Positions 1-64,000 of a stretch of DNA of 64,000 nucleotides are shown piece after piece (the stretch's first letter is position 1; every line of letters begins with the position of its first letter). Under the pieces are notes generated by a model. That model had not been told where the DNA came from. It ran no database searches and worked only from the letters and a program-made list of their open reading frames with translations. Source of the DNA: Rubrobacter calidifluminis (GTDB lineage Bacteria; Actinomycetota; Rubrobacteria; Rubrobacterales; Rubrobacteraceae); contig NZ_JAQKGV010000002.1 in the NCBI RefSeq assembly GCF_028617075.1, positions 62,001 through 126,000 on the forward strand, written 5' to 3'. Position numbers and translations under genes: made by a program.

Positions 1-1
1 G

Positions 2-1243
2 GCGCTCGCCGCCGGCTCCGCAGCGGCCCTCCTCATCCTGCGCAGTCCTCGCCGGGACCCCGGCGCGCTAACCGCCGCCCGGGAGCTCCCCGTCGGACGT
101 AGCCGGCAGACGGGGGAGAGGGAGGTCTCGGTCGGACGGCGGGGTTTCCTCGCGGCGAGCGGGCTCGTCGTCGTGGCCGGACTCGCGCTGGCCGGCGCGG
201 GACGCCTGCTCGGAGGCTCATCCTCCCTACGGACTCCCCGTCCCCGCAGGCTGAAGCTTCCCGCAGGAAACCCGAAAAAGGGTGCCGGCGACGTCCTCCA
301 CGAGACGCTCCCGCCGCCTCCGAAGGCCGCCTCGATAGAGGTGAAGGGGATGCCGGAGCTCATCACCCCACCCAGGGACTTCTACCTGATAGACACGGAG
401 CTCTCCTCCCCCCGGCTCGACGCCGATACCTGGAAGCTCAGCGTGAAGGGCGCGGTGGACAATCCCTTCGAGATCTCCTACAAAGAGCTGCTCGAGATGC
501 CCACGATCGAGGCAGACATCACCCTCTGCTGTGTCTCGAACCCGGTCGGCGGCGGGCTCGTCTCGAACGGCCGCTGGACCGGCGTCCTCCTCTCCGACAT
601 CCTCAAGGAAGCCGGCATGAGCCGGGATGAGATCACCCGTGCCTCGGAGCAGCTCGTCGGCCGCAGCGTGGACGGCTTCACGACGGGCTTCAGGACCGCC
701 CTGGCCCTCGACGGCCGCAGGGCGCTCGTCGCTTTCGGCCTCGACGGAGACCAGCTCCCCGTAAAGCACGGCTACCCGGTGCGCCTCGTCGTCCCCGGCC
801 TCTACGGCTACGTCTCCGCCACCAAGTGGCTCACCGAGATAGAACTCACAGGCTGGAGCTACGACGCTTACTGGGTCAGGCGTACCTGGTCCAAGCAGGG
901 CCCCATCAAAACCCAGTCCCGGATAGACACAGTGAAGGACGGCCAGACCCTCGAAGCAGGAAAAGTTCCCATAGGCGGCGTCGCCTGGGCCCCACACCGC
1001 GGTATCTCGAAGGTCGAGGTCTCGACCGACGGCGGCAGAAGCTGGCATGCGGCGAAGCTCGCCCGCTCCCTGAGCCCCGACGCCTGGCGCCAGTATGTCT
1101 ACTACTGGAACGCTACCCCAGGCTCCCACACCCTCCAGGTGCGCGCCACCGACGGAACCGGAAAAACCCAGACACCCAGACAATCTCCTCCCCACCCATC
1201 CGGTGCAACCGGCTATCACACAATCCGTGTCTCCGTCTCATAG
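2..1243 (+). CDS. Molybdopterin-dependent oxidoreductase (sulfite oxidase-like), 5' truncated
   Basis: The reading frame is open from the window edge to the TAG at 1241-1243, so the true start lies upstream; the GTG at 173 is internal. Translation from the edge gives a hydrophobic, Ala/Leu-rich piece, an Arg-rich linker, then an RRGFLAASG stretch and a second hydrophobic segment, so the N-terminus is either multi-membrane or a Tat-type anchor. The rest matches the sulfite oxidase/YedY molybdopterin domain: a conserved Cys in CCVSNPVGG (codon about 530) is the expected Mo ligand, and residues from about 930 onward resemble the C-terminal Mo-co dimerisation domain (ISKVEVSTDGGRSW). Probably an extracytoplasmic oxidoreductase; substrate unknown. 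Confidence 0.88.
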   Translation, partial: ALAAGSAAALLILRSPRRDPGALTAARELPVGRSRQTGEREVSVGRRGFLAASGLVVVAGLALAGAGRLLGGSSSLRTPRPRRLKLPAGNPKKGAGDVLHETLPPPPKAASIEVKGMPELITPPRDFYLIDTELSSPRLDADTWKLSVKGAVDNPFEISYKELLEMPTIEADITLCCVSNPVGGGLVSNGRWTGVLLSDILKEAGMSRDEITRASEQLVGRSVDGFTTGFRTALALDGRRALVAFGLDGDQLPVKHGYPVRLVVPGLYGYVSATKWLTEIELTGWSYDAYWVRRTWSKQGPIKTQSRIDTVKDGQTLEAGKVPIGGVAWAPHRGISKVEVSTDGGRSWHAAKLARSLSPDAWRQYVYYWNATPGSHTLQVRATDGTGKTQTPRQSPPHPSGATGYHTIRVSVS

Positions 1244-1340
1244 CCGGGGCTCTACCCGTATAACCCAAACCCTGTACTTCAGGTATAGTCTAAGAGATAT
1301 TCTTTGAGTTAAATATCTAACTATATGCTAAGTTTTGTAT

Positions 1341-1361
1341 AACAAATTTTTGTTACGTAAC
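1341..1361. repeat. AT-rich inverted repeats upstream of nfi
   Basis: The gap 1244-1495 contains a markedly AT-rich block (about 1264-1375) unlike its surroundings. Within it AACAAA-TT-TTTGTT (1341-1354) is a perfect inverted repeat, and it abuts the perfect 10-base palindrome GTTACGTAAC (1352-1361). This could be an operator or promoter region for the downstream gene, or a weak terminator for the upstream one. No function can be assigned. Confidence 0.5.
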
Positions 1362-1495
1362 TGAACTGTAACCTCTGCGAAAGCCAAACGCAACAAAGAA
1401 GCGGTATATTGGCAGTCGACCGGATTCCGGCCGCAGGATTTTTCATTTCCCCCCTCCAGATCCTGTGGCCGGATCGGTTTGCTCTGTGGGGTATC

Positions 1496-2197
1496 ATGTC
1501 TCCGATGAGGGTTGGTGAGTTATACGGTTTCGATCTCTCACCGTCTGAGGCGCGGCGGCTGCAGGAGGATCTTGCGCCGCGGGTGGTGTGTAGGCCGCCG
1601 TTGGATCTCGGTTCTGTGCGGTATGTCGCCGGCGCGGACGTTTCCACGCAGGATGGGATGGCCTACGCCACGGTTGCCGTCCTGAGCTTCCCTGAGCTCG
1701 AGGTGGTGGAGGTCGAAGGGGAGGCCCGGCCGCTCGAGTTTCCGTACATCCCGGGGCTCCTGGCTTTCAGGGAGATCCCATCGGTCGCGGCGGCGCTGCG
1801 CAAGGTAGAGACGCCGCTCGATGTTGTCATCTTCGATGCCCAGGGTATCGCGCACCCCCGCAGGCTCGGGCTCGCCTCCAACCTCGGGCTCTACCTCGAC
1901 GTGCCGAGCGTTGGGTGCGCCAAGAGCCGCCTCGTCGGGACATACGAGGAGCCCGGGCCGCGCAGGGGCGAGAGTTCCCCCCTTGTGGACCGGGGAGAGG
2001 TGGTGGGGAAGGTCGTCAGGACTCGGGACCGCGTATCGCCCGTCTTCGTCTCGGTCGGGAACAAGATAGATCTCGAGAGCGCTGTGGATCTGGTCCTCGC
2101 CTGCTGCACCCGCTACCGGCTGCCCGAACCCACCAGGCAAGCCCACAACGCGGCGAACCGGCTGCGCCGGGAAGGCGGAACAGGGGCACTCTTCTGA
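1496..2197 (+). CDS. nfi: Endonuclease V (deoxyinosine 3' endonuclease)
   Basis: Predicted endonuclease V, which nicks DNA 3' to deoxyinosine and so starts repair of deaminated adenine. From ATG 1496 the product is 233 aa, the usual family length. The three acidic metal ligands are visible: Asp48 in AGADVS, Glu93 in AFREIPS and Asp114 in VIFDAQGIAHPRR; the latter block with its His is diagnostic. The frame extends to 1409 but that extra part is atypical of the family and lies in the upstream non-coding region. A second ATG at 1505 is an alternative start. It stands alone, preceded by an AT-rich inverted-repeat region. Confidence 0.92.
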   Translation: MSPMRVGELYGFDLSPSEARRLQEDLAPRVVCRPPLDLGSVRYVAGADVSTQDGMAYATVAVLSFPELEVVEVEGEARPLEFPYIPGLLAFREIPSVAAALRKVETPLDVVIFDAQGIAHPRRLGLASNLGLYLDVPSVGCAKSRLVGTYEEPGPRRGESSPLVDRGEVVGKVVRTRDRVSPVFVSVGNKIDLESAVDLVLACCTRYRLPEPTRQAHNAANRLRREGGTGALF

Positions 2198-2300
2198 GGG
2201 CCAGGGGCTGCTGGCGAGCCGCTGCGGCCGATGCTAAGCTACGACTCGAATCGGTTGAAGATTCCACGTGTTTGCTTGTGATCTCGGGAGGGGATCTTAG

Positions 2301-4013
2301 ATGAGGGGCAGAGGAGAAGAGCAACGCGCCGTAAGCCGCCGGGATTTTCTAAAGGCCGGGGGAACGGGGCTGGTTGGGGTGGCGTTGCTTGGCGCGGCCG
2401 GTTGCGGCGGGGGCAAGAAGATACAGGGCGGTGCCGGAGGCCAGCAGGCCAGCGGAGGCGCCTCGAGCAAGAACGTGCTCGTCTACGGCCGCGGCGCGGA
2501 CTCTGTCTCCCTCGACCCGATAAACGCCACCGACGGAGAGTCCTTCCGCGTCACCACACAGGTCTTCGACAGCCTGCTCGCCTTCGCGCCCGGTACCACC
2601 GACGTCATACCCTGGCTCGCGGTCGAGGTTCCGAAACCGGAGAACGGCGGGCGCCTCTACACCTTCAAGCTGCGCAAGGGCGTGAAGTTTCACGACGGGA
2701 CAGACTTCAACGCCGACGCCGTCGTCTTCAACTTCGACCGCTGGAGGGACACCAAGAACCCTTACCACAAGGGCGGCGGCGGGCAGAGCTCTAACTTCGC
2801 CTACTACAGCTCGCAGTTCGGCGGCTTCGATGAGAAGTCGATCATCGAGAAGGTAGAGGCGGTGGATCCCTACACCGTTCGCTTCACGCTGCGCGAGCCG
2901 CAGGGGCCGTTCCTCAGGAACATAGCCATGCACCAGTTCGCCATCGCCTCGCCCACAGCGATAAAGAAAGACGTCGAGAACTTCTGGCAGCACCCGGTGG
3001 GGACCGGGCCTTTCAAGTTCGTCTCCTGGAACCGGGGTTCGGAAGTCGACCTGAAGAAGAACCCCGACTGGTGGGGCAAAGACTACCCGGTCTCCAAGGG
3101 CGGGGGAGGCCCGAAGGTCGACAAGCTCGCCATACGCTCCATCCCGGACAACACCTCGCGGGTGGCGGCTCTCTCCGGGGGGCAGCTCTCGATCGCCGAT
3201 GGGCTCAACCCCGACGACGTCCCGACCCTCAAGAAGAACGGCAGCCTCAAGGTCATACTCCGTCCGCCGCTCGACATAGGCTACCTGGCGATGAACCTGC
3301 AGAAGAAGCCCTTCGACAAGAGGGAAGTTCGCCAGGCGGTCAACATGGCGATAAACATGCCGAAGATCGTCGAGGCTTTCTTCGGGAGCACCGGAGAACA
3401 GGCCTCGACCTACATCCCGCCCACCGTGCCCTACTTCGACAAGAGCATCAAGCCCTACCCCTATTCCCCCGCGAGGGCGAAGAAGCTCCTCGCCAGAGCC
3501 GGGCTTGCTGGAGGGTTCAAGACCGAGCTGTGGTACATGCCGATCCCACGCCCCTACATGCCGGACGGCAAGGGCATAGCGCAGGCGATGCAGTCCGACC
3601 TCAAGAAGGTCGGGATAAACGCCAAACTCGTCACCTACGAGTGGGGCACCTACCTGCAGAAGACGAGCAGCGGACAGCACGACATGTGTCTGCTCGGCTG
3701 GACGGGTGACAACGGCGACCCGGACAACTTCCTCAACGTCCTGCTCTCCAGCTCGAGCGCCACCCCGAAGGACGCGCTCAACGTCGCCTACTACAAAAAT
3801 CCCGAGGTCGACCGCCTGCTCAAGACCGGCCAGCAGAGCATAGACCCGGCCGTGCGCCGGCGCGTCTACTACAAGGCGCAGGAGATCCTGCACCAGGACG
3901 CCCCCTGGGCCCCGATAGCCTACGCCAAACCGCCCATAGGAGCCCGCAAGGACGTGAGCGGCTACAGGCCGAGCCCGACCGGGAGCGAGGCCCTCAACAC
4001 TGTATCACTCTGA
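2301..4013 (+). CDS. ABC transporter substrate-binding lipoprotein (peptide/SBP family 5)
   Basis: A 570-aa extracytoplasmic solute-binding protein of the DppA/OppA family. The N-terminus has a twin-arginine motif (SRRDFLKAG, residues 12-20), a hydrophobic core and a lipobox LGAAGC with Cys35, so it is likely Tat-exported and lipid-anchored. A low-complexity Gly-rich linker follows. The body contains family-5 landmarks (LRKGVKFHDGTDFNADAVVF; HPVGTGPFKF; RQAVNMAIN). A purine-rich ribosome site (GGGAGGGG) precedes ATG 2301. Two permease genes follow immediately, so this is the binding component of a peptide/nickel-type importer; ligand specificity cannot be read from sequence. No ATPase gene accompanies it. 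Confidence 0.93.
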   Translation: MRGRGEEQRAVSRRDFLKAGGTGLVGVALLGAAGCGGGKKIQGGAGGQQASGGASSKNVLVYGRGADSVSLDPINATDGESFRVTTQVFDSLLAFAPGTTDVIPWLAVEVPKPENGGRLYTFKLRKGVKFHDGTDFNADAVVFNFDRWRDTKNPYHKGGGGQSSNFAYYSSQFGGFDEKSIIEKVEAVDPYTVRFTLREPQGPFLRNIAMHQFAIASPTAIKKDVENFWQHPVGTGPFKFVSWNRGSEVDLKKNPDWWGKDYPVSKGGGGPKVDKLAIRSIPDNTSRVAALSGGQLSIADGLNPDDVPTLKKNGSLKVILRPPLDIGYLAMNLQKKPFDKREVRQAVNMAINMPKIVEAFFGSTGEQASTYIPPTVPYFDKSIKPYPYSPARAKKLLARAGLAGGFKTELWYMPIPRPYMPDGKGIAQAMQSDLKKVGINAKLVTYEWGTYLQKTSSGQHDMCLLGWTGDNGDPDNFLNVLLSSSSATPKDALNVAYYKNPEVDRLLKTGQQSIDPAVRRRVYYKAQEILHQDAPWAPIAYAKPPIGARKDVSGYRPSPTGSEALNTVSL

Positions 4014-4043
4014 GGTATAGGTGCAGGTTTTCGGAGGTAGAGG

Positions 4044-5045
4044 CTGGCCGTCTACATAATCCGCAGGATCTTTCAGATCATCCCGGTGCTGCTCGGGGTA
4101 TCTGCTGCGGTGTTCTTCATGGTCCGGGCGATACCGGGGGATCCGGCGCAGATCCTGTTGGGGCAGAACGCCACGCACGCCCAGGTGGTGCGTCTCAGGC
4201 ACAAGATGGGGCTCGACCAGCCCATCGTCGTCCAGTACGTGGACTTCCTGAAGAACGCCGCCCACGGGGATCTGGGGCAGTCCATCGTCACGGGGCGTCC
4301 GGTGACGGCGGAGCTGGCGGCGAGGTTCCCGGCGACGCTCGAGCTCACGCTGTTCGCGATGGTGATCGCGGTGGCGATAGGCGTGCCGGTAGGCGTCATC
4401 GCTGCGGTGAGGCAGTACTCGCTCCTGGACAAGATCACGTCGGTGTTCGCGCTCACCGGGATCAGCATGCCCATCTTCTGGCTCGCGATGATCCTGATAG
4501 TCATCTTCGGGGTCAAGCTGGATGTGCTGCCTTTCCCGGGGCGACTCTCGGCGGGGGAGTCGATCCCGCAGGTCACCGGGCTCGTGCTCGTGGATTCTCT
4601 GCTGGCGGGCGACTTCGGGGCTTTCCGGGACGGTTTTCTGCACCTGCTGATGCCCGCGGCGGCGCTCGCGACGATACCCCTCGGCACGATAATGCGGATG
4701 ACCCGCTCGAGCATGCTCGAGGTTCTGGGCGAGGACTACGTGCGCACCGCGCGGGCCAAGGGGCTGATGCCCTGGAGCGTCGTCTTCAAGCACGCCCTCA
4801 AGAACGCCATGCTCCCCACGATCACCGTGATCGGGCTCCAGGTGGGGCTTTTGATGGGAGGAGCGATCATAACCGAGACCATATTCTCCTGGCCCGGGGT
4901 CGGGCAGATAGCCTACGAGTCGGTCTACCGCAGGGACTACGCGATGATACAGGGGGTAGTCCTCTATGGGGCGACGCTCTTCGTGCTGGTGAACCTGGTC
5001 GTGGACGTCCTCTACGCGGTCCTCGACCCGAGGGTGAGGTATTAA
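4044..5045 (+). CDS. ABC transporter permease, DppB-type, probable CTG start
   Basis: Inner-membrane permease of the peptide/nickel ABC family, with the motif LGEDYVRTARAKGL that contacts the ATPase and the typical RAIPGDPAQ segment after helix 1. In frame, the nearest upstream stop is at 4038-4040. Between it and the GTG at 4086 there is no ATG, GTG or TTG. The 14 codons from CTG 4044 encode LAVYIIRRIFQIIP, exactly the start of helix 1 expected in the family, and a strong GGAGGT (4033-4038) sits five bases upstream. A CTG start giving 333 aa is therefore the best model; starting at 4086 would remove half of helix 1. Confidence 0.85.
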   Translation: MAVYIIRRIFQIIPVLLGVSAAVFFMVRAIPGDPAQILLGQNATHAQVVRLRHKMGLDQPIVVQYVDFLKNAAHGDLGQSIVTGRPVTAELAARFPATLELTLFAMVIAVAIGVPVGVIAAVRQYSLLDKITSVFALTGISMPIFWLAMILIVIFGVKLDVLPFPGRLSAGESIPQVTGLVLVDSLLAGDFGAFRDGFLHLLMPAAALATIPLGTIMRMTRSSMLEVLGEDYVRTARAKGLMPWSVVFKHALKNAMLPTITVIGLQVGLLMGGAIITETIFSWPGVGQIAYESVYRRDYAMIQGVVLYGATLFVLVNLVVDVLYAVLDPRVRY

Positions 5046-5046
5046 G

Positions 5047-5952
5047 GTGACCGCGGAGGCCCAGCGCGACGTCGCCCTCTCGCCGGCCGGGGTCGAGACC
5101 CGCAGCCGGGCGAAGGATTTCCGGAGGGTCTTCTTCAGCAACCGGCTCGCGCTGTTCGGGACGGTGGTGATGACCATCTTCGTGCTGGCGGCGATCTTCG
5201 CGCCGCTGGTCGCGCCCTACGACCCGCTCGCACAGGATCTCACGGCCAAGTTCGCGCCCCCCAGCCTCGCACATCCTCTGGGGAGGGATGAGCTCGGGCG
5301 TGACATCCTATCGCGCATCATCTACGGGGCGCGCGTCTCGCTCACGGCCGGGCTCGCAGCGGTTGCCTTCTCCACCGTGGTCGGTACCACCATCGGCCTC
5401 GTGGCCGGATACGCCGGACGCTGGGCCGATTCCGTGCTCATGCGCCTGATGGACGTCCTGCTCGCCTTCCCGAGCATCCTGCTCGCGATAGTCGTCGTCT
5501 CGATCCTCGGGCAGGGGCTCACCAACGCGATGCTCGCGGTCGGGATCGTCTACGTGCCGCAGATAGCACGGGTGGTGCGCTCGGCGGTAATAAGCGTCCG
5601 GGGGCGCGACTACGTCGAGGCGGAAAGAGCCCTCGGCGCCTCGCATCTGCACATAATCCGGGCGGCCATCCTGCCGAACAGCATGGCGCCCCTGATCGTG
5701 CAGGCGACGCTCACGCTCGCGACCGCCATCCTGGACATCGCCGCGCTCTCCTTCCTCGGGCTCGGGGCTCAGCCTCCCACCCCGGAATGGGGGGCGATGC
5801 TCACCTCGGCGTTCCAGTCCGGTTACGGGGTCTTCGTCGAGGGGCAGCACGCCATACTCTTCCCCGGTATCGCCATAGCGCTCGCCGTGCTTTCGGTGAA
5901 CTTCATCGGCGACGGCCTGCGGGACGCCCTCGACCCGCGCCACCGGCGCTAG
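5047..5952 (+). CDS. ABC transporter permease, DppC-type
   Basis: Second permease of the importer, 301 aa, GTG start one base after the stop of the preceding permease, so the two are translationally coupled. It has the N-terminal OppC_N region (ending in APLVAPYDPLAQDL, HPLGRDELGRDILSR) typical of DppC/OppC and the ATPase-contact motif RGRDYVEAERALGAS. It should pair with the DppB-type subunit to form the channel. No dppD/dppF ATPase follows; the next gene is an unrelated membrane protein, so the ATPases must be encoded elsewhere or shared with another system. Confidence 0.92.
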   Translation: MTAEAQRDVALSPAGVETRSRAKDFRRVFFSNRLALFGTVVMTIFVLAAIFAPLVAPYDPLAQDLTAKFAPPSLAHPLGRDELGRDILSRIIYGARVSLTAGLAAVAFSTVVGTTIGLVAGYAGRWADSVLMRLMDVLLAFPSILLAIVVVSILGQGLTNAMLAVGIVYVPQIARVVRSAVISVRGRDYVEAERALGASHLHIIRAAILPNSMAPLIVQATLTLATAILDIAALSFLGLGAQPPTPEWGAMLTSAFQSGYGVFVEGQHAILFPGIAIALAVLSVNFIGDGLRDALDPRHRR

Positions 5953-5982
5953 GACGCCGACCCCGTGGCTCGAGGGTGGCTT

Positions 5983-5998
5983 CAGGAATAAATTCCTG
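5983..5998 (+). terminator. Inverted repeat after permease genes, possible terminator
   Basis: CAGGAAT-AA-ATTCCTG is a perfect 7-base inverted repeat in the 69-base gap after the permease gene. It is followed by only three T, so it is a weak terminator candidate at best and could equally be an operator for the next gene. Confidence 0.3.
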
Positions 5999-6021
5999 GC
6001 TTTGGGGGAATCATAAAGCCC

Positions 6022-6576
6022 ATGACTGTAGTGCATACCGGATTTTCAGGATGCTGGAGCCTGCTCGCCTTACTCCAGAGCGGCGGCAACAGCTTTTCGG
6101 TGTCCAAGGCCTGGATCGCGGTCGGGATACTGGTCGTCGTGCTCGTCGTGCTTTTCGCGGCAGGTTTCCTGCGTTCGAGGGGCCGGGAGGGGAGCGGTGT
6201 GGAGGGCGCCGAACCGCAGCGTCCCGGGCGGGCCGACCCGCACGCGGGCTCCTCCCCGATAGAGGTCTACAAGAGCGTCGGGGCCCTGCAGGAGAAGGCG
6301 GAGCTCAAGATCCTTATTTACACCCCGGAGGAGTATGAGAACCAGCTCGGCGGCGACGAGAAGCTGCTGGACAGGGGGTTCATCGGGGCCGTGAAGGCCT
6401 ACCGGCAGGTGGAAGGGGAGGGATGGCTGGAGCTGCCGGCCGGTCGGGCCGCGGAGCTTCTGGAACTGCGCGCGGGCGAGTACGAGGAGGACGCCGGGCG
6501 TTCGGTCCTGCTCGTCAGACGGCTCCCACCAGGGCTCCCGGCTTCGGTGCAGGACAGGTTCAGGTCGGCTGACTAG
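6022..6576 (+). CDS. Hypothetical single-pass membrane protein
   Basis: A 184-aa protein not recognised as a known family. It has one strong transmembrane segment at about residues 30-50 (WIAVGILVVVLVVLFAAGF), a short basic stretch (RSRGRE) that would lie in the cytoplasm, then a soluble region of about 120 residues rich in charged residues (SPIEVYKSVGALQEKAELKI, KAYRQVEGEGWLEL). No catalytic motif is evident. The start is uncertain: no convincing Shine-Dalgarno precedes ATG 6022 and a GTG at about 6101 is closer to the membrane segment. Its TAG is shared with the convergent methyltransferase stop through a CTAG. Confidence 0.7.
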   Translation: MTVVHTGFSGCWSLLALLQSGGNSFSVSKAWIAVGILVVVLVVLFAAGFLRSRGREGSGVEGAEPQRPGRADPHAGSSPIEVYKSVGALQEKAELKILIYTPEEYENQLGGDEKLLDRGFIGAVKAYRQVEGEGWLELPAGRAAELLELRAGEYEEDAGRSVLLVRRLPPGLPASVQDRFRSAD

Positions 6577-7397
6577 CGGAGGTCTGTGGCTGTCCGGCTT
6601 GCTCTGAGAGAGTACATGAGCGGCAGCGAAGGCATCCCCTCCGGCAGCCGGTAGATGCCTGGCTCCGTCTCTACCAGAAACGGCCAGCGCCTGAAGAGAG
6701 TGTGGTCGTGCTCGTTGAGCATCTCCAGCCGCAGACCGGCGTCTATGAGAGTGGTGATCACTTCACCAAGCGGATGGTTCCACTCGTGGATCCGATTGTG
6801 GGTGGTCTGTGCGTCCGGATCCGCGTAAGTCCCCGGCTCGTTGGAGACGACGCCCTCCTTTCGGAAATAGTCGTATCTTACGGTCAGGTCTCCATCGGAG
6901 AAGACCCAGGTGATGGGGTGGAACTCGGCGAGGTAGAGGAAGCCACCGGGGCGGAGCAGACCGACGATTGCCTCCGCCCAGCGGCCCAGTTCCGGCAGCC
7001 AGTCCAGCGCGCCTATCCCGGTGTAGACGACGTCGAAGCTCTTTCCGGCGAGCGCCTCCGCCGCCTCGTAGACGTTCGCGCAGACGAACTCGGCTTCAAG
7101 CCCGGTGTCGGCGGCCAGGCTGCGCGCGGCCTCGACCGCCGCGGGAGAGAAGTCCAGCCCCACCACGCGCGCCCCGCGCCTGGCCCAGCTCAAGGTGTCG
7201 AGGCCGAAGTGGCACTGCAAATGGAGCAGGTCCTTTCCCGCGACTTCCCCGACCTCTTCGATCTCGAACGGTGGCAGGGGGTCACGCCCGGCCCTGAAGC
7301 CGACGACGTCGTAGAAGCCGCTCCGAAGGTGTATCGGCACCCTCTCGTCCCAGAAGGCCCGGTTTTCTTCCAGCCACCTTTCGTGTGATCCGCTCAC
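6573..7397 (-). CDS. Class I SAM-dependent methyltransferase
   Basis: A 274-aa methyltransferase. The GTG at 7397 is chosen because it overlaps the TGA of the upstream peptidase gene as GTGA and begins a sensible N-terminus ([20 protein letters not shown]); the longer frame is Arg-rich and is an out-of-frame reading of the peptidase gene. Rossmann motifs are visible: [20 protein letters not shown] (motif I), VVGLDFS (motif II), [17 protein letters not shown] and [10 protein letters not shown] (motif IV/post). Substrate unknown. It converges on the hypothetical membrane protein, sharing the tetranucleotide CTAG as both stop codons. Confidence 0.88.
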
Positions 7398-9325
7398 GGC
7401 AGGTTTTCGATGCGCACGGGCTCGACCGGATCGGCGAGGTCGAAGCCGAAGACGCGCGAGTAGAAGTAGAGCTCGCCCTCGAGCGCGCGCTTTACGTTTT
7501 CGGCCCGGCGGAAACCGTGCTGTTCGCCCTCGAAGGGGACGTAGGCGACCGGCAGTCCCTTCTCCTTCAGCGCCTCGACCATCCTCTCTGCCTGGTTGGG
7601 GGGCACGACCTCGTCCTCGAGACCCTGGAAGAAGATCACCGGGCACGAGAGCCGCTCCGTGAAGTGTATCGGGGAGCGCTCGCGGTAAAGGTCGGCCCTC
7701 TCCGGGTATGGTCCGATCAGGTGCTCCAGGTAACGCGACTCGAACTTGTGCGTCTCTCTGGCGAGCGCTTCAGCGTCGCTCACCCCGTAGTAGCTCGCCC
7801 CGGCGCCGAACGTATCCCGGAAGGTGAGCGCGCAGAGCGTCGTGTACCCGCCCGCGCTCCCGCCCGTGATGATGAGGCGTTCCGCGTCGGCCAGGCCACG
7901 CTCCGCCAGGTATCGGGCTCCGTTCACGCAGTCGTCGACGTCCACGACCCCCCACCTGCCGTAGAGCCTGCGGCGGTACTCGCGCCCGTAGCCCGTGCTC
8001 CCGCCGTAGTTGACGTCGAGCACCGCGATGCCGCGGCTGGTCCAGTACTGTATCTGCGGGCGCAGCGTCGGGGTGGTCATCGAGGTGGGTCCCCCGTGGC
8101 TCTTCACGACGAGCGGCGGCAGCTCCCCCTCGGGGGCGGCGTAGCTCTCGTTCTTCGGCGGGTAGAAGAAGGCGTGCGCCGTGAGACCCCCTCCGGTCGG
8201 GAACTCCACCGGCTCCGGAACGGAGATGTACGCGGGATCCAACCCGAGTTCGCTCGAGCGGCGCAGAACCTCGTGCCCCCCGGTCGCGGGGTCGAGTCGT
8301 ACGACCGAGAGCGGCTCTGTCGGCGAACCGCCGATGAAGACCACCCCGGCATCCCCGGAGCGTACGTGGGAGATCGACTGATAGGGCGTTTTTATCTCTT
8401 CCAGGCCGCCGGAGCCGACGTGGAGCCGGGCCAGGTGTGAGATGCCGCGTTCTATGTAGCTGCAGACGATCGTCGTGGGGGAGAGGAAGGCGTAGGTGGA
8501 CGTGCCGAAGACCCACTGCGGCACCCCGAACTCGGCCTCCATCTCGCACAGGGGTTCGACTCCGCCTTCCGTCAGCCGGTAGAGGTTCCACCAGCCCGTA
8601 CGATCCGAGACGAAGCAGAGTGTCCCCTCCGGAGACCACTCCGGCTGGAAGATGGACTCTTCCTCCCCGCCCGCGAGCCTCACCGGGTCTTTCGGCGAGC
8701 CGTCTCCGTCCAGCTTTGCCACCCACAGCTCCGTGCCGTCCCAGGGCATGTTCGGGTGGTTCCATGTGAGCCAGGCCAGCCGGGTTCCGTCCGGGCTCAG
8801 GCGGGGCGAGGAGTAGAAGTCGTTGCCGGAGGCGAGCACCCTCTCGGAGCCGTCTTCGAGGTCTATGGCGACCAGCCGGTTCTCCGGTTCCCTGCCCGCC
8901 TCCTCGTGGTCCTCGCAAACAGCGATGAGGAGGCCGCGGCGAGCATCCACGACCGTGTCCGCGTAGCGCCGGGCGGAATCCGGGGTGATGGGCTCCGGCT
9001 CTCCGCCGGGGGATTGGCGGTAGAGGCGCTGGTCCGAGAAGTTGGAGAAGTAGACCACCCCGTCGTGGACTGCGAAGTCGCCGCCGCCGTACTCGTGCAC
9101 CCGCGTACGCGCGTTGAAGGGTTGGGGTGCGACCTCTTCCATTCGGCCCTCCGGCGTGCGGCGCACCACCACGTTGCGGCCGCCCTCCTCCGGGCGTGAC
9201 TCCAGCCAGTAGATGTCCCCGCCGTCGAGCGCCGTCTGGCCCAACCCGACGCTGCCACTCGCGACCATCTCTGCGGAGATGGGGGATCTCCAGGAACCGT
9301 AGGGGGCGGTTCTGCGCGCGACCAT
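7394..9325 (-). CDS. S9 family peptidase (prolyl oligopeptidase-like)
   Basis: A 643-aa serine peptidase or acylaminoacyl-peptidase of family S9. The N-terminal half contains WD40/beta-propeller-like repeats ([37 protein letters not shown]) that gate the active site. The C-terminal alpha/beta-hydrolase domain carries the nucleophile Ser490 in GGSAGGYTT, Asp571 after [12 protein letters not shown] and His603 in GEQHGF, a complete triad. No signal peptide is apparent, so it is probably cytoplasmic and degrades short peptides. It is three bases downstream of a small zinc-ribbon gene and overlaps the methyltransferase gene by four bases, forming an operon-like unit. Confidence 0.93.
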
Positions 9326-9328
9326 CCG

Positions 9329-9538
9329 CTAATCCTCACGCACGTAGCGGGCCGTGACCTCCTGGCGGTTGCCGCACCGCGGGCAGGTGAACGGACGGAC
9401 CTTCCTGGAGCCGTAGGCCGGGACTATCGTCGTCTTGTTGTAGTCGAAGACGTAACCGCACTCCTCGCACTTCTGGCGGAAGGTGACGACCGTGCCCCGC
9501 GTGTTGACCACCGTCGCTCCCGTCATCTCTATGGCCAT
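9329..9538 (-). CDS. Small zinc-ribbon protein
   Basis: A 69-aa protein with two Cys pairs, CEEC and CPRC, separated by about 27 residues, forming a probable treble-clef or zinc-ribbon fold. It has no other recognisable domain. A clear ribosome site, GGAGGTGTGAGTAG, ends directly before ATG 9538, which supports it as a real gene. It is followed after three bases by the S9 peptidase gene. Function unknown; nucleic-acid or protein binding is typical of such ribbons. Confidence 0.75.
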   Translation of the reverse strand: MAIEMTGATVVNTRGTVVTFRQKCEECGYVFDYNKTTIVPAYGSRKVRPFTCPRCGNRQEVTARYVRED

Positions 9539-9677
9539 CTACTCACACCTCCGAAGTGACGTTCTCAGGCAGGATTTTACGACCCGGAGCGTTCCCCGGA
9601 GGTTTTAAAGGAACAACGAGGCTATCAGGGTGACACTTCAAGGGGGTGAGGGTTTCGGTGGAGATCGGGTAGGACTT

Positions 9678-10907
<1,230 letters not shown>

Positions 10908-10971
10908 TCTCCCGCCTCTCCTCGCCGTTCCCTGCGTTTCAGGGTGTATTCTAATGGAAGGAGGAATCGTT

Positions 10972-12084
10972 TTATCCGCCGCTTCCGGCGGGCCTCTGGC
11001 CTAGCTTCACGTCTATGGTCTGTTTGCTGCCACCGTGCACGACGGTAACCTTCACGGTGTCTCCCGGCCTGTAATTGCGCAGCGCAGCGACGAGGTCCCC
11101 TGTACTTTGCACCTCGTAAGAACCGACCCTGGTTATCACGTCCGTGCGCTTGAGACCCGCGCTCTCGGCCGGGCTGTTCTTCGCCACCTTGACGATGATC
11201 GCCCCGTGGTCGACCGAGATCCCGAACCGGCCGGCTATCGAGGGGGTGAGGTCCACCGTGTAGACCCCGAGGTACGGGTGAACCACCTTGCCGTGGCTGA
11301 TGATCTGGTCGGCCACCGAAGTCGCCACCCGGGCCGGGATGGCGAAGCCTATGTTCTCCGCACCGGTCTGACCCGGCGGCAGGTAGGCCTCGTTTATCCC
11401 TATTACCTCGCCTTTGATGTTGGCCAGCGCCCCGCCGGAGTTACCGGGGGAGATGGCGGCGTCCGTCTGGATCAGACCGGTCAGGGACGGAACCTGCACG
11501 CCTCCGGTGTAGCGGGACGGGATCGAGCGGTTGGTGCCGCTCACGACCCCGAAGGTGACCGTGGACTGGAAGCCGGAGGGGCTGCCTATGGCTACAGCCC
11601 ACTCTCCGACCCGGAGGTTCTTCTCGCCGGAGAACTTGGCTGCCGGGAGGTTGTTGCGGTTCACCTTGAGAACCGCGATGTCGTCGTAGGCGTCACGTCC
11701 GACGACCTGCGCCCTGGCGATCGAACCGTCCGCGAAGGCGACGTTGACCGAGCTTGCCCCCTGCACGACGTGGGCCGCGGTGATGATGTAGCCGTCGCTG
11801 CGGTAGATCACGCCGCTGCCGATTCCCTGGGCGCTTTGCGGTCCGAAGGGAGTCTGCTGGACTTCGCGCACGTTGACCTGTACCACGCTCGGGCTGAGCT
11901 GGGCGTAAACCCGCGCCACCGGCTGGTTCTTCGGGATGCTGGAGGGGGCCGCCGGGACCGTCTGGGCCACGCTACCGGTGGTCCGCGAGGTGCCGCCGGA
12001 GTTGCTCCCGTTACCGCAGCCGGCGGCCAGCAACCCCACGATCAGCCCGCTCAACAGCAGCAGAAAAGCTCTCCGGGATCTCAA
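10972..12084 (-). CDS. HtrA/DegP-like trypsin-type serine protease lipoprotein with PDZ domain
   Basis: A 370-aa envelope protease that should degrade or process misfolded extracytoplasmic proteins. The TTG at 12084 is chosen because GGAGGT lies six bases before it and the product then begins with a proper lipoprotein signal ([23 protein letters not shown], lipobox Cys23). A Ser/Thr/Gly/Pro linker follows. The catalytic triad is complete: His105 (ITAAHVV), Asp135 (DAYDDIAVL) and Ser216 (GNSGGAL). A single PDZ domain occupies about the last 95 residues ([10 protein letters not shown]..., [16 protein letters not shown]). A longer frame to 12180 lacks a signal sequence at its start and is rejected. 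Confidence 0.93.
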
Positions 12085-12147
12085 GCTGGCACCTCCCAGG
12101 ATGTGTCGATGCACATGTCTGTTACGGATCTCTGATTGCCTAGTTTC

Positions 12148-12153
12148 GTTATA
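12148..12153 (-). promoter_or_regulatory. Possible -10 element for the htrA-like gene
   Basis: Read on the minus strand this is TATAAC, about 60 bases upstream of the TTG start. No good -35 hexamer lies at the usual spacing, so this is only a weak promoter suggestion. Confidence 0.3.
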
Positions 12154-12180
12154 CCTTAAGGAAGGAGTGGATGCGTGCAA

Positions 12181-12660
12181 AACCGAAAAGAAGTTCCCTG
12201 GACCTTGCCCGTGCCGGAGGGGCCGTGCGCACCGGTGTCTACCTCTCGGGCTGGAAGGGATGCTGGTGATCGAGCCTCACGGGAACATCGGGGGGCTTGA
12301 GATGCAGCCGACCCATCCCGTGCTGGAAGGGCGCCGGAGAGATTTCTCGACCGCTACGAGCTCTCTCCAGGCCGGGCGGTGCTCGTCGAGAATCTCGGGG
12401 ATGGCGCGCAGGGATGCTTCCGCGTCCCTTCTTTATGTAGAAGAGGCCGGAGGTCGTCTGCGGCGAGGTGGATGCTGGAGACCGGCCCGGTCCGCCGGAA
12501 GATCCCCGTCGCCGCCGGATTCGCGCCGGGCGCAGCGGCTCCTGCACGCCGTAGAGCCGGTGGATGCTCTCCGAACGCCCCGGTCCGGCCGGCCTCGTGG
12601 CCTACCCGATGGTCGGCTCTCCCGTGTGTGCCAGGTCTACGGTCTTACCCTGGGGCAGGG
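12181..12660 (+). pseudogene. Non-genic stretch, possible decayed coding sequence
   Basis: No intact gene is visible here. Protein-like fragments appear on the plus strand in successive, different frames: LARAGGAVRTGVYLSGWKG near 12210-12260, MLVIEPHGNIGGLEMQPTHP near 12260-12330, then ERFLDRYELSPGRAVLVENL near 12337-12400, each running into stops or low-quality sequence. This pattern suggests a single gene broken by several small indels. The parent family was not recognised. Alternatively it is simply GC-rich spacer with chance open stretches. The upstream edge (12085-12180) is the probable promoter region of the divergent htrA-like gene. Confidence 0.35.
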
Positions 12661-13776
12661 TCAGGTCGTTCCCCAGATCTTCTGTGCGGTCTCGACGATG
12701 GTACGGAGCTTGTGCTCCTCTTCCTCCGGTGTCAGGGCGTTGCCGATGACCGAGGTGGCGAACCCGCACTGGGGGCTTATCGCCAGCCGCTCGAGCGGGA
12801 CGTAGCGGGCAGCCTCGCGGATGCGCGCTTCTAACTCCTCCACGGTCTCGCGGCGGGGGTTCTTGGTCGTCACCAGCCCGAGGACCGCTATCCTGTCCTC
12901 CGGTAGGTGTCGCAGGGGCTCGAAGGTGCCGCTCCTCTCGTCGTCGTACTCGAGCATGAACCTCCCGGCGTTTATGCCGCCGAAGATCCTCCGCGCCAGC
13001 GGCTCGTAGGAGCCGGAGACGAGCCAGCGGCTGCCCTGGTTGCCCCGGCAGAGGTGGAACGCGAAGGTCACGCCGGGATGATCCCCGATGACGTGGTTGT
13101 CGAGCTCGACGCCGCGGGTGAGCCAGCGGTCGAGGTTCCAGCCACGCGCCTCGTAGAACGCCCGGGTCTTCGGGTCCAGGAGCAGCGGGTAGTGGGGGGC
13201 GTCGAGCTGGATGTAGGTGGCCCCGAGCCGCACCAGCTCCTCGACCTCCTCCCGCAAGAGCCGCGCCACGTCCTCCAGGAACTCGTCGAGCGTCGGGTAG
13301 GCCTCTCTGGAGACCTCCGGAGACCAGAAGCTGGCGTACAGGGAAGGGCTCGGGAGCGTGACCTTGATGGTCCTGTCCGTGCGCGCCCGGGCGTAGACGA
13401 ACTCCTCAGCCGAGAGGTTCCGCACCCGGCGGAGTCTGCCTCTGACCCCCAGGTCTTCCGGCCGCTCGGTACTCTTGTCTCCCACCCGCTCGTCGCCGTG
13501 CCACTCGCCCCAGAGGTAGGCGTCCACGGTGTGGGGGCCGAAGCCCTCGGTGGACTCGACGAGCTGGCTCTGGAAGGACTCCCGGCGCATCTCGCCGTCG
13601 GTCACGACAGAGAGCCCCGCCCGCTCCTGCAACGCGAGGGCCTCGTCCACGGCCCGATCCTCGACGCGCTTGAAATCCGCCGCGGAGAGCTCGCCCGCCG
13701 CGCGGCGCTCCCTGGCCTCGAGCAGGTAGGGGGGACGCAGCAGGCTCCCGACCACGTCGGCGCGGGCGGAGATCAT
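12661..13776 (-). CDS. MetE-like (cobalamin-independent methionine synthase family) protein
   Basis: A 371-aa protein resembling the C-terminal catalytic barrel of MetE and the stand-alone YxjG/YxjH proteins. The zinc-ligand signatures are present: FHLCRGNQGSRW (His-x-Cys) and ISPQCGFATSV (Cys), with DGEMRRESF near the N-terminus and FMLEYDDERSGTFEPLRHLP before GLVTTKNPRRET. It therefore probably transfers a methyl or alkyl group to a thiol, but the MetE N-terminal folate half is absent. The start ATG at 13776 overlaps the TGA of the upstream DJ-1 gene as ATGA, so it is the last gene of a four-gene operon. Confidence 0.85.
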   Translation of the reverse strand: MISARADVVGSLLRPPYLLEARERRAAGELSAADFKRVEDRAVDEALALQERAGLSVVTDGEMRRESFQSQLVESTEGFGPHTVDAYLWGEWHGDERVGDKSTERPEDLGVRGRLRRVRNLSAEEFVYARARTDRTIKVTLPSPSLYASFWSPEVSREAYPTLDEFLEDVARLLREEVEELVRLGATYIQLDAPHYPLLLDPKTRAFYEARGWNLDRWLTRGVELDNHVIGDHPGVTFAFHLCRGNQGSRWLVSGSYEPLARRIFGGINAGRFMLEYDDERSGTFEPLRHLPEDRIAVLGLVTTKNPRRETVEELEARIREAARYVPLERLAISPQCGFATSVIGNALTPEEEEHKLRTIVETAQKIWGTT

Positions 13777-14447
13777 ACGCCGGGTGAGCGCTCCCCGACG
13801 ACCTCCACGTCGTCGCGGTACGCCTCGTAAGCCCTGGTGTACTCCATGACCCGCGCGACTTCGGAGACGAACTCCTCGTCGTATCCGGCGCGCTTCAGCA
13901 AATAGAAGCCCATCTCCATCCCGGAGGAGATGCCGCCTGCCGTCAGGATGCGCCCGGCGTCCACGACCCGGGCCCGGCTGACTCTGCAGGCGGGCGCGAT
14001 GTCGGCGAGACGATCGATTGGGGGCTTGCCGTTCGGGGGCTTCTCGGTGTTGTCCGGCTCCTTGCGGTTGGTCGCGGCAAGCCCGTCGAGCAGGCCCATC
14101 TTCGCGTAGACCCACGAGCCCGTGCACACGCTGACGAGCAGCGTCTCCTCCGGGAGGGAACGGACGTAGTCGTGCAGGTTGCGGTTGTGCATCTCCGGCC
14201 GGGTCCCGATGCCGCCCGGGATCAGGAAAGCGTCCATCGCCGGATGGTCCCTGAAGGAGTAGTTCGGCAGGATGGTGAACCCCGCCTGGGCCTGCACCGG
14301 CCGCATCGCCTCCCCGACGAGGAAGACATCGAGCTCCGGATCGAAGCGCCGGGCTACCGAAAATACCCCGTAGGGCGCGGCGAAGTCCACTGTCTCGGCG
14401 CCCTCGAACACGTAGATCCCGAGCCTGAACCCCTCTTTTCGTGCCAT
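13773..14447 (-). CDS. DJ-1/PfpI family protein
   Basis: A 224-aa single-domain DJ-1/PfpI protein, similar in organisation to isonitrile hydratases and the amidase half of GlxA regulators, but with no AraC-type helix-turn-helix attached. The nucleophile elbow Cys is in VSVCTGSWVYA; the family's acidic partner is expected in the N-terminal FEGAETVDFAAPYGVF. RVVDAGRILTAGGISSGMEMG is the conserved C-terminal core. AGGAGG lies eight bases before ATG 14447. It overlaps the MetE-like gene by four bases. Substrate unknown; the neighbours suggest a small-molecule catabolic role. Confidence 0.85.
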   Translation of the reverse strand: MARKEGFRLGIYVFEGAETVDFAAPYGVFSVARRFDPELDVFLVGEAMRPVQAQAGFTILPNYSFRDHPAMDAFLIPGGIGTRPEMHNRNLHDYVRSLPEETLLVSVCTGSWVYAKMGLLDGLAATNRKEPDNTEKPPNGKPPIDRLADIAPACRVSRARVVDAGRILTAGGISSGMEMGFYLLKRAGYDEEFVSEVARVMEYTRAYEAYRDDVEVVGERSPGV

Positions 14448-14489
14448 CCTTGGGCCTCCTCTATGTCGGGGGATGGGCTGTTCCTTTGT

Positions 14490-15302
14490 TTATACTCCCC
14501 GGGAGACCAGCGCGACGGCCCTGCCGGGCCCGCCGCTCGATCCGGCGACCTTGAGGGGGAGGAAGATGAAGTACGCCCCCCGCACGGGCAGCTCTCCGAG
14601 GTTCGTCAGGATCTCGACGTAGCGCATCCCCCTGCCCAGGCCCTCCCGGTGCACCGGCACCCCGTCGTGTGCGCTGCCGATGCTCGGGGCGTCTATGCCG
14701 AGCGCCCTTATCCCCTTCTCGTGCAGGTAGACGGCGAGCTCCGGTGAGGGTGCGGGCCAGCCCGGGGATTTCCCGGTGACGAGCGGGGCCCGCATGAACC
14801 TCTCGCCCTCCTCGCCCTCGGCGTAGTAGCGGTCCCAGCCGGTCCGCAGCAGCACCACCTCGCCCTCCTCCAGCTCCCCGTGCTCTTCCTCGAAGGCCCT
14901 TATGTGCTCCGGCTCGATGAAGGGGCTCACCCCGGGCTTACCCTGCCCGGAGAGGAACCGCACGTCGACCACGACGGCGGGTCCCATCAGCTCCTCCGGC
15001 GGCACCTTCTCCCCACTCTGGCTCCCGAGCGGGCCCGCCGCTGGGAGTCCCGAGCTCTCCGGCGGGATGAAGTGGGTGGGGGCGTCGAAGTGTGTGCCGC
15101 AGTGTTCGTCGATGACGATGAAGTTGGTCTGGTAGGGGGCTGTGCTGCGGGTCCTGCCGGTGGGACCCTCGACCTCGGCGAACCAGTTCCAGTTGTGGTG
15201 GGCGAAGCTCATGTGTCCCGGCCAGGTGCCCGGAAGCCGCTCGGAGAGCGTGACCGAGAGGTCGACCACCCGCGCCGCGCCGATCCCGCCGAGATCTATC
15301 AC
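14490..15302 (-). CDS. Cyclase family protein (kynurenine formamidase-like metal hydrolase)
   Basis: A 270-aa member of the cyclase/KynB superfamily. The metal-binding signature HCGTHFDAPTHFIPP is intact, and RVVDLSVTLSERLPGTWPGH and LLRTGWDRYY are typical of the family, whose members hydrolyse amides or lactone-like substrates. GTG 15302 overlaps the TGA of the KARI-like gene as GTGA, so translation is coupled. A longer frame upstream is a reading across the KARI-like gene and is rejected. Together with the KARI-like, DJ-1 and MetE-like genes it forms a compact operon of unknown pathway. Confidence 0.88.
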   Translation of the reverse strand: MIDLGGIGAARVVDLSVTLSERLPGTWPGHMSFAHHNWNWFAEVEGPTGRTRSTAPYQTNFIVIDEHCGTHFDAPTHFIPPESSGLPAAGPLGSQSGEKVPPEELMGPAVVVDVRFLSGQGKPGVSPFIEPEHIRAFEEEHGELEEGEVVLLRTGWDRYYAEGEEGERFMRAPLVTGKSPGWPAPSPELAVYLHEKGIRALGIDAPSIGSAHDGVPVHREGLGRGMRYVEILTNLGELPVRGAYFIFLPLKVAGSSGGPGRAVALVSRGV

Positions 15303-16300
15303 CGCGCCTCCTTCCCGCCGAGCATCTCCTGCAGGCTCGCCTCCGCCCGCACCATCGGGTGCTGCATCACCCGGGCGTACAGCTCCTCCAGCGCCTTCTC
15401 CCCCTCCTGGCGTTTCGCGGACCACTCCGCGTCGAAGCTCCCTGAGCGTATGCGCTCCTCGAGCGCCTCGCGCAGGAAGGATTCTATCCCAACCCGGTCC
15501 GTCTCCGCGAGGCGGGAGAGCTGCCCGTACTGGCTCGTGTGCGAGTGGAGCCTGAGCTGCTCGAAGAAGCCCACCTCGGCCGCCCGCTCGAAGATCTCGG
15601 CCGGCTCCTTCGAGACGTAGAGCTCCAAAAGCGCCGCCTCGGGCGGTATGCCCGCCTCGACCTCGAGCTCGAACGCCGCGAGGAAGATCCTCATGATGAG
15701 CGGCCAGATCCCCTGCTCGGCGAGGAGGTCCATCCAGGTCTCCTGCTCGAAGCCGACCTCTATCGCCCCGGCCCGCGTGCAGCCTATCGCCTTCGCGAGC
15801 GCCAGGCAGTCCTCCCGGGCGTGCCCGGAGGCGTCCCGGTGGACATCCACGAAGCACGGCGCCCCCTCCCCGGAGAGGTAGAGCGCCCTGAGGGCCTCCC
15901 CGATCATGCGTGGGGCGACCATCACCACGTCCACCCCCTCCGGCGGTTCGATGTGGGAGAAGGTCACGTTGTAGCCACTCGCGAAGACGAGCGTCTTCCC
16001 GGGGGTGAGGTGCGGCCCGATATGCTCCGTGTAGACCTCCGGAGCCACCTCGTCGGGGATGAGCAGGAGGATCACCTCCCCCCTTCGTGCGGCCCCGGGG
16101 ATGGGCATGACCGGGAAGCCGTCCTCCTCCGCCTGGTCCCAGCTCTCGTCGCGGACGTTGCCGACGATGATGTCCTCTATCCCCGAGTCGCGCATGTTCA
16201 GGGCCTGGGCGCGGCCCTGGTTGCCGTAGCCGATCACCGCGACGGTGCGCCCGGAGAGCCTCCCGATATCCGCGTCCTGGTCTGTGTAGATGCAGGCCAA
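15299..16300 (-). CDS. Ketol-acid reductoisomerase-like protein with altered active site
   Basis: A 333-aa homologue of class I ketol-acid reductoisomerase (IlvC). The Rossmann motif GYGNQGRAQALNMRDSG (24-40) is clear, and the knotted C-terminal domain retains DLLAE (Asp191, Glu195) and Glu226. However, residues essential in IlvC are changed: the His of FAHGFN is Ser109 (FASGYN), the Lys of APKGPG is Arg131 (APRMIG), and the second Glu of ExxxE is Ser230. No ilvB, ilvH or ilvD is nearby; instead a cyclase gene overlaps. It probably catalyses a different NAD(P)-dependent reaction. TTG start with GAGGAGGG upstream. Confidence 0.82.
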   Translation of the reverse strand: MACIYTDQDADIGRLSGRTVAVIGYGNQGRAQALNMRDSGIEDIIVGNVRDESWDQAEEDGFPVMPIPGAARRGEVILLLIPDEVAPEVYTEHIGPHLTPGKTLVFASGYNVTFSHIEPPEGVDVVMVAPRMIGEALRALYLSGEGAPCFVDVHRDASGHAREDCLALAKAIGCTRAGAIEVGFEQETWMDLLAEQGIWPLIMRIFLAAFELEVEAGIPPEAALLELYVSKEPAEIFERAAEVGFFEQLRLHSHTSQYGQLSRLAETDRVGIESFLREALEERIRSGSFDAEWSAKRQEGEKALEELYARVMQHPMVRAEASLQEMLGGKEAR

Positions 16301-16378
16301 CTTTCCCTCCTCTCTTTTCCGGTGGGGCGATGGTAAGCCCGGAGGGGCTCGAAGTGAAGCCCGGTGTACCGGGGGATG

Positions 16379-16402
16379 AAAAAGGGCCCCGAAAGGGGCC
16401 CC
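16379..16402 (-). terminator. Rho-independent terminator after ferritin-like gene
   Basis: Read on the minus strand, a 7-base GC stem (GGGCCCC/GGGGCCC with a TTTC loop) is followed by TTTTT. It lies 25 bases past the ferritin-like stop codon and directly upstream of the KARI-like gene, so it separates two transcription units. Confidence 0.85.
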
Positions 16403-16426
16403 GACGGGAGGAGGTCCGCGGTATCC

Positions 16427-17116
16427 CTACCGCGGGCAGGAGGTGATGAACGGCGAAGCCTCCTTCAGGACCTGCTGCTTCGACTTGGGTTTGTCGAAGG
16501 AGGCAGGGAAGGGGACGTAGCCGTTTATGAGGTTGAGGTAGGAGGCGTGGCGCGCCTCGACGGTCGCTATCGTCGCGCCGGCGGTCAGCAGGTCGGGGTT
16601 CTTTATCTTGTGGATCGCACCGTCGTAGGCCGAGACGCCAAGGTTCTCGAAGATGCGGGCGAGCTGCACGAAGCCCTTCACGTTCTTGTACGGGAAGCGG
16701 TAGCGGCACTCCGGCACGGGTTTGCCGCCGAGCTGCCGGATGACGGCCGTCAGCGTCTTGACGTGGTCGTGCTCGTGCTCCCGGATGAGCTCGAAGTACT
16801 TCCTTACCTCGGCGCCGTCGAGGATGCGTATCCCCGCCTTCTGGTAGCGACGGTACCTGAGGAACGCGAGCCGGAAGTCCTGGGTGGTGAACCTCTTCAG
16901 GCCCTCCCTGTAGAACGCGTACTCCAGATGTTCCAGCGTGAGCGCGTAGTTGAGGACGGCGATGTCCCCCGCCGTGTTCGCGGCCTCGGCGGTCTTCGGG
17001 AGCAGGGCTCCGCCGCCGAGCGCGAGCGCCAGCGCCCCCCCGCCGAGAAGCCTGCCCGAGCCGGAGAGGAAGCCGCGCCGCGAGAGGGCCTCCTCCGTGA
17101 ACGACTGCTGGACCAT
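16427..17116 (-). CDS. Tat-exported ferritin-like domain protein
   Basis: A 229-aa protein with a twin-arginine signal (SRRGFLSGSGRLLGGGALAL) and a signal-peptidase-like site after AEA (about residue 45), so it is probably secreted. The mature part is a four-helix ferritin-like domain (Ferritin_2/DUF4439 type) with candidate iron ligands in LEHLEYAFY, REHEHDH and EARHASYL. The final residues include an isolated Cys (ITSCPR). ATG 17116 has GGAG about six bases upstream. It lies 65 bases after the LarA-like gene on the same strand and ends at a terminator, so it may be the last gene of that operon. Confidence 0.85.
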   Translation of the reverse strand: MVQQSFTEEALSRRGFLSGSGRLLGGGALALALGGGALLPKTAEAANTAGDIAVLNYALTLEHLEYAFYREGLKRFTTQDFRLAFLRYRRYQKAGIRILDGAEVRKYFELIREHEHDHVKTLTAVIRQLGGKPVPECRYRFPYKNVKGFVQLARIFENLGVSAYDGAIHKIKNPDLLTAGATIATVEARHASYLNLINGYVPFPASFDKPKSKQQVLKEASPFITSCPR

Positions 17117-17180
17117 TACCGCTCCTTTCTCCAGAGACCGGTTTCGGATACGCCGTATACGGCGCCTGCGGGTTCCCGGA

Positions 17181-18458
17181 TCACAGGAGTCGGCTCGATT
17201 CCGCCAGCGGCCTCAGGTTCCCTGATTCATCGAAGCTCAGCTCTGCGGGCCCATCCACGATCTCTGCGTCGCCCGCCGCGAGCACCTCTTCGAGCAGGTT
17301 CTCCGAGACGAGGGCGTATCTGAGGTCGAGCGTGTTCGGGATGCGCACGAAGCGCGCCCTCTCCGGCGGGACACCCCAGTTGCAGCGGACGGCGGCCTCG
17401 AGCGCCTCGCGGTCGTTCTCCAGGATCAGCGGGATCTTACCCCGCTCGACGAACGTGCTGGTGAGGACGTTCTGGTTGGTCGCGGCGAAGTCCATCTTCT
17501 CGAAGAGCCGCTTCGTAGTGAAGTCCGCGAGCCCCACCCCGAGCGCGTTGCCGTGCGAGGCCTCGCTGAGATCACCCACGATGATGTACCTGACCTTCGG
17601 GCTCTCCGGCTCCTCGACGCCCGGGATGCGGTAGCGGCCGATGACGTTGGTGTCCATCCCGGTCCCGCTGTAGTTCTTGCCGAGCTCGTCGACGAAGAGG
17701 ATGTCGATCTCCTCTGCGGGGAGCTTCGGGGCAAGGTTTCTCGCCCGCCGCAGCAGCGCCTTCTCGCGTTCGATTACGGCCTCCGGCAGGATGGCCTCCA
17801 GGATCGCGGTCTCCTCGCAGGCGTTCTCGACGAGCGCGACCCCGAAGAGGATCTTGCCGGAGGAGAAGACGAGGCTTCCGGCCTCGACCATGTGGTCGCG
17901 GATGCCTGGGATGCCGCGGGCGTGCAGCTTCAGGGCCCCGGCGTGCTTGCCGAGTCCGATCGCGGCCATCTTCAGGAGCCCGCTCTCTATCTCCGAGTGG
18001 AAGTCGGTGTGCTGCTTGATCCGGCCCACGACGACCACGCCGTCCGCCTGCGCGGCCAGCCGGTCCATGTAGACCGGGATGCCGTGTGGGGTGCGTCCGA
18101 TCTCGACGGTCTCCATCGAGGAGCGGATCGGTGCTCCGACGCTCCGCTCGGTGACGCCCAGGCTCTCGAGCACCTCGAGCTGTCCCTCGGCGGTGGCCCC
18201 GCCGTGGCTGCCCATCGCCGGGACTATGAACGGCTCCGCCCCGGCCCCTCGCACGATGCCGACGAGTGTCTCGAGCACCTTCGGGATGTCCGAGATGCCG
18301 CGGCTCCCGGCGGTGATCGCGACGCTCATCCCCGGTCGGAGCTTCTTCCGGATCTCCGGGCGCGCGCACTGCCTGCGCAGCTCCTCCTCTACGTCCTCCA
18401 CCCGCGGCCGCGGGAACCCGCGGCGCACGAGGGCCACCTTCGGAAACTCCACCCCCAT
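17181..18458 (-). CDS. LarA-like (lactate racemase N-terminal domain) protein
   Basis: A 425-aa homologue of the nickel-pincer lactate racemase LarA family (formerly DUF2088). Visible landmarks are ITAGSRGI, PAMGSHGGATAEGQ and IESGLLKMAAIGLGKH, where the Lys is a plausible equivalent of the LarA pincer-binding Lys; several His residues follow. LarA homologues act on diverse 2-hydroxy acids. The gene overlaps the PdxA2 stop (TGATG), placing it in a sugar-acid catabolic operon, so C2 epimerisation of a four-carbon sugar acid is a reasonable inference. GTG 18461, ATG 18458 and GTG 18452 are competing starts. No larB/C/E is in the window. Confidence 0.82.
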   Translation of the reverse strand: MGVEFPKVALVRRGFPRPRVEDVEEELRRQCARPEIRKKLRPGMSVAITAGSRGISDIPKVLETLVGIVRGAGAEPFIVPAMGSHGGATAEGQLEVLESLGVTERSVGAPIRSSMETVEIGRTPHGIPVYMDRLAAQADGVVVVGRIKQHTDFHSEIESGLLKMAAIGLGKHAGALKLHARGIPGIRDHMVEAGSLVFSSGKILFGVALVENACEETAILEAILPEAVIEREKALLRRARNLAPKLPAEEIDILFVDELGKNYSGTGMDTNVIGRYRIPGVEEPESPKVRYIIVGDLSEASHGNALGVGLADFTTKRLFEKMDFAATNQNVLTSTFVERGKIPLILENDREALEAAVRCNWGVPPERARFVRIPNTLDLRYALVSENLLEEVLAAGDAEIVDGPAELSFDESGNLRPLAESSRLL

Positions 18459-19471
18459 CACCTCCTCGCTATCCGGCCGCTCAGCTCGCGGGCAAGCTCT
18501 ATCGCGGCCTTCATGCTGCGGTGGTCCGCCATACCCGTACCCGCGATATCGAAGGCGGTCCCGTGGTCCACGCTGGTGCGGAAGAACGGCAGGCCCACCG
18601 TGACGTTCACCCCCGTTTCGAACCCCGAGAGCTTCACCGGGATGTGGCCCTGGTCGTGGTACTGCACGACCACGATGTCGAACTCCCCCTTCCTGGCCCG
18701 CGAGAAGATCGTGTCCGGCGGGTAGGGACCGCTCGCGTCGATCCCCTCTTCCCGTGCCCGTTCCACCGCCGGCCTTATGAGTCTTTCGTCTTCCTCGCCG
18801 AAGAGGCCGTTCTCCCCGGCGTGGGGGTTGAGGCCCGCGACGGCTATCCTGGGTTCCTCGATGCCGAGCTTCCTCAGGGTCTCGTGGGCGAGACGGATCA
18901 CGGCGAGCTCCCGCTCGGGCTGCACCAGCTCTATGGCCTCTCTCAGTGGGACGTGGGTCGAGACGTGGATGACGCGCAGATCCTCTGAGACGAGCATCAT
19001 CGCGTAGTCTCTGGTGCCGGTGAGGTCGGCGAGGATCTCGGTGTGACCGGGGTATTCGTGCCCGGCGAGGTGTATCGCCTCCTTGTTCAAAGGCGCGGTG
19101 GCGACCGCGTCCACCTCTCCCTCGAGCGCGAGGGAGGTCGCGTGGCGGACGTACTCGAAGGCGGCGTCTCCGGCCCGGGCGTCGAGCTTGCCGAACGGGA
19201 GGTCCATGGGCAGCTCGCTCCGGGTGATGACGTCGGCGATGCCCGGCTCGAAGCGGGCCTCCGAGACTCCTCCTATGACGTTCATGCTCAGGGGGAGCCC
19301 GAGGAGGCTTATCGCGCGCCCGAGGATGCCCGCGTCCCCGACGATGACCGCGTGGTTTTCTCGCTGAAAACCCTCCTCGGCGAATGTCCTGGCGACCACC
19401 TCCGGGCCGACGCCCGCCGGGTCTCCCATCGTGACCGCGACGGTGGGAAGTGCTCTTCTGTCCTCGGTCAT
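18458..19471 (-). CDS. pdxA2: PdxA2-type 4-phospho-sugar-acid dehydrogenase
   Basis: A 337-aa member of the PdxA family of NAD-dependent oxidative decarboxylases. Diagnostic stretches are VTMGDPAGVGPEVVA, TAPLNKEAIHLAG with HTEILADLTG (metal and substrate His), VQYHDQGHIPVKL and TVGLPFFRTSVDHGTAFDIAGTG. Its start overlaps the DUF1537 kinase stop as ATGA. PdxA paralogues next to DUF1537 kinases are established as PdxA2, which convert D-threonate or D-erythronate 4-phosphate to dihydroxyacetone phosphate with CO2 release, rather than making vitamin B6. That role is preferred here. Confidence 0.9.
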   Translation of the reverse strand: MTEDRRALPTVAVTMGDPAGVGPEVVARTFAEEGFQRENHAVIVGDAGILGRAISLLGLPLSMNVIGGVSEARFEPGIADVITRSELPMDLPFGKLDARAGDAAFEYVRHATSLALEGEVDAVATAPLNKEAIHLAGHEYPGHTEILADLTGTRDYAMMLVSEDLRVIHVSTHVPLREAIELVQPERELAVIRLAHETLRKLGIEEPRIAVAGLNPHAGENGLFGEEDERLIRPAVERAREEGIDASGPYPPDTIFSRARKGEFDIVVVQYHDQGHIPVKLSGFETGVNVTVGLPFFRTSVDHGTAFDIAGTGMADHRSMKAAIELARELSGRIARR

Positions 19472-20604
19472 CGTCCTCCTCCGGTCAGGGTGAGAAGCGC
19501 GTTCCAGAGCGTCTCGGGCCCTCCAAAACCCCCGGCCTTGGTCACGACCGGGTACGGGCGATCCCCGATCAGGGTGCCCGCTGGAACGCCGGGCTCCACC
19601 TCTCCTCTCAACAGGATACCGCGCGCTCCGAGCGCCGAAGCGATCCGACGGGCCGTCTCTCCTCCGGTGAGCGCCAGCGCGTCGAAGAGGTCCTCCTCGG
19701 CCAGGCTGACCACGACCCGCGCGAGCGCGGCGGATATCCTCTGTTCCGCCCTCGCACTCCTCTGCAGGGCGGAGCACAGAGCGGCGCTGCGACCGGCCAT
19801 GAGGACGCGGCACAGGCAGTCGGTAGCGTCTTCTGCGAGCGGGACGACCTCCAGGCCTCGTTGCTTGAGGACATCGAGCTGCTCACGGGCGGTGGCGCTG
19901 GTACTCCCCACGACGACGAGCACCCTGCGGGCGGAGAAGGTGGGCGGGCCCGGCACCTTCCGCGGGCCGGGATGGACCGAGCCGAGCGCCCGGGCGAGCC
20001 CCGCCGAGCCGGCCCAGAGTACGGAGGCGGGATCCCGAACGCAGCGTACCAGATGCTCCAGGTGGCTTTGCTCTTCTGCGTCCGCCACGATCCATCGCGC
20101 CCGCGCCAGCGATCGGCCTGCGTCTTCGCGGCGGGCTCTTGCCGCCAGCACTTCCACCGGACCGAGCCCGGCTCTCTCGAGCAGGGTCGGGAGGTGCCCC
20201 CCGGGTAGCGGCTCTCCGTGGAGAACCTGCGTCCCCTCACGGGTCGTGCGGCCCATCTCCGGGAAGGCAGGGGCGAGGAGGCAGGCCCGGCGTCCCGAGG
20301 TCTCGAGCGCGGCGCCGAGCTCCGCGGCGACGTTGCCCCGCAGGGTGGAGTCGAGTTTCTTGTAGAGGATGGTGGCGTGCCGCACGCGCTCCGTGGCCCC
20401 GGCGGTTATGTCCGCGGCCCCTTCTCTCCCCAGTTCCCTGGAGCCGGTGTCCAGCGCCAGGGCGTCGGCCTCCGGCAGGGTGGTGCTGTTCTGGAAGAGC
20501 ACGGCCGTACGGTACCCGGAGCGGGCGAACTGCACCCCGCAGTCCGCCGCCCCGGTGAGGTCGTCGGCGACGATGGCGACTGCCGGTTGCGCAGGCGGTC
20601 GCAT
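19468..20604 (-). CDS. Four-carbon acid sugar kinase (DUF1537, DtnK/OtnK family)
   Basis: A 378-aa ATP-dependent kinase of the DUF1537 family, shorter than many members of about 420 aa. The N-terminal domain opens with VAIVADDLTGAADCGVQFA, the invariant family signature, and has YKKLDSTLRGNVAAEL; the C-terminal ATP-binding domain carries LALTGGETARRIASALG near its end. It should phosphorylate threonate or erythronate at O4 for the following PdxA2. Exact stereospecificity cannot be read. It starts one base after the MFS transporter stop and overlaps pdxA2 by four bases. Confidence 0.9.
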   Translation of the reverse strand: MRPPAQPAVAIVADDLTGAADCGVQFARSGYRTAVLFQNSTTLPEADALALDTGSRELGREGAADITAGATERVRHATILYKKLDSTLRGNVAAELGAALETSGRRACLLAPAFPEMGRTTREGTQVLHGEPLPGGHLPTLLERAGLGPVEVLAARARREDAGRSLARARWIVADAEEQSHLEHLVRCVRDPASVLWAGSAGLARALGSVHPGPRKVPGPPTFSARRVLVVVGSTSATAREQLDVLKQRGLEVVPLAEDATDCLCRVLMAGRSAALCSALQRSARAEQRISAALARVVVSLAEEDLFDALALTGGETARRIASALGARGILLRGEVEPGVPAGTLIGDRPYPVVTKAGGFGGPETLWNALLTLTGGGR

Positions 20605-20605
20605 T

Positions 20606-21925
20606 TCAGGTGCTTATCGCCTCGAGCTCCTGCCCGGGCGGTATCCTGCGCAGCGCGAGCGTCAGCAGCTGACCGAGGGCGAGCACTACGGCCACCACGA
20701 CCCAGGCCGTGGTCTCCGTGGTGAAGGTGGTGAGGATGGTCCAGATGCCGGCCCCGATCAGGAGCCCGCCGGCGAAGATGGCCCCGAGGAAGCCCACCGC
20801 CGTGCCGCGCACGCGGGTGGGGAAACTCTCCGCCTGGTAGGCGTAGCCTGCTCCGGACCAGGTTCCGTTGGTGACCTGGTAGATCAGGAAGTAGATTATG
20901 CCGGCGAGCACGGTGCCGTGCACGAGCAGGAAGATCAGGTTGAGCGGTGCCACGAGCATGGTCGTCCGGATCAGAACCTCCCTCCGGCCCCACTTCTCAC
21001 CGAGCCATCCGCCGAGGATGTAGAAGAAGAACCCTATCCCCCCGGAGAGCAGGAGCAATACCCCGGCCTCTCCTCCGGTGAACCCTTTGACCCGGGTGAG
21101 GAAGTCGGTGACGTAGAGGTTCGAGGCGGCGAAGGAGCTCGAGTAGAACAGCCAGACGACCGTGAGGAGCAACAGCTGGCGGCGTACCGGTCCGGGGTGG
21201 GCGAAGGGCTGCTTGAGCGTGACCTCCTCGACCTCTTCGACGTTGACCTCGTACTTCTCGAGTAGACGGGCGAGGTGTTCTTCGTCCCCGGCCTTCTTGG
21301 CTCGCTTGACCTCCTGCGGGTGCCGGAAACGGTCGCTCTCCCTTATGAAGGCCCGGCCGATGATGACGACGATGATCGGGATGACGCCGAACAGGAATAC
21401 GAAGCGCCAGCCGTAGCCGATGAACAGCGTGTAGACCGCCGAGGCGAGGAAGACGCCAAGCGGCCAGCCTCCCTGCACGATGGAGTACAGGAGCCCCCGC
21501 CGGCGCGCGGTAACCTGCTCGTTCACGAGCGTGATCGAGACGGCGAGTTCCGACTGGGCGAAGGCCGAGGCGAGCATCCGGATCACGACGAGCTGCCAGA
21601 AGTTCTGCACGAAGAAGGTGAGCCCGGTGAAGACCGCCGCCGCAGCGAGGCAGATCATCCACATCCTCTTGCGCCCCAGGGTGTCCATGCCGTATCCGAC
21701 GAAGAGCGTGACCACGAACTGCGCAGCCGAGACGAAGAAGACCAGGGTTCCCACCAGGGAGGCCGAGAGCCCGAGATCCTGTGAGATGTTCGGGATCGTG
21801 AGGACCAGGAGGTTGAGGTCGTACGATGCGAGCGACCAGCCGGCGAGCGCTATTATTATCAGATAAAGGGTGTATGCTCTACCTCCTTCGGTGCTGCCGA
21901 GCATGCTTTCGTTTTGCGTGGTCAT
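20606..21925 (-). CDS. MFS transporter (sugar-acid uptake)
   Basis: A 439-aa major facilitator with about 12 transmembrane segments. The loop after helix 2 has GYGMDTLGRKRMW, a variant of the DxxGRR motif, and a charged central loop of about 70 residues (ESDRFRHPQEVKRAKKAGDE...) separates the two halves. The AGYAYQAESFPTRVRGTAVGF block is typical of the metabolite:proton symporter branch. AGGAGG lies ten bases before ATG 21925. Placement between the DeoR regulator and the DUF1537 kinase suggests it imports the sugar acid that the operon degrades. Confidence 0.88.
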   Translation of the reverse strand: MTTQNESMLGSTEGGRAYTLYLIIIALAGWSLASYDLNLLVLTIPNISQDLGLSASLVGTLVFFVSAAQFVVTLFVGYGMDTLGRKRMWMICLAAAAVFTGLTFFVQNFWQLVVIRMLASAFAQSELAVSITLVNEQVTARRRGLLYSIVQGGWPLGVFLASAVYTLFIGYGWRFVFLFGVIPIIVVIIGRAFIRESDRFRHPQEVKRAKKAGDEEHLARLLEKYEVNVEEVEEVTLKQPFAHPGPVRRQLLLLTVVWLFYSSSFAASNLYVTDFLTRVKGFTGGEAGVLLLLSGGIGFFFYILGGWLGEKWGRREVLIRTTMLVAPLNLIFLLVHGTVLAGIIYFLIYQVTNGTWSGAGYAYQAESFPTRVRGTAVGFLGAIFAGGLLIGAGIWTILTTFTTETTAWVVVAVVLALGQLLTLALRRIPPGQELEAIST

Positions 21926-21987
21926 CGGTGTTCATCCTCCTAACCCTTTCCCCGTTTGTTTTCGTGGAGTCCACCTCTACGCTTCGT

Positions 21988-22776
21988 TCAGACGAGATGC
22001 ACCTCCAATCCTCCGATCTTCGAGATCTCCCGCAGCTTCGCTTCTGACAGCGAAGAGCCGGTTACCAGATCGTCCACCTCCTCCAGGGTGCACACGTCGA
22101 AGAAGGCCGGAGGCCCAAACTTGCTGTGGTCGGCGAGCAGCACGACCCTCCGCGCGGCGCGGATGATCGCCCGCTTGACCGCCGCGACCTCCAACCCGGC
22201 CTCGGTGAGCGTCGTGCCCGCGACCGCGTGTATCCCGACGAGCGCGACGTCCGCGTGCAGCCGCTCGAAGAACGCCTGGGTCTCGGGCCCGAGCAGCGTG
22301 AACGAACGCTCCCTCACCACTCCTCCTGAGACCAGGACCTTCACCCCGGAGATCGGCGCGAGCAGCGAGGCCGCATACACGTCGTTCGTGACCGCGGTGA
22401 TCCGGAGGGGCCGCCTCGCGAACGCCTCTATCGCCGCGATCACCGTCGATGAGGAGTCGAAGATGACGCTCTGACCCTCCTCCAGGAGCGAGGCGGCATG
22501 CCCGCCTATCCTCGCCTTCTCCTCCGCGTGGCTGCGCCGCCGGTCTTCGAAGAGGGGCTCGAAGGTCGCCCTCTCGGACGCCACCGCCCCCCCGTGCGAG
22601 CGGCGTATGACACCCTCCTTGTCCAGCAGCCTGAGATCCCTGCGCACCGTGGACTCCGAAACCCCCGTCTCCCGCGCGATCTCGGCCACCGACGCCGCCC
22701 CCCGCGACCGTAGCAGGCTCAGAACCCGCGTCCTGCGCTCCGCCGGTATGCTCCTGTCCCTGCTCCTGCCCTTCAT
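21988..22776 (-). CDS. DeoR/GlpR family transcriptional regulator
   Basis: A 262-aa repressor-type regulator. The N-terminal winged helix-turn-helix (RRTRVLSLLRSRGAASVAEI, ETGVSESTVRRDLRLLDKEG, IRRSHGGAV) is textbook DeoR, and the C-terminal sugar-phosphate sensor domain (EEKARIGGHAASLLEEGQSV, IFDSSSTV, VALVGIHAV, LADHSKFG) is intact. It is the first gene of the sugar-acid operon and probably represses it until a phosphorylated intermediate accumulates. A sigma70-like promoter and direct repeats lie just upstream. Confidence 0.92.
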   Translation of the reverse strand: MKGRSRDRSIPAERRTRVLSLLRSRGAASVAEIARETGVSESTVRRDLRLLDKEGVIRRSHGGAVASERATFEPLFEDRRRSHAEEKARIGGHAASLLEEGQSVIFDSSSTVIAAIEAFARRPLRITAVTNDVYAASLLAPISGVKVLVSGGVVRERSFTLLGPETQAFFERLHADVALVGIHAVAGTTLTEAGLEVAAVKRAIIRAARRVVLLADHSKFGPPAFFDVCTLEEVDDLVTGSSLSEAKLREISKIGGLEVHLV

Positions 22777-22800
22777 CCGCCTCTCCCCGCTGGCACGAAC

Positions 22801-22830
22801 AATTTACCAGTATCGGTCATATGTTGTCAA
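22801..22830 (-). promoter_or_regulatory. Promoter of the DeoR/sugar-acid operon
   Basis: On the minus strand a consensus TTGACA (22830-22825) is followed after 18 bases by TAAATT (22806-22801), 25 bases upstream of the DeoR start codon. The region is AT-rich against its surroundings. Confidence 0.6.
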
Positions 22831-22842
22831 ATAAAGTCGTTT

Positions 22843-22858
22843 ATGAGCAAAAATGAGC
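22843..22858. repeat. Direct repeat ATGAGC, probable DeoR operator
   Basis: ATGAGC occurs twice with 10-base periodicity (22843-22848 and 22853-22858), just upstream of the -35 hexamer of the DeoR operon. One helical turn spacing suits a dimeric DeoR-type repressor, but binding is inferred only. Confidence 0.4.
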
Positions 22859-22984
22859 GGAAGGCACTTCATGGTGAGGTGTTTAATTACCTGTATGGGA
22901 TATACGCTTTTGTGATGTTTGGAGGCAGAGGAGGTTTTGAGGATTGATCTTTGCCGGAGGGGTTGACGAGAGCGGAAGGGTGTT

Positions 22985-23746
22985 TTGAGTTTTGATCTGT
23001 GGCAGGGGGTGGTGCTTGCGGGTGCGGGGTTTCTCTCCGGCGCGCTCAACGCCGCCGCAGGGGGAGGTTCTCTGATCAGCTTCCCTGCCCTGCTGTGGGT
23101 TGGTTATCCGCCGATAATCGCCAACGTCACCAACAACGTCTCGGCCGTGCCGGGTTACGTGGGAGGGGGATGGGGGTATCGGGAGTACCTCTCGGGGCAG
23201 AGAGGCAGGATCGTCGCCCTCTCCGCGGCGAGTACTTTGGGCAGCGCGATCGGGGTATTTCTGATCCTGAAGAGCTCGCGGGCCCAGTTCGAGGGGGTGG
23301 TGCCTTTCCTGGTGCTGATGGCGTGCGCCCTGCTCGCGCTGCAGCCTTATCTGGGCAGGATACTCGGCGGATTTCAGAAGCGGAAGAGGGAGCGGCCCGG
23401 CCTCGGGGCGCTGGTGGCCCAGACCCTCGCCGCCGTTTACGGGGGATACTTCGGGGCTGCGCTCGGTGTGGCCGTGCTGGCGCTGCTCGGGATAGCCATA
23501 GACGACAGCCTGCAGAGGATAAACGCCCTGAAGGCGTTCCTTCAGATCGTGATAGGCGGGGTCGCTGCGGTGGGGTTCATACTGCTCACCCCCGTCGCCT
23601 GGGGAGCGGTGGCCATCGTCGCTCCGGCTTCGATCGTCGGCGGGAGGTTTGGTGCCTGGGTGGCTCAGCGGCTCAGCGACCGCGTCCTGCGCGTCTCGAT
23701 AATAGTCTACGGGGTGACGATAGCGGGCTGGCTGTTCATGCGTTAG
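22985..23746 (+). CDS. TSUP family transporter (TauE/SafE)
   Basis: A 253-aa integral membrane protein with about eight hydrophobic segments and the duplicated TSUP motif (GFLSGALNAAAGGGSLISFPA near the N-terminus; VYGGYFGAALGVAVLALLGI in the second half). The family exports or imports sulfite, sulfoacetate and other organosulfur or carboxylate anions; substrate unknown here. TTG start at 22985 with a modest GGAAG upstream. It lies divergently from the DeoR operon, and the shared upstream region is AT-rich. Confidence 0.85.
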   Translation: MSFDLWQGVVLAGAGFLSGALNAAAGGGSLISFPALLWVGYPPIIANVTNNVSAVPGYVGGGWGYREYLSGQRGRIVALSAASTLGSAIGVFLILKSSRAQFEGVVPFLVLMACALLALQPYLGRILGGFQKRKRERPGLGALVAQTLAAVYGGYFGAALGVAVLALLGIAIDDSLQRINALKAFLQIVIGGVAAVGFILLTPVAWGAVAIVAPASIVGGRFGAWVAQRLSDRVLRVSIIVYGVTIAGWLFMR

Positions 23747-23775
23747 GGACGAGTCAGGCTGTAGAATTCCGTTCC

Positions 23776-24234
23776 GTGGGACACGGTAAGCTCTGGAGAG
23801 AGGCTGCTCGTGCCGGCGTGCGGTGGGGGATAACCGGCGGCGTCGTCGGTTTCGCCGTCTCCCTGCTCGGCGCCCTCGCCGGGATCATCGCCGCCGGCTT
23901 CGTGGGAGTGTTCTGCGGGCGTCGGGTGGCCCGTTCTGCGGTCGGTGGGGACCATCCGTCGGAGGGGGCCGCTGCCGGGCTCGCCGGCGGCGCCGTGGCG
24001 ATGCCCCTCTTCGTCGTGGGCAGCGCCGCCGGAGCGCTCGTCTCAGCGAGCAGCCTGGGCTCCCGCAGGATCGCCGCAACCCTCTCCGACGCCACCGGGA
24101 TGGAGCTCGGTCCCGGCGAGGCCTGGCAGATCTTCCTGCTCTCAGTAGCCCTCGCCGCTTTTTTCGAGGCCGTGATCTTCATGGTCTCCTCCTGCATCGC
24201 CGGTGCCATGGCCTGCAGGAAGGACCGCTCCTAG
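23776..24234 (+). CDS. Small hypothetical membrane protein
   Basis: A 152-aa protein with three to four hydrophobic segments rich in Gly and Ala (ITGGVVGFAVSLLGALAGI, AAAGLAGGAVAMPLFVVGSA, IFLLSVALAAFFEAVIFMVS). GTG 23776 is chosen as the first start after the TSUP stop in this frame; the frame itself is open much further upstream only as a shadow of the TSUP gene. No family recognised. Its stop TAG is shared by overlap with the convergent lipoprotein gene. Confidence 0.6.
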   Translation: MGHGKLWREAARAGVRWGITGGVVGFAVSLLGALAGIIAAGFVGVFCGRRVARSAVGGDHPSEGAAAGLAGGAVAMPLFVVGSAAGALVSASSLGSRRIAATLSDATGMELGPGEAWQIFLLSVALAAFFEAVIFMVSSCIAGAMACRKDRS

Positions 24235-25265
24235 CCGCCCGAGACTGGGACGCTGACCCCCTCGAACTGGCCGGTCTTCGCGCTCGCGGAACCCACCTGG
24301 AGCGTGCCAGTACCGCTGAAGTCCCTGAAACCGAGGGTCGTCCTGAAGTAACCCCAGGTGTTCGACCAGTCATTGGCCTTCGTGCTCTTGCGGGCGATGA
24401 CGTCTCCGTTCGAGTTCTTGAGCAGGACCGTGACCTGCCCCTCGAAGGTGCGAGCGTATCCCTCCACCGTGAGCGGACTCGAGACCGACTCGCCCTTGCG
24501 GGGCTCCATGACCACGACCTGCCTGCCACGCACCGGGAGCGGGCGTCCTAGAGCGGAACCCGACGGCTGGTAGTCGATCACCAGCCGTCCCGGGTTGTCC
24601 AGGCCGAACACCCGGTAGCGGAACCCTCCGGTCGCGAACACGTCTACGAAGAGCCCCCCGTTCGGGGCACGGACCACGTAGTAGTCGTCCATGATGGAGC
24701 CGCCCAGCTTGCCGCCGGAGGCGGAAGTGGACCTGACCCCGGGGAGGTAGATGCGGCTGTAGCCCTCACCTGCCGGGCTCGAGAGCCTCCACAGCGGAAC
24801 CGAGACGGCGGCACCGTCTTTCTTGCCGAAGTCTATGACCAGTCGGTCATAGCCGCCGTGTCTGCCGAATCTGATGTCTTGGATGCTGTCCGCGGCTCCC
24901 GGTGTGCCTCCTCGAGCCTGCGGCACTGCACTGAAACCCGCGGACGCGATCCGAGCCTTGGCTGTCGAGCCCGGTGCACCGCTGGTTCTACCTTTGCCGG
25001 TCTCTGCCTTCGCCGCGACACCGGTGCTACCCGCGTCCTGCCCGCCCGAAACGACGTCGGAGGAACTTCGAGAGGAGGATCGGGGGGAAGACCCCGTACT
25101 CTGAGAAGGGGTGGCGGACGTGCCGGAACTTGCAGCCGCCGCAGACGCGGTACCCGACGAGGCGCCACCCTCTCGCCCGCCACTCCCCTGGCCGCCCTGG
25201 CTGCATGCCACCGCCAGTGCAGTTGTAGCAAGAATGGCAAAAAGTGCCAGAGCCAGCCTTCTCAT
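24231..25265 (-). CDS. Lipoprotein with AMIN-like and Gmad2-like domains
   Basis: A 344-aa predicted lipoprotein: signal peptide with lipobox (TTALAVACS, Cys21), a Ser/Gly/Ala-rich disordered linker to about residue 125, an AMIN-like domain (IQDIRFGRHGGYDRLVIDFG ... YRVFGLDNPGRLVIDYQPSG) and a C-terminal Ig-like domain of the spore-germination Gmad2 type (VVVMEPRKGESVSSPLTVEG ... GYFRTTLGFRDFSGTGTLQV). Such domains bind cell-wall or extracellular polymers, so an envelope-associated role is inferred. GGAGGAGGAG directly precedes ATG 25265. No partner gene is adjacent. Confidence 0.82.
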   Translation of the reverse strand: MRRLALALFAILATTALAVACSQGGQGSGGREGGASSGTASAAAASSGTSATPSQSTGSSPRSSSRSSSDVVSGGQDAGSTGVAAKAETGKGRTSGAPGSTAKARIASAGFSAVPQARGGTPGAADSIQDIRFGRHGGYDRLVIDFGKKDGAAVSVPLWRLSSPAGEGYSRIYLPGVRSTSASGGKLGGSIMDDYYVVRAPNGGLFVDVFATGGFRYRVFGLDNPGRLVIDYQPSGSALGRPLPVRGRQVVVMEPRKGESVSSPLTVEGYARTFEGQVTVLLKNSNGDVIARKSTKANDWSNTWGYFRTTLGFRDFSGTGTLQVGSASAKTGQFEGVSVPVSGG

Positions 25266-25342
25266 CTCCTCCTCCCCTACGATACTCCGCGCACGGGCCG
25301 CTGGCGCGGTTCGTTCTCAGATAAGGATAAAGCAAAAAGGAG

Positions 25343-25819
25343 CTACTTTCTGCGAGCTGCCTCCTCGGCGCCCTCTCCGAAGACCAGCCCCTCGCTCTCC
25401 TCGCGCTTCACACCGGCCTCGTCGAGCCGCAGGTCCTTCTGATAGCGCCGGATCGCGGCCTTGAGCGTACCGAGGCCCAGGGTGGCGCACCTCGGGCGGG
25501 AGGCGACGATCTGACGCCCAAGCTTCTCGATCATCTCGTTGTAGTCCATCTCGAGGATCTCGTCCATCGTCAGATTCTTCTCGTGGACCTCCTCGAGGAG
25601 CATGCTCGCGGCCGCCATGCTTATCGTGCAGCCCTCCCCCTCGAAGGTCACGTCCTCGATGTGCTTTTCGTCCTCTGCGCCCTTCAGGTAGATAGTGACG
25701 ACGTCGCCGCACCCTGGGTTGCCCCCGGGCATCGTGACGTCGGCGTCTTCGAGGGACCCCCGGTGACGCGGCCTCTGATAGTGATCGGTGAGGATCTGTA
25801 TCTGGAGCTGCCTGTCCAA
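25343..25819 (-). CDS. sufU: SufU-type iron-sulfur assembly sulfurtransferase
   Basis: A 158-aa SufU, which accepts sulfur from the SufS cysteine desulfurase in Fe-S cluster assembly. The zinc ligands are present: Cys37 and Asp39 in NPGCGDVV, Cys64 in GEGCTISMAAASM and Cys111 in RPRCATLG. The insertion between the second and third Cys that separates SufU from IscU is present. TTG start at 25819 with GAGGTGG upstream. Unusually no sufBCDS genes are adjacent in this window. Upstream is the divergent MarR gene. Confidence 0.92.
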   Translation of the reverse strand: MDRQLQIQILTDHYQRPRHRGSLEDADVTMPGGNPGCGDVVTIYLKGAEDEKHIEDVTFEGEGCTISMAAASMLLEEVHEKNLTMDEILEMDYNEMIEKLGRQIVASRPRCATLGLGTLKAAIRRYQKDLRLDEAGVKREESEGLVFGEGAEEAARRK

Positions 25820-25966
25820 GACTCGCCACCTCTTCGCTGCTCGCTCTCGCAGAGAAGGATTCTACCTCAGGCTTGCAATACGTACGCCGGAGACTCCTCT
25901 TGAAGAGGAGCTAGCTCAAATATTTCGCATGCGACCCATAGACACGGGACCGCTCCGGTGTAATAT

Positions 25967-25978
25967 GTCGTATACGAC
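25967..25978. promoter_or_regulatory. Palindrome upstream of marR, probable operator
   Basis: GTCGTATACGAC is a perfect 12-base palindrome, 31 bases before the MarR start; a second one, TCGCATGCGA, lies at 25925-25934. MarR proteins usually autoregulate by binding such palindromes near the -10 region. Confidence 0.5.
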
Positions 25979-26009
25979 GTGTAGAGTGCGGCATATAGGA
26001 GTGAGCGGT

Positions 26010-26528
26010 ATGGCGGGGGATACAGAGGATCGTGATGCGGTGTTGATCCGGGAGGCCGAAGAGGTGACGGCGCACGTGCACGCGCTACCCCGGCTACTGC
26101 GGCGTTCCTTCGAGCCGGACATCGCCCGCAGCGGGCTGACTGCGCCTCAGATCCGGGCGCTCGACGAGCTTACCAGGGAGGATGGTATTAGCCTCAAGGA
26201 GCTCAGCTCCAGGATGGAGCTCTCTCACTCGACCGTCTCGGGCATCGTAGACCGTCTGGAGCAGAAGGGTTTTCTCTGGAGGACGCCGGACCCGAAAGAC
26301 CGGCGCTACAGCTGCATCTTCCTCTCCGAGGAGGTTAAGGACTACCTGCGGACCGAGATGCCGTTCCGCAGGCGGGACCCGATCCTGCGAGCGCTCGCGC
26401 TCGCCAGCCCCGAAGAGAGGTCGCAGGTCCTCCAGGGTATCAGGGCGCTCAGGCGCCTTCTGGAGATGTCCATCACGGCCGGGGATCAGCAGGTAGAGCC
26501 GGAGCCGGCCTGGGGTACGGAGGAGTAG
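26010..26528 (+). CDS. MarR family transcriptional regulator
   Basis: A 172-aa winged-helix regulator. ATG 26010 is chosen because AGGAG lies eight bases upstream; the frame is open further but without a suitable ribosome site. The winged helix is clear: LTAPQIRALDELTREDGISL, SSRMELSHSTVSGIVDRLEQ and KGFLWRTPDPKDRRYSCIFLS, with the Asp-Arg-Arg wing. Its TAG overlaps the GTG of the following efflux gene by one base, so it very likely represses that transporter in response to a small aromatic or drug-like ligand. Confidence 0.9.
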   Translation: MAGDTEDRDAVLIREAEEVTAHVHALPRLLRRSFEPDIARSGLTAPQIRALDELTREDGISLKELSSRMELSHSTVSGIVDRLEQKGFLWRTPDPKDRRYSCIFLSEEVKDYLRTEMPFRRRDPILRALALASPEERSQVLQGIRALRRLLEMSITAGDQQVEPEPAWGTEE

Positions 26529-28030
26529 TGGAACCGGCGACGAATACGGAGGCTCCTGATGGCAGGGGTCTCTCGTTTCTGGCGCAGATCGGGCTTTTAG
26601 CCGGTCCTTTTCTCTCCATGGTTGACTCCAGCGTCGTCACCGTCGCCCTGCCGGAGATAGCCAGAGGGCTCTCCAGCACGCTCGCCGGCGCCCAGTGGGT
26701 GGTGAGCGGGTACCTTCTGGCGCTGGCAGCGGTGCTCGGCTTCAGCGCCTTCCTCGCCAAACGTTACGGTACCCGGCGGGTCTACCTGGCGAGCCTCCTC
26801 GGCTTCACCGCCGCGAGCGCCATGTGCGCCCTGGCTCCGGATATCGGGTTCCTGATCGCCGCGCGAGCGTTGCAGGGCTCCCTGGGCGCGCCCCTAGTGC
26901 CGCTGGCGATGAGTATGCTGCTCGGCAAAGGCGGGGCCGGGCGCGAGATGCCGGCGACCAGCGGTCTACTACTCTTCCTCGCCCCGGCGGTAGGGCCAGC
27001 ACTCGGCGGAGTCCTGGTAGAAGCCTTCGGGTGGCCCTCCATCTTTCTTGTCAACGTTCCTCTCGGGTTGCTCGGGGGCTTCGCCGTGCTCCGTGCCGTA
27101 AGGGACCCCGGAGGCGGCGACCGCAACGTCCGTCCGGACCTGGTAGGAGTCCTGTTACTCGCCGGTGGGCTGGCGCTCGCCACCTACGGCGCCTCGGGAG
27201 GTCCGGACCTCGGCTGGTTTGCCGCAGACGTGTGGCCGTTTTGGGCTGCCGGCGGATGCCTCCTGGGACTCTACGCGCTGTGGGCCCTGCGCCGGGAGCA
27301 GCCGGCCGTGGACCTCAGGCTCCTGCGCCACCCTCAGAGCGCCCTCGCTATCTCTCTGTGCGTCCTCGTCTCCGTGGTGCTGTTCTTCGTGGTCTTCCTG
27401 CTCCCCGTGTTCATGCAGGATGTCCAGGGCTTCTCGGCCTTCGAGGCCGGAGTCGTCCTTTTGCCGCAGGGCATAGTGACCGGGGTAGGGACCATCCTCG
27501 GCGATATGCTGACCAGGCGTTACGGCGTGCGCCGGACCGTGGTCCCGGGCATGGGGATCCTCACCGCCGGCACGGCAGCCCTGTTGATGGTCGGCTACGG
27601 CACCCCTGTCTGGCTCACCGCCACGGTCCTCAGCGTCCGGGGTCTGGCCCTGGGGCTGACCATACAGCCTCTGCTGGCGGCTACGATCGGCGACCTCGAC
27701 ACCCGTGAGATCGCCGACGGCAACGCGCTGTTCAACGTCGCCGAGCGTCTCGGGGGCTCGGCGGGCATCGCCCTCCTGGCCACCTTCTTCCAGGTCCGCG
27801 AGCGCCTCCATATCGAAGGAGCCCTGCGGGGTGTCGGCGCAGCCGGTACCGGGGGACGGAGGGTGGGGATGGGCGGCCTCGGCGCTTTGCCCGCCGGGGT
27901 ACGGGGCAGGCTGGCTGAAGCGGCCACGAGCGGCTTCCACGACACAGTGTGGGTGCTCGTAGCCGTCTGCGCGCTCGGGTTGTGCGCCGCGACGTTGCTC
28001 GGAGGTAAAGCCCGGCCAGCCGGGGATTAG
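26528..28030 (+). CDS. MFS efflux transporter, DHA2 (EmrB/QacA) family
   Basis: A 500-aa drug:proton antiporter with about 14 membrane segments. Signature pieces are MVDSSVVTVALPEIARGLSS in helix 1 (motif D1-like), WVVSGYLLALAAVLGFSAFLAKRYGTRRVY and the motif C-like LLFLAPAVGPALGGVLVEAFGW in helix 5. GTG start overlaps the MarR stop, so the two are co-transcribed and the pump is expected to be induced by its substrates. Substrate range unknown. Confidence 0.9.
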   Translation: MEPATNTEAPDGRGLSFLAQIGLLAGPFLSMVDSSVVTVALPEIARGLSSTLAGAQWVVSGYLLALAAVLGFSAFLAKRYGTRRVYLASLLGFTAASAMCALAPDIGFLIAARALQGSLGAPLVPLAMSMLLGKGGAGREMPATSGLLLFLAPAVGPALGGVLVEAFGWPSIFLVNVPLGLLGGFAVLRAVRDPGGGDRNVRPDLVGVLLLAGGLALATYGASGGPDLGWFAADVWPFWAAGGCLLGLYALWALRREQPAVDLRLLRHPQSALAISLCVLVSVVLFFVVFLLPVFMQDVQGFSAFEAGVVLLPQGIVTGVGTILGDMLTRRYGVRRTVVPGMGILTAGTAALLMVGYGTPVWLTATVLSVRGLALGLTIQPLLAATIGDLDTREIADGNALFNVAERLGGSAGIALLATFFQVRERLHIEGALRGVGAAGTGGRRVGMGGLGALPAGVRGRLAEAATSGFHDTVWVLVAVCALGLCAATLLGGKARPAGD

Positions 28031-28068
28031 AGCCGGTCCCGGCAGGAAACGATCCTCTCCTCTGCGGA

Positions 28069-28074
28069 TACAAT
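28069..28074 (+). promoter_or_regulatory. -10 element of ychF (leaderless)
   Basis: TACAAT ends seven bases before the ychF ATG, so the transcript would start at or next to the A of ATG. No ribosome site precedes the ATG, in agreement with a leaderless message. The -35 is poor. Confidence 0.55.
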
Positions 28075-28081
28075 AGCCCTC

Positions 28082-29164
28082 ATGAGAGTAGGGATAGTCG
28101 GTCTGCCCAACGTAGGAAAATCCACGCTGTTCAACAGCCTCACCCGGGCGGGAGCGGAGGCGCAGAACTATCCGTTCACCACGATAGAACCCAACCTGGG
28201 CGTCGCCGCCGTGCCCGACGACAGGCTCGACGCGCTGGCGCAGACCATGAACAGCCGCCGCAAGGTCCCGGCGACGGTCGACTTCGTCGACATAGCCGGG
28301 CTCGTGCGCGGGGCGAGCCGGGGCGAGGGGCTCGGGAATCAGTTCCTCGGGCACATCCGCGAGTGCGACGCGATAGCCCACGTGGTGCGCTGCTTCGCCG
28401 ACGAGAACGTCTCCCACGTGCACGCGGGCGTGGACCCCGAGGGCGACATAGAGACGATAAACACCGAGCTTCTGCTCGCCGATCTCGCGACCGTGGAGCG
28501 CAGGATCGAGCGCGTCTCGCGTGCGGCCAAGAGCGGCGAGAAGAGCCTGGTCGAGGAGGCCGCCGCGCTCGAGCGGCTGCGCGAGCACCTCTCCGAGGGA
28601 AACCCGGCGCGCACCTTCCCGGAACGGGAGCCCGTCGAGGAGGCCTTACGGACGCTCATCACCGCCAAGCCCACCCTGTACGTGGCCAACGTGGACGAGG
28701 ATTCGCTCGCGGAGGGGGATGCCTACAGCGCCGGGGTGGAGAAGGTGGCGGCGCGCGAGGGTGCGGAGGCCGTGCGGCTCTCGGCGAAGCTGGAGGACGA
28801 GATCGCCGGTCTCTCGCCGGAGGAGGCCGGGGAGTACCTCGCGATGCTCGGCGTCGGCTCCAGCGGGTTCGAGGAGTTCGTGCGGGCGGCGTACCGGCTG
28901 CTCGGTCTCATAACCTTCTTCACCGCCGGGGAGAAGGAGAGCCGGGCCTGGACCGTTCGCGAGGGGGCGACCGCCAGGGAAGCTGCAGGCAGGATCCACT
29001 CCGACATGGAGAAGGGCTTCATCGCCGCCGAGGTCGGTCGCTGGGACGACGTCGTCGAGGCCGGATCGTGGGCGAAGGCCCGCGAGGAGGCGAAGGTCCG
29101 GCTCGAGGGCCGCGACTACGTCGTGAGAGACGGCGACGTGATGCTGGTTCGCTTCAACACGTGA
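28082..29164 (+). CDS. ychF: YchF/Ola1-type P-loop ATPase
   Basis: A 360-aa universally conserved Obg-family P-loop protein that prefers ATP and associates with ribosomes. The P loop GLPNVGKSTLFNSLT (residues 7-21), NYPFTTIEPNLG (switch I), DFVDIAGLVRGASRGEGLGN (switch II), and the NVDE-type specificity motif (YVANVDED) are all present, followed by the coiled-coil and C-terminal TGS domain (LITFFTAGEKESRAWTVREG ... DYVVRDGDVMLVRF). Its TGA overlaps the ATG of the next gene (TGATG), so the selenoprotein-like gene is probably co-expressed. Confidence 0.96.
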   Translation: MRVGIVGLPNVGKSTLFNSLTRAGAEAQNYPFTTIEPNLGVAAVPDDRLDALAQTMNSRRKVPATVDFVDIAGLVRGASRGEGLGNQFLGHIRECDAIAHVVRCFADENVSHVHAGVDPEGDIETINTELLLADLATVERRIERVSRAAKSGEKSLVEEAAALERLREHLSEGNPARTFPEREPVEEALRTLITAKPTLYVANVDEDSLAEGDAYSAGVEKVAAREGAEAVRLSAKLEDEIAGLSPEEAGEYLAMLGVGSSGFEEFVRAAYRLLGLITFFTAGEKESRAWTVREGATAREAAGRIHSDMEKGFIAAEVGRWDDVVEAGSWAKAREEAKVRLEGRDYVVRDGDVMLVRFNT

Positions 29165-29820
29165 TGGTGCCGTTCGCGCGGCCGGAGAAGCCGCTCTCCG
29201 AATGCCGGGTCGCCCTCGTCTCGACCGGTGGGGTGCACCTGCCGGAGCAGCCCCGCTTCGACATAGACGACCCCGCGGGCGACTGCTCGTACCGCGAGAT
29301 CCCGGCCGGGGCAGAAGAGCTCACCTGGACCCACGCCTACTACCCGCGTCCGGGACGGCCCGTGGAGGACCTCGACAGCGTCTTCCCGCTCTGGACCCTG
29401 CGGAAGCTCGCGGAGGAGGGTGTGGTGGGAGAGCTCAACCGGAGACACTTCAGCTTCATGGGGGCGATCCACGATCCCGCCCCGCTCGCAGGAGAGACCG
29501 CTCCCGAGGTGGCCGGGAGACTGCTCCGGGATTCGGTCGACGCCGTACTCCTGACCCCTTCCTGACCGCTGTGCCACCGGTCCGTGGGGCTGGTAGCACA
29601 GGCGATAGAGGGACGTGGGATTCCGACGGTCACCCTCGCGATGGAGGAGGGGGTCGAAGCCCCCAGGGTGGCCCGGGTGCCCTTCCCTTACGGGTTCCCG
29701 GCGGGGGAGCCCCACGACGCACGCAGGCACCGGGAGGTCGTTCTCGCCGCGCTCGCGCTGCTCTACGAGCTCGACGCTCCCGGCGAGCTCAGGCTCCCTT
29801 TCCGATGGAGCGGGCCGTGA
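29164..29820 (+). CDS. GrdB/PrdB-family reductase subunit B-like protein, predicted selenoprotein with in-frame TGA
   Basis: Read through the TGA at 29563-29565 this is a 218-aa protein of the glycine/sarcosine/betaine/proline reductase selenoprotein B family. The first 133 residues contain EELTWTHAYYPRPGRPVEDL, FPLWTLRKLAEEGVVGELNR and HFSFMGAIHDPAPL, typical of the short GrdB-like proteins; after DAVLLTPS comes TGA, then PLCHRSVGLVAQAIEGRGIP and a conserved C-terminal region (RVPFPYGFPAGEPHDARRHR). Residue 134 is therefore in a U-x-x-C arrangement (Cys137) exactly where family members carry Sec or Cys. A SECIS-like hairpin follows. The alternative, a nonsense pseudogene, is less likely because both halves are otherwise intact. 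ATG 29164 overlaps the ychF stop. Physiological role unknown; no grdA/grdC partner is adjacent. Confidence 0.8.
29566..29601 (+). promoter_or_regulatory. Candidate bacterial SECIS element
   Basis: Starting 8 bases after the TGA, CCAC (29574-29577) pairs with GTGG (29584-29587) around a six-base loop CGGTCC, whose GGTC matches the GGUC apical loop of the E. coli fdhF SECIS. An alternative longer fold pairs CTGTGC (29569-29574) with GCACAG (29596-29601) perfectly, extended by ACC/GGT, with a loop that starts GGTCC. Either exposes GGUC close to the UGA, as needed for SelB recognition. Confidence 0.6.
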
Positions 29821-29905
29821 GAACTTTACCGCCCGGGATCGGGTGGCGGGGTATACTCTTCAGGAGATGTGAGTCTTCGTACGGGGCACAAGTGAGAGTG
29901 AGACG

Positions 29906-30598
29906 TTGAGCATAATATTTCTGTTCGTTGGGGTCTTTCTGGCCGTGTTCTTCCTGTTCTTGCTGCCTGTGATCTTCTCTTTGCAGGCCGTGGGTAGCCT
30001 CTTCGTCTACCCCAGACAGCTCGCCGCGATGTTCGGGAACAGGATACTCAGGCGCAACCACGCCCTCGAGCATGCCACCATAGCGGTGATGATGGAGCGG
30101 GAGCCCGGCCGCAGGCTCAATGGCTTCTCCACCGACGAGGGGTTCTTCGTTCAGGGTGTGCGCTCGATCGAGGAGGTCGAGAGCGCCGTGCGCGAGGCGC
30201 TCCAGCGCCTGAAGCGGGGCGAGAGGAGGCTCGCCATCCACCGCAACTGCGGCACTACGATCGTCGCGGCGAACCTGCTCGCTGCAGTCTTCTTCCTCAT
30301 CGCGCTCGGCGTGGGCATATACCTGGGTGGCCAGGGTCTCTACGCCATGATCGTGCTCGGGGTCTTGCTCTCCTTCCTGCTCAGGGTGCCGTTCAGCCTC
30401 TTCCTGCAGCGGTTCGTGACCACCGACGCCGACCTCTCCAACGCCGAGGTCGGCTGGGTCGATCCCGCCCGACCGCAAGAGCTGCGCGCCGGTATCCTCG
30501 GCATGCTGCTCGCGGCCACCACCGTCAAGGTTTGGGTCTTCCACACCGATCCTGAGGCCGTCGAGTTCGTCCCCGACGACGAGACGATAACCCGCTAG
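29906..30598 (+). CDS. DUF6391-like membrane protein with HxxEH motif
   Basis: A 230-aa membrane protein: a hydrophobic N-terminal segment (IFLFVGVFLAVFFLFLLPVI), a soluble part with RRNHALEHATIAVMMEREPG, then two adjacent transmembrane segments (NLLAAVFFLIALGVGIYLGG, YAMIVLGVLLSFLLRVPFSL) and a short C-terminal tail. The NHALEHATI block is characteristic of a conserved uncharacterised family (I recall DUF6391). HALEH reads as an HxxEH zinc-type motif, but catalysis is unproven. TTG start with weak ribosome site; a TATACT -10 lies about 50 bases upstream (29852-29857). Confidence 0.7.
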   Translation: MSIIFLFVGVFLAVFFLFLLPVIFSLQAVGSLFVYPRQLAAMFGNRILRRNHALEHATIAVMMEREPGRRLNGFSTDEGFFVQGVRSIEEVESAVREALQRLKRGERRLAIHRNCGTTIVAANLLAAVFFLIALGVGIYLGGQGLYAMIVLGVLLSFLLRVPFSLFLQRFVTTDADLSNAEVGWVDPARPQELRAGILGMLLAATTVKVWVFHTDPEAVEFVPDDETITR

Positions 30599-30611
30599 CG
30601 AGATCAGCTTG

Positions 30612-31703
30612 TCAGGGGGCGAGGGTGCGGCCGAGCCGCCCGGCGACCTCGAACGGGTCGGAGGCGACCACCGGCGCCGCGTAGAGCTCCATCGCCCCGA
30701 TGTCCGAGGTGCGGTTCGCTGGTGAGCCCCGGTCCACCAGGCGCACCATCGCCGGGAAGCTGGACCAATCCTCCTCTACGGGGGCGAGCGGCGGCAGGTA
30801 GAAGGCCACGTTGAAGCTCTTCGCCCCGAGATCCTCAACGAAGGCCGCGAGTACCCGGGCGAAGGCGCGGCGCAGGGACCCGTCCTCCGGGTCTCTCCCC
30901 AGCAGGATCACCTCCCTCTCCTTGACCGGCGTGAGGCTCGCGAAACCCCGGGCGCCGGAAGGGAAGGGGATCGAGAGCCCCAGGGAGTCGTGGACGCGGT
31001 AGAGGTCCTCGAAGTAGTTCGAGCCGTACTCCGCGGCGTATCCCAGAGCCGAGCGCCGCAGATGTTCGATCTTCGGGTAGTGGCCGTGGCGGGTCGCGGT
31101 GACCTGGGCGTGGCCGTGGATGATGGAACCCCCGGCGCGCCACAGGCAGTTCCAGATCAGCAGGAAGTACCGGGCGTCCGGATCCGTCTCCAGCACCCTC
31201 CTGCTCCATTCGAGTCCGACCGAGACGTAATCGTCAACCCTCTCCGGGGTGAGTAGCAGCGGGTCGTGCTCGTCGAAGACGATTACACCGTGGAAGGCAT
31301 CGTACTTGGCTATGTTCGAGGCGGTGATGGAATGCGCCCCCCGCACGCGCCCGAAGATGTCCTCAGGGGTGCCTTTCTCGGGCTGGCAGAACGGGTCGCC
31401 TGTGGTGCGGGAGATCTCTGCTTCCAGGTTCGCGTCCACACCGGTGTCGAGCGGGCGGGAGGCCCGCAGGCCGTTGAAGAGGGCCCCTTCCAGCGTGATT
31501 CTGTTGGTCACCCGCACGATGCGCTGCTCTTCGACCTCCTCTACCGACCCGAATGCCTCCCCGACCCACGCTCGCATGCTACCGGGGATGACGAGCCTTC
31601 CCGTGGCGGTGTCTACCGCAAAGAGGCGGTGGGTGAGGACCCGCTCCTCGTCCGGCAGGGTCTCTATGCGCTCCTTCAGTTGGGTGATGGAACACCTGCT
31701 CAT
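30612..31703 (-). CDS. GalT/HIT-superfamily protein
   Basis: A 363-aa protein of the histidine-triad superfamily, closest in layout to galactose-1-phosphate uridylyltransferase and related nucleotidyltransferases. The catalytic signature is GGSIIHGHAQVTATRHGHYP, with His-x-His-x-Gln. Other family-like parts are DPFCQPEKGTPEDIFGRVRG and FHGVIVFDEHDPLLLTPERV. It is longer than simple HIT hydrolases. True GalT zinc Cys pairs are not evident, so the exact substrate is open. Its ATG overlaps the stop of the upstream HD-hydrolase gene by four bases. Confidence 0.75.
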   Translation of the reverse strand: MSRCSITQLKERIETLPDEERVLTHRLFAVDTATGRLVIPGSMRAWVGEAFGSVEEVEEQRIVRVTNRITLEGALFNGLRASRPLDTGVDANLEAEISRTTGDPFCQPEKGTPEDIFGRVRGAHSITASNIAKYDAFHGVIVFDEHDPLLLTPERVDDYVSVGLEWSRRVLETDPDARYFLLIWNCLWRAGGSIIHGHAQVTATRHGHYPKIEHLRRSALGYAAEYGSNYFEDLYRVHDSLGLSIPFPSGARGFASLTPVKEREVILLGRDPEDGSLRRAFARVLAAFVEDLGAKSFNVAFYLPPLAPVEEDWSSFPAMVRLVDRGSPANRTSDIGAMELYAAPVVASDPFEVAGRLGRTLAP

Positions 31704-32296
31704 GGCGTTGATCGGGTCGGGTGAGAACCTTTTGAGAGGGCCTCGATATCCTGCACGACCCTTGCCAGTTCGTCCGCGAGCGGCCCGCCGTCGGTCTCCT
31801 CGAACACCCGGGCCAGCGTGCGGTAGTACCAGAGCGTGCCCTCCCTGCCGCCGTGGAAGCGCCTGAAAACCACCTCCCCGCAGGTTCTGAGGTCCGTGAG
31901 GATGCTCCTCGCGTTGTGCAGCTTGTCTGCGGCGGAGACGAGCCGAACCGAGCGCGAGGCGTGGCGCATGCGTTCTATGTGGGACTCCTTGCGCTCGCGC
32001 CAGGGTGGTTTGGGGATCGTGTCGGCATCCGAGCAGCCTGCTACTATACTTGCGACATCCTCCCCGAAACGAACGGCCAGGTCTTCCCTGGTCGTAGGGG
32101 TGTCCTCGATGGTGTCGTGCAGCAGCGCCGCCGCGACCTCGTCCTCATTCCCGCCGTGCTCGCCGACGATGGCGGCGACCGCGAGCAGGTGGGTTATGTA
32201 GGGGATCCGGGTGCCCTTGCGCCACTGTCCCGCGTGCACCCGATTGGCGAAGAGCAGCGCTTTCTCGAACTTTATGCCGTAACCCGAGCTCATCAC
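31700..32296 (-). CDS. HD-domain phosphohydrolase (small alarmone hydrolase-like)
   Basis: A 198-aa stand-alone HD hydrolase related to the hydrolase half of RelA/SpoT (MESH1-like). Landmarks: KALLFANRVHAGQWRKGTRI, PYITHLLAVAAIV (first His), AAALLHDTIEDTPTT (HD pair), and SVRLVSAADKLHNARSILTD (final Asp and RSH-like KLHN). No synthetase or regulatory domain follows. It could hydrolyse (p)ppGpp or a related nucleotide. Start is GTG 32296 or the ATG just after it (32293). It overlaps the GalT-like gene and follows the DUF429 gene closely. Confidence 0.85.
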   Translation of the reverse strand: MMSSGYGIKFEKALLFANRVHAGQWRKGTRIPYITHLLAVAAIVGEHGGNEDEVAAALLHDTIEDTPTTREDLAVRFGEDVASIVAGCSDADTIPKPPWRERKESHIERMRHASRSVRLVSAADKLHNARSILTDLRTCGEVVFRRFHGGREGTLWYYRTLARVFEETDGGPLADELARVVQDIEALSKGSHPTRSTP

Positions 32297-32298
32297 GA

Positions 32299-33126
32299 CT
32301 ATTCAAGCAGCGCCGGGTCAATAATCCAACCCTCGTCCGGTTCGCACCCCTCCGGAACGCCCCAGCGCTCCTCCCTCCTCGAGTACGCCCACGCCGCCTG
32401 CACAGCGCACAAGACCGAGTCCAGCGTGTCTGCGGCGGGTTCCCGGGTAAGCCGCTCGCGCCACGGCTCGTCCAGCTCGACCGTGAGCCCGTAGACGTGC
32501 CGCAGACCGGCAGATGCGAGCCCGGCGATGAGAGCCTCCCTGGCAGCGCGCAGCTCCTCCGTCCGCTTGCCGCGTTCGTCGCTCTTGTATGGTCTCCTCC
32601 CGATGAGGCACCGGGCGACGAGCGCCGGGTAGGATTCCACCGCCACCCGCGGGTCTTCGTTCTGGCGGCAGGGCACGACGCTCATACCAGAAGCGAGCAG
32701 GAGCGGCGCCCCTCGGTAGAACATCTTCGCCACCGGCACCCGGAAGAGCATCATCGCGCTCGCGGAGCCCGAGAGCCGGTCGGCCAGGCGGTGGCGAAAC
32801 CTGCTCCCGACGGGCCTCTTGGCCATGTCGTCCCGGATGGCCTGCTCGAAATCCTCTTTGGAGAGCTGACCGACCTCGGCGACGTATCCCTCCCAGCGTT
32901 CGGGCCAGCCCAGCGCCTCGACGAACCCTTTGGGCTGTCCGAACGGGAAGTCCAGCCCGCAGACCCACGGCTCCGGCCGCCGTAGGAATTCCCTCAGCTC
33001 CTCGAAGCTTCGCATCTCCCGCGCTCTCTCGACCCGCAGTATCCCGCCGCCGAAGCTGCACCCGACCGCGACGAGCGGCTTGCGCCTGCCCGGGGAGCTG
33101 GTGAAATCGAGGCCGTAGATCCTCAC
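32299..33126 (-). CDS. DUF429 family protein
   Basis: A 275-aa protein of the DUF429 family (RNase H-like fold predicted). Visible parts: GLDFTSSPGRRKPL at the start, WVCGLDFPFGQPKGFVEAL, and the C-terminal acidic motif EPAADTLDSVLCAVQAAWAY that resembles the family's conserved D-x-x-D-A region. Function is not established. It is the first gene of a minus-strand set with the HD hydrolase and the GalT-like gene (two-base gap, then overlap). GTG start. Confidence 0.8.
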   Translation of the reverse strand: MRIYGLDFTSSPGRRKPLVAVGCSFGGGILRVERAREMRSFEELREFLRRPEPWVCGLDFPFGQPKGFVEALGWPERWEGYVAEVGQLSKEDFEQAIRDDMAKRPVGSRFRHRLADRLSGSASAMMLFRVPVAKMFYRGAPLLLASGMSVVPCRQNEDPRVAVESYPALVARCLIGRRPYKSDERGKRTEELRAAREALIAGLASAGLRHVYGLTVELDEPWRERLTREPAADTLDSVLCAVQAAWAYSRREERWGVPEGCEPDEGWIIDPALLE

Positions 33127-33201
33127 CGCGTCATATCCGTCCGCTCCCGTGCCGGGCGATGCTCCGCGAGCCGGGGGGCGGGATGCTCACCGTGGCGGTG
33201 G

Positions 33202-33789
33202 TCATCCGTATCCCGGCGGCTTCTCGCCTTCGCGGCGGACCGTCCCGGACGGATGGTCTACGTCGTGGTCCAGCAGCTTCGCCATGTAGAGCTCGTCCAC
33301 GAACGAACCTTCGACGAAGAGCGAATCCCTCCTGCGTCCCTCGACGGCGAACCCCATCTTTTTGTACAGCGAGACCGCGGCCTCGTTGTGCTCCATCACC
33401 GTGAGCTCCAGACGGTGTATCCCGTGCTGGCGGGCCCAGCGTTCGGCCTCGGACATGAGAGCTGTCCCTATCCCGCGGCCGACGAACTCCTGGAGGATGC
33501 CTATCACGAGCTCGGCGGTGTGGCGGTTGCGCCGGTAGTCACCGCCGCGCGCCTCCAGATACCCCACCAGCTGGCCGGAGGCCTCGGCTACCAAAATCGT
33601 GCGGTTGCCCGCGTCGAAGGAGCGTCTTATCTGCGCGGTCTCCTGGCGTACGGTGGTGGTGCGTTCCCCGGGCTCGAGCAGCATGAAGGTCGTCTCCCGG
33701 TCGAGCTGCCGCTGCAGACTCAGCAGATCTTCGGCATCACCCTCCCAGGCGTGCCGGATGCGTATCCTCTCCCGGCCGTGATCTTTCAC
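33202..33789 (-). CDS. GNAT family N-acetyltransferase
   Basis: A 195-aa GCN5-related acetyltransferase. Motif A (acetyl-CoA binding) reads ELVIGILQEFVGRGIGTALM, with the Q/RxxGxG/A-like GRGIGT, and motif B is HNEAAVSLYKKMGFAVEGRRRDSLF. This arrangement resembles RimI- and ribosomal-protein-type acetyltransferases and small-molecule (polyamine or phosphinothricin) acetyltransferases; the substrate is unknown. GTG start at 33789. It stands alone between the DUF429 gene and the small zinc protein, on the minus strand. Confidence 0.88.
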   Translation of the reverse strand: MKDHGRERIRIRHAWEGDAEDLLSLQRQLDRETTFMLLEPGERTTTVRQETAQIRRSFDAGNRTILVAEASGQLVGYLEARGGDYRRNRHTAELVIGILQEFVGRGIGTALMSEAERWARQHGIHRLELTVMEHNEAAVSLYKKMGFAVEGRRRDSLFVEGSFVDELYMAKLLDHDVDHPSGTVRREGEKPPGYG

Positions 33790-33828
33790 CGTTCGGCGGG
33801 CTCCTTCATCGAGGTCACCCCCTGCCTC

Positions 33829-34011
33829 TCATGGGTCCGAGCAGTCGCGACGGTAGCCGCAGTTGGGGCAGATGAGTTCGCAGTGGAGTTCGTACATCCT
33901 TGTATTGCAGATCTCGCACCGGATCTCTTCTCGTTCTGGACGGTTCTGCGACGAGTCCGTTCCGGTCTCTTTTCCCACGTATCTTCTCGACGGGGATTTA
34001 TCCTTCGACAC
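33829..34011 (-). CDS. Small zinc-ribbon protein
   Basis: A 60-aa protein: a charged N-terminal half (SKDKSPSRRYVGKETG) and a C-terminal four-Cys zinc ribbon, CEIC and CPNC, with an extra Cys near the end (RRDCSDP). GGAGGT lies four bases before the GTG start at 34011, which supports it as a gene. It is divergent from the initiator tRNA. Function unknown. An overlapping frame in the same region is longer but lacks a ribosome site and Cys pattern. Confidence 0.6.
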   Translation of the reverse strand: MSKDKSPSRRYVGKETGTDSSQNRPEREEIRCEICNTRMYELHCELICPNCGYRRDCSDP

Positions 34012-34065
34012 ACGACCTCCGGAGACTTTACAAACCCCGACCCGATGATAAACTATCTCCCGCGA

Positions 34066-34139
<74 letters not shown>

Positions 34140-34146
34140 CTATCTG

Positions 34147-34168
34147 CCCCGGGCTCTCCCGGGGTTTT
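34147..34168 (+). terminator. Terminator after tRNA-fMet
   Basis: CCCCGGG-CTCT-CCCGGGG, a perfect 7-base stem with a four-base loop, is followed by TTTTCATTT. It starts eight bases after the tRNA. Confidence 0.85.
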
Positions 34169-34178
34169 CATTTGCCCG

Positions 34179-34184
34179 TATACT
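34179..34184 (+). promoter_or_regulatory. -10 element of tilS (leaderless)
   Basis: TATACT ends seven bases before the GTG start of tilS, and no ribosome site lies between. The -35 is not recognisable. Confidence 0.5.
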
Positions 34185-34191
34185 CGTCACC

Positions 34192-35541
34192 GTGAACGGC
34201 GGTTCCCCAGACCCTTTCGTGGGCAAGGTCGGCGAGACGGCGCGACGCTACCGGATGGATCTCTCACGCCCGCTGGTGCTCGTCTCCGGGGGGCCGGATT
34301 CGGTGGCGCTTTTGAGGGCCTTGCTCGATCTTGGGGAAGACCCCGCCGTGCTGCACGTGGACCATGGGCTGCGGGGTGAGGAATCGCGGGCGGACGCCAG
34401 GTTCGTGCGCGGGCTGTGCGCCGAACTCGGGGTGCGTTGCGAGGTGAGGCGCCTGCAGCTGCGCGGCGGGAGCGGCGTCGAGGAGCGGGCGCGCAGGGAG
34501 CGTTACCGGCTGGCCCGGGAGGTGTCTGCGGAGATCGGGATGCGCACGATCGTCACCGGGCACACGGCGGACGACGTCGCCGAGACGGTGCTGCTCAACG
34601 TCTCGCGCGGTGCGGGGTTGCGCGGGCTCGGCGGCATCCCACCGGTCGCGGGTCGGGTCGTGAGGCCGCTCATCGGCTGCCGCCGCAGCGAGGTGCTCGC
34701 CTACCTCGAGCGGCTCGGGCAGCCGTACCGCACGGACAGCACCAACCTGCTCCCGGAATATGCCCGCAACCGGGTACGCCTGGAGGTGGTGCCGGTGCTG
34801 GAGGAGCTGTACCCGGGCGCGGCCTCGAACATCGCCCGCATGGCTGCCCTAGTCCGCGAGGATCTCGAGGCCCTGGAGGAGATCGCCGGCAGCCTGCTGG
34901 AGGTGCGCGGGGAAGAAGTGTTCCTGGTCCGGGAGAAGATCGAAGGCGCCCACCCCGCCCTGCGGCGCCACGCGGTCAGGATGGCGTACGACCGGCTCCG
35001 TCCCGGATCTCCGCCACCGGAGGCCAGGATGGTCGAGGATGTCCTCGGCCTGTTGCGACTGGGAGGGCCCACGAAGACCCTCAATCTCCCCGGTGATATC
35101 GTGGCTGCCAGCCGTCCCGGTGGGGATGTGGCCCTCTACCGCAGGCCCGTGCCGGACGAAAGAGAGGAAGCGCTGCGTCCCGGCGTCATCTCTTTCAGCG
35201 GGTGGACCTTGGAAGTCAGGGAGGTTTCGGGCTTTAATCTGGAAGATGCCGCCCGTCCGGAGGTCGCCTACCTGGATGCCTCCCGCGGCCCCTACAGGCT
35301 GAGGATGACGCGCGAAGGAGACACCATGAGACCGCTCGGTCTCGGGGGGCGCAAGAAGGTGATGCGGGCTATGATGGACCGCAAGATGCCCAGGGATCGC
35401 AGGCGCAGGACCCCCGTCGTGGTCGACGAACGTGGGGAGGTGGCCTGGATTCTCCTCGGTGAGCTTGGTGAGGAATTCAAGGTTGGCAGCGGGACGAGCA
35501 GGGCGCTCAGGCTGGAGGTGAAGGGGAGTCCATGGAGATGA
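34192..35541 (+). CDS. tilS: tRNA(Ile)-lysidine synthetase
   Basis: A 449-aa TilS, which converts C34 of the CAT-anticodon tRNA-Ile to lysidine so that it reads AUA. The ATP-pyrophosphatase P loop LVSGGPDSVALL (residues about 28-39) is intact, followed by HVDHGLRGEESRADA and TGHTADDVAETVLLNVSRGA, then the middle and C-terminal tRNA-binding domains (TREGDTMRPLGLGGRKKVM). GTG start at 34192 is leaderless by context. The hpt gene overlaps its end by ten bases, the common tilS-hpt-ftsH arrangement. Confidence 0.93.
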   Translation: MNGGSPDPFVGKVGETARRYRMDLSRPLVLVSGGPDSVALLRALLDLGEDPAVLHVDHGLRGEESRADARFVRGLCAELGVRCEVRRLQLRGGSGVEERARRERYRLAREVSAEIGMRTIVTGHTADDVAETVLLNVSRGAGLRGLGGIPPVAGRVVRPLIGCRRSEVLAYLERLGQPYRTDSTNLLPEYARNRVRLEVVPVLEELYPGAASNIARMAALVREDLEALEEIAGSLLEVRGEEVFLVREKIEGAHPALRRHAVRMAYDRLRPGSPPPEARMVEDVLGLLRLGGPTKTLNLPGDIVAASRPGGDVALYRRPVPDEREEALRPGVISFSGWTLEVREVSGFNLEDAARPEVAYLDASRGPYRLRMTREGDTMRPLGLGGRKKVMRAMMDRKMPRDRRRRTPVVVDERGEVAWILLGELGEEFKVGSGTSRALRLEVKGSPWR

Positions 35542-36098
35542 AGAGCATGATGCCCGACGTGGAGAAGATCCTCATCCCTTCCGAGGAGATCCAGCAAAAG
35601 GTACGCGAGCTGGGTGGGAGGATCACCGAGGATTACCGGGACAAGAATCCGCTTCTCGTCTGTATCCTGCGCGGGGCGGTGATAGTGCTCGGGGACCTCA
35701 TGCGATACATCGACCTGCCGTGTGAGATAGATTTCATGGACATCTCCTCCTATGGGACCGGAACCTCCTCGAGCGGAGTGGTTCGCATCCTCAAAGACCT
35801 CGAAGAGAACATAACCGGCCGGCACGTGCTCATCGTGGAGGATATAATCGACACGGGGCTGACCCTCTCCTACCTGAAAAGATCGCTGCTTGCGCGCAAC
35901 CCGGCGTCTTTGGAGATCTTTGCGCTTCTGAGCAAGCCGAGTCGCAGGAGGGTTGAGATAGAGGTGAAGTACCTGGGTTTTGAGGTGCCGGACGAGTTCG
36001 TCGTCGGTTATGGGCTCGACTACGCCGGGGCGTACCGCAACCTCCCTGACATCTGCGTGCTCAAGCCCGAGGTGTTCCAGGGAGACGGGAAGCGCTAG
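35532..36098 (+). CDS. hpt: Hypoxanthine phosphoribosyltransferase
   Basis: A 188-aa purine salvage enzyme making IMP or GMP from hypoxanthine or guanine and PRPP. The PRPP-binding motif VLIVEDIIDTGLTLSYL (PRTase signature) is intact, as are LLVCILRGAVIVLGDLMRYI and DFMDISSYGTGTSSSGVVRI (flexible loop). The C-terminal VPDEFVVGYGLDYAGAYRNL is family-typical. A GGAGG-rich site lies inside the end of tilS, and the two genes overlap. ftsH follows after 85 bases from its own promoter. Confidence 0.95.
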   Translation: MEMKSMMPDVEKILIPSEEIQQKVRELGGRITEDYRDKNPLLVCILRGAVIVLGDLMRYIDLPCEIDFMDISSYGTGTSSSGVVRILKDLEENITGRHVLIVEDIIDTGLTLSYLKRSLLARNPASLEIFALLSKPSRRRVEIEVKYLGFEVPDEFVVGYGLDYAGAYRNLPDICVLKPEVFQGDGKR

Positions 36099-36117
36099 AG
36101 TCGCGGAGAGCCTTCGC

Positions 36118-36144
36118 TTGCCGGAGCGGGCCGGGTAGTATAAT
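36118..36144 (+). promoter_or_regulatory. Promoter of ftsH
   Basis: A consensus TATAAT (36139-36144) lies 39 bases before the TTG start, with TTGCCG (36118-36123) as a possible -35 at a short 15-base spacing. Confidence 0.5.
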
Positions 36145-36183
36145 TCCGGTGTCCCTTGCCGTATTTCGTGAGAGGTTAGAGAG

Positions 36184-38058
36184 TTGGGCAGATTCTTGAG
36201 AAACGGCGGACTGCTGTATTTCATCATACTGCTGATCTTCGCCGTTATCCTGGTACGGGTGCTCTCCACGGGTAACCAGAACGTCGAGACACTCAACTCC
36301 CAGCAGTGGATCAAGGCCGTCAGGCAGCACGAATTCGTCACCAATGTTTCGAACGGCAGCAGCAACATGCTCACGGTCCACGACCAGGAGCAGAAGGTGA
36401 CGGGCAAGCTGAAGAACGGCAAACACTTCCAGTACTCCTACCCTTCGGGTTATGACGTCGCCGGCGTTCTCAATCAGCACAACATAGCTTTCGTCACCGA
36501 CGTCCAGAAGTCCGGCTTCTGGCTCAACCTGCTCAGCTACCTCGCTCCCGCTATCCTGATCCTGATCCTCTTCGTCCTGTTCATGAGCAGCATGCAGGGC
36601 GGGGGCAACCGGGTGATGAGCTTCGGGAAGAGCCGGGCCAGGCGAATGAGCAAGGACCAGCCTAAGGTGACGTTCAAGGACGTGGCCGGGGCCGACGAGG
36701 CGGTGCAGGAGCTCACCGAGATAAAGGAGTTCCTGGAGAATCCACAGAAGTTCCAGCGGCTCGGGGCGCGTATCCCGAAGGGGGCGCTCCTGGTAGGGCC
36801 TCCGGGGACCGGCAAGACGCTGCTCGCCAGGGCCGTCGCCGGGGAGGCCGGCGTGCCCTTCTTCAGCATCTCCGGCTCGGACTTCGTCGAGATGTTCGTC
36901 GGCGTTGGGGCGAGCCGGGTGCGCGACCTCTTCGAGCAGGCCAAGCAGAACTCCCCGTGCATAATCTTCATGGACGAGATCGACGCCGTGGGGCGTCAGC
37001 GCGGGGCCGGGATGGGCGGCGGCCACGACGAGCGCGAGCAGACCCTTAACCAGCTTCTGGTCGAGATGGACGGGTTCGACACCAAGAGCGGGATCATCAT
37101 GCTCGCGGCGACCAACCGGCCGGACATCCTCGACCCGGCACTGCTGAGGCCCGGACGTTTCGACCGGCAGATAGTGGTGGACAGGCCCGATTTGCCGGGG
37201 AGGGAGAAGATCCTGCAGGTGCACACCCGCGGCAAGCCGCTCGCCGACGACGTGGACATCTCCACCATCGCGCGCAGCACGCCCGGGTTCACCGGAGCGG
37301 ATCTGGCCAACCTGGTCAACGAGGCTGCGCTGCTTGCGGCGCGGCACAACAAGGACCAGATCGGCATGGCCGAGATGGAGGAGGCCATAGACCGGGTGAT
37401 AGCCGGGCCGGAGCGCAAGACCCGCATCATCTCCGAGAAGGAGAAGGAGATCACCGCCTACCACGAGGCCGGTCACGCGATAGTCGGTGCGCTCCTGCCG
37501 GACGCCGATCCCGTGCACAAGATAACGATCATCCCGCGCGGGCAGGCCCTGGGTGTCACGATGAGCCTGCCGGCCGAGGACCGGTTCATGATGAGCCGCA
37601 AGCAGATGATGGCCCATCTGGCGCAGATGCTCGGGGGGCGGGCCGCCGAGCGGGTGGTCTTCGACGAGATAACCACCGGTGCCTCCAACGACCTCGAGCG
37701 GGTTACCCAGACCGCCCGGCAGATGGTCACCCGCTACGGCATGAGCGACAAGCTCGGCCCCCTCGCGCTTGGCCGCAACGACGGGCAGGTGTTCCTGGGG
37801 AGGGACTTCGCCTCCCACCAGCCGGATTACTCCGACGAGATAGCATTCCAGATCGACAAGGAGATAAGGCGCATCGTCGACGAGTCCTACGACACGGCGG
37901 AGGACATCCTGATCCGCAACCGGACGCTTCTGGACAAGCTGGCCCAGGCGCTCATCGAGTACGAGACCGTCGACTCCGAGCACCTCAGGAGGCTGGTCGA
38001 GGAGTACGCGGTGGACGAGGTCCATTTCGAGGGCCCGTCGGCGAGAAACGGCCACTAG
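36184..38058 (+). CDS. ftsH: ATP-dependent zinc metalloprotease FtsH
   Basis: A 624-aa membrane AAA protease. Two transmembrane segments ([18 protein letters not shown] near residues 10-27; [15 protein letters not shown] near residue 120) flank a periplasmic domain. The AAA module has Walker A GPPGTGKT (205-212), Walker [12 protein letters not shown], the pore motif and SRH ([11 protein letters not shown]). The zinc site is HEAGH (427-431) with the distal Asp in ASNDLERVT. It degrades misfolded membrane proteins and regulators. TTG start, 125 bases after hpt. Confidence 0.97.
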
Positions 38059-38071
38059 GAGACCGCGGGTT

Positions 38072-38944
38072 TTGGTCTGGCAGATCACGCGGGAGGTGCC
38101 CGGCGGGGCCGGGGAGTGCGGGGTATCCGGCTCCTCGCCCCGCCTCATGGGGGTGCTGAACGTCACCCCTGACTCCTTCTCCGACGGGGGGGAGTTTTTC
38201 TCTGTCGAGTCCGCTCTGGAGCACGCTCTTGCGCTGCTCGACGAAGGGGCGGAGATCCTCGATGTAGGCGGCGAGTCCACCCGCCCCGGCGCCGAGCCCG
38301 TACCGCAGGAGGAGGAGCAGAGGCGGGTGCTGCCCGCCATCCGTGCCGTCCTCGACGCTCGGCCGGGAACGAAGATCTCCGTCGACACCTACCACGCGCA
38401 AACCGCGGAGGCCGCTCTCGAGGAGGGGGCGAGCATCGTCAACGACGTCACCGCGTTGCGGGGGGACGAGCGGATGGCTTCGGTGGTCGCCGGGGCTGGA
38501 TGTGAGGTCGTGCTCATGCACATGCTCGGGGAGCCGAGGACGATGCAGCGGGACCCGCGCTACGAGGATGTGGTGCGCGAGGTGAGGGACTTCCTGCGCG
38601 AGCGGGTGGATTACGCGGTCGGGTGCGGCATCGACCCCGGCAGGATCATACTCGATCCCGGCATCGGGTTCGGCAAGACCGTGGAGCACAACCTGGAGCT
38701 CTTGCGCCGGCTGGGCGAGATCTGCGAGCTCGGGTTCCCGGTTCTCGTGGGAACCTCCCGCAAGCGTTTCATCGGGACCATAACGGGCGTGCAGACCCCG
38801 AAGGAGCGCCTGTTCGGAACCGTGGCGACCACCGTGCTGGCCTACGAGCGCGGCGCGAGCATCTTCCGGGTGCACGACGTGCGCGCCAACCGGGAGGCGC
38901 TGGACGTCGCGAGGATGCTTCTGATCGGTGAGCGGGGTGGGTGA
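38072..38944 (+). CDS. folP: Dihydropteroate synthase
   Basis: A 290-aa folate-pathway enzyme joining 6-hydroxymethyl-dihydropterin pyrophosphate to p-aminobenzoate, the sulfonamide target. The two family signatures are intact: LMGVLNVTPDSFSDGG and GAEILDVGGESTRPGAEPVP; DPGIGFGKTVEHNLELLRRL and GTSRKRFIG follow. The TTG 38072 start gives a longer N-terminus than usual and an internal GTG is possible. It overlaps folK by 17 bases. Dihydroneopterin aldolase (folB), often between these genes, is absent here. Confidence 0.93.
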   Translation: MVWQITREVPGGAGECGVSGSSPRLMGVLNVTPDSFSDGGEFFSVESALEHALALLDEGAEILDVGGESTRPGAEPVPQEEEQRRVLPAIRAVLDARPGTKISVDTYHAQTAEAALEEGASIVNDVTALRGDERMASVVAGAGCEVVLMHMLGEPRTMQRDPRYEDVVREVRDFLRERVDYAVGCGIDPGRIILDPGIGFGKTVEHNLELLRRLGEICELGFPVLVGTSRKRFIGTITGVQTPKERLFGTVATTVLAYERGASIFRVHDVRANREALDVARMLLIGERGG

Positions 38945-39437
38945 GAGGGTCTTCCTCAGCCTGGGGAGCAACCTCGGAGATCGCCTGGGGCACCTGCGCT
39001 CGGCGCTCGACGCGCTAGATCTGGGCTATCCCACGGCCATCAAGGACATCTCCCGCCTCTACGAGACGGAGCCGGTGGAGGTCTCGGGGCCCCAGCCCCC
39101 TTATCTCAACCTCGTCGCGGAGGTCGACTCCCTGATATCTCCGATGGAGCTTCTGCGTTTCTGTCAGGGTGTTGAGGCCGGACTCGGACGGCGGAAGAAA
39201 GGGGAGAAGGCGCCGCGCACGATCGACATCGACATCCTGCTCTTCGGTGATGTGGTCGGCGAGTGGCCCGGGCTTTCGCTCCCGCACCCCGGCATCCTCC
39301 GGGCGTTCAACCTCGTGGGGCTCGCGGACATAGACGCAGGGCTGTGCATCCCCGGTGCGGGGCTGGTCGTCGATCTGCTGCAGCGTTCGGACCGGGGCGG
39401 CATCAGAGAGGTAGAGGGGGTGGAGCTGCGTTGTTGA
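38928..39437 (+). CDS. folK: HPPK, 6-hydroxymethyl-dihydropterin pyrophosphokinase
   Basis: A 169-aa folate enzyme transferring pyrophosphate from ATP to the pterin. The N-terminus FLSLGSNLGDRLGHLRSALD, the middle YETEPVEVSGPQPPYLNLVA and the signature PRTIDIDILLFGDV are all present, including the magnesium-binding DIDILLF. GTG start overlaps folP. The last bases overlap the start of coaX, so folP-folK-coaX form one translationally coupled unit. Confidence 0.94.
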   Translation: MSGVGERVFLSLGSNLGDRLGHLRSALDALDLGYPTAIKDISRLYETEPVEVSGPQPPYLNLVAEVDSLISPMELLRFCQGVEAGLGRRKKGEKAPRTIDIDILLFGDVVGEWPGLSLPHPGILRAFNLVGLADIDAGLCIPGAGLVVDLLQRSDRGGIREVEGVELRC

Positions 39438-40207
39438 TGGCGGCTGACGTGGGCAACACCCAGACCGTGCTCGGCATCTTCGAGGGGGACGAGCTGCGCG
39501 CGACGTGGCGGATGGCGACCGAGCCCCACCGCATGGCCGACGAGGTGGGGGCGAGCTGTGCGTCGCTGTTCGCGCTGCGCGGGGTCGGGCTCGGGGACAT
39601 CAGCGCCATGATCATCTCCAGCGACGTACCGCCGCTCGTCCGCTCCTACAAGCACCTCGCCGAAGACCTGATGGGGGTTCCCTTCTACGCCGTCTCGGCC
39701 GGGATGAAGACCGGGCTCGAGAACCGCTACGACAACCCGGCGCAGGTCGGTTCCGACCGGATAGTCAACTCGGTCGCCGCGAGCCGCCTCTACGGCACCC
39801 CGGTGATAATCGTGGATTTCGGTACGGCGACGACCGTCTGCGCGGTCGACGCACGCGGCAGCTACCTCGGGGGGGCGATCATGCCCGGCATCTACGTCTC
39901 GCTCGAGGCCCTCGTCTCGCGGGCCGCCAAGCTCACCAGCGTGGATCTGGAAGAGAAGGTTCCCAAGGCCATCGCGACCAACACCCCGGATTCGATCCGC
40001 AGTGGCTTCGTCTACGGGTACGCGGGGGCGGTGGACTCGCTCATCCGCCGTTTCAAGGTGGAGCTCGACGCCGGCGAGGACACGAGGGTCGTGGCCACCG
40101 GGGGACCAGCTCCGGTCATCGTCGATCATTGCCGGGAGATAGAAGTCTTCGACCCCGCCCTGACGCTCAAGGGGCTCAAGATACTCTACGAGATGAACGC
40201 GGCGTGA
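39431..40207 (+). CDS. coaX: Type III pantothenate kinase
   Basis: A 258-aa CoaX, catalysing the first step of coenzyme A synthesis. DVGNTQTVLGIFEGDEL is the phosphate-binding P loop, SSDVPPLVRSY and DNPAQVGSDRIVNSVAA (PHOSPHATE 2 / pantothenate loop) follow, and IIVDFGTATTVCAVDARGSY carries the catalytic Asp and Gly-Thr. TTG 39431 is chosen because it places the usual two residues ahead of the P loop; ATG 39437 is an alternative. The start overlaps the folK stop. Confidence 0.94.
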   Translation: MLMAADVGNTQTVLGIFEGDELRATWRMATEPHRMADEVGASCASLFALRGVGLGDISAMIISSDVPPLVRSYKHLAEDLMGVPFYAVSAGMKTGLENRYDNPAQVGSDRIVNSVAASRLYGTPVIIVDFGTATTVCAVDARGSYLGGAIMPGIYVSLEALVSRAAKLTSVDLEEKVPKAIATNTPDSIRSGFVYGYAGAVDSLIRRFKVELDAGEDTRVVATGGPAPVIVDHCREIEVFDPALTLKGLKILYEMNAA

Positions 40208-40237
40208 AGCCGTTCGGAAAAATTGTCCGCGGCCTCG

Positions 40238-40266
40238 TTGAAACCTGCGGGGGGCGCTCTTATACT
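40238..40266 (+). promoter_or_regulatory. greA promoter, leaderless transcript predicted
   Basis: TTGAAA (40238-40243) and TATACT (40261-40266) are separated by exactly 17 bases. Transcription should begin near 40273 while the greA ATG is at 40277 with no ribosome site between, so the message has essentially no leader. Confidence 0.75.
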
Positions 40267-40276
40267 CTGCCAGCTT

Positions 40277-40762
40277 ATGAGCGAGAAGAACCAGGAACTG
40301 CTGACTCCAGAAGGTTACAGGAAACTGCAGGAAGAGCTCGCCTACCTGACCGAGCACCGGCGCAAGGAGGTGGCCGACCGCATACGTCAGGCCCGGGAGT
40401 TCGGGGATCTCTCCGAGAACTCGGAGTACGACGACGCCAAGAACGAGCAGTACCTGCTCGAGCGTAGGATCAGCGAGATCCAGCGCCGCCTGCGCAATGC
40501 ACGGGTGGTCGAGCGTTCGGCTTCAAACGGGGATGCCGTGGAGCTGGGCAGCCGGGTCACGATCCGGGCCGTGGGCGAGGGGAAGGAACGTACCTTCGAG
40601 ATCGTGGGTGCCAACGAGTCCGACCCCACGAGCGGCAAGCTCTCCCACGCCTCCCCGGTCGGGCGTGCCGTACTCAAGCGCCGCCCGGGAGAACGCGTGG
40701 TGGTCTCCACGCCACGCGGTTCGACGGAGTACGAGATCGTGAGCGTCGAGGACGCTGGCTAG
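40277..40762 (+). CDS. greA: Transcription elongation factor GreA
   Basis: A 161-aa GreA, which rescues backtracked RNA polymerase by stimulating transcript cleavage. ATG 40277 is used because the frame upstream of it overlaps the promoter. The N-terminal coiled coil (LQEELAYLTEHRRKEVADRI) carries the tip acidic pair in AREFGDLSENSEYDDAKNEQ, and the C-terminal FKBP-like domain has ELGSRVTIRA and SPVGRAVLKRRPGERVVVST. It is a single-gene unit between coaX and lysS with its own promoter. Confidence 0.95.
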   Translation: MSEKNQELLTPEGYRKLQEELAYLTEHRRKEVADRIRQAREFGDLSENSEYDDAKNEQYLLERRISEIQRRLRNARVVERSASNGDAVELGSRVTIRAVGEGKERTFEIVGANESDPTSGKLSHASPVGRAVLKRRPGERVVVSTPRGSTEYEIVSVEDAG

Positions 40763-40818
40763 GGAGGGCCGGTATACCCGTTTCACGATCCGGCCCTACG
40801 CCGGCGGACGGTGAGATC

Positions 40819-42294
40819 TTGAACAGCATGGTGCGCGCCACGACACCCGGATGGGCATCGCAGGTGGCAGGGGCCCTCGGGAGGGGCCCCCATGTCGTCG
40901 TCTCCGGGATCAGCCCCTCCGGCAACATCCACGTCGGCAACCTGCGGGAGGTGCTGGTCGCCGAGGCTGTGGCGCGGGCGCTGCGCGAGCGGGGGGAGAG
41001 GACGCGCTTCATCTTCCACGCCGACACGATAGACCCGCTGCGCAAGATCGCGCCGGGTATCCCCGAGACCTTCGGTGAGTTTCTGGGCCAGAGCCTCTCG
41101 CACGTACCCGACCCGGTCGGGGACTGTCATCCCTCCTACGCGGAGCACTTCCTCTCCCCGTTCGAGGAGGCGCTCGAGGAGATGGGGATGGAGATAGAGG
41201 TCCTGCGCTCGCACGAGCTCTACGAGAGCGGCGTCTACACCGACGTCATCCGCGAGGCCCTGGAGCACACGGAGGAGCTGCGGCGTATCCTGCAGGAGGT
41301 CACGGGCAGGAGGATGCCCGAAGGGTGGTCGCCCTTTCTGCCGCGTGCGGCCTCCGGACGCCTCACCGGCAACCGGGTGGTGGAGCACCTGCCGGAGGAG
41401 AGCCGGGTCGTCTACGTGGACGAGGAGGGGCACAAGGAGGTGGCGGACTACTCGAAGGGCGAGGGGAAGCTCGGCTGGAGGGTCGAGCTTCCGGCGCGCT
41501 GGAAGGCGCTCGGGGTGACCTTCGAGCCCTTCGGCAAGGACCACACCAGCCGCGGTGGATCGACCGACTCGGCGGACAGGATGGCCCGGGAGGTCTTCCG
41601 CTACCCGGTGCCGGGCCGTTACGAGTACGAGTGGATCAACATCCGGGGCCAGGGGGCGATGAGCAGCTCCAGGGGCGTGGTTCTGCTCCCGAAGGAGCTG
41701 CTCGAGGTGATGCCGCCCGACGCCCTCAGGACCATGGTGCTCGGCGCCGACCCTTCGCGGGCCCTGGACCTCGATCTGGAGAACGGGTTGCCGCGCTTCA
41801 TGGACGAATACAGGCGGGAGAGTGGACGTCCGTTCGTCCCGTTCACCCATCTGGCCATCGTCGCACAGACCGTCGGCGAGGACGTCGAGGCGGCCGCGGC
41901 GATGCTGCGCCGGGGAGGGTACGGGGAGGCTGCGGCGGATACCGGGAATCTGGCGCGGGACCTCGCCTACGCCCGCAACTGGGCTGCGCGGTGGGCGCCC
42001 GCGTCGCTGCGCTACGAGCTGCTCGACCCCGCGCAGCTGCCCTCCGCCGTCGAGAAGCTGGACGAGGAGCAGCGGGCTTATCTCAGGCGGGTGGGGAACA
42101 GGCTGCCCGACGAGTCGGAAGCCGCAGAGATACAGGACCTTCTCTACTCGACGGCCAGAGAGATGGGGCTCAAGCCGAAGAAGGCCTTCGCGGCGGTCTA
42201 CACCGTGCTGCTCGGCAGGCAGAGCGGGCCCAAGGCCGGGCCCTTCCTGGCCTCTCTCCCCACCGAGGTCGTGAGGGAGCGCTTCATGGTGTAA
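40819..42294 (+). CDS. lysS: Lysyl-tRNA synthetase, class I
   Basis: A 491-aa class I LysRS of the archaeal/spirochaete type, not the class II enzyme common in bacteria. The class I ATP signatures are SPSGNIHVGN (HIGH type, residues 32-41) and MSSSRG (KMSKS type, residues 281-286). Other family pieces are FEPFGKDHTSRGGSTDSADR and YEYEWINIRGQGAMSSS. TTG start at 40819 with GAGAT-rich upstream sequence and poor ribosome site. It stands alone between greA and the clpC upstream region. Whether a class II copy exists elsewhere cannot be seen. Confidence 0.93.
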   Translation: MNSMVRATTPGWASQVAGALGRGPHVVVSGISPSGNIHVGNLREVLVAEAVARALRERGERTRFIFHADTIDPLRKIAPGIPETFGEFLGQSLSHVPDPVGDCHPSYAEHFLSPFEEALEEMGMEIEVLRSHELYESGVYTDVIREALEHTEELRRILQEVTGRRMPEGWSPFLPRAASGRLTGNRVVEHLPEESRVVYVDEEGHKEVADYSKGEGKLGWRVELPARWKALGVTFEPFGKDHTSRGGSTDSADRMAREVFRYPVPGRYEYEWINIRGQGAMSSSRGVVLLPKELLEVMPPDALRTMVLGADPSRALDLDLENGLPRFMDEYRRESGRPFVPFTHLAIVAQTVGEDVEAAAAMLRRGGYGEAAADTGNLARDLAYARNWAARWAPASLRYELLDPAQLPSAVEKLDEEQRAYLRRVGNRLPDESEAAEIQDLLYSTAREMGLKPKKAFAAVYTVLLGRQSGPKAGPFLASLPTEVVRERFMV

Positions 42295-42591
42295 TATTTA
42301 TCACCAGTTCGATCCGTCGGGGTGCTAGACTCGCGGATGTACTGGCGTTTCTAAGGTTGAGGAAGAGACATCTTTAGCGCTCTTAGCGTAAAGGCCCGCG
42401 AAAGTCAAATGGGCGTGGCCGAATCCTTGTATACTTCATGGTGGTTGGTGTGATGAGAAAGAGGTTCCGCAGGTGGCCCCGAAGAGCAAGCTCTCACCGA
42501 TGTACAGGCTATATAGATCAAACCATATACACAGAGTAACTGTACCCTATACCGTGAAGGACCCTCGGGATTATAGAGGAGGCTCCCGCTG
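42295..42591 (+). promoter_or_regulatory. clpC upstream region
   Basis: A 297-base gap, AT-richer than its flanks. It has TATACT at 42430-42435 and several other AT hexamers (TATATA near 42511, TATACC near 42551), so one or more promoters are likely. A small frame, 42438-42539, encodes a 33-aa Arg-rich peptide but has no ribosome site. GAGGAGG precedes the clpC ATG. No CtsR box, CIRCE or HAIR repeat was found. Confidence 0.5.
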
Positions 42592-45087
42592 ATGTTTGAA
42601 CGATTCACGGAGAGGGCCCGCAAGGTCGTCGTTCTGGCCCAGGAGGAGGCCAGGCACTTCAACCACAACTACATCGGGACCGAGCATCTGCTCCTCGGTC
42701 TGCTGCGCGAGGACGAGGGCGTCGCCGCCCGGGCGCTGACTTCACTCGGGGTCACGCTGGACGACGTCAGAGAGCAGGTCGAGAGCATCGTCGGCTACGG
42801 CGAGGAGGGGACCGGTGGTCAGGCTCCGTTCACGCCCCGCTCGAAGAAGGTTCTCGAGCTCGCGCTGAGAGAGGCGCTGCAGCTCGGGCACAACTACATC
42901 GGCACCGAGCACATCCTGCTCGGGCTCGTGCGCGAGTCCGAGGGGGTGGCGGCGAGGGTGCTCTCCAACCTCGACGTCGATCCGGACAAGGTCAGGCGCA
43001 AGGTGGTGGAGCTCCTCGGCGGCGGCCGGGCCCAGAGGGGGCGCGAGGCCGTCGGGAGAGGTGGGGCCGAGGCCCGCAGGCCGAAGACGCGCCAGCTCGA
43101 CCAGTACGGGCGCAACCTCACGGCGCTCGCGATGGAGGACAAGCTCGACCCGGTCATCGGACGCACGCAGGAGATCGAGCGGATCATGCAGATCCTGGTG
43201 CGCCGCACCAAGAACAACCCGGTGATCATCGGCGAGCCGGGGGTCGGCAAGACCGCGATCGTCGAGGGGCTGGCCAACGAGATCGCGGCCGGGCGTGTTC
43301 CGGACCTGCTCGCCAACAAGGAGGTCTACACGCTCGATCTGGGGGCGCTGGTCGCGGGCTCGAAGTACCGCGGCGAATTCGAGGAGCGCCTCAAGAAGAT
43401 AATGAAGGAGATCACCGACCACGGTGACATCATCCTCTTCATCGACGAGATCCACAACCTCGTCGGAGCGGGGGCGGCGGAAGGGGCGATCGACGCCGCT
43501 TCGATCCTCAAGCCAGCTCTCGCCAGGGGCGAGCTGCAGGTGATCGGTGCCACGACGATCGACGAGTACCGCAAGCACCTGGAGAAGGACAAGGCGCTCG
43601 AGCGTCGCTTCCAGGTCATCCAGGTCGGCGAGCCGAGCGTCGAGGAGACCGAGCTCATCCTCAAGGGGCTCAGGGACAAGTACGAGGCGCACCACAAGCT
43701 GCACATAACCGACGAGGCGCTGCGCGCCGCCTCGCAGCTCGGCGACCGCTACATCTCCGACCGCTTCCTGCCGGACAAGGCGATAGACCTGGTCGACGAG
43801 GCGGCCTCGAAGATGCGCATAAAGACGATGTCGCAGCCCCCGTACTACAAGGAGGTCGACGAGGAGCTCGCGCAGGTTCGGGCCCAGAAGGAGGCCGCCA
43901 TCGACGCGCAGGAGTACGAGAAGGCGGCGCGACTGAGGGACAGCGAGCGTGAGCTGGCGCTCAGGCGCCGCGAGCTCGACCAGCAGTGGCGGCAGGGCGA
44001 GGGCGAGAAGCAGGTCTCCATCGGGGAGAACGAGATCGCGGAGATCGTCTCCATGTGGACCGGCATCCCGGTCAAGAAGCTCACCGAGGAGGAATCCGAG
44101 CGGCTTTTGCACATGGAGGAGGCCCTGCACGGGCGCGTCGTGGGGCAGGACGAAGCCATAAAGGCAGTCAGCCGCTCCATCCGGCGCACGATGGCGGGCC
44201 TCAAGGACCCGAACCGCCCGAGCGGCTCGTTCGTCTTCCTCGGGCCGACCGGCGTCGGGAAGACCGAGCTCGCCCGCACGCTCGCAGAGTACCTCTTCGG
44301 TGACCAGAACGCGATGATCCGGCTCGACATGTCCGAGTACATGGAGCGGCACACCGTGAGCCGGCTGGTCGGCTCGCCTCCGGGGTACGTCGGCTACGAC
44401 GAGGGTGGACAGCTCACCGAGGCCGTCCGGCGCAAGCCGTACTCGGTGGTGCTCTTCGACGAGATCGAGAAGGCCCACCCGGACGTGTTCAACATCCTGC
44501 TGCAGATCCTGGAGGACGGGCAGCTCACCGACGCCCAGGGGCGCAAGGTCGACTTCAAGAACGTCGTCCTGATCATGACCTCCAACGTCGGGGCGCAGCA
44601 CATCAACAAGACCAAGACTCTGGGCTTCGGCGCCGGTGAAGAGGGGCTCTCCTACAAGGAGATGAAGTCCCGGGTGACGAGCGAGCTGAGGAAGATCTTC
44701 CGTCCCGAGCTCTTGAACAGGATCGACGAGGTCATCGTCTTCCACAAGCTCGAGCGGGAGCACGTGCGCCAGATCATCGAGATCCAGATAAAGCGGCTGC
44801 GCAACCAGCTCGCCGAGCGCGACGTGACCCTGGAGTTCACCACCGAGGCGCTCGACAAGCTCGCCGAGGCCGGCTACGACCCGGCGTTCGGGGCGAGGCC
44901 CTTGAAGCGGGTCCTGCAGCGGATGGTCGAGGATCCGATGAGCGAGATGATCCTGCGGGGTGAGGTCCCCAACGGGTCGAAGGTGATCGTCGAGGCGAAC
45001 GACATCTCGGCCGACGATGCCACCGACGACCAGTCCATCGTGGACTTCAAGGTCATCCAACCCAAGGAGGTCGTGAAGGCCGAGTAG
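42592..45087 (+). CDS. clpC: ATP-dependent Clp protease ATPase subunit ClpC
   Basis: An 831-aa Hsp100 unfoldase that feeds ClpP. The two N-terminal repeats ([40 protein letters not shown]), first AAA module with Walker A GEPGVGKT, a middle UVR-type coiled region ([20 protein letters not shown]), and second AAA module with Walker A GPTGVGKT, Walker [12 protein letters not shown], are complete. Neither ctsR nor mcsA/mcsB precedes it, as in actinobacteria. GAGGAGG ribosome site. A strong terminator follows. Confidence 0.97.
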
Positions 45088-45123
45088 CCGCTCTCTCTGC
45101 GAGAGCTGGTTCTGCCGGGAAGG

Positions 45124-45160
45124 CTGCGCCCCCACTCGAGTGGGGGCGCAGCTCTTCTTT
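45124..45160 (+). terminator. Terminator after clpC
   Basis: A perfect 30-base palindrome (45124-45153; arms GCTGCGCCCCCACTC/GAGTGGGGGCGCAGC) is followed by TCTTCTTTC, 36 bases past the clpC stop. Typical intrinsic terminator, with a slightly interrupted T run. Confidence 0.85.
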
Positions 45161-45195
45161 CACTGTTTTCTTCTGGAGAAGGACCGACGATACCT

Positions 45196-45201
45196 TACAA
45201 T
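45196..45201 (+). promoter_or_regulatory. -10 element of radA (leaderless)
   Basis: TACAAT ends six bases before the radA ATG and no ribosome site precedes it, predicting a leaderless transcript. The -35 is weak. Confidence 0.5.
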
Positions 45202-45207
45202 CACCTC

Positions 45208-46599
45208 ATGCCTTCGAAGACCGTCTACGTCTGCTCTAACTGCGGTCACGAGGAGCCCAAGTGGCTCGGCCGCTGCCCGGAGTGCGGGCAGTGGAGCACG
45301 TTCGCCGAGGAGCTGAGGGATTCCGCAAAGGGTTCGGCCACGGGTTTCGCGAGCCGGGCCGCGAGGCGTGGCGCCGCCGCACCGACGTTCTCGATGGGGG
45401 ATGTGGTAGCGGAGCGGGAGAGACGTCTCAAGACCGGTATGGCCGAGCTCGACCGGGTGCTCGGGGGCGGTCTCGTGCCCGGGTCTCTGGTACTCGTCGG
45501 AGGGGAACCCGGGGTGGGAAAGAGCACGCTGCTTCTGCAGATGATGGGACACCTCGGGGGGAGGTGCCTCATGGTCTCGGGCGAGGAATCCCCGCGGCAG
45601 GTCGCGATGAGCGCCCGCAGGATAGGGGTCGGGGAGTCCGGTTTCCGGGTGCTCGCCGAGACCGACGTCGACGTGATAGAGGCGACCATCCTGGAGGAGA
45701 GGCCCGAGGTCGTGGTGGTCGACTCGATCCAGACGCTCTACTCGCCTGATCTCTCCGGGGCTCCGGGGAGCGTCGGGCAGGTACGAGAGAGCGCCGCCAG
45801 GCTGATGCGTGTGGCCAAGAGCGAGGGAATCGCGGTCGTCCTCGTCGGGCACGTGACCAAGGAGGGTTCGATCGCCGGGCCGAGGGTGCTCGAGCACATG
45901 GTGGACACAGTGCTCCAGTTCGAGGGGGACCGCTTTCAGGCCTTCCGCGTGCTGCGGGGGTTGAAGAACCGTTTCGGCTCGACCAACGAGGTCGGCGTCT
46001 TCGAGATGACCGGCAGGGGGATGGTCGAGGTCTCCGATCCTTCGGCTTTCTTCCTCTCCGAGCGTGAGGGAGGGACTCCGCCTGGGGTGGTGACGGTCTG
46101 CCTCATGGAGGGTACGAGGCCGATGCTGGTCGAGATAGAGAGCCTAGTTTCTCCGAGCCACCTCGCCGTGCCGCGCCGCATGGGGGGTGGGGTGGATGCG
46201 GGCCGGGTGAGCATGCTCTGCGCCGTGCTCTCGCGCCGGGCCGGCCTCTCCCTCGGCTCTCAGGACGTCTACGTCAACGTCTCCGGAGGGGTGCGTGTCG
46301 AGGAACCCGCGGCCGACCTCGGGGTGGCGCTGGCCATAGCATCGGCCCTTCGGGACCGCCCGATACAGGCGGGAACGGCGTGCTTCGGCGAGGTAGGGCT
46401 GACCGGAGACCTGAGGGCCGTCCCCGGGGCCGAGCGGCGTGAGAGGGAGCTCCTCAAGATGGGCTTCACGCGTATAATTAGGCCGAAGGTCCGTTCCAGG
46501 CGTCGTGCGGCAGACGGAGGTGCCCGTCGAGCAGGAAGAGATCCAGGTCCGGTGGAGGTAAGGACGCTGCAGGAGGCGGTAGAGGCCGCACTCTCGTGA
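45208..46599 (+). CDS. radA: DNA repair protein RadA (Sms)
   Basis: A 463-aa RecA-like helicase acting in branch migration of recombination intermediates. The N-terminal zinc finger CSNCGHEEPKWLGRCPECGQ, Walker A GGEPGVGKST, Walker B region VVVVDSIQTLY, the RadA-specific KNRFG motif (LKNRFGSTNEVG) and the C-terminal Lon-like domain (LGSQDVYVNVSGGVRVEEPA, GEVGLTGDLRAVPGAERR) are in the expected order. It overlaps disA by four bases (GTGA); radA-disA pairing is conserved in Gram-positive bacteria. Confidence 0.96.
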   Translation: MPSKTVYVCSNCGHEEPKWLGRCPECGQWSTFAEELRDSAKGSATGFASRAARRGAAAPTFSMGDVVAERERRLKTGMAELDRVLGGGLVPGSLVLVGGEPGVGKSTLLLQMMGHLGGRCLMVSGEESPRQVAMSARRIGVGESGFRVLAETDVDVIEATILEERPEVVVVDSIQTLYSPDLSGAPGSVGQVRESAARLMRVAKSEGIAVVLVGHVTKEGSIAGPRVLEHMVDTVLQFEGDRFQAFRVLRGLKNRFGSTNEVGVFEMTGRGMVEVSDPSAFFLSEREGGTPPGVVTVCLMEGTRPMLVEIESLVSPSHLAVPRRMGGGVDAGRVSMLCAVLSRRAGLSLGSQDVYVNVSGGVRVEEPAADLGVALAIASALRDRPIQAGTACFGEVGLTGDLRAVPGAERRERELLKMGFTRIIRPKVRSRRRAADGGARRAGRDPGPVEVRTLQEAVEAALS

Positions 46600-47681
46600 G
46601 CGGCCGGCAGCGCAGGATGCCTCCCGAGCTGGCCGAGGCGCTCGCGCTGGTGGCCCCCGGGACCGAGCTCAGGGAGGGCATAGACAACATCATCCACGCC
46701 AACAACGGCGCTCTGATCGTCGTCTCCACCCCGGAGAAGCTCAAGCGCCTCGGCATCATCTCGGGTGGGATAAAGATAGACTGTTCCTTCACCCCGATGC
46801 GTCTCTACGAGCTGGCCAAGATGGACGGGGCGCTCGTCGTCTCTCCGGACTTCTCGGTCATCCACTACGCCAACGTGCAGCTGAACCCGGACCCTTCGCT
46901 TCCCTCCGAGGAGACCGGGATGCGACATCTCTCCGGTCACCGCACCGCGCAACAGACCGGGGATCTCGTGATCGTGGTCTCCGAGCGGCGGCGGGTCGTC
47001 AGCCTCTACCAGGGCTCCTACGGGCCACACGTGCTGGAGGACATCGGGGTGATGCTCTCCAAGGCTGACTCCGCGCTCGCCACCCTGGAGAAGTTCACCC
47101 GCCGGCTCAGGGACGAGGCGAGGATACTCACGCTGCACGAGTACGACGGGGTGGTAACGCTGCGGGAAGTGATAAGCGCGGTGAGCACTTTCGAGACCTC
47201 GGTGAGGATAGCCGAGGAGATAAAGGCCTACATCCGGGAGCTTGGCAGCGAAGGACGGCTGGTCGAGATGCAGCTCGAGCAGGCCTTCCACGACGTCCCG
47301 GAGCAGTATGAGGCCCTGCTCCGGGACTACGTGGAGGAAGATGTGGGCTATCGAGATGCGCTCGGGCGGCTGCGGGCCCTCACTCCCGAGGAGCTCTCCG
47401 AGCCCATGCAGATAAGCCAGGCCCTCGGCTACGGCTCGGTCGGGCAGACCGAGGACTTCTTCGTCAAGCCCAGGGGTTACAGGCAGCTGGCGCGCGTTCC
47501 TCGCCTGCCGAGGAAGGTGGCCGAGCGGCTCATCAACGAGTTCGGTTCCCTGAAGGGGTTGCTCGAGGCTTCCGAGGAGGAACTCGACGACGTCGAGGGG
47601 GTTGGGCAGGCCCGCGCCCGGGCCATCCGGCGCGGCCTGAAGCGGCAGCGGGATCTCGATCCTTCGGAGGATGCCCTCTGA
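46596..47681 (+). CDS. disA: Diadenylate cyclase DisA, unusual RHR motif
   Basis: A 361-aa DNA-scanning protein that makes c-di-AMP. The N-terminal DAC domain has the DGA motif (KMDGALVVS, Asp77), the central linker helices, and a C-terminal helix-hairpin-helix (VPRLPRKVAERLINEFGSLK ... EEELDDVEGVGQARARAIRR). The second catalytic motif, normally GxRHRTAER, here reads GMRHLSGHRTAQQTG: Arg110-His111 are kept but the third position is Leu112. Cyclase activity is therefore not certain. It follows radA with a four-base overlap. Confidence 0.92.
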   Translation: MSGRQRRMPPELAEALALVAPGTELREGIDNIIHANNGALIVVSTPEKLKRLGIISGGIKIDCSFTPMRLYELAKMDGALVVSPDFSVIHYANVQLNPDPSLPSEETGMRHLSGHRTAQQTGDLVIVVSERRRVVSLYQGSYGPHVLEDIGVMLSKADSALATLEKFTRRLRDEARILTLHEYDGVVTLREVISAVSTFETSVRIAEEIKAYIRELGSEGRLVEMQLEQAFHDVPEQYEALLRDYVEEDVGYRDALGRLRALTPEELSEPMQISQALGYGSVGQTEDFFVKPRGYRQLARVPRLPRKVAERLINEFGSLKGLLEASEEELDDVEGVGQARARAIRRGLKRQRDLDPSEDAL

Positions 47682-47727
47682 GCTCCGTGGGTCCATCCCG
47701 GCTTCGAGGAGGTCTTCCGGGCGGGTC

Positions 47728-49023
47728 GTGAGCGTAAGGACCAGGTTCGCGCCGAGCCCCACCGGGATGTTGCATCTAGGGGGGGCTCGGACCGCACTCT
47801 TCGATTACCTCTTCGCCCGGCACGAGGGTGGTGAGGTGCTCCTTCGGATTGAGGATACCGACCGCTCGCGCAGCCACCGCCGTTTCGAGGAGGCTCAGCT
47901 CGAGGATCTCGCCTGGTTGGGGCTCACGTTCGACGGGAGCCCGGTTCGTCAGAGCGAGCGGGGGGAGCTGTACCGGGAGGCTGCGGAGAAGCTACTGCGT
48001 TCGGGGTTCGCCTACGAAAAGCGGGACGAATCCGGGAGGCGGGCGCTCTACTTTCGCCCGCCCCTGCGGCGAGGGAGCTTCCATGACGGGTTGCGGGGGG
48101 AGATCCATTTCTCAAGGATCGAAGACTTCGTCATCATGAAGTCCGACGGGATGCCCGCCTACAACTTCGCCTGTGTGGTCGACGACGCCGAGATGTGCAT
48201 AACCCAAGTGATCCGCGGCGAGGAGCACCTCTCTAATACGGCCCGGCAGGTTCTGCTCTATCGTGCTCTGGGACTCCGGGAGCCGGAGTTCATCCACCTC
48301 GGGGTGGTCCTCGGGCCCGACGGGAAGAAGCTCAGCAAGCGCAGCGGGGCGACGAGCGTTTGTGAGTACAGAAAGGATGGGTACCTGCCGGAGGCACTCG
48401 TGAGCTACCTGTCACTCCTTGGTTGGTCTCATCCCGGGGGAAGGGAGGATTTCCGAGGTCTCGACGAGCTCGTGCGGGAGTTCGACCCCTCCCGGTTGCA
48501 CGCGAGCCCGGCGATATTCGACCCGAAGAGGCTCCTCGCGGCCAACGCCCGCCGCATCCGCTCGCTCCCGGCTGGTGAACTCGAGAGGCTACTCGAACCC
48601 GCGCTCGATGGGGCGGGTATCCCCCCCGGGCGCAGGCCCGCCGCCGTTGAGGCGATACGGAGCGAGCTGCGCACCCTCTCCGAAGCTCCCGGGCTTCTGA
48701 GTGCGATCACCTCTCCGGTCGATCCGGAGGACTTCGTCCGGGACCTTCCGCGCTCGAGTGCTGAGGTCTACGGATGGGTGGCGGTGATGTTGGAGGAGCG
48801 GGAGATTGAGGATGTGGAGGATGCCCGACGTTTTGTCGAGGAGATCCGGGGCCGGGCGAGGGAGGAAGGAATAAGCGCTCGGGAGCTACTGCATCCGCTG
48901 CGCCTCGCGCTCACCGGCAGGGAGAAGGGGCCTGGGATGCCCTATATCATCGCCGTTCTCGGGGTGGAGGAGTCAGTGAGGAGGATAGAAGCCGCGAGAG
49001 AGGCTAGACTAGGGGCACTATGA
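47728..49023 (+). CDS. gltX: Glutamyl-tRNA synthetase
   Basis: A 431-aa class I synthetase charging tRNA-Glu (possibly also tRNA-Gln). GTG 47728 is chosen because the protein then begins VSVRTRFAPSPTGMLHLGGA with the HIGH-type motif in its normal place; AGGAGGT lies 14 bases upstream, a somewhat long spacing. An ATG at 47671 inside disA is the alternative. The KMSKS-type motif is GKKLSKRSG. It is shorter than most bacterial GluRS. The TGA overlaps the cysS ATG (ATGA). Confidence 0.93.
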   Translation: MSVRTRFAPSPTGMLHLGGARTALFDYLFARHEGGEVLLRIEDTDRSRSHRRFEEAQLEDLAWLGLTFDGSPVRQSERGELYREAAEKLLRSGFAYEKRDESGRRALYFRPPLRRGSFHDGLRGEIHFSRIEDFVIMKSDGMPAYNFACVVDDAEMCITQVIRGEEHLSNTARQVLLYRALGLREPEFIHLGVVLGPDGKKLSKRSGATSVCEYRKDGYLPEALVSYLSLLGWSHPGGREDFRGLDELVREFDPSRLHASPAIFDPKRLLAANARRIRSLPAGELERLLEPALDGAGIPPGRRPAAVEAIRSELRTLSEAPGLLSAITSPVDPEDFVRDLPRSSAEVYGWVAVMLEEREIEDVEDARRFVEEIRGRAREEGISARELLHPLRLALTGREKGPGMPYIIAVLGVEESVRRIEAAREARLGAL

Positions 49024-50438
49024 GCGTGATGGTCAGAGACACCCTGAGCGGAGGGCTGGTGGACGTGGTCCGGGACGGGCGGGTGGGACTCTACGTCTGC
49101 GGCCCGACCGTTTACAACGACATACACATAGGGAACGCCCGGGCGCCTCTTTTCTGGGACGTCGTCGTGAGGTACCTGCGCAGCAGGGGGTACCGGGTCA
49201 CCTTCGTCCAGAACATAACGGATGTGGAGGACAAGATCATAAACCGGGCCAACGCCGAAGGTGTCTCCTGGAAGGAGATCGTACGCCGCTACACCCGCTC
49301 CTACCACGAGCGGCTCGCGGCGCTGGGGGTGGGCCTGCCGGACGTGGAGCCCCGGGCCACCGAGCACATACCCGAGATCATCTCGCTCGTGGAGGTGCTC
49401 ATCAGGCGGGGGCACGCCTACGCTCCAGGTAACGGTGATGTCTACTACCGGGTGGGGAGCTATCCCGGGTACGGCCGGCTCTCGCACCAGCGCCCGGAGG
49501 AGATGCGCGAGACCGAAAAAGGGGCCAGCGGCTACAAGGAGAGCCCGCTCGACTTCGCGCTGTGGAAGGCCTCCAAGCCGGGAGAACCCTCCTGGGAGAG
49601 CCCGTGGGGGCCGGGGAGGCCGGGCTGGCACATCGAGTGCTCGGCAATGGTCATAAAACACCTGCCGGATGGGGCGGACATCCACGGTGGCGGCACCGAC
49701 CTGCGCTTCCCGCACCACGAGAACGAGCTCGCGCAGAGCGAGGGGGCCAACCCCGGGCGCACCTTCGTGCGGGCGTGGGCGCACCACGGGATGGTCAACT
49801 TCGCCGAGGACAAGATGGCCAAAAGCGTGGGCAACGTCGTGGACGTCATGGAGGCCGTCGGCCGCCACGGCAGGAACGCCATCAGGATGTGGCTTTTGCA
49901 GAGTCACTACTCGCAGCCGGTTGAGTACGCTGATGAGATCCTCCTGGAGAAGGGGCGCTCCTCCGAGCGGCTGTTCCGTTTCTACCGGGAGATTTCCGAC
50001 TCGCGCGATTCCTCCGCTCTCTCCGAGAGTCTCGCTGCGGAGCTGCGCGAGCGATACCACGCGGCGATGGCCGACGACCTCAACACGCCGGAGGTGGTGG
50101 CGGCTCTCTTCGATGCCGCCCGCGCTGCGGGGCGTGAGATCGCCGGGGGTCGGGAATCCGCAACCCGGTTCGCCTCGCTCGCGGCGGCGATGCGCGAGAT
50201 ATTCGACGTCTTCAGCTTCGAACTCTCGGAGGAACGGACGGCGGAGGTAGACGGTGTCACCATCCGCTATGCCGGTGGGGACCCTGGCGAAGAGCTTCTG
50301 CGGATGGTTGCCGAGCGGGAGGCGGCGCGCCGACAGAAGAACTGGTCCGTCGCAGACGGGCTGCGCGAGGAGATAAGGGGACGCGGCTGGGTGCTGGAGG
50401 ACACGCCGGCTGGACCCGTCCTGAACCCGTTGAGGTAG
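49020..50438 (+). CDS. cysS: Cysteinyl-tRNA synthetase
   Basis: A 472-aa class I synthetase. The HIGH-type motif is YNDIHIGNAR following the zinc-ligand Cys in LYVCGPTVYN; the remaining zinc ligands are in HIECSAM and HHENELAQSE; the KMSKS-type motif is KMAKSVGN. The C-terminal tRNA-binding domain ends with REEIRGRGWVLEDTPAGP. The start overlaps gltX and the stop overlaps rlmB by one base, so gltX-cysS-rlmB are coupled, a frequent bacterial order. Confidence 0.96.
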   Translation: MSVMVRDTLSGGLVDVVRDGRVGLYVCGPTVYNDIHIGNARAPLFWDVVVRYLRSRGYRVTFVQNITDVEDKIINRANAEGVSWKEIVRRYTRSYHERLAALGVGLPDVEPRATEHIPEIISLVEVLIRRGHAYAPGNGDVYYRVGSYPGYGRLSHQRPEEMRETEKGASGYKESPLDFALWKASKPGEPSWESPWGPGRPGWHIECSAMVIKHLPDGADIHGGGTDLRFPHHENELAQSEGANPGRTFVRAWAHHGMVNFAEDKMAKSVGNVVDVMEAVGRHGRNAIRMWLLQSHYSQPVEYADEILLEKGRSSERLFRFYREISDSRDSSALSESLAAELRERYHAAMADDLNTPEVVAALFDAARAAGREIAGGRESATRFASLAAAMREIFDVFSFELSEERTAEVDGVTIRYAGGDPGEELLRMVAEREAARRQKNWSVADGLREEIRGRGWVLEDTPAGPVLNPLR

Positions 50439-51157
50439 TGGAGCCCGAGCTGATCTACGGCGTGCGCCCGGTGCTCGAGGCGCTGCGGAGTGGTCGCCGG
50501 GAGGTGCTGGAGGTTCTGATGGCAATCCGCAATCCCGAGATCTCCTCCCTCGCGGCTTCGCGCAAGGTGCCAGTGAGCGAGGTGCCGCGCCGGGAGATAG
50601 AGCGCCTCGCCTCCGGGGTGGTGCATCAGGGGGTCATAGCCCGCACGGGTGACTATCCCTACTCGGACCTTGACGAGATCCTCGACACTCCGAGCCCCCT
50701 CGTCGTCGTTCTCGACGGGGTGACGGATCCCCGCAACCTCGGGGCCGTGCTGCGCGCCGCCGACGGTACCGGATCGAGCGGTGTCGTCATACCGAAGGAC
50801 CGCGCCGCCCCGGTGACACCGGCCGCCGTCAAGGCGAGCGCCGGGGCGAGCGAGCACGTGAGGGTCGCCAGGGAGACCAACCTGCGCCGGGCCATCGAGA
50901 GGATGAAGCGAGCCGGCATCTGGGTCTATGCGGCCGAGAGCGGGGAGCATACCCTCTACACGGACATCGACCTCAGCGATCCGGTGGCGATCGTATTCGG
51001 TGGCGAGGAATCCGGGATCAGACGCCTGGTGCGGGAGGGTTGCGATGGGGTCTTCTCCATTCCCATGCTCGGCGCCGTGGACTCCCTCAACGTCTCGGCC
51101 GCTGCGGCGGTCGTACTCTACGAGGCGATCAGGCAGCGCGGATGGCGCGGTACCTGA
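50438..51157 (+). CDS. rlmB: 23S rRNA (guanosine-2'-O-)-methyltransferase RlmB
   Basis: A 239-aa SpoU/TrmH-class methyltransferase with an N-terminal substrate-binding domain (LIYGVRPVLEALRSGRREVL) and a knotted SPOUT domain. The three SpoU motifs are DGVTDPRNLGAVLRAAD, AIVFGGEESGIRRLV and IPMLGAVDSLNVSAAAAVVL. It methylates the ribose of a guanosine in 23S rRNA (G2251 in E. coli). GTG start overlaps the cysS stop, and its end overlaps the NYN gene by 16 bases. Confidence 0.94.
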   Translation: MEPELIYGVRPVLEALRSGRREVLEVLMAIRNPEISSLAASRKVPVSEVPRREIERLASGVVHQGVIARTGDYPYSDLDEILDTPSPLVVVLDGVTDPRNLGAVLRAADGTGSSGVVIPKDRAAPVTPAAVKASAGASEHVRVARETNLRRAIERMKRAGIWVYAAESGEHTLYTDIDLSDPVAIVFGGEESGIRRLVREGCDGVFSIPMLGAVDSLNVSAAAAVVLYEAIRQRGWRGT

Positions 51158-51654
51158 TCCTTGACGGTTACAACCTGATCGCCGCGCTGGATCGCTACCG
51201 GCGGGGAGGGGAGGAGGCCGGGCTCGAGGAGCGCCGCGATCTGCTGGTGAACGACGCCCTCAAGGCAGCCGGGTGGACCGACCGCGTCGTCATCGTCGTC
51301 TTCGACGCCCACGGGACCACGGAACCGCGCAGGGAGGAAGAGCACGCCGGGGGTGCGGTGCGCGTGATCTACAGCTCCGCTGGCGAGACCGCCGACGACG
51401 TCATCGAACGGCTCATAGAGAGCCTCGATGGGCCCGCGACGGTCTTCACGGCGGACTTCGCCCTGCAGCGTACGGCCCTCATCCGCGGAGCCACCCGCGC
51501 GACACCCCGCGAGTTTCAGGACCTGCTCGACGAGCTTCCCGTCTTGGCACGCAGTCCCCGCAGTGCCCGCAGGCTGCGTCTCGCGGAGAGAATATCCGCC
51601 GAGACGCTGCGTTCGCTCGAGGAGATCAGACGCCGCGAGCCGAGGGAGCGGTGA
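51142..51654 (+). CDS. NYN-domain ribonuclease (YacP/Rae1 family)
   Basis: A 170-aa protein of the YacP family, whose B. subtilis member Rae1 is a ribosome-associated endonuclease. The PIN-like NYN core shows ILDGYNLI at the start, VVIVFDAHGTTEP and SSAGETADDVIERLIES with the conserved acidic residues, and TVFTADFALQRTAL. ATG 51142 overlaps rlmB. A cysS-rlmB-yacP order is common and links it to translation. The TATAAT just after it belongs to the tRNA cluster. Confidence 0.88.
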   Translation: MARYLILDGYNLIAALDRYRRGGEEAGLEERRDLLVNDALKAAGWTDRVVIVVFDAHGTTEPRREEEHAGGAVRVIYSSAGETADDVIERLIESLDGPATVFTADFALQRTALIRGATRATPREFQDLLDELPVLARSPRSARRLRLAERISAETLRSLEEIRRREPRER

Positions 51655-51674
51655 GCTATAATCCCCCGGGAGAG

Positions 51675-51746
51675 GCCCGGGTAGCTCAGCGGTAGAGCAG
51701 CCGCCTTGTAAGCGGCAGGTCGGGGGTTCGAATCCCTTCCCGGGCT
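51675..51746 (+). tRNA. tRNA-Thr (TGT)
   Basis: Cloverleaf with acceptor GCCCGGG/CCCGGGC, anticodon loop CTTGTAA (anticodon TGT) and T-arm GGGTTCGAATCCC. CCA not encoded. A TATAAT at 51657-51662 lies about 12 bases upstream. First tRNA of a cluster that leads into tuf. Confidence 0.95.
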
Positions 51747-51769
51747 CCGCCGGAAGGACCGAAGGCGCG

Positions 51770-51797
51770 TTGAAAACTCGTTATGGTTTGCTACCAT
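51770..51797 (+). promoter_or_regulatory. Possible internal promoter between tRNA-Thr and tRNA-Tyr
   Basis: TTGAAA (51770-51775) and TACCAT (51792-51797) are spaced by 16 bases. Overlapping them is the inverted repeat TATGGT-TTGCT-ACCATA. A separate stem-loop, GGTGCTC-GAGA-GAGCACC (51803-51820), follows and could be a processing signal. Confidence 0.4.
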
Positions 51798-51833
51798 AGC
51801 GGGGTGCTCGAGAGAGCACCGAAAAAGCGTGTC

Positions 51834-51915
51834 GGGGGTGTGCCCGAGCGGCCAAAGGGAGCAGACTGTAAATCTGCCGGCATTGCCTACGGAGGTTCGA
51901 ATCCTCCCGCCCCCA
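51834..51915 (+). tRNA. tRNA-Tyr (GTA)
   Basis: An 82-base type II tRNA with a long variable arm, acceptor GGGGGTG/CGCCCCC (one G-T pair), anticodon GTA in ACTGTAAAT, and T-arm GGAGGTTCGAATCCTCC. Discriminator A. Confidence 0.95.
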
Positions 51916-51924
51916 TGACGACGT

Positions 51925-51997
<73 letters not shown>

Positions 51998-52041
51998 CTC
52001 GGCGTCCGGGCCTCTGCCCGGGTGTCGGGTGAAGTTGATGT

Positions 52042-52115
52042 GGCGGTGTAGCTCAGTTGGTCAGAGCAGCGGAATCATAATCCGCGTGTCGCAGGTTCGA
52101 GTCCTGCCACCGCTA
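52042..52115 (+). tRNA. tRNA-Met (CAT), elongator type
   Basis: Anticodon stem GCGGA/TCCGC around ATCATAA (anticodon CAT). It pairs at position 1-72 (G-T) and lacks the three G:C pairs of initiators. Elongator Met is most likely; a lysidine-modified Ile tRNA cannot be excluded from the anticodon alone. Confidence 0.88.
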
Positions 52116-52155
52116 CCTCGGGTTTTGAGGTTTCAGAGAGAAAGGAACGGCCGAG

Positions 52156-53358
<1,203 letters not shown>

Positions 53359-53378
53359 AGCGCTCAGGAGGTTTTCGT

Positions 53379-53404
53379 GGAGGGGCGGGAGATCCCGCCC
53401 CTCC
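53379..53404 (+). repeat. Strong hairpin between tuf and rpmG
   Basis: GGAGGGGCGGGA and TCCCGCCCCTCC form a perfect 12-base stem with a two-base gap, directly after tuf. No T run follows, so it is more likely an mRNA-stability or processing element, or a partial terminator, than an intrinsic terminator. Confidence 0.6.
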
Positions 53405-53425
53405 CGGTGAGCTTAGAGGAGAAGC

Positions 53426-53575
53426 ATGAGACAGCTGGTAACACTGGCGTGTGAGGACTGCAGGAGGCGCAACTACCACACCCGCAAGAACAGGCGCAAC
53501 ACGCCCGATCGTCTGCAGCTCAGAAAATACTGTCCGTGGTGCCGCCGGCACACCACGCACAGGGAGACCAGGTAG
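53426..53575 (+). CDS. rpmG: 50S ribosomal protein L33
   Basis: A 49-aa large-subunit protein in the standard tuf-rpmG-secE position of high-GC Gram positives. Sequence begins [20 protein letters not shown], and it has two Cys pairs, CEDC and CPWC, so it is the zinc-binding (C+) paralogue. GAGGAG lies about six bases upstream of ATG 53426. A zinc-independent paralogue elsewhere would be expected if the genome has a Zur response. Confidence 0.93.
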
Positions 53576-53598
53576 TAAGATAAGTGTCGGCGAAGCGG

Positions 53599-53671
53599 AG
53601 GGCAGTAGCTCAGTTGGTAGAGCAGCGGTCTCCAAAACCGCAGGTCGGGGGTTCGAGTCCCTCCTGCCCTG
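53599..53671 (+). tRNA. tRNA-Trp (CCA)
   Basis: Acceptor AGGGCAG/CTGCCCT, anticodon stem GCGGT/ACCGC with loop CTCCAAA (anticodon CCA), T-arm GGGGGTTCGAGTCCCTC, discriminator G. The anticodon reads UGG only, so UGA is not reassigned to Trp by this tRNA, which matters for the in-frame TGA at 29563. Confidence 0.96.
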
Positions 53672-53701
53672 CTTTTACCTGCGAGGCGAGGCGAGGAAAC
53701 G

Positions 53702-53968
53702 ATGTCTAAGAGACGGGGCTCTACGGCTCAGCAGCGCCGGGCCGGTGGCAAGAAGGCCCAGCAGAGCGGCAGGCAGCGCAGGGCCGGGTCGGGAGTGGTC
53801 GATTCCCTCAAGGAGGCCCGGGCCGAGGTACGGCGGGTGAGTTGGCCCGACCGCGAGCAGCTCAAGCAGAGTACGGCGGTCGTGATCATCGTGGTCGTCG
53901 TACTCGGTATCTATGTCACGTTCTGGGACTATGTCTTCCAGAATCTGACGCGGCTGGTCTTCTTCTAG
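53702..53968 (+). CDS. secE: Preprotein translocase subunit SecE
   Basis: An 88-aa SecE: a basic, Gln/Gly/Arg-rich N-terminus, the amphipathic SLKEARAEVRRVSWPDREQL helix typical of the family, and one transmembrane segment (STAVVIIVVVVLGIYVTFWD). It clamps SecY in the Sec translocon. It is downstream of tRNA-Trp and upstream of nusG, the standard order. Confidence 0.95.
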   Translation: MSKRRGSTAQQRRAGGKKAQQSGRQRRAGSGVVDSLKEARAEVRRVSWPDREQLKQSTAVVIIVVVVLGIYVTFWDYVFQNLTRLVFF

Positions 53969-53996
53969 TGCTGTAGCGGCTGGGGAGTTGGTTGCT

Positions 53997-54527
53997 TTGA
54001 AGAAGTGGTATGTCGTCAATACGTACTCCGGGCACGAGAACAAGGTCAAGACCACGCTCGAGCGGAGGATAGAATCCCTCGGTCTCGGGCGGTACTTCGG
54101 GGAGATCAGGATCCCCACCGAGAACGTCGTCGAGATCAAAAACGGCAAGAAGGTGCCGACGGTCCAGCGGCAGTTCCCGGGCTACATACTGGTGAACATG
54201 GAGATGAACGACGACACCTGGCAGGTGGTGCGGCAGACGCCGGGGGTCACGCAGATCGTCGGGGCGGGGGACAAGCCGGTACCCCTCAGCCGGGCGGAGG
54301 TCGAGAGGCTTTTGCATCCGGGCGAAGTGGAGACCCGCGAGAAGGTCAAGACGACGGTGGACTACGAGATCGGGGAGACCGTACGCGTGGTGAGCGGTCC
54401 GCTCTCCGACTTCACCGGCCAGATCTCCGACATAAACGTCGACCAGTCGCGGTTGAAGGTGATGGTCTCGATCTTCGGGCGTGAGACGCCGGTCGAGCTC
54501 TCTTTCAACCAGGTCGCCAAGCTCTAG
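53997..54527 (+). CDS. nusG: Transcription termination/antitermination factor NusG
   Basis: A 176-aa NusG coupling RNA polymerase to ribosomes and Rho. TTG 53997 is preferred over TTG 53988 because it gives the usual LKKWYVVNTYSGHENKVKTT start and has GGGGAG nine bases upstream. The NGN domain (VPTVQRQFPGYILVNMEMND, TPGVTQIVGAGDKPVPLS) and the C-terminal KOW domain (GETVRVVSGPLSDFTGQISD) are both complete. Confidence 0.96.
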   Translation: MKKWYVVNTYSGHENKVKTTLERRIESLGLGRYFGEIRIPTENVVEIKNGKKVPTVQRQFPGYILVNMEMNDDTWQVVRQTPGVTQIVGAGDKPVPLSRAEVERLLHPGEVETREKVKTTVDYEIGETVRVVSGPLSDFTGQISDINVDQSRLKVMVSIFGRETPVELSFNQVAKL

Positions 54528-54569
54528 TTGTTCGTTTTGGAGTAAACGTGAGAGGGAGTTTGTAAAGCC

Positions 54570-55007
54570 ATGGGTAGAGGACGCGGAAGAAGGGTGGCAA
54601 GGAAACTGAAGCTCCAGATCCCGGGCGGGCAGGCGAACCCTGCTCCCCCCGTCGGGCCGGCTCTCGGCCAGGCCCAGGTGAACATCGGGGAGTTCGTGCG
54701 GCAGTTCAACGACGCCACCCGAGATCAGATGGGCCAGATCATCCCGGTCGAGATAACGGTGTACGAGGACCGTTCGTTCTCTTTCGTCACCAAGACACCG
54801 CCGGCGGCGTTTCTTTTGCGGCAGGCCGCCGGGGTCGAGAAGGGGAGCGGCGAGCCCAACCGGGACAAGGTAGGCTCGGTGAGCCGCCAGCAGGTGGAGG
54901 AGATAGCCAAGACGAAGCTGCCGGACCTGAACGCCGCAGACCTGGAGGGCGCGGTGAAGATAATAGAGGGTACGGCGAGGAGCATGGGGATCACGGTAAA
55001 TGGGTAA
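54570..55007 (+). CDS. rplK: 50S ribosomal protein L11
   Basis: A 145-aa L11 protein of the GTPase-associated stalk base, where thiostrepton acts. [20 protein letters not shown] is the invariant N-terminal signature, and the C-terminal RNA-binding domain has [20 protein letters not shown] and [15 protein letters not shown] start after GAGGGAG. It overlaps rplA by eight bases, so the L11 operon is translationally coupled. Confidence 0.97.
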
Positions 55008-55689
55008 GAGGCTGCTCGAGCAGAAGAACAGGATAGACCGGGAGAGGCTCTACTCGCCCAGGGAGGCGATAGAGCTGTTGAAGGGGCTCGACGGAGCGAA
55101 CTTCGACGAGAGCGTCGAGGTGCACATAAACCTCAACGTCGACCCGCGACGGGCGGATCAGATGGTGCGCGGGACGCTGATGCTGCCCAACGGCACGGGC
55201 AAGACGCAGCGGGTCGCGGTCTTCGCCGAGGGTGAGGCGGCCCGGGAGGCCGAGGAGGCCGGGGCGGACATAGTCGGGTCCGAAGATCTGGTAGCGCGCA
55301 TCCGCGACGAGGGCTTCCTCGACTTCGACGTCGCGGTGGCGACCCCGGACCAGATGCGCATCGTCGGACGGCTGGGGCAGATACTCGGTCCCCGCGGGCT
55401 CATGCCGAACCCGAAGAGCGGCACCGTAACGCAGGACGTCGGAAAGACCGTGCGCGAGATAAAGCAGGGCAAGATCGAGTACCGGGTGGACCGCTACGGG
55501 ATAATCCACAGCATCATCGGCAAGAAGTCCTTCGACACCGACTCTCTGCTCGAGAACTACTACGCGCTGCGCGACGAGCTGCAGAGGGTGCGCCCCTCGG
55601 CGGTCAAGGGACGCTACTTCAAGTCGGTGGCGATAACCAGCACGATGGGGCCCTCGGTGAAGGTTGACCCCGCCGCGACGAGCGATTAG
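55000..55689 (+). CDS. rplA: 50S ribosomal protein L1
   Basis: A 229-aa L1, the 23S rRNA stalk protein and often a translational repressor of its own operon. Signatures include [40 protein letters not shown]-type region (read here as [20 protein letters not shown]) and [20 protein letters not shown]. The ATG overlaps the end of rplK. The rplJ leader follows it. Confidence 0.97.
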
Positions 55690-55720
55690 TATCTTTCGCG
55701 GACCAGAGAACGACAAAAGA

Positions 55721-55860
55721 GAGAGGCCAGAGACAGCCGGGGCTCCGGTGAGGAGCTCAAACCCAGCGGGTAACCCGGCCGAGGCCGCGCAGAGAGAAGA
55801 TTTCGGGATGGAGAGTCCCGGGTGCCTCTACGCGGCCCCGGGGCTCTCTTTTCAGGAGAG
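55721..55860 (+). ncRNA. Ribosomal L10 leader
   Basis: The 180-base gap before rplJ has the expected L10 leader features, including AGACAGCCGGGGCT near 55731 and the AACCCAGCGGGT/GGCCGAGGCC region. Such leaders bind the L10-L12 complex for feedback control. Here the leader ends in a terminator-like hairpin next to the rplJ ribosome site. Confidence 0.75.
55811..55852 (+). terminator. Attenuator-like terminator in the L10 leader
   Basis: GAGAGTCCCGGG (55811-55822) pairs with CCCGGGGCTCTC (55837-55848), a 12-base stem with one G-T pair, followed by TTTT. It ends 18 bases before the rplJ start, so transcription attenuation is plausible. Confidence 0.65.
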
Positions 55861-55869
55861 GAGTCGGAG

Positions 55870-56397
55870 GTGAGACGCGAGGAGAAAGCGAAGGTAGTAG
55901 AGGAGCTGGCCGAGAAGCTGAGGAGCGGCTCGGCGCTCGTGGTGGATTACCAGGGGATGAACGTGGCGCAGAGCACCGAGCTGCGCCGCCGCAGCCGGGA
56001 GCTCGGGGTGGAGTTCGTGGTGGCGAAGAACACCCTGGCGCGCAGGGCCGCGGACGCCGCCGGCATAGACGGCGAGTTTTCCGGGTTCTTCACGGGCCCG
56101 ACGGCGATAGCCTTCTCGGAGGATCCGGTCGCCGGGGCGAAGCTTCTGGCGGAGTTCGCCGATCAGATAGAGACATTCACCCTGAAGGGTGGGAGGCTTG
56201 ACGACGGGCAGGTTCTCGACGCGGAGCAGGTCGTCGCGCTCTCGAAGCTGCCCGGCCGCGAGCAGCTCATAGCCCAGGTCGTCGGCGGGCTCGCCGCCCC
56301 GATCTCCGCTCTGGTGAACGTACTCAACAACACGGTGCAGGGGCTCGTGATCGCGCTGAATCAGATCGCCGAGCAGAAGCGCGCGCAGGAGTCGTAG
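55870..56397 (+). CDS. rplJ: 50S ribosomal protein L10
   Basis: A 175-aa L10, anchor of the L7/L12 stalk. GTG 55870 is chosen since the frame before it lies in the leader hairpin and AGGAG sits upstream. The family core is visible: VRREEKAKVVEELAEKLRSG, ALVVDYQGMNVAQSTELRRR, VEFVVAKNTLARRAADAAGI, FTGPTAIAFSEDPVAGAKLL, and the C-terminal helix LNNTVQGLVIALNQIAEQKR that binds L12. rplL follows after 39 bases. Confidence 0.96.
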   Translation: MRREEKAKVVEELAEKLRSGSALVVDYQGMNVAQSTELRRRSRELGVEFVVAKNTLARRAADAAGIDGEFSGFFTGPTAIAFSEDPVAGAKLLAEFADQIETFTLKGGRLDDGQVLDAEQVVALSKLPGREQLIAQVVGGLAAPISALVNVLNNTVQGLVIALNQIAEQKRAQES

Positions 56398-56436
56398 CAG
56401 GCAGGAAACGCTGGTAAGAACTGGAGGTTTTGGTTC

Positions 56437-56826
56437 ATGGCCGTAAGCAAAGAGGAACTGATAGAGACGATCGAGAACATGAGCGTGCTCGAGCTCTCCG
56501 AGCTTGTCAAGGCGCTGGAGGAGCGCTTCGGGGTCTCCGCCACCGCCGTGGCCGCCGCCCCCGCCGCCGGTGCCGCCGCGGGCGACGGTGGGGCCGCCGC
56601 GGCCGAGGAGGAGAAGACCGAGTTCGACGTCATCCTGCAGGCGGCCGGGGACAAGAGGCTGCAGGTCATCAAGGAGATAAGGGCCGCCACCGGGCTCGGG
56701 CTCAAGGAGGCCAAGGCGCTGGTGGACGAGGCTCCCAAGCCGGTCAAGGAGGGCATCTCCAAGGAGGACGCCGAGGCCCTGAAGGCCAAGCTAGAGGAGG
56801 CCGGAGCCACCGTCGAGCTCAAGTAG
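56437..56826 (+). CDS. rplL: 50S ribosomal protein L7/L12
   Basis: A 129-aa stalk protein that recruits translation factors. N-terminal dimerisation helix ([20 protein letters not shown]), an Ala-rich hinge ([20 protein letters not shown]) and the C-terminal factor-binding domain ([40 protein letters not shown]). GGAGG lies nine bases before ATG. Confidence 0.97.
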
Positions 56827-56864
56827 CCTCTGTGGCGCGCAGCCCCAGGGTGTGCTAAACTTCC

Positions 56865-56890
56865 GGGCGTTGGACACAGAACCAACGCCC
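56865..56890 (+). terminator. Hairpin after rplL, partial terminator
   Basis: GGGCGTTGG and CCAACGCCC form a perfect 9-base stem with an eight-base loop, 38 bases past rplL. The following ATACTTATTG is T-rich but interrupted, so a partial terminator or RNA-processing site like the E. coli rplL-rpoB region is likely. Confidence 0.6.
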
Positions 56891-56926
56891 ATACTTATTG
56901 TTCGGGATATTCTGCCCCGGATCTCC

Positions 56927-56955
56927 TTGACTTATACGGGGAAGCGGGGTAGGAT
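56927..56955 (+). promoter_or_regulatory. Promoter of rpoBC
   Basis: TTGACT (56927-56932) and TAGGAT (56950-56955) are 17 bases apart, 55 bases upstream of the rpoB start. It lies after the rplL hairpin, so rpoBC can be transcribed separately from the ribosomal genes. Confidence 0.65.
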
Positions 56956-57009
56956 ATCCGTTCGCGTGCTTAGCCGTTCTTCAACGATTCAGCGTGGAGG
57001 AGAGCCAAT

Positions 57010-60000
57010 TTGGTAACCCCTGTTGTGCGCCGCAAGCGGCGTCCCTTCTCGCGGACGCAGACTCTGGACTTTCAGATGCCGGGGCTGGTGGACATCCAGC
57101 TCGGCTCGTTCAGGAGGTTCCTCGATGAGGGCATAAGGCAGGTCTTCGAGGAGATCTCTCCGATAGAAGACTACACGGGCTCTTATGCCGTGGAGTTTGG
57201 GGACTTCTACTTCGAGGAGCCGCAGGTCTCAATAGACGAGTGCGTCTCGAAGGACAAGACGTACGCGGCCCCGCTGTTCGTGAAGGTCCGCTTCATCGTA
57301 AAGGAGACCGGGGAGATCCGCGAGCAGGACGTGTTCATGGGCGACTTCCCGCTCATGACCGACTGGGGGACCTTCATAATAAACGGGACCGAGCGGGTGG
57401 TCGTCACCCAGCTCGTGCGCTCTCCGGGCGCGTACATCATGGAGCCCAAGGACCCGAGCAAGCAGGTTCTCACGGCGAGCCTGATGCCGGGTCGGGGGTC
57501 GTGGCTCGAGTTCGAGGTGGAGTCCAAGGGTTATATCTCGGTCAGGATAGACCGCAAGAGGAAGCTACCGGTTACGGTGCTCCTGAAGGCGCTCGGGCTC
57601 GGCGGGCCCGAGGAGATAATGGAGCGCTTCGAGGGCTCCTGGCTGATGCGCAACACGCTGGAGCGGGACGACACCGCCTCGCGGGAGGAGGCACTTCTGG
57701 AGGTATTCCGGCGGCAGCGTCCCGGCGAGCCGGTCAACCTGGAGAACGCGCGCAATCTGGTCGAGGGGCTCTTCTTCGATCCCAAGCGCTACGACCTGAC
57801 CGAGGTCGGGCGTTACAAGGTCAACAAGAAGCTCAAGCTCGAGGTGCCTCTCGAGGTGCGCACGCTCACCAACGAGGACATAGAGGCGCTTCTCGGGCGG
57901 TTGATCGAGATCGCGGAGGGCTTCGCCGAGGACGAGGAGTTTGGCAGGATCAACTACGAGCGCTACCGGCACCTGCTCGACGAGTACGAACATCTCGGGA
58001 ACCGGCGGCTCAGGACTGTGGGCGAGCTGGTGCAGGAGGCGTTCCGGATCGGGATGTACCGGATGGAGCGCGTGGTGCGCGAGCGGATGACCACACAGGA
58101 CGAGGAGAGCATAACGCCCCAGAGCGTGGTCAACACCAAGCCGGTGGCGAGCGCGATCAAGGAGTTCTTCGGCTCGAGCCAGCTCTCGCAGTTCATGGAT
58201 CAGACGAACACCCTGGCCGGCCTCTCGCACAGGCGGCGCCTCAACGCTATGGGCGCGGGCGGGCTTTCCAGGGAGCGTGCACCGATCGAGGTGCGCGACG
58301 TCCATCCGACGCACTACGGGCGGATGTGTCCGATAGAGACCCCGGAGGGGCCGAACATCGGGCTCATCGGTCAGCTGGCGACCTACGCCAGGGTCAACGA
58401 ATACGGGTTCATCCAGACGCCGTACAGGAAGGTGGTCGACGGGGTCGCCACGGACGAGATCGAGTACCTCTCCGCGGACGAGGAGGAGGGGCTCATCATC
58501 GCGCAGGCGAACACCCCGGTGGACCCGGAGAGCGGCAGGATCACCGCCGAGCACGTCCTGGCGCGGGCCCGGGGCGGGGAGGTCACGACCGTCTCCCCGC
58601 AGGAGGTCGACTACATGGACGTGGCCCCGCTGCAGACGGTCTCGGTCGGGACCGGGCTCATCCCGTTCCTCGAGCACGATGATGCCAACCGGGCTCTGAT
58701 GGGCGCGAACATGCAGCGGCAGGCGGTACCGCTCCTGAGGAGCGAAGCGCCCTACGTCGGGACCGGGATGGAGTTCCGGGCCGCGACGGATACCGGGGAT
58801 GTGGTGCTCGCGCGGGAGGCCGGCAGGGTCGAGCGGGTGTCGGCGGACGTGATCACGGTGCGCCGGGAGAGCGGGGAGCTCGACGAGTACCGGCTCAAGA
58901 AGTTCGCCCGCTCAAACCAGGGCACGTGCGTCAACCAGCGGCCGCTGGTGAAGGAAGGTGAGGAGGTCCAGGCGGGGACGGTGCTCGCCGACGGCTCCTC
59001 CACCGATCAGGGCGAGCTGGCCCTGGGCAAGAATTTGCTCGTCGCGTTCATGCCGTGGGAGGGGTACAACTTCGAGGACGCGATAATCATCTCCGAGCGG
59101 CTCGTCAAGGAGGACGTGCTCACCTCCATCCACATCGAGGAGTACGAGGTACAGGCGCGGGACACCAAGCTCGGACCCGAGGAGATCACCCGCGACATCC
59201 CCAACGCCTCCGACGACGTACTGATGAACCTCGATGCCGACGGGATCATCCGCATCGGCGCCGAGGTCGGGAGCGGGGACGTGCTGGTCGGGAAGGTCAC
59301 TCCGAAGGGAGAGAGCGAGCCCACCCCGGAGGAGAAGCTCCTGCGGGCGATCTTCGGGGAGAAGGCCAAGGAGGTCAAGGACTCCTCGCTCAAGGTCCCG
59401 CACGGCGAGGGCGGGGTCGTCATCGACGTCAAGCGCTTCTCGCGGGATGCCGGGGACGAGCTCCCGCCCGGGGTCAACGAGATGGTGCGGGTCTTCGTCG
59501 CCTCCAAGCGCAAGATCGCCGAGGGCGACAAGCTCGCCGGCCGCCACGGGAACAAGGGTGTGATCTCGAAGATCGTGCCCGAGGAGGACATGCCGTACAT
59601 GGAGGACGGCACGCCGGTCGACGTCATCCTCTCGCCGCTCGGGGTGCCGAGCCGGATGAACATCGGTCAGATACTCGAGACGCACCTCGGGTGGGCTGCG
59701 AGCAAGGGCCTCGGGGAGAACGGTGGCGAGCCGGTCTTCGTCTCCACGCCGGTCTTCCAGGGGGCGCGGGTCGAGGACATAAACAAGGTGATAGACAAGG
59801 TCCGCCAGGACGGCGGCTCGAAGGTGAACATGACCGGCGGGGGCAAGGTGACCCTCTACGACGGGCGCACCGGCGAGCCGTTCGACAGCAAGATCACGGT
59901 CGGCTACATGTACATCATGAAGCTGATCCACCTGGTCGACGACAAGATCCACGCCCGCTCGACCGGTCCGTATTCGCTCGTGACCCAGCAGCCCCTGGGC

Positions 60001-60381
60001 GGCAAGGCGCAGTTCGGCGGGCAGCGCTTCGGCGAGATGGAGGTGTGGGCGCTCGAGGCCTACGGCGCGGCGCACACCCTGCAGGAGCTGCTCACGATAA
60101 AGAGCGACGACCGGATCGGGCGCGTCAAGAGCTACGAGGCGATCGTCAAGGGCGAGAACATCCCCGAGCCCGGTGTGCCGGCGAGCTTCAAGGTGCTCCT
60201 GAAGGAGATGCAGGCGCTGGGGCTCTCGGTCAAGCCGGTCTACAACGCCGAGGCCGCGGCGGAGGATTCTGATCAGCGAGACTGGGACGAGGCGGCCAGA
60301 GCGCTCGGTATAAACCTGAGCCGCGAGGAGCCGACCGGTAACCTGGACGACACCCCGGATGTTTCCAGAGGAGGGATGTAA
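57010..60381 (+). CDS. rpoB: RNA polymerase beta subunit
   Basis: An 1123-aa beta subunit, complete. TTG start with GGAGGAG upstream. Conserved regions include the rifampicin-binding cluster [20 protein letters not shown] followed by [48 protein letters not shown] and [20 protein letters not shown]. In the rifampicin cluster, Asp516, Gln513, His526 and Arg529 (E. coli numbering) are kept, but Ser531 is Asn (residue 412, codon AAC at 58243), with N518T, S522A and L533M nearby. rpoC follows after three bases. Confidence 0.98.
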
Positions 60382-60384
60382 GGG

Positions 60385-63300
60385 TTGCAGAGCCTAGAGC
60401 GCGACATAGACATAAACAAGCTGGAGAAGATCTCCATCGGTCTCGCCTCCGCTGAGGAGATCCGGGAGTGGTCCCGCGGCGAGGTGACCAAGCCCGAGAC
60501 CATCAACTACCGGACGCTCAGGCCCGAGAAGGACGGGCTGTTCTGCGAGCGGATCTTCGGGCCCTCGAAGGACTTCGAGTGCTACTGCGGGAAGTACAAG
60601 AGGATCCGCTTCAAGGGCATCATCTGCGAGCGGTGCGGGGTCGAGGTCACCCGGGCGCGCGTCAGGCGCGACAGGATGGGCCACATAGAGCTTGCCGCCC
60701 CGGTGGCGCACGTGTGGTTCGTCAAGGGCGTGCCGAGCCGGATGGGGTACCTGCTCGACATAAGCCCCAAGGAGCTCGACCGGGTGCTCTACTTCGCCTC
60801 CTCTATCGTCACCTGGGTCGACCGCGAGGCGCGAGCGAACGACATAGACACCCTGCGCCAGCGGGTCGAGGACGAGATCCGGCAGCTCGAGGAGGAGCGC
60901 GAGGAGGAGATCACCCAGATACAGGCGCTGCGCACCAAGCGGGAGAGCGTGATCCGGGGCGAGAGCTCCCCGGACGAGCTCACCGAGGAGTACGCCGACG
61001 TTCCCGAGGAGGAGCGTGAGGCGGCGATCGAGAAGGTGCACCGGCAGGCCGAGGAGGACATCGCCGACATCCGGCGCTCGATCGACGAGCAGATAAACCT
61101 CGTCCGACGGGCGTGGGAGGAGTTCCAGACGCTCGAGCCGCGTCAGATCGTGGACGACGAGGAGCTCTTCCGCGAGATGAAGGACCGCTTCGGGGACGAG
61201 TACGGCTACGGCGTGTACTTCCGGGGCGGGATGGGCGCCGAGGCGATCCGCGACCTCATCCAGCAGATCGACCTCGACGAGGAGGCCCGGAACCTGCGGG
61301 AGATCATCAACACCTCCAGGGGGCAGCGGCGCCAGAAGGCGATAAAGCGCCTGAAGGTCGTCGACGCGTTCCGCACCAGCGGCAACAAGCCGGAGTGGAT
61401 GATCATGGACGTGATCCCGGTCCTCCCTCCGGATCTGCGGCCGATGGTGCAGCTCGACGGCGGGCGGTTCGCCACGAGCGACCTGAACGATCTCTACCGC
61501 CGGGTCATCAACCGCAACAACCGCCTGAAGAGGCTCCTGGACCTGGGGGCGCCGGACGTCATCGTCAACAACGAGAAGCGGATGCTGCAGGAGGCCGTCG
61601 ACGCCCTCTTCGACAACGGGCGTCGGGGCCGGGCGGTGACCGGCGCGGGCAACCGGCCGCTGAAGTCGCTCTCGGACATGCTCAAGGGCAAGCAGGGCCG
61701 GCTGCGCGGCAACCTGCTGGGCAAGCGCGTCGACTACTCGGGACGCTCGGTGATCGTGGTCGGGCCCTCGCTCAAGATGCACCAGTGTGGTCTGCCGCGG
61801 CTGATGGCCGTCGAGCTGTTCAAGCCGTTCGTGATGAAGGTGCTGGTTGACCGGGCTCTCGCGCCGAACATCCGCAGCGCCAAGCAGATGGTCGAGCGCC
61901 TGAGGCCCGAGGTCTGGGACGTGCTCGAGGACGTGATCAAGGAGCACCCGGTCCTCCTGAACCGGGCCCCGACGCTGCATCGCCTCGGCATCCAGGCCTT
62001 CGAGCCGGTCCTGGTGGAGGGCAAGGCGATCCAGGTGCACCCGCTGGTGTGCGCGGCGTTCAACGCGGACTTCGACGGCGACCAGATGGCGGTGCACGTG
62101 CCGCTCTCGCCGGAGGCGCAGGCCGAGGCGCGCATCCTGATGCTCTCTACGCAGAGCATCCTTCAGCCCTCGAACGGGTTCCCGATCGCGGTCCCGTCGC
62201 AGGACATGGTTCTCGGGCTCTACTACATCACCTATGCTCCGGAGGGCTACGAGGACGAGGAGCCCAAGGCCTACCTCACCTCCTACGAGGAGGCGGAGGT
62301 CGCCTACAGGAACGGGACGCTCAAGGTGCACGACAAGGTCATCTTCCGGCGCGAGGGCGAGCGGATAGAGACCACCCTCGGCCGGGTCATCTTCAACGAG
62401 AGCGTAGAGGAGACCTTGAGGGATTACCTCGGTGATTCCTACGATCCCTCCTCCTACGAGTTCGTCAACTACGAGCTCAGGAAGGGCGAGATCAAGAACC
62501 TCGTCGCCGAGTACGTGAGCCGCTACCCGACCGAGCTGACCAGCCGGCTGCTCGACACGTTGAAGGAGGTCGGGTTCCGCACGGCGACGCGGGCCGGGAT
62601 CTCGATCGGCAAGAACGACATCGTCGTGCCCCAGGAGAAGCCGGAGATCGTCGCCAGGTACGAGGAGCTCGTCGCCGAGGTCGAGGAGCAGTGGGATCAG
62701 GGCTTCATCTCCGACGACGAGCGGATGGAGCGCATCATCGAGCTGTGGACGCGGGCCCGGGACGAGGTCGAGGAGGCGATGAAGAAGAACTTCTGGAGCC
62801 TCAACCCGATGCACATCATGGCCCACTCCGGTGCCCGGGGCAACTACTCGGCGATCACGCAGCTCGCCGGGATGCGTGGCCTGATGACCAACACGAAGGG
62901 TGAGATCATCCCGGAGCCGGTCAAGAGCAATTTCATGGAGGGGCTCTCGGTCCTGGAGTACTTCACCTCGACCCACGGGGCGCGCAAGGGGCAGGCGGAC
63001 ACCGCTCTCAGGACCGCCGACTCTGGTTATCTGACAAGAAGGCTGGTCGACGTCTCGCAGGGGATCGTCGTGACCAGCGAGGACTGCGGCACCGACGGGT
63101 ACGTCGAGATCCCGCTCTACCTCAAGAACGGCGACCCGAACGACTCGGTGGCGGCCCGTTACCTGGCGCGCGATCTGGTCAACCCCGAGACGGGCGAGGT
63201 GGTGGCCGAGGCCGGTACGGACGTCACCCCGGACATCCTGGCGCGCTGGCGTGAGGAGCTGCCCAAAGAGACGATGGTCCCGGTCCGGACGCCGACCAAG

Positions 63301-64000
63301 TGCGAGGATCCGAACGGCGTGTGCCGCAAGTGCTACGGCAGGGCCCTCTCCACCTACCAGCCGGTGGACATCGGGGAGGCCGTCGGGATCATCGCGGCCC
63401 AGTCGATCGGCGAGCCGGGGACGCAGCTCACCATGCGTACCTTCCACAGCGGCGGTGTGGCGGGTGAGGACATCACCGCCGGGCTGCCGAGGGTGGTCGA
63501 GCTCTTCGAGGCGCGCCACCCGAAGGCCGAGGCGATCCTGTGCGAGATCGACGGCACCGTGAGCATCGAGGACGAGGGTGATCGGCTCGTCAAGGTCGTC
63601 GTCACCTCCGCCGACGGCTCCGAGAGCCGGGAGTACCGGGTCGAACGCCAGCTCCTCAACCCCGAGGTGAGGGAGGGGGCCGAGATAAGGGCCAACACCC
63701 CGCTCACCGACCCGGAGAACACGGCGCTCTACCCGCACGCGATCCTGGAGAACGACCTGCGCTACGGCCGGGGCACGACCGCCACCGAGCGCTACCTGGT
63801 CGACGAGGTACAGAAGGTCTACCGGGCGCAGGGGGTCGACATCCACGACAAGCACATAGAGATCGTGGTGCGTCAGATGCTGCGGCGCGTGGTCGTCGAC
63901 GACCCGGGCGACACCAGCTTCCTGCCCGAGCAGGTGGTGGATCGCTTCACCCTCGAGAAGGAGAACGAGCGGGTCGAGGCCGAGGGCGGCCGGCCGGCGA
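60385..64000 (+). CDS. rpoC: RNA polymerase beta' subunit, 3' truncated
   Basis: The frame from TTG 60385 (AGGG just upstream) stays open to the window end, giving at least 1205 codons; the real end lies beyond. It starts [20 protein letters not shown], and has the N-terminal zinc finger [20 protein letters not shown], the RNA polymerase clamp [19 protein letters not shown], the catalytic [12 protein letters not shown] (codons near 62062) and the second zinc region ([13 protein letters not shown]) with the trigger-loop-side [20 protein letters not shown]. Encoded directly after rpoB. Confidence 0.98.

Follow-up and report, generated by a model that had tools for sequence, protein, structure and literature searches.

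A group-22 LarA protein encoded with a DUF1537 sugar-acid kinase and a PdxA2-like dehydrogenase has been found in a 64,000-nucleotide stretch of Rubrobacter calidifluminis DNA (hereafter the window), and on balance we favour the reading, drawn from sequence comparison, that this protein would be a nickel-pincer C2 epimerase acting before the kinase, most simply on D-erythronate and D-threonate, in an operon devoted to four-carbon acids. The genes, their order, the fold of the LarA protein (as a model), its cofactor ligands, the cofactor-synthesis genes of the genome, and a gene linkage that is conserved in distant bacteria were all found directly and are described below, together with the other readings that these observations allow.

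Organization of the operon

The initial annotation had placed five genes, encoding a DeoR regulator, an MFS transporter, a DUF1537 kinase, PdxA2, and a LarA-like protein, on one strand at 17181-22776, and this is borne out by gene calls and by Pfam/NCBIfam matches (Table 1). Its description of the junctions as ATGA/TGATG overlaps holds for two of them, kinase/PdxA2 (ATGA) and PdxA2/LarA (GTGATG, the LarA start being called as GTG with an alternative ATG at 18458), but the MFS and kinase genes are separated by 1 nt (TGA-a-ATG) and the DeoR and MFS genes by 62 nt. The unit is also longer than was first drawn, as the five genes are followed by a ferritin-like gene and only then by a terminator-like hairpin. 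Because a promoter-like site precedes deoR and this hairpin follows the ferritin-like gene, the predicted transcription unit is likely to be deoR-MFS-kinase-pdxA2-larA-ferritin. A palindrome search for a DeoR operator gave none that was convincing. Beyond the hairpin, KARI domains were detected in the product of 15299-16300, no ApnO model was among its profile matches, and the true IlvC is encoded elsewhere (contig C5).

When the locus was compared with its counterpart in a congener (L129), dS was 0.48 for the divergently transcribed TauE gene (22985-23746) and 0.03-0.10 for the operon genes (14490-22776); a recent exchange of the block 14490-22776 between species may lie behind this.

Table 1. 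Features of the operon and its downstream flank, in window coordinates.
Feature	Coordinates	Strand	Remarks
Sigma-70-like promoter TTGACA-18-TAAATT	22801..22830	-	~25 nt upstream of deoR; motif scan, 1 in region vs 0.5 expected (shuffles)
DeoR/GlpR-family regulator, 262 aa	21988..22776	-	Pfam HTH_DeoR + DeoRC
MFS transporter, 439 aa	20606..21925	-	Closest to aromatic-acid/sialate H+ symport subfamilies, with scores under their cut-offs
DUF1537 sugar-acid kinase, 378 aa	19468..20604	-	SBD_N PF07005 + NBD_C PF17042
PdxA2-like 4-phospho-tetronate 3-dehydrogenase (putative), 337 aa	18458..19471	-	Pfam/NCBIfam PdxA
LarA superfamily, nickel-pincer group 22, 426 aa	17181..18461	-	Lar_N domain + NF052515
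Ferritin_2 family protein	16427..17116	-	64 nt downstream of LarA; unit member by position
Intrinsic-terminator-like hairpin with T run	16383..16402	-	3' of ferritin-like gene; strongest such hairpin on minus strand
Divergent ketol-acid reductoisomerase (KARI) paralogue	15299..16300	-	Accessory; downstream of terminator-like hairpin; also adjoins LarA in L121
PF04199 cyclase-family hydrolase	14490..15302	-	Accessory; close to LarA in most Rubrobacter clusters

The LarA protein and its cofactor

The window LarA scores 533.3 bits on the model of nickel-pincer nucleotide (NPN) isomerase group 22 (NF052515, cut-off 400). An AlphaFold (AF2) model built with 50 relatives has a pLDDT of 94.1 and gave 19 PDB matches at E<=0.001, all of them LarA-family proteins, including lactate racemase, malate racemase, the Thermotoga protein Q9WYS3, and single-histidine LarAs. 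The TM-scores of this model to LarA structures are only 0.41-0.58, and the domains are therefore rotated or divergent; identity to any solved LarA is ~15%, a marginal sequence similarity. Since no match was obtained when the LarA profile was searched against PDB sequences, membership of the family rests on the HMM and the fold. In the alignment with 9eia, H86 and H151 fall on the two catalytic histidines (H108 and H174 of LarA), and R54, K164, and H180 reproduce near-identically the spacing of the NPN ligands R75, K184, and H200 of LarA, an equivalence established by spacing and motif and not by superposition. All five residues are invariant in 100/100 LarA sequences compared. By profile and modelled fold, the window protein is a member of the LarA superfamily, NPN isomerase group 22, for which NPN binding and epimerase activity are predicted, and its earlier assignment to the nickel-pincer LarA family stands.

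The genes for NPN synthesis, on which the earlier proposal depended, are all present in the same genome, where profile searches located larB, larC, and larE on other contigs, each over its cut-off (242, 413, and 339 bits, respectively). In one Bacilli locus (L180), a group-22 LarA of the core clade (the Rubrobacter and Bacilli clade of the LarA tree described below) that is 56% identical to the window LarA is encoded directly with larE and larC, and this larA-larE-larC grouping is the most direct genomic sign that the core clade would use the cofactor. A point against the proposed reading is that no LarC was seen in G014 and G022, draft genomes from a single sister genus that carry group-22 LarA. 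The presence of LarC among relatives was set aside as evidence, being too common to inform.

A second group-22 LarA, ~48% identical, is encoded in the same genome (G000:C15:62546-63694; L005:8460-9773), where its neighbours are an EPSP-synthase-like gene, an aldo/keto reductase, an acyl-CoA-type dehydrogenase, and a CoA-ligase-like gene; these suggest another substrate.

The kinase and PdxA2

Of the three DUF1537 models, the one that the kinase matches best is that of D-threonate kinase, DtnK (NF047819), at 211 bits under a cut-off of 450; on the 3-oxo-tetronate kinase (OtnK) model NF043035 it reaches 76 bits under a cut-off of 350. Kinases linked to LarA in other bacteria score 199-355 bits on the D-threonate kinase model. 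By these comparisons the window kinase appears nearest to D-threonate kinase, and the designation DtnK proper is not claimed. The PdxA-family protein scores 368 and 359 bits against the PdxA2 structures 2hi1 and 6e85, 219 against PdxA1, and 396 on PRK03371 (cut-off 583). By bit score both proteins come nearest to their initial description as being of the D-threonate type, each under the NCBIfam cut-off for it.

Since the genome has a single PdxA-family gene and a single DUF1537 kinase gene, both in this operon, and has PdxS for vitamin B6, the kinase and PdxA2 are considered catabolic and to belong together. A role of the window PdxA in vitamin B6 synthesis was ruled out by the presence of PdxS and by the position of the gene inside a catabolic cluster.

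The kinases of the window and of the congener locus L129 lack a 14-residue segment, with a conserved DPxxPV motif, that the other DUF1537 kinases aligned have kept. That the kinase is a pseudogene was ruled out by a dN/dS of 0.26, indicative of purifying selection, and by the congener, which also lacks the segment and has an intact frame; the invariant motifs of the window kinase are intact as well. Given the missing residues, its substrate could have shifted.

Conservation of the gene linkage

A scan of the whole collection found both kinase and PdxA2 genes within 6 kb of the LarA gene and on the same strand at 20 of the 80 named loci, and the same arrangement was found at 13 Rubrobacteraceae loci. 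The trio occurs in Rubrobacter, Bacilli, Clostridia, Planctomycetota (one), Bacteroidota (one genome), and two unplaced bacteria. This linkage is far beyond chance and recurs in at least four phyla, and it supports the treatment of the kinase, PdxA2, and LarA-like genes as a functional grouping, as the initial annotation had it. The order of the genes differs among clusters (kinase-PdxA2-LarA, LarA-kinase-PdxA2, kinase-LarA-PdxA2, and PdxA2-kinase-LarA), from which it follows that the linkage has been kept through rearrangement; at one locus (L046, of Heyndrickxia coagulans 36D1), four genes lie consecutively, for a PrpR-type regulator, the kinase, PdxA2, and LarA.

The linked label is clustered on the LarA tree (10 changes, versus 28.6 after shuffling), and in the core clade of Rubrobacter and Bacilli the LarA is linked to kinase and PdxA2 in 27/30 rows. 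Group-22 LarA over the cut-off was found in 33 of the 201 Bacilli-class genomes drawn. Of nine core-type Bacilli LarA loci viewed with wide flanks, both partners were present at four, a single partner at two (one of which lies at the end of a contig), and neither at three. The majority of Bacilli group-22 LarAs belong to other types and show no partner within 1.5 kb on each side.

The residues D153/F337/R340 are present together in 34/34 linked and 9/57 unlinked LarAs. As a signature of linkage they were set aside, because the test was weak once corrected for phylogeny, with 2.2 pairs in favour, 0 against, and a median p of 0.5. The presence of DUF1537 elsewhere in unlinked genomes was likewise rejected as a separator of LarA types (6/9 with the signature versus 10/20 without).

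The group-22 LarAs of Bathyarchaeota (L058, L061, and L069) form a separate clade and have neither kinase nor PdxA2 nearby. Among 14 control genomes, Haloferax volcanii was the only one with a group-22 LarA; PdxA and a DUF1537 kinase are also present there.

Transporters and other neighbours

Four kinds of transporter accompany the trio: MFS proteins in the window and at L121, GntP in Rubrobacter taiwanensis (L040/L128), a sugar ABC system near L123, and TRAP transporters in the clusters of Bacilli and Clostridia. The transporters thus differ among trio clusters, and by family assignment all are of sugar-acid or sugar types. The TRAP binding protein encoded at L042 shares 51% identity with 4pdd and lies near 7bbr, the title of which names a sugar acid binding protein; the ligand of 4pdd, 4pdh, and 4p9k is, we assume, D-erythronate. 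Some Bacilli clusters also carry an aldehyde dehydrogenase and an Fe-alcohol dehydrogenase, which would fit an acid made from a polyol or an aldose. Where the trio is missing, group-22 LarAs lie beside other genes, including SDRs, TRAP parts, and altronate/galactarate dehydratases, so that group 22 overall looks like a set of sugar-acid epimerases of several specificities.

Proposed pathway and alternatives

D-Erythronate and D-threonate are C2 epimers of one another. In the pathway of the kinase with PdxA2, oxidation at C3 by PdxA2 is followed by decarboxylation, which yields dihydroxyacetone phosphate. The operon is proposed to serve growth on exogenous four-carbon sugar acids, under the control of DeoR. 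The acid would be taken up by the MFS protein, the group-22 LarA would interconvert C2 epimers, most simply D-erythronate and D-threonate, ahead of the kinase, and the kinase would phosphorylate the acid at O4, after which PdxA2 would oxidize C3 and the resulting beta-keto acid would lose CO2 to give dihydroxyacetone phosphate. Since PdxA2 acts at C3 and the decarboxylation removes C1, inversion at C2 before the kinase would suffice to merge the two acids, and one kinase/PdxA2 pair would serve both epimers. L-Threonate is not related to the D series by C2 epimerization and would not be rescued.

The reactions given to the kinase and PdxA2 follow what is known of their families, and DUF1537 kinases act on four-carbon acids (PMC10971088, PMC7954711). 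LarA enzymes work by removing a hydride from C2 of their 2-hydroxy acid substrate and restoring it to one face or the other, and C2 epimerization of 4-deoxy-threonate/4-deoxy-erythronate has been measured for other LarA homologues (PMC11770544). The earlier suggestion that a four-carbon acid is epimerized at C2 to feed the kinase has gained the support of the LarA family assignment, larB/C/E, the partner genes, and their conserved linkage, with the substrate, direction, and pre-kinase position of LarA being the parts that we infer.

A different specificity for LarA has to be weighed. At L180:7048-13259 the gene order is glycerate kinase-MFS-LarA-LarE-LarC, a candidate glycerate racemase operon, and genes resembling tartronate-semialdehyde reductase adjoin core-clade LarA at L044 and L179; none of these three loci has the trio, and LarA homologues that prefer glycerate also exist (PMC11770544). 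The core-clade group-22 LarA could on these grounds be a glycerate racemase or a general racemase of short sugar acids, its four-carbon role being one of several or absent, but the 27 core-clade rows that include kinase and PdxA2, families for four-carbon acids and not for glycerate, make this unlikely.

The same gene set would also fit a LarA that acts after the kinase, the kinase taking both epimers and LarA turning 4-phospho-D-erythronate into 4-phospho-D-threonate for PdxA2. 4-Phosphoerythronate is a known metabolite, dephosphorylated by CpgA of B. subtilis (PMC7954711); however, the activities of LarA homologues in PMC7583248 and PMC11770544 are all on unphosphorylated acids, and we regard epimerization of the phosphorylated acid as quite unlikely.

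Accessory genes of the Rubrobacter clusters suggest a third possibility, namely that the substrate of the Rubrobacter unit is a different and perhaps branched acid, with the KARI paralogue and the cyclase-family and alpha/beta hydrolases as members of the pathway and with a changed kinase specificity. The KARI and cyclase genes are in one run with LarA, MFS, kinase, and PdxA2 at L121 and adjoin the unit in the window, an alpha/beta hydrolase gene is present in some Rubrobacter clusters and the cyclase gene in most, the kinase is altered by the loss of its segment, and apionate catabolism pairs a KARI-like oxidoisomerase (ApnO) with a DUF1537 kinase. This possibility is very unlikely, given that neither KARI nor cyclase was detected in several of the Rubrobacter clusters or in the trio clusters of Bacilli and that a terminator-like hairpin parts them from the unit in the window. 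Their presence in the Rubrobacter cluster does count against the preferred reading, as the tetronate pathway needs neither of them.

With C2 epimerization before the kinase as the preferred reading, it is an even call whether the group-22 core clade represents a widespread nickel-dependent tetronate C2-epimerase, a redox-neutral entry that would bypass dehydrogenase-isomerase steps and provide a first substrate for the group. Group 22 is a named group for which no substrate or activity of any member was found in the literature searched, nor any report there of threonate or erythronate themselves as LarA substrates, and the linkage of the trio points to a four-carbon acid that can be tested. 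If the reading is true, growth on some sugar acids may require nickel, entry into the pathway would involve no net redox chemistry, the reactions of LarA would be extended to natural four-carbon acids, and the annotation of homologues would be helped across several phyla.

Comparison with known systems

The catabolism of four-carbon acids by DtnK and PdxA2 (Zhang et al. 2016, via PMC10971088, PMC7954711, PMC12540250), as far as it is described in these sources, shares with the window unit the kinase family and the PdxA2 branch of PdxA. The window unit differs from it in that the kinase falls under the DtnK cut-off and is shorter by 14 residues, and in that a LarA group-22 gene stands in place of the dehydrogenase/isomerase entry (LtnD/DenD-OtnI-OtnK-OtnC), with none of OtnC, OtnI, and LtnD found in the five-gene unit.

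With characterized members of the LarA superfamily (LarA, malate racemase, and the D-gluconate 2-epimerase GntE; PMC7583248, PMC11770544), the window protein has in common the fold, the two catalytic histidines, the cofactor ligands, and the NPN synthesis genes in the genome, whereas just after the second catalytic histidine it has T152-D153 where LarA1 has F175-F176. In the GntE pathway of Thermotoga maritima, a LarA homologue acts as C2 epimerase on a sugar acid that then enters a catabolic route, as is proposed here; its substrate has six carbons and its LarA groups are 19 and 20, in contrast to group 22 of the window LarA. With the substrate that we infer, the window unit would be a variant of the known kinase-PdxA2 catabolic pathway in which the LarA entry step is new.

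Follow-up and report, generated by a model that had tools for sequence, protein, structure and literature searches.

A predicted UGA-encoded selenocysteine in a stand-alone PrdB-like protein of Rubrobacter calidifluminis and its relatives

The window analysed here (the whole 64,000-nucleotide stretch of the Rubrobacter calidifluminis genome) contains a frame that begins with an ATG at 29164, ends with a TGA stop at 29818-29820 and is interrupted by a single in-frame TGA, at codon 134. The motif around this codon is DAVLLTPS-U-PLCHRSVGL, in which a second cysteine, at residue 137, completes a UxxC arrangement. An earlier note on this DNA had described the 218-codon frame, the TGA at 29563 (residue 134) within DAVLLTPS-U-PLCH, the U-x-x-C motif, the CCA anticodon of the tRNA-Trp in the window and an overlap with ychF, and a re-reading of the sequence bore out all of these points. 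The features of the locus, numbered from the first nucleotide of the window, are as follows.

28082..29164, + strand: ychF, the upstream neighbour (identified by Pfam; order kept in 20/20 loci)
29164..29820, + strand: predicted PrdB-like selenoprotein gene, 218 codons plus stop, with UGA-Sec at codon 134
29563..29565, + strand: in-frame TGA, predicted from the orthologue codons to be read as selenocysteine, the U of U-P-L-C
29572..29574, + strand: codon of Cys137, the partner of Sec134 in UxxC, invariant in the alignment
29576..29594, + strand: predicted bacterial SECIS upper stem-loop, ACCGGUCC-GUG-GGGCUGGU, with 8 bp and a 3-nt loop, fitting the bSECIS model
29906..30598, + strand: DUF6391 gene, the downstream neighbour (Pfam PF19928; adjoining in 20/20 loci)

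The order ychF, PrdB-like gene and DUF6391 gene, all in the same direction, was kept in each of the 20 Rubrobacteraceae loci checked, and in the loci examined the gene of the DUF6391 protein was strictly linked to the other two, on their 3' side. The overlap between the first two genes amounts to one base, shared by the stop of ychF and the ATG of the PrdB-like gene (TGATG), which suggests that the translation of the two genes is coupled in Rubrobacter.

These features raise the question of whether the cell is equipped to decode UGA as selenocysteine. The genome search proposed in the earlier note, for selA, selB, selD and a tRNA-Sec with anticodon UCA, was carried out, and all four were found in R. 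calidifluminis. The tRNA-Sec, on which ARAGORN and Rfam agree, lies directly 3' of selB. Rfam matches to tRNA-Sec below the cut-off occurred in every genome and were set aside as weakly scoring ordinary tRNAs. The selD gene is located outside the window (G000:C2:170543-171460), scores above the profile cut-off and contains one TGA, in TRYSTKAG-U-ASK. We take the TGA of KAG-U-ASK to occupy the catalytic Cys/Sec position of SelD, and selD is an independent predicted selenoprotein of this genome. Within the genus, PMC1794560 lists 5 selenoproteins for Rubrobacter xylanophilus, and PMC5330540 mentions the tRNA-Sec of this species.

Orthologues of the PrdB-like gene were sought in 37 Rubrobacteraceae genomes, R. 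calidifluminis included, and were identified in 30 of them at 63-100% identity; each of the remaining seven genomes is less than 90% complete. In the alignment of homologues, which the earlier note had also proposed, codon 134 proved to be either TGA (26 of the 30 orthologues) or the cysteine codon TGC (the other four, L054, L056, L059 and L060). L059, from genome G017, has TGC at codon 134, and its single TGA sits elsewhere. Loss of the Sec trait as the explanation of the Cys forms was rejected, because selA and an above-cut-off tRNA-Sec are kept in all four genomes that carry them; selenocysteine is therefore not indispensable to the function of the protein. A maximum-likelihood tree of the wider family shows five changes of the Sec/Cys label, at least four of them forced by the starred branches, and places the Cys orthologues of Rubrobacteraceae in two separate clades. 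A second paralogue, 47-52% identical and with a TGA in LTP[IV]-U-PLCHQSV, was observed in three genomes (L127, L128 and L130, in G005, G006 and G016). The paralogues L127 and L128 retain the SECIS stem, several pairs of which are compensated, and in G005 the orthologue is the Cys form and the paralogue the Sec form.

Another important point is whether the TGA is followed by a credible SECIS element. The candidate hairpin comprises 19 nt and spans nt 14-32 when the T of the TGA is taken as nt 1. The bSECIS model specifies a loop of 3-9 nt, an upper stem of 4-16 bp, G in the first two loop positions, a distance of 16-37 nt from the UGA and a minimum free energy of at most -7.5 kcal/mol (PMC13188914). 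Here, the loop is GUG (3 nt, G first), the stem has 8 bp, the distance from UGA to loop is 18 nt and the energy is -10.4 kcal/mol, all in agreement with the model. Since a loose SECIS-like hairpin follows 8% of the 1355 TGA triplets on the two strands of this GC-rich window, a hairpin alone is weak evidence; a perfect 8-bp stem in the same register with a loop opening in GU follows only this TGA among the 1355.

Comparison of the 28 distinct Sec orthologue sequences revealed that the stem is kept in all of them (in one with 7/8 pairs) and that 99.6% of the pair cells are paired. Pair column 19/27 occurs in UG, UA and GC types, the GC type corresponding to a Ser-to-Ala codon change together with a synonymous Gly codon change; as this is the only pair that varies on both sides within the family, the covariation there represents one site and may reflect few events. 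In the wider actinobacterial set of 31 distinct hairpins, five of the eight pairs (15-31, 16-30, 17-29, 18-28 and 19-27) swap types, and an arm-shuffle control, made without control for relatedness, reached the observed pairing in 0 of 2000 shuffles. The in-stem codons CAC, CGG and CTG are invariant among the orthologues, and the flanking codons vary. The hairpin energy of the Sec orthologues ranges from -9.2 to -13.1 kcal/mol, compared with -3.0, -5.2, 0.0 and -3.5 kcal/mol in the four Cys orthologues and -1.5, -3.4 and -5.3 kcal/mol in three wider Cys homologues, all seven weaker than the threshold. The hairpin is thus present and covarying in the Sec forms and degraded in 4/4 Cys orthologues. 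This separation is clean for the orthologues and not for the whole family, because some distant Sec homologues (L108, the L109 group, L114, L116/L119, L120, L128, L129 and L130) also have a weak stem in the same register, of 0 to -7.4 kcal/mol.

Two other accounts of the TGA must be weighed against selenocysteine. The codon could be a true nonsense mutation in a pseudogene whose downstream part is decaying, or a sequencing error, and a single in-frame stop is what would be expected of an early nonsense mutation. However, 26 genomes of one family share the TGA at this very codon, in orthologues that are mostly 65-76% identical to one another, and every replacement found is cysteine, including those in the homologues L122, L135, L145, L077 and L078. 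Scattered nonsense mutations in relatives, which the earlier note had named as a sign against its reading, were looked for, and no other stop was found in the conserved region of any of the 30 orthologues. Purifying selection is equal before and after the TGA (median pN/pS 0.31 upstream and 0.33 downstream, 210 pairs). The restriction of codon 134 to TGA or Cys, together with equal pN/pS on both sides, excludes a pseudogene, and we leave this account next to no probability. Alternatively, the UGA could be read as Trp or another ordinary residue, by recoding or leaky readthrough, or could terminate a functional protein of 133 residues. UGA readthrough occurs in many bacteria, which would speak for such a reading; against it, the homologues show Cys and never Trp at codon 134, the genome encodes the complete Sec pathway and a tRNA-Sec with anticodon UCA, ordinary genes of the window such as ychF end in TGA, and the conserved SECIS stem is degraded in the Cys orthologues. 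We see only a very slight chance that this is how the codon is used. On this comparative evidence, the PrdB-like gene almost certainly encodes a selenoprotein: SelB with Sec-tRNA(Sec) would bind the hairpin and read the UGA as selenocysteine.

The earlier note had assigned the protein to the GrdB family. Membership in the superfamily held, as PF07355 (GRDB) was passed with 33.1 bits against a gathering threshold of 22, over profile positions 214-345 of 347, that is, the C-terminal part only. Assignment to GrdB proper did not hold, and the best family is the PrdB type, the short class. TIGR01917 (glycine reductase selenoprotein B) was failed with 47.6 against 602 bits, as were the cut-offs of TIGR01918, NF040794 and NF040795. 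The best NCBIfam model was TIGR04483 (PrdB; E 7e-37), the equivalog cut-off of which was also failed (127.2 vs 300 bits); clostridial PrdBs score 424.7 and 310.2 bits with this model, and the Cys orthologue L060 scores 121. In tblastn searches of plasmid records, clostridial, enterococcal and lactobacillar PrdB were 33-39% identical over 91-97% of the length, the clostridial and enterococcal proteins forming the 36-39% end at full length, and the Sec of PrdB aligned with Sec134 (AG-U-GTCHRS vs PS-U-PLCHRS).

No PrdA homologue was found in 16 Rubrobacteraceae genomes with a query that finds PrdA in both control records, even where it was unannotated in one, as well as weaker homologues of 25-28% in a control record, and no GrdA was found in 11 Rubrobacteraceae genomes, while the positive control was recovered. 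Because PrdA and GrdA are absent, the protein is, for the genomes searched, a member of the PrdB/GrdB superfamily that is neither a D-proline nor a glycine reductase. A prdA frame 48% identical to Terrisporobacter PrdA was noticed at 258990-260273 of NZ_CP007453.1 (L081), directly upstream of prdB on a Peptoclostridium acidaminophilum plasmid; it is absent from the PLSDB gene table, which is incomplete by design.

Among known systems, PrdB (TIGR04483) is the closest in having full-length homology, a similar size and UGA-Sec in U-x-x-C-H, whereas the protein described here has U-P-L-C instead of U-G-T-C and lacks both PrdA and a prd operon. With GrdB/GrdF/GrdH (PF07355, TIGR01918) it shares homology over the C-terminal half and Sec at the corresponding redox site, although it is about half as long and GrdA is absent. 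Stand-alone Roseomonas and Haematobacter plasmid proteins annotated in RefSeq as "glycine/sarcosine/betaine reductase selenoprotein B family protein" are 31-34% identical and carry CPxCH at the same site, but they have Cys and not Sec, a longer N terminus and no ychF neighbour. The ocean-metagenome "Proline reductase PrdB" is likewise of the PF07355 type, with UxxC and with Sec as well as Cys homologues (PMC1088965, PMC2398784), although these are marine metagenome sequences and the likeness is one of family description, not of residue-by-residue comparison. In the GOS data, this family includes 235 Sec and 110 Cys sequences, and PrdB with UxxC ranks with the most abundant selenoprotein families of the Sargasso Sea and GOS (PMC1088965, PMC2398784); the PrdB selenoprotein family also appears in reviews (PMC9312934, PMC13188914). 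Sec-PrdB-type UxxC proteins are already an established family, abundant in ocean metagenomes. The view that such proteins are little described, expressed in the earlier note, thus stands for the stand-alone actinobacterial form and its function but not for the family (PMC2398784, PMC1088965). In the literature searched, no paper was found under the names "PrdB-like", "proline reductase-like" or "selenoprotein B family protein".

An AlphaFold2 model based on a 26-row alignment (pLDDT 91.9, pTM 0.91) has an alpha/beta architecture in which strand 127-131 leads to Sec134, followed by helix 135-150. The N-terminus of this helix is placed in the model so that it would let the Sec134 selenolate be stabilised. 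The product would be an alpha/beta protein of 218 residues that has Sec134 and Cys137 at the junction between a core strand and the helix after it. Besides the motif, H25, D33, D35, W55, H57, R94, H95 and R168 are conserved in the orthologue alignment. A sequence search of the PDB gave no match even at E = 10, and Foldseek gave none at E <= 0.001 in either the PDB (best E 0.015) or the viral models (best E 0.065).

How far does the family extend beyond Rubrobacteraceae? A member was found in 66 of 397 Actinomycetota genomes, and 33 of the 66 lie outside Rubrobacteraceae, where roughly 358 genomes were sampled. The matches mostly contain one TGA, and a codon-level check of selected loci placed the TGA at the motif in most of them, with TGC in L122, L135 and L145. 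SelA was present in 32 of the 33 gene-bearing genomes outside Rubrobacteraceae (the exception is 80% complete) and in 14 of the 23 genomes lacking the gene that served for comparison. Two loci from two genera of one actinobacterial family, L116 (G112:C4:547417-548076) and L119 (G142:C19:14672-15331), contain two TGAs in LLAPA-U-PI-U-HQSV, a predicted double-selenocysteine UxxU form; their SECIS-like hairpin, with loop CGUGC, is located 3' of both UGAs, 26 nt from the first and 17 nt from the second, and SelA is present in both genomes.

Clustering of the neighbouring genes at 40 wider loci revealed no broadly recurrent partner gene; a metallo-beta-lactamase-fold gene was the sole recurring adjoining gene, at three related loci only. 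The largest neighbour clusters were rejected as partners, being antisense frames or the PrdB-like gene itself. At one locus of another actinobacterium (L134, G334:C126, 1196-6675, - strand), the PrdB-like selenoprotein gene is followed by selD, selA and selB, and in G373 the PrdB-like gene and selA lie on one contig, about 3 kb or less apart.

The remaining question concerns function. The protein could be a true subunit of D-proline reductase, or of a related amino-acid reductase, with a divergent pyruvoyl partner that went unrecognised; its match to the PrdB of clostridia and enterococci (36-39% identity, spanning 91-97% of the length) and the common U-x-x-C-H would fit such a role. Nevertheless, the TIGR04483 score (127, with the cut-off at 300 and clostridial PrdBs at 425 and 310), the lack of a PrdA homologue in 16 genomes with the control positive, and neighbours that are ychF and DUF6391 and include no prd genes make it improbable. 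Compatible with the explanation that we prefer, and nested within it, is the use of Sec134-Cys137 for detoxification or thiol redox (disulfide, peroxide, metal/metalloid or selenium handling) instead of for reducing a carbon metabolite. Among selenoproteins, UxxC is the customary motif for thiol:disulfide redox chemistry (PMC2398784), metabolic operon context is missing, and one actinobacterial relative is embedded in an array of sel genes; on the other side, the structure search showed no recognisable thioredoxin-like fold, and the eight conserved residues from H25 to R168 would fit a putative small-molecule pocket. We entertain this use tentatively, at well short of an even chance.

Our preferred reading, to which we assign a probability of about 0.85, combines a genuine UGA-Sec selenoprotein with a stand-alone thiol-dependent reductase. 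By analogy with PrdB, the Sec134 selenolate would attack an electrophilic substrate, Cys137 would resolve the intermediate by forming a selenenyl-sulfide, and dithiols of the cell, of the thioredoxin type, would regenerate the enzyme; on this analogy, a reductase role is perhaps somewhat more likely than not. We also lean slightly towards regarding the actinobacterial PrdB-like proteins as a separate stand-alone family (Sec or Cys, occasionally UxxU) that needs no pyruvoyl partner and would catalyse a reaction different from those of all characterised GrdB and PrdB enzymes, with Sec as the usual and probably the ancestral state.

Genes of this kind risk being cut short, or labelled as pseudogenes, in annotation. 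The locus offers a clean comparative case for the use of Sec in Rubrobacteraceae, including natural Sec-to-Cys differences accompanied by loss of the SECIS hairpin. In the sampled Actinomycetota genomes, selenoproteins are predicted for most of the PrdB-like proteins of the stand-alone kind, and the role of a "PrdB" without its partner thereby becomes directly testable.
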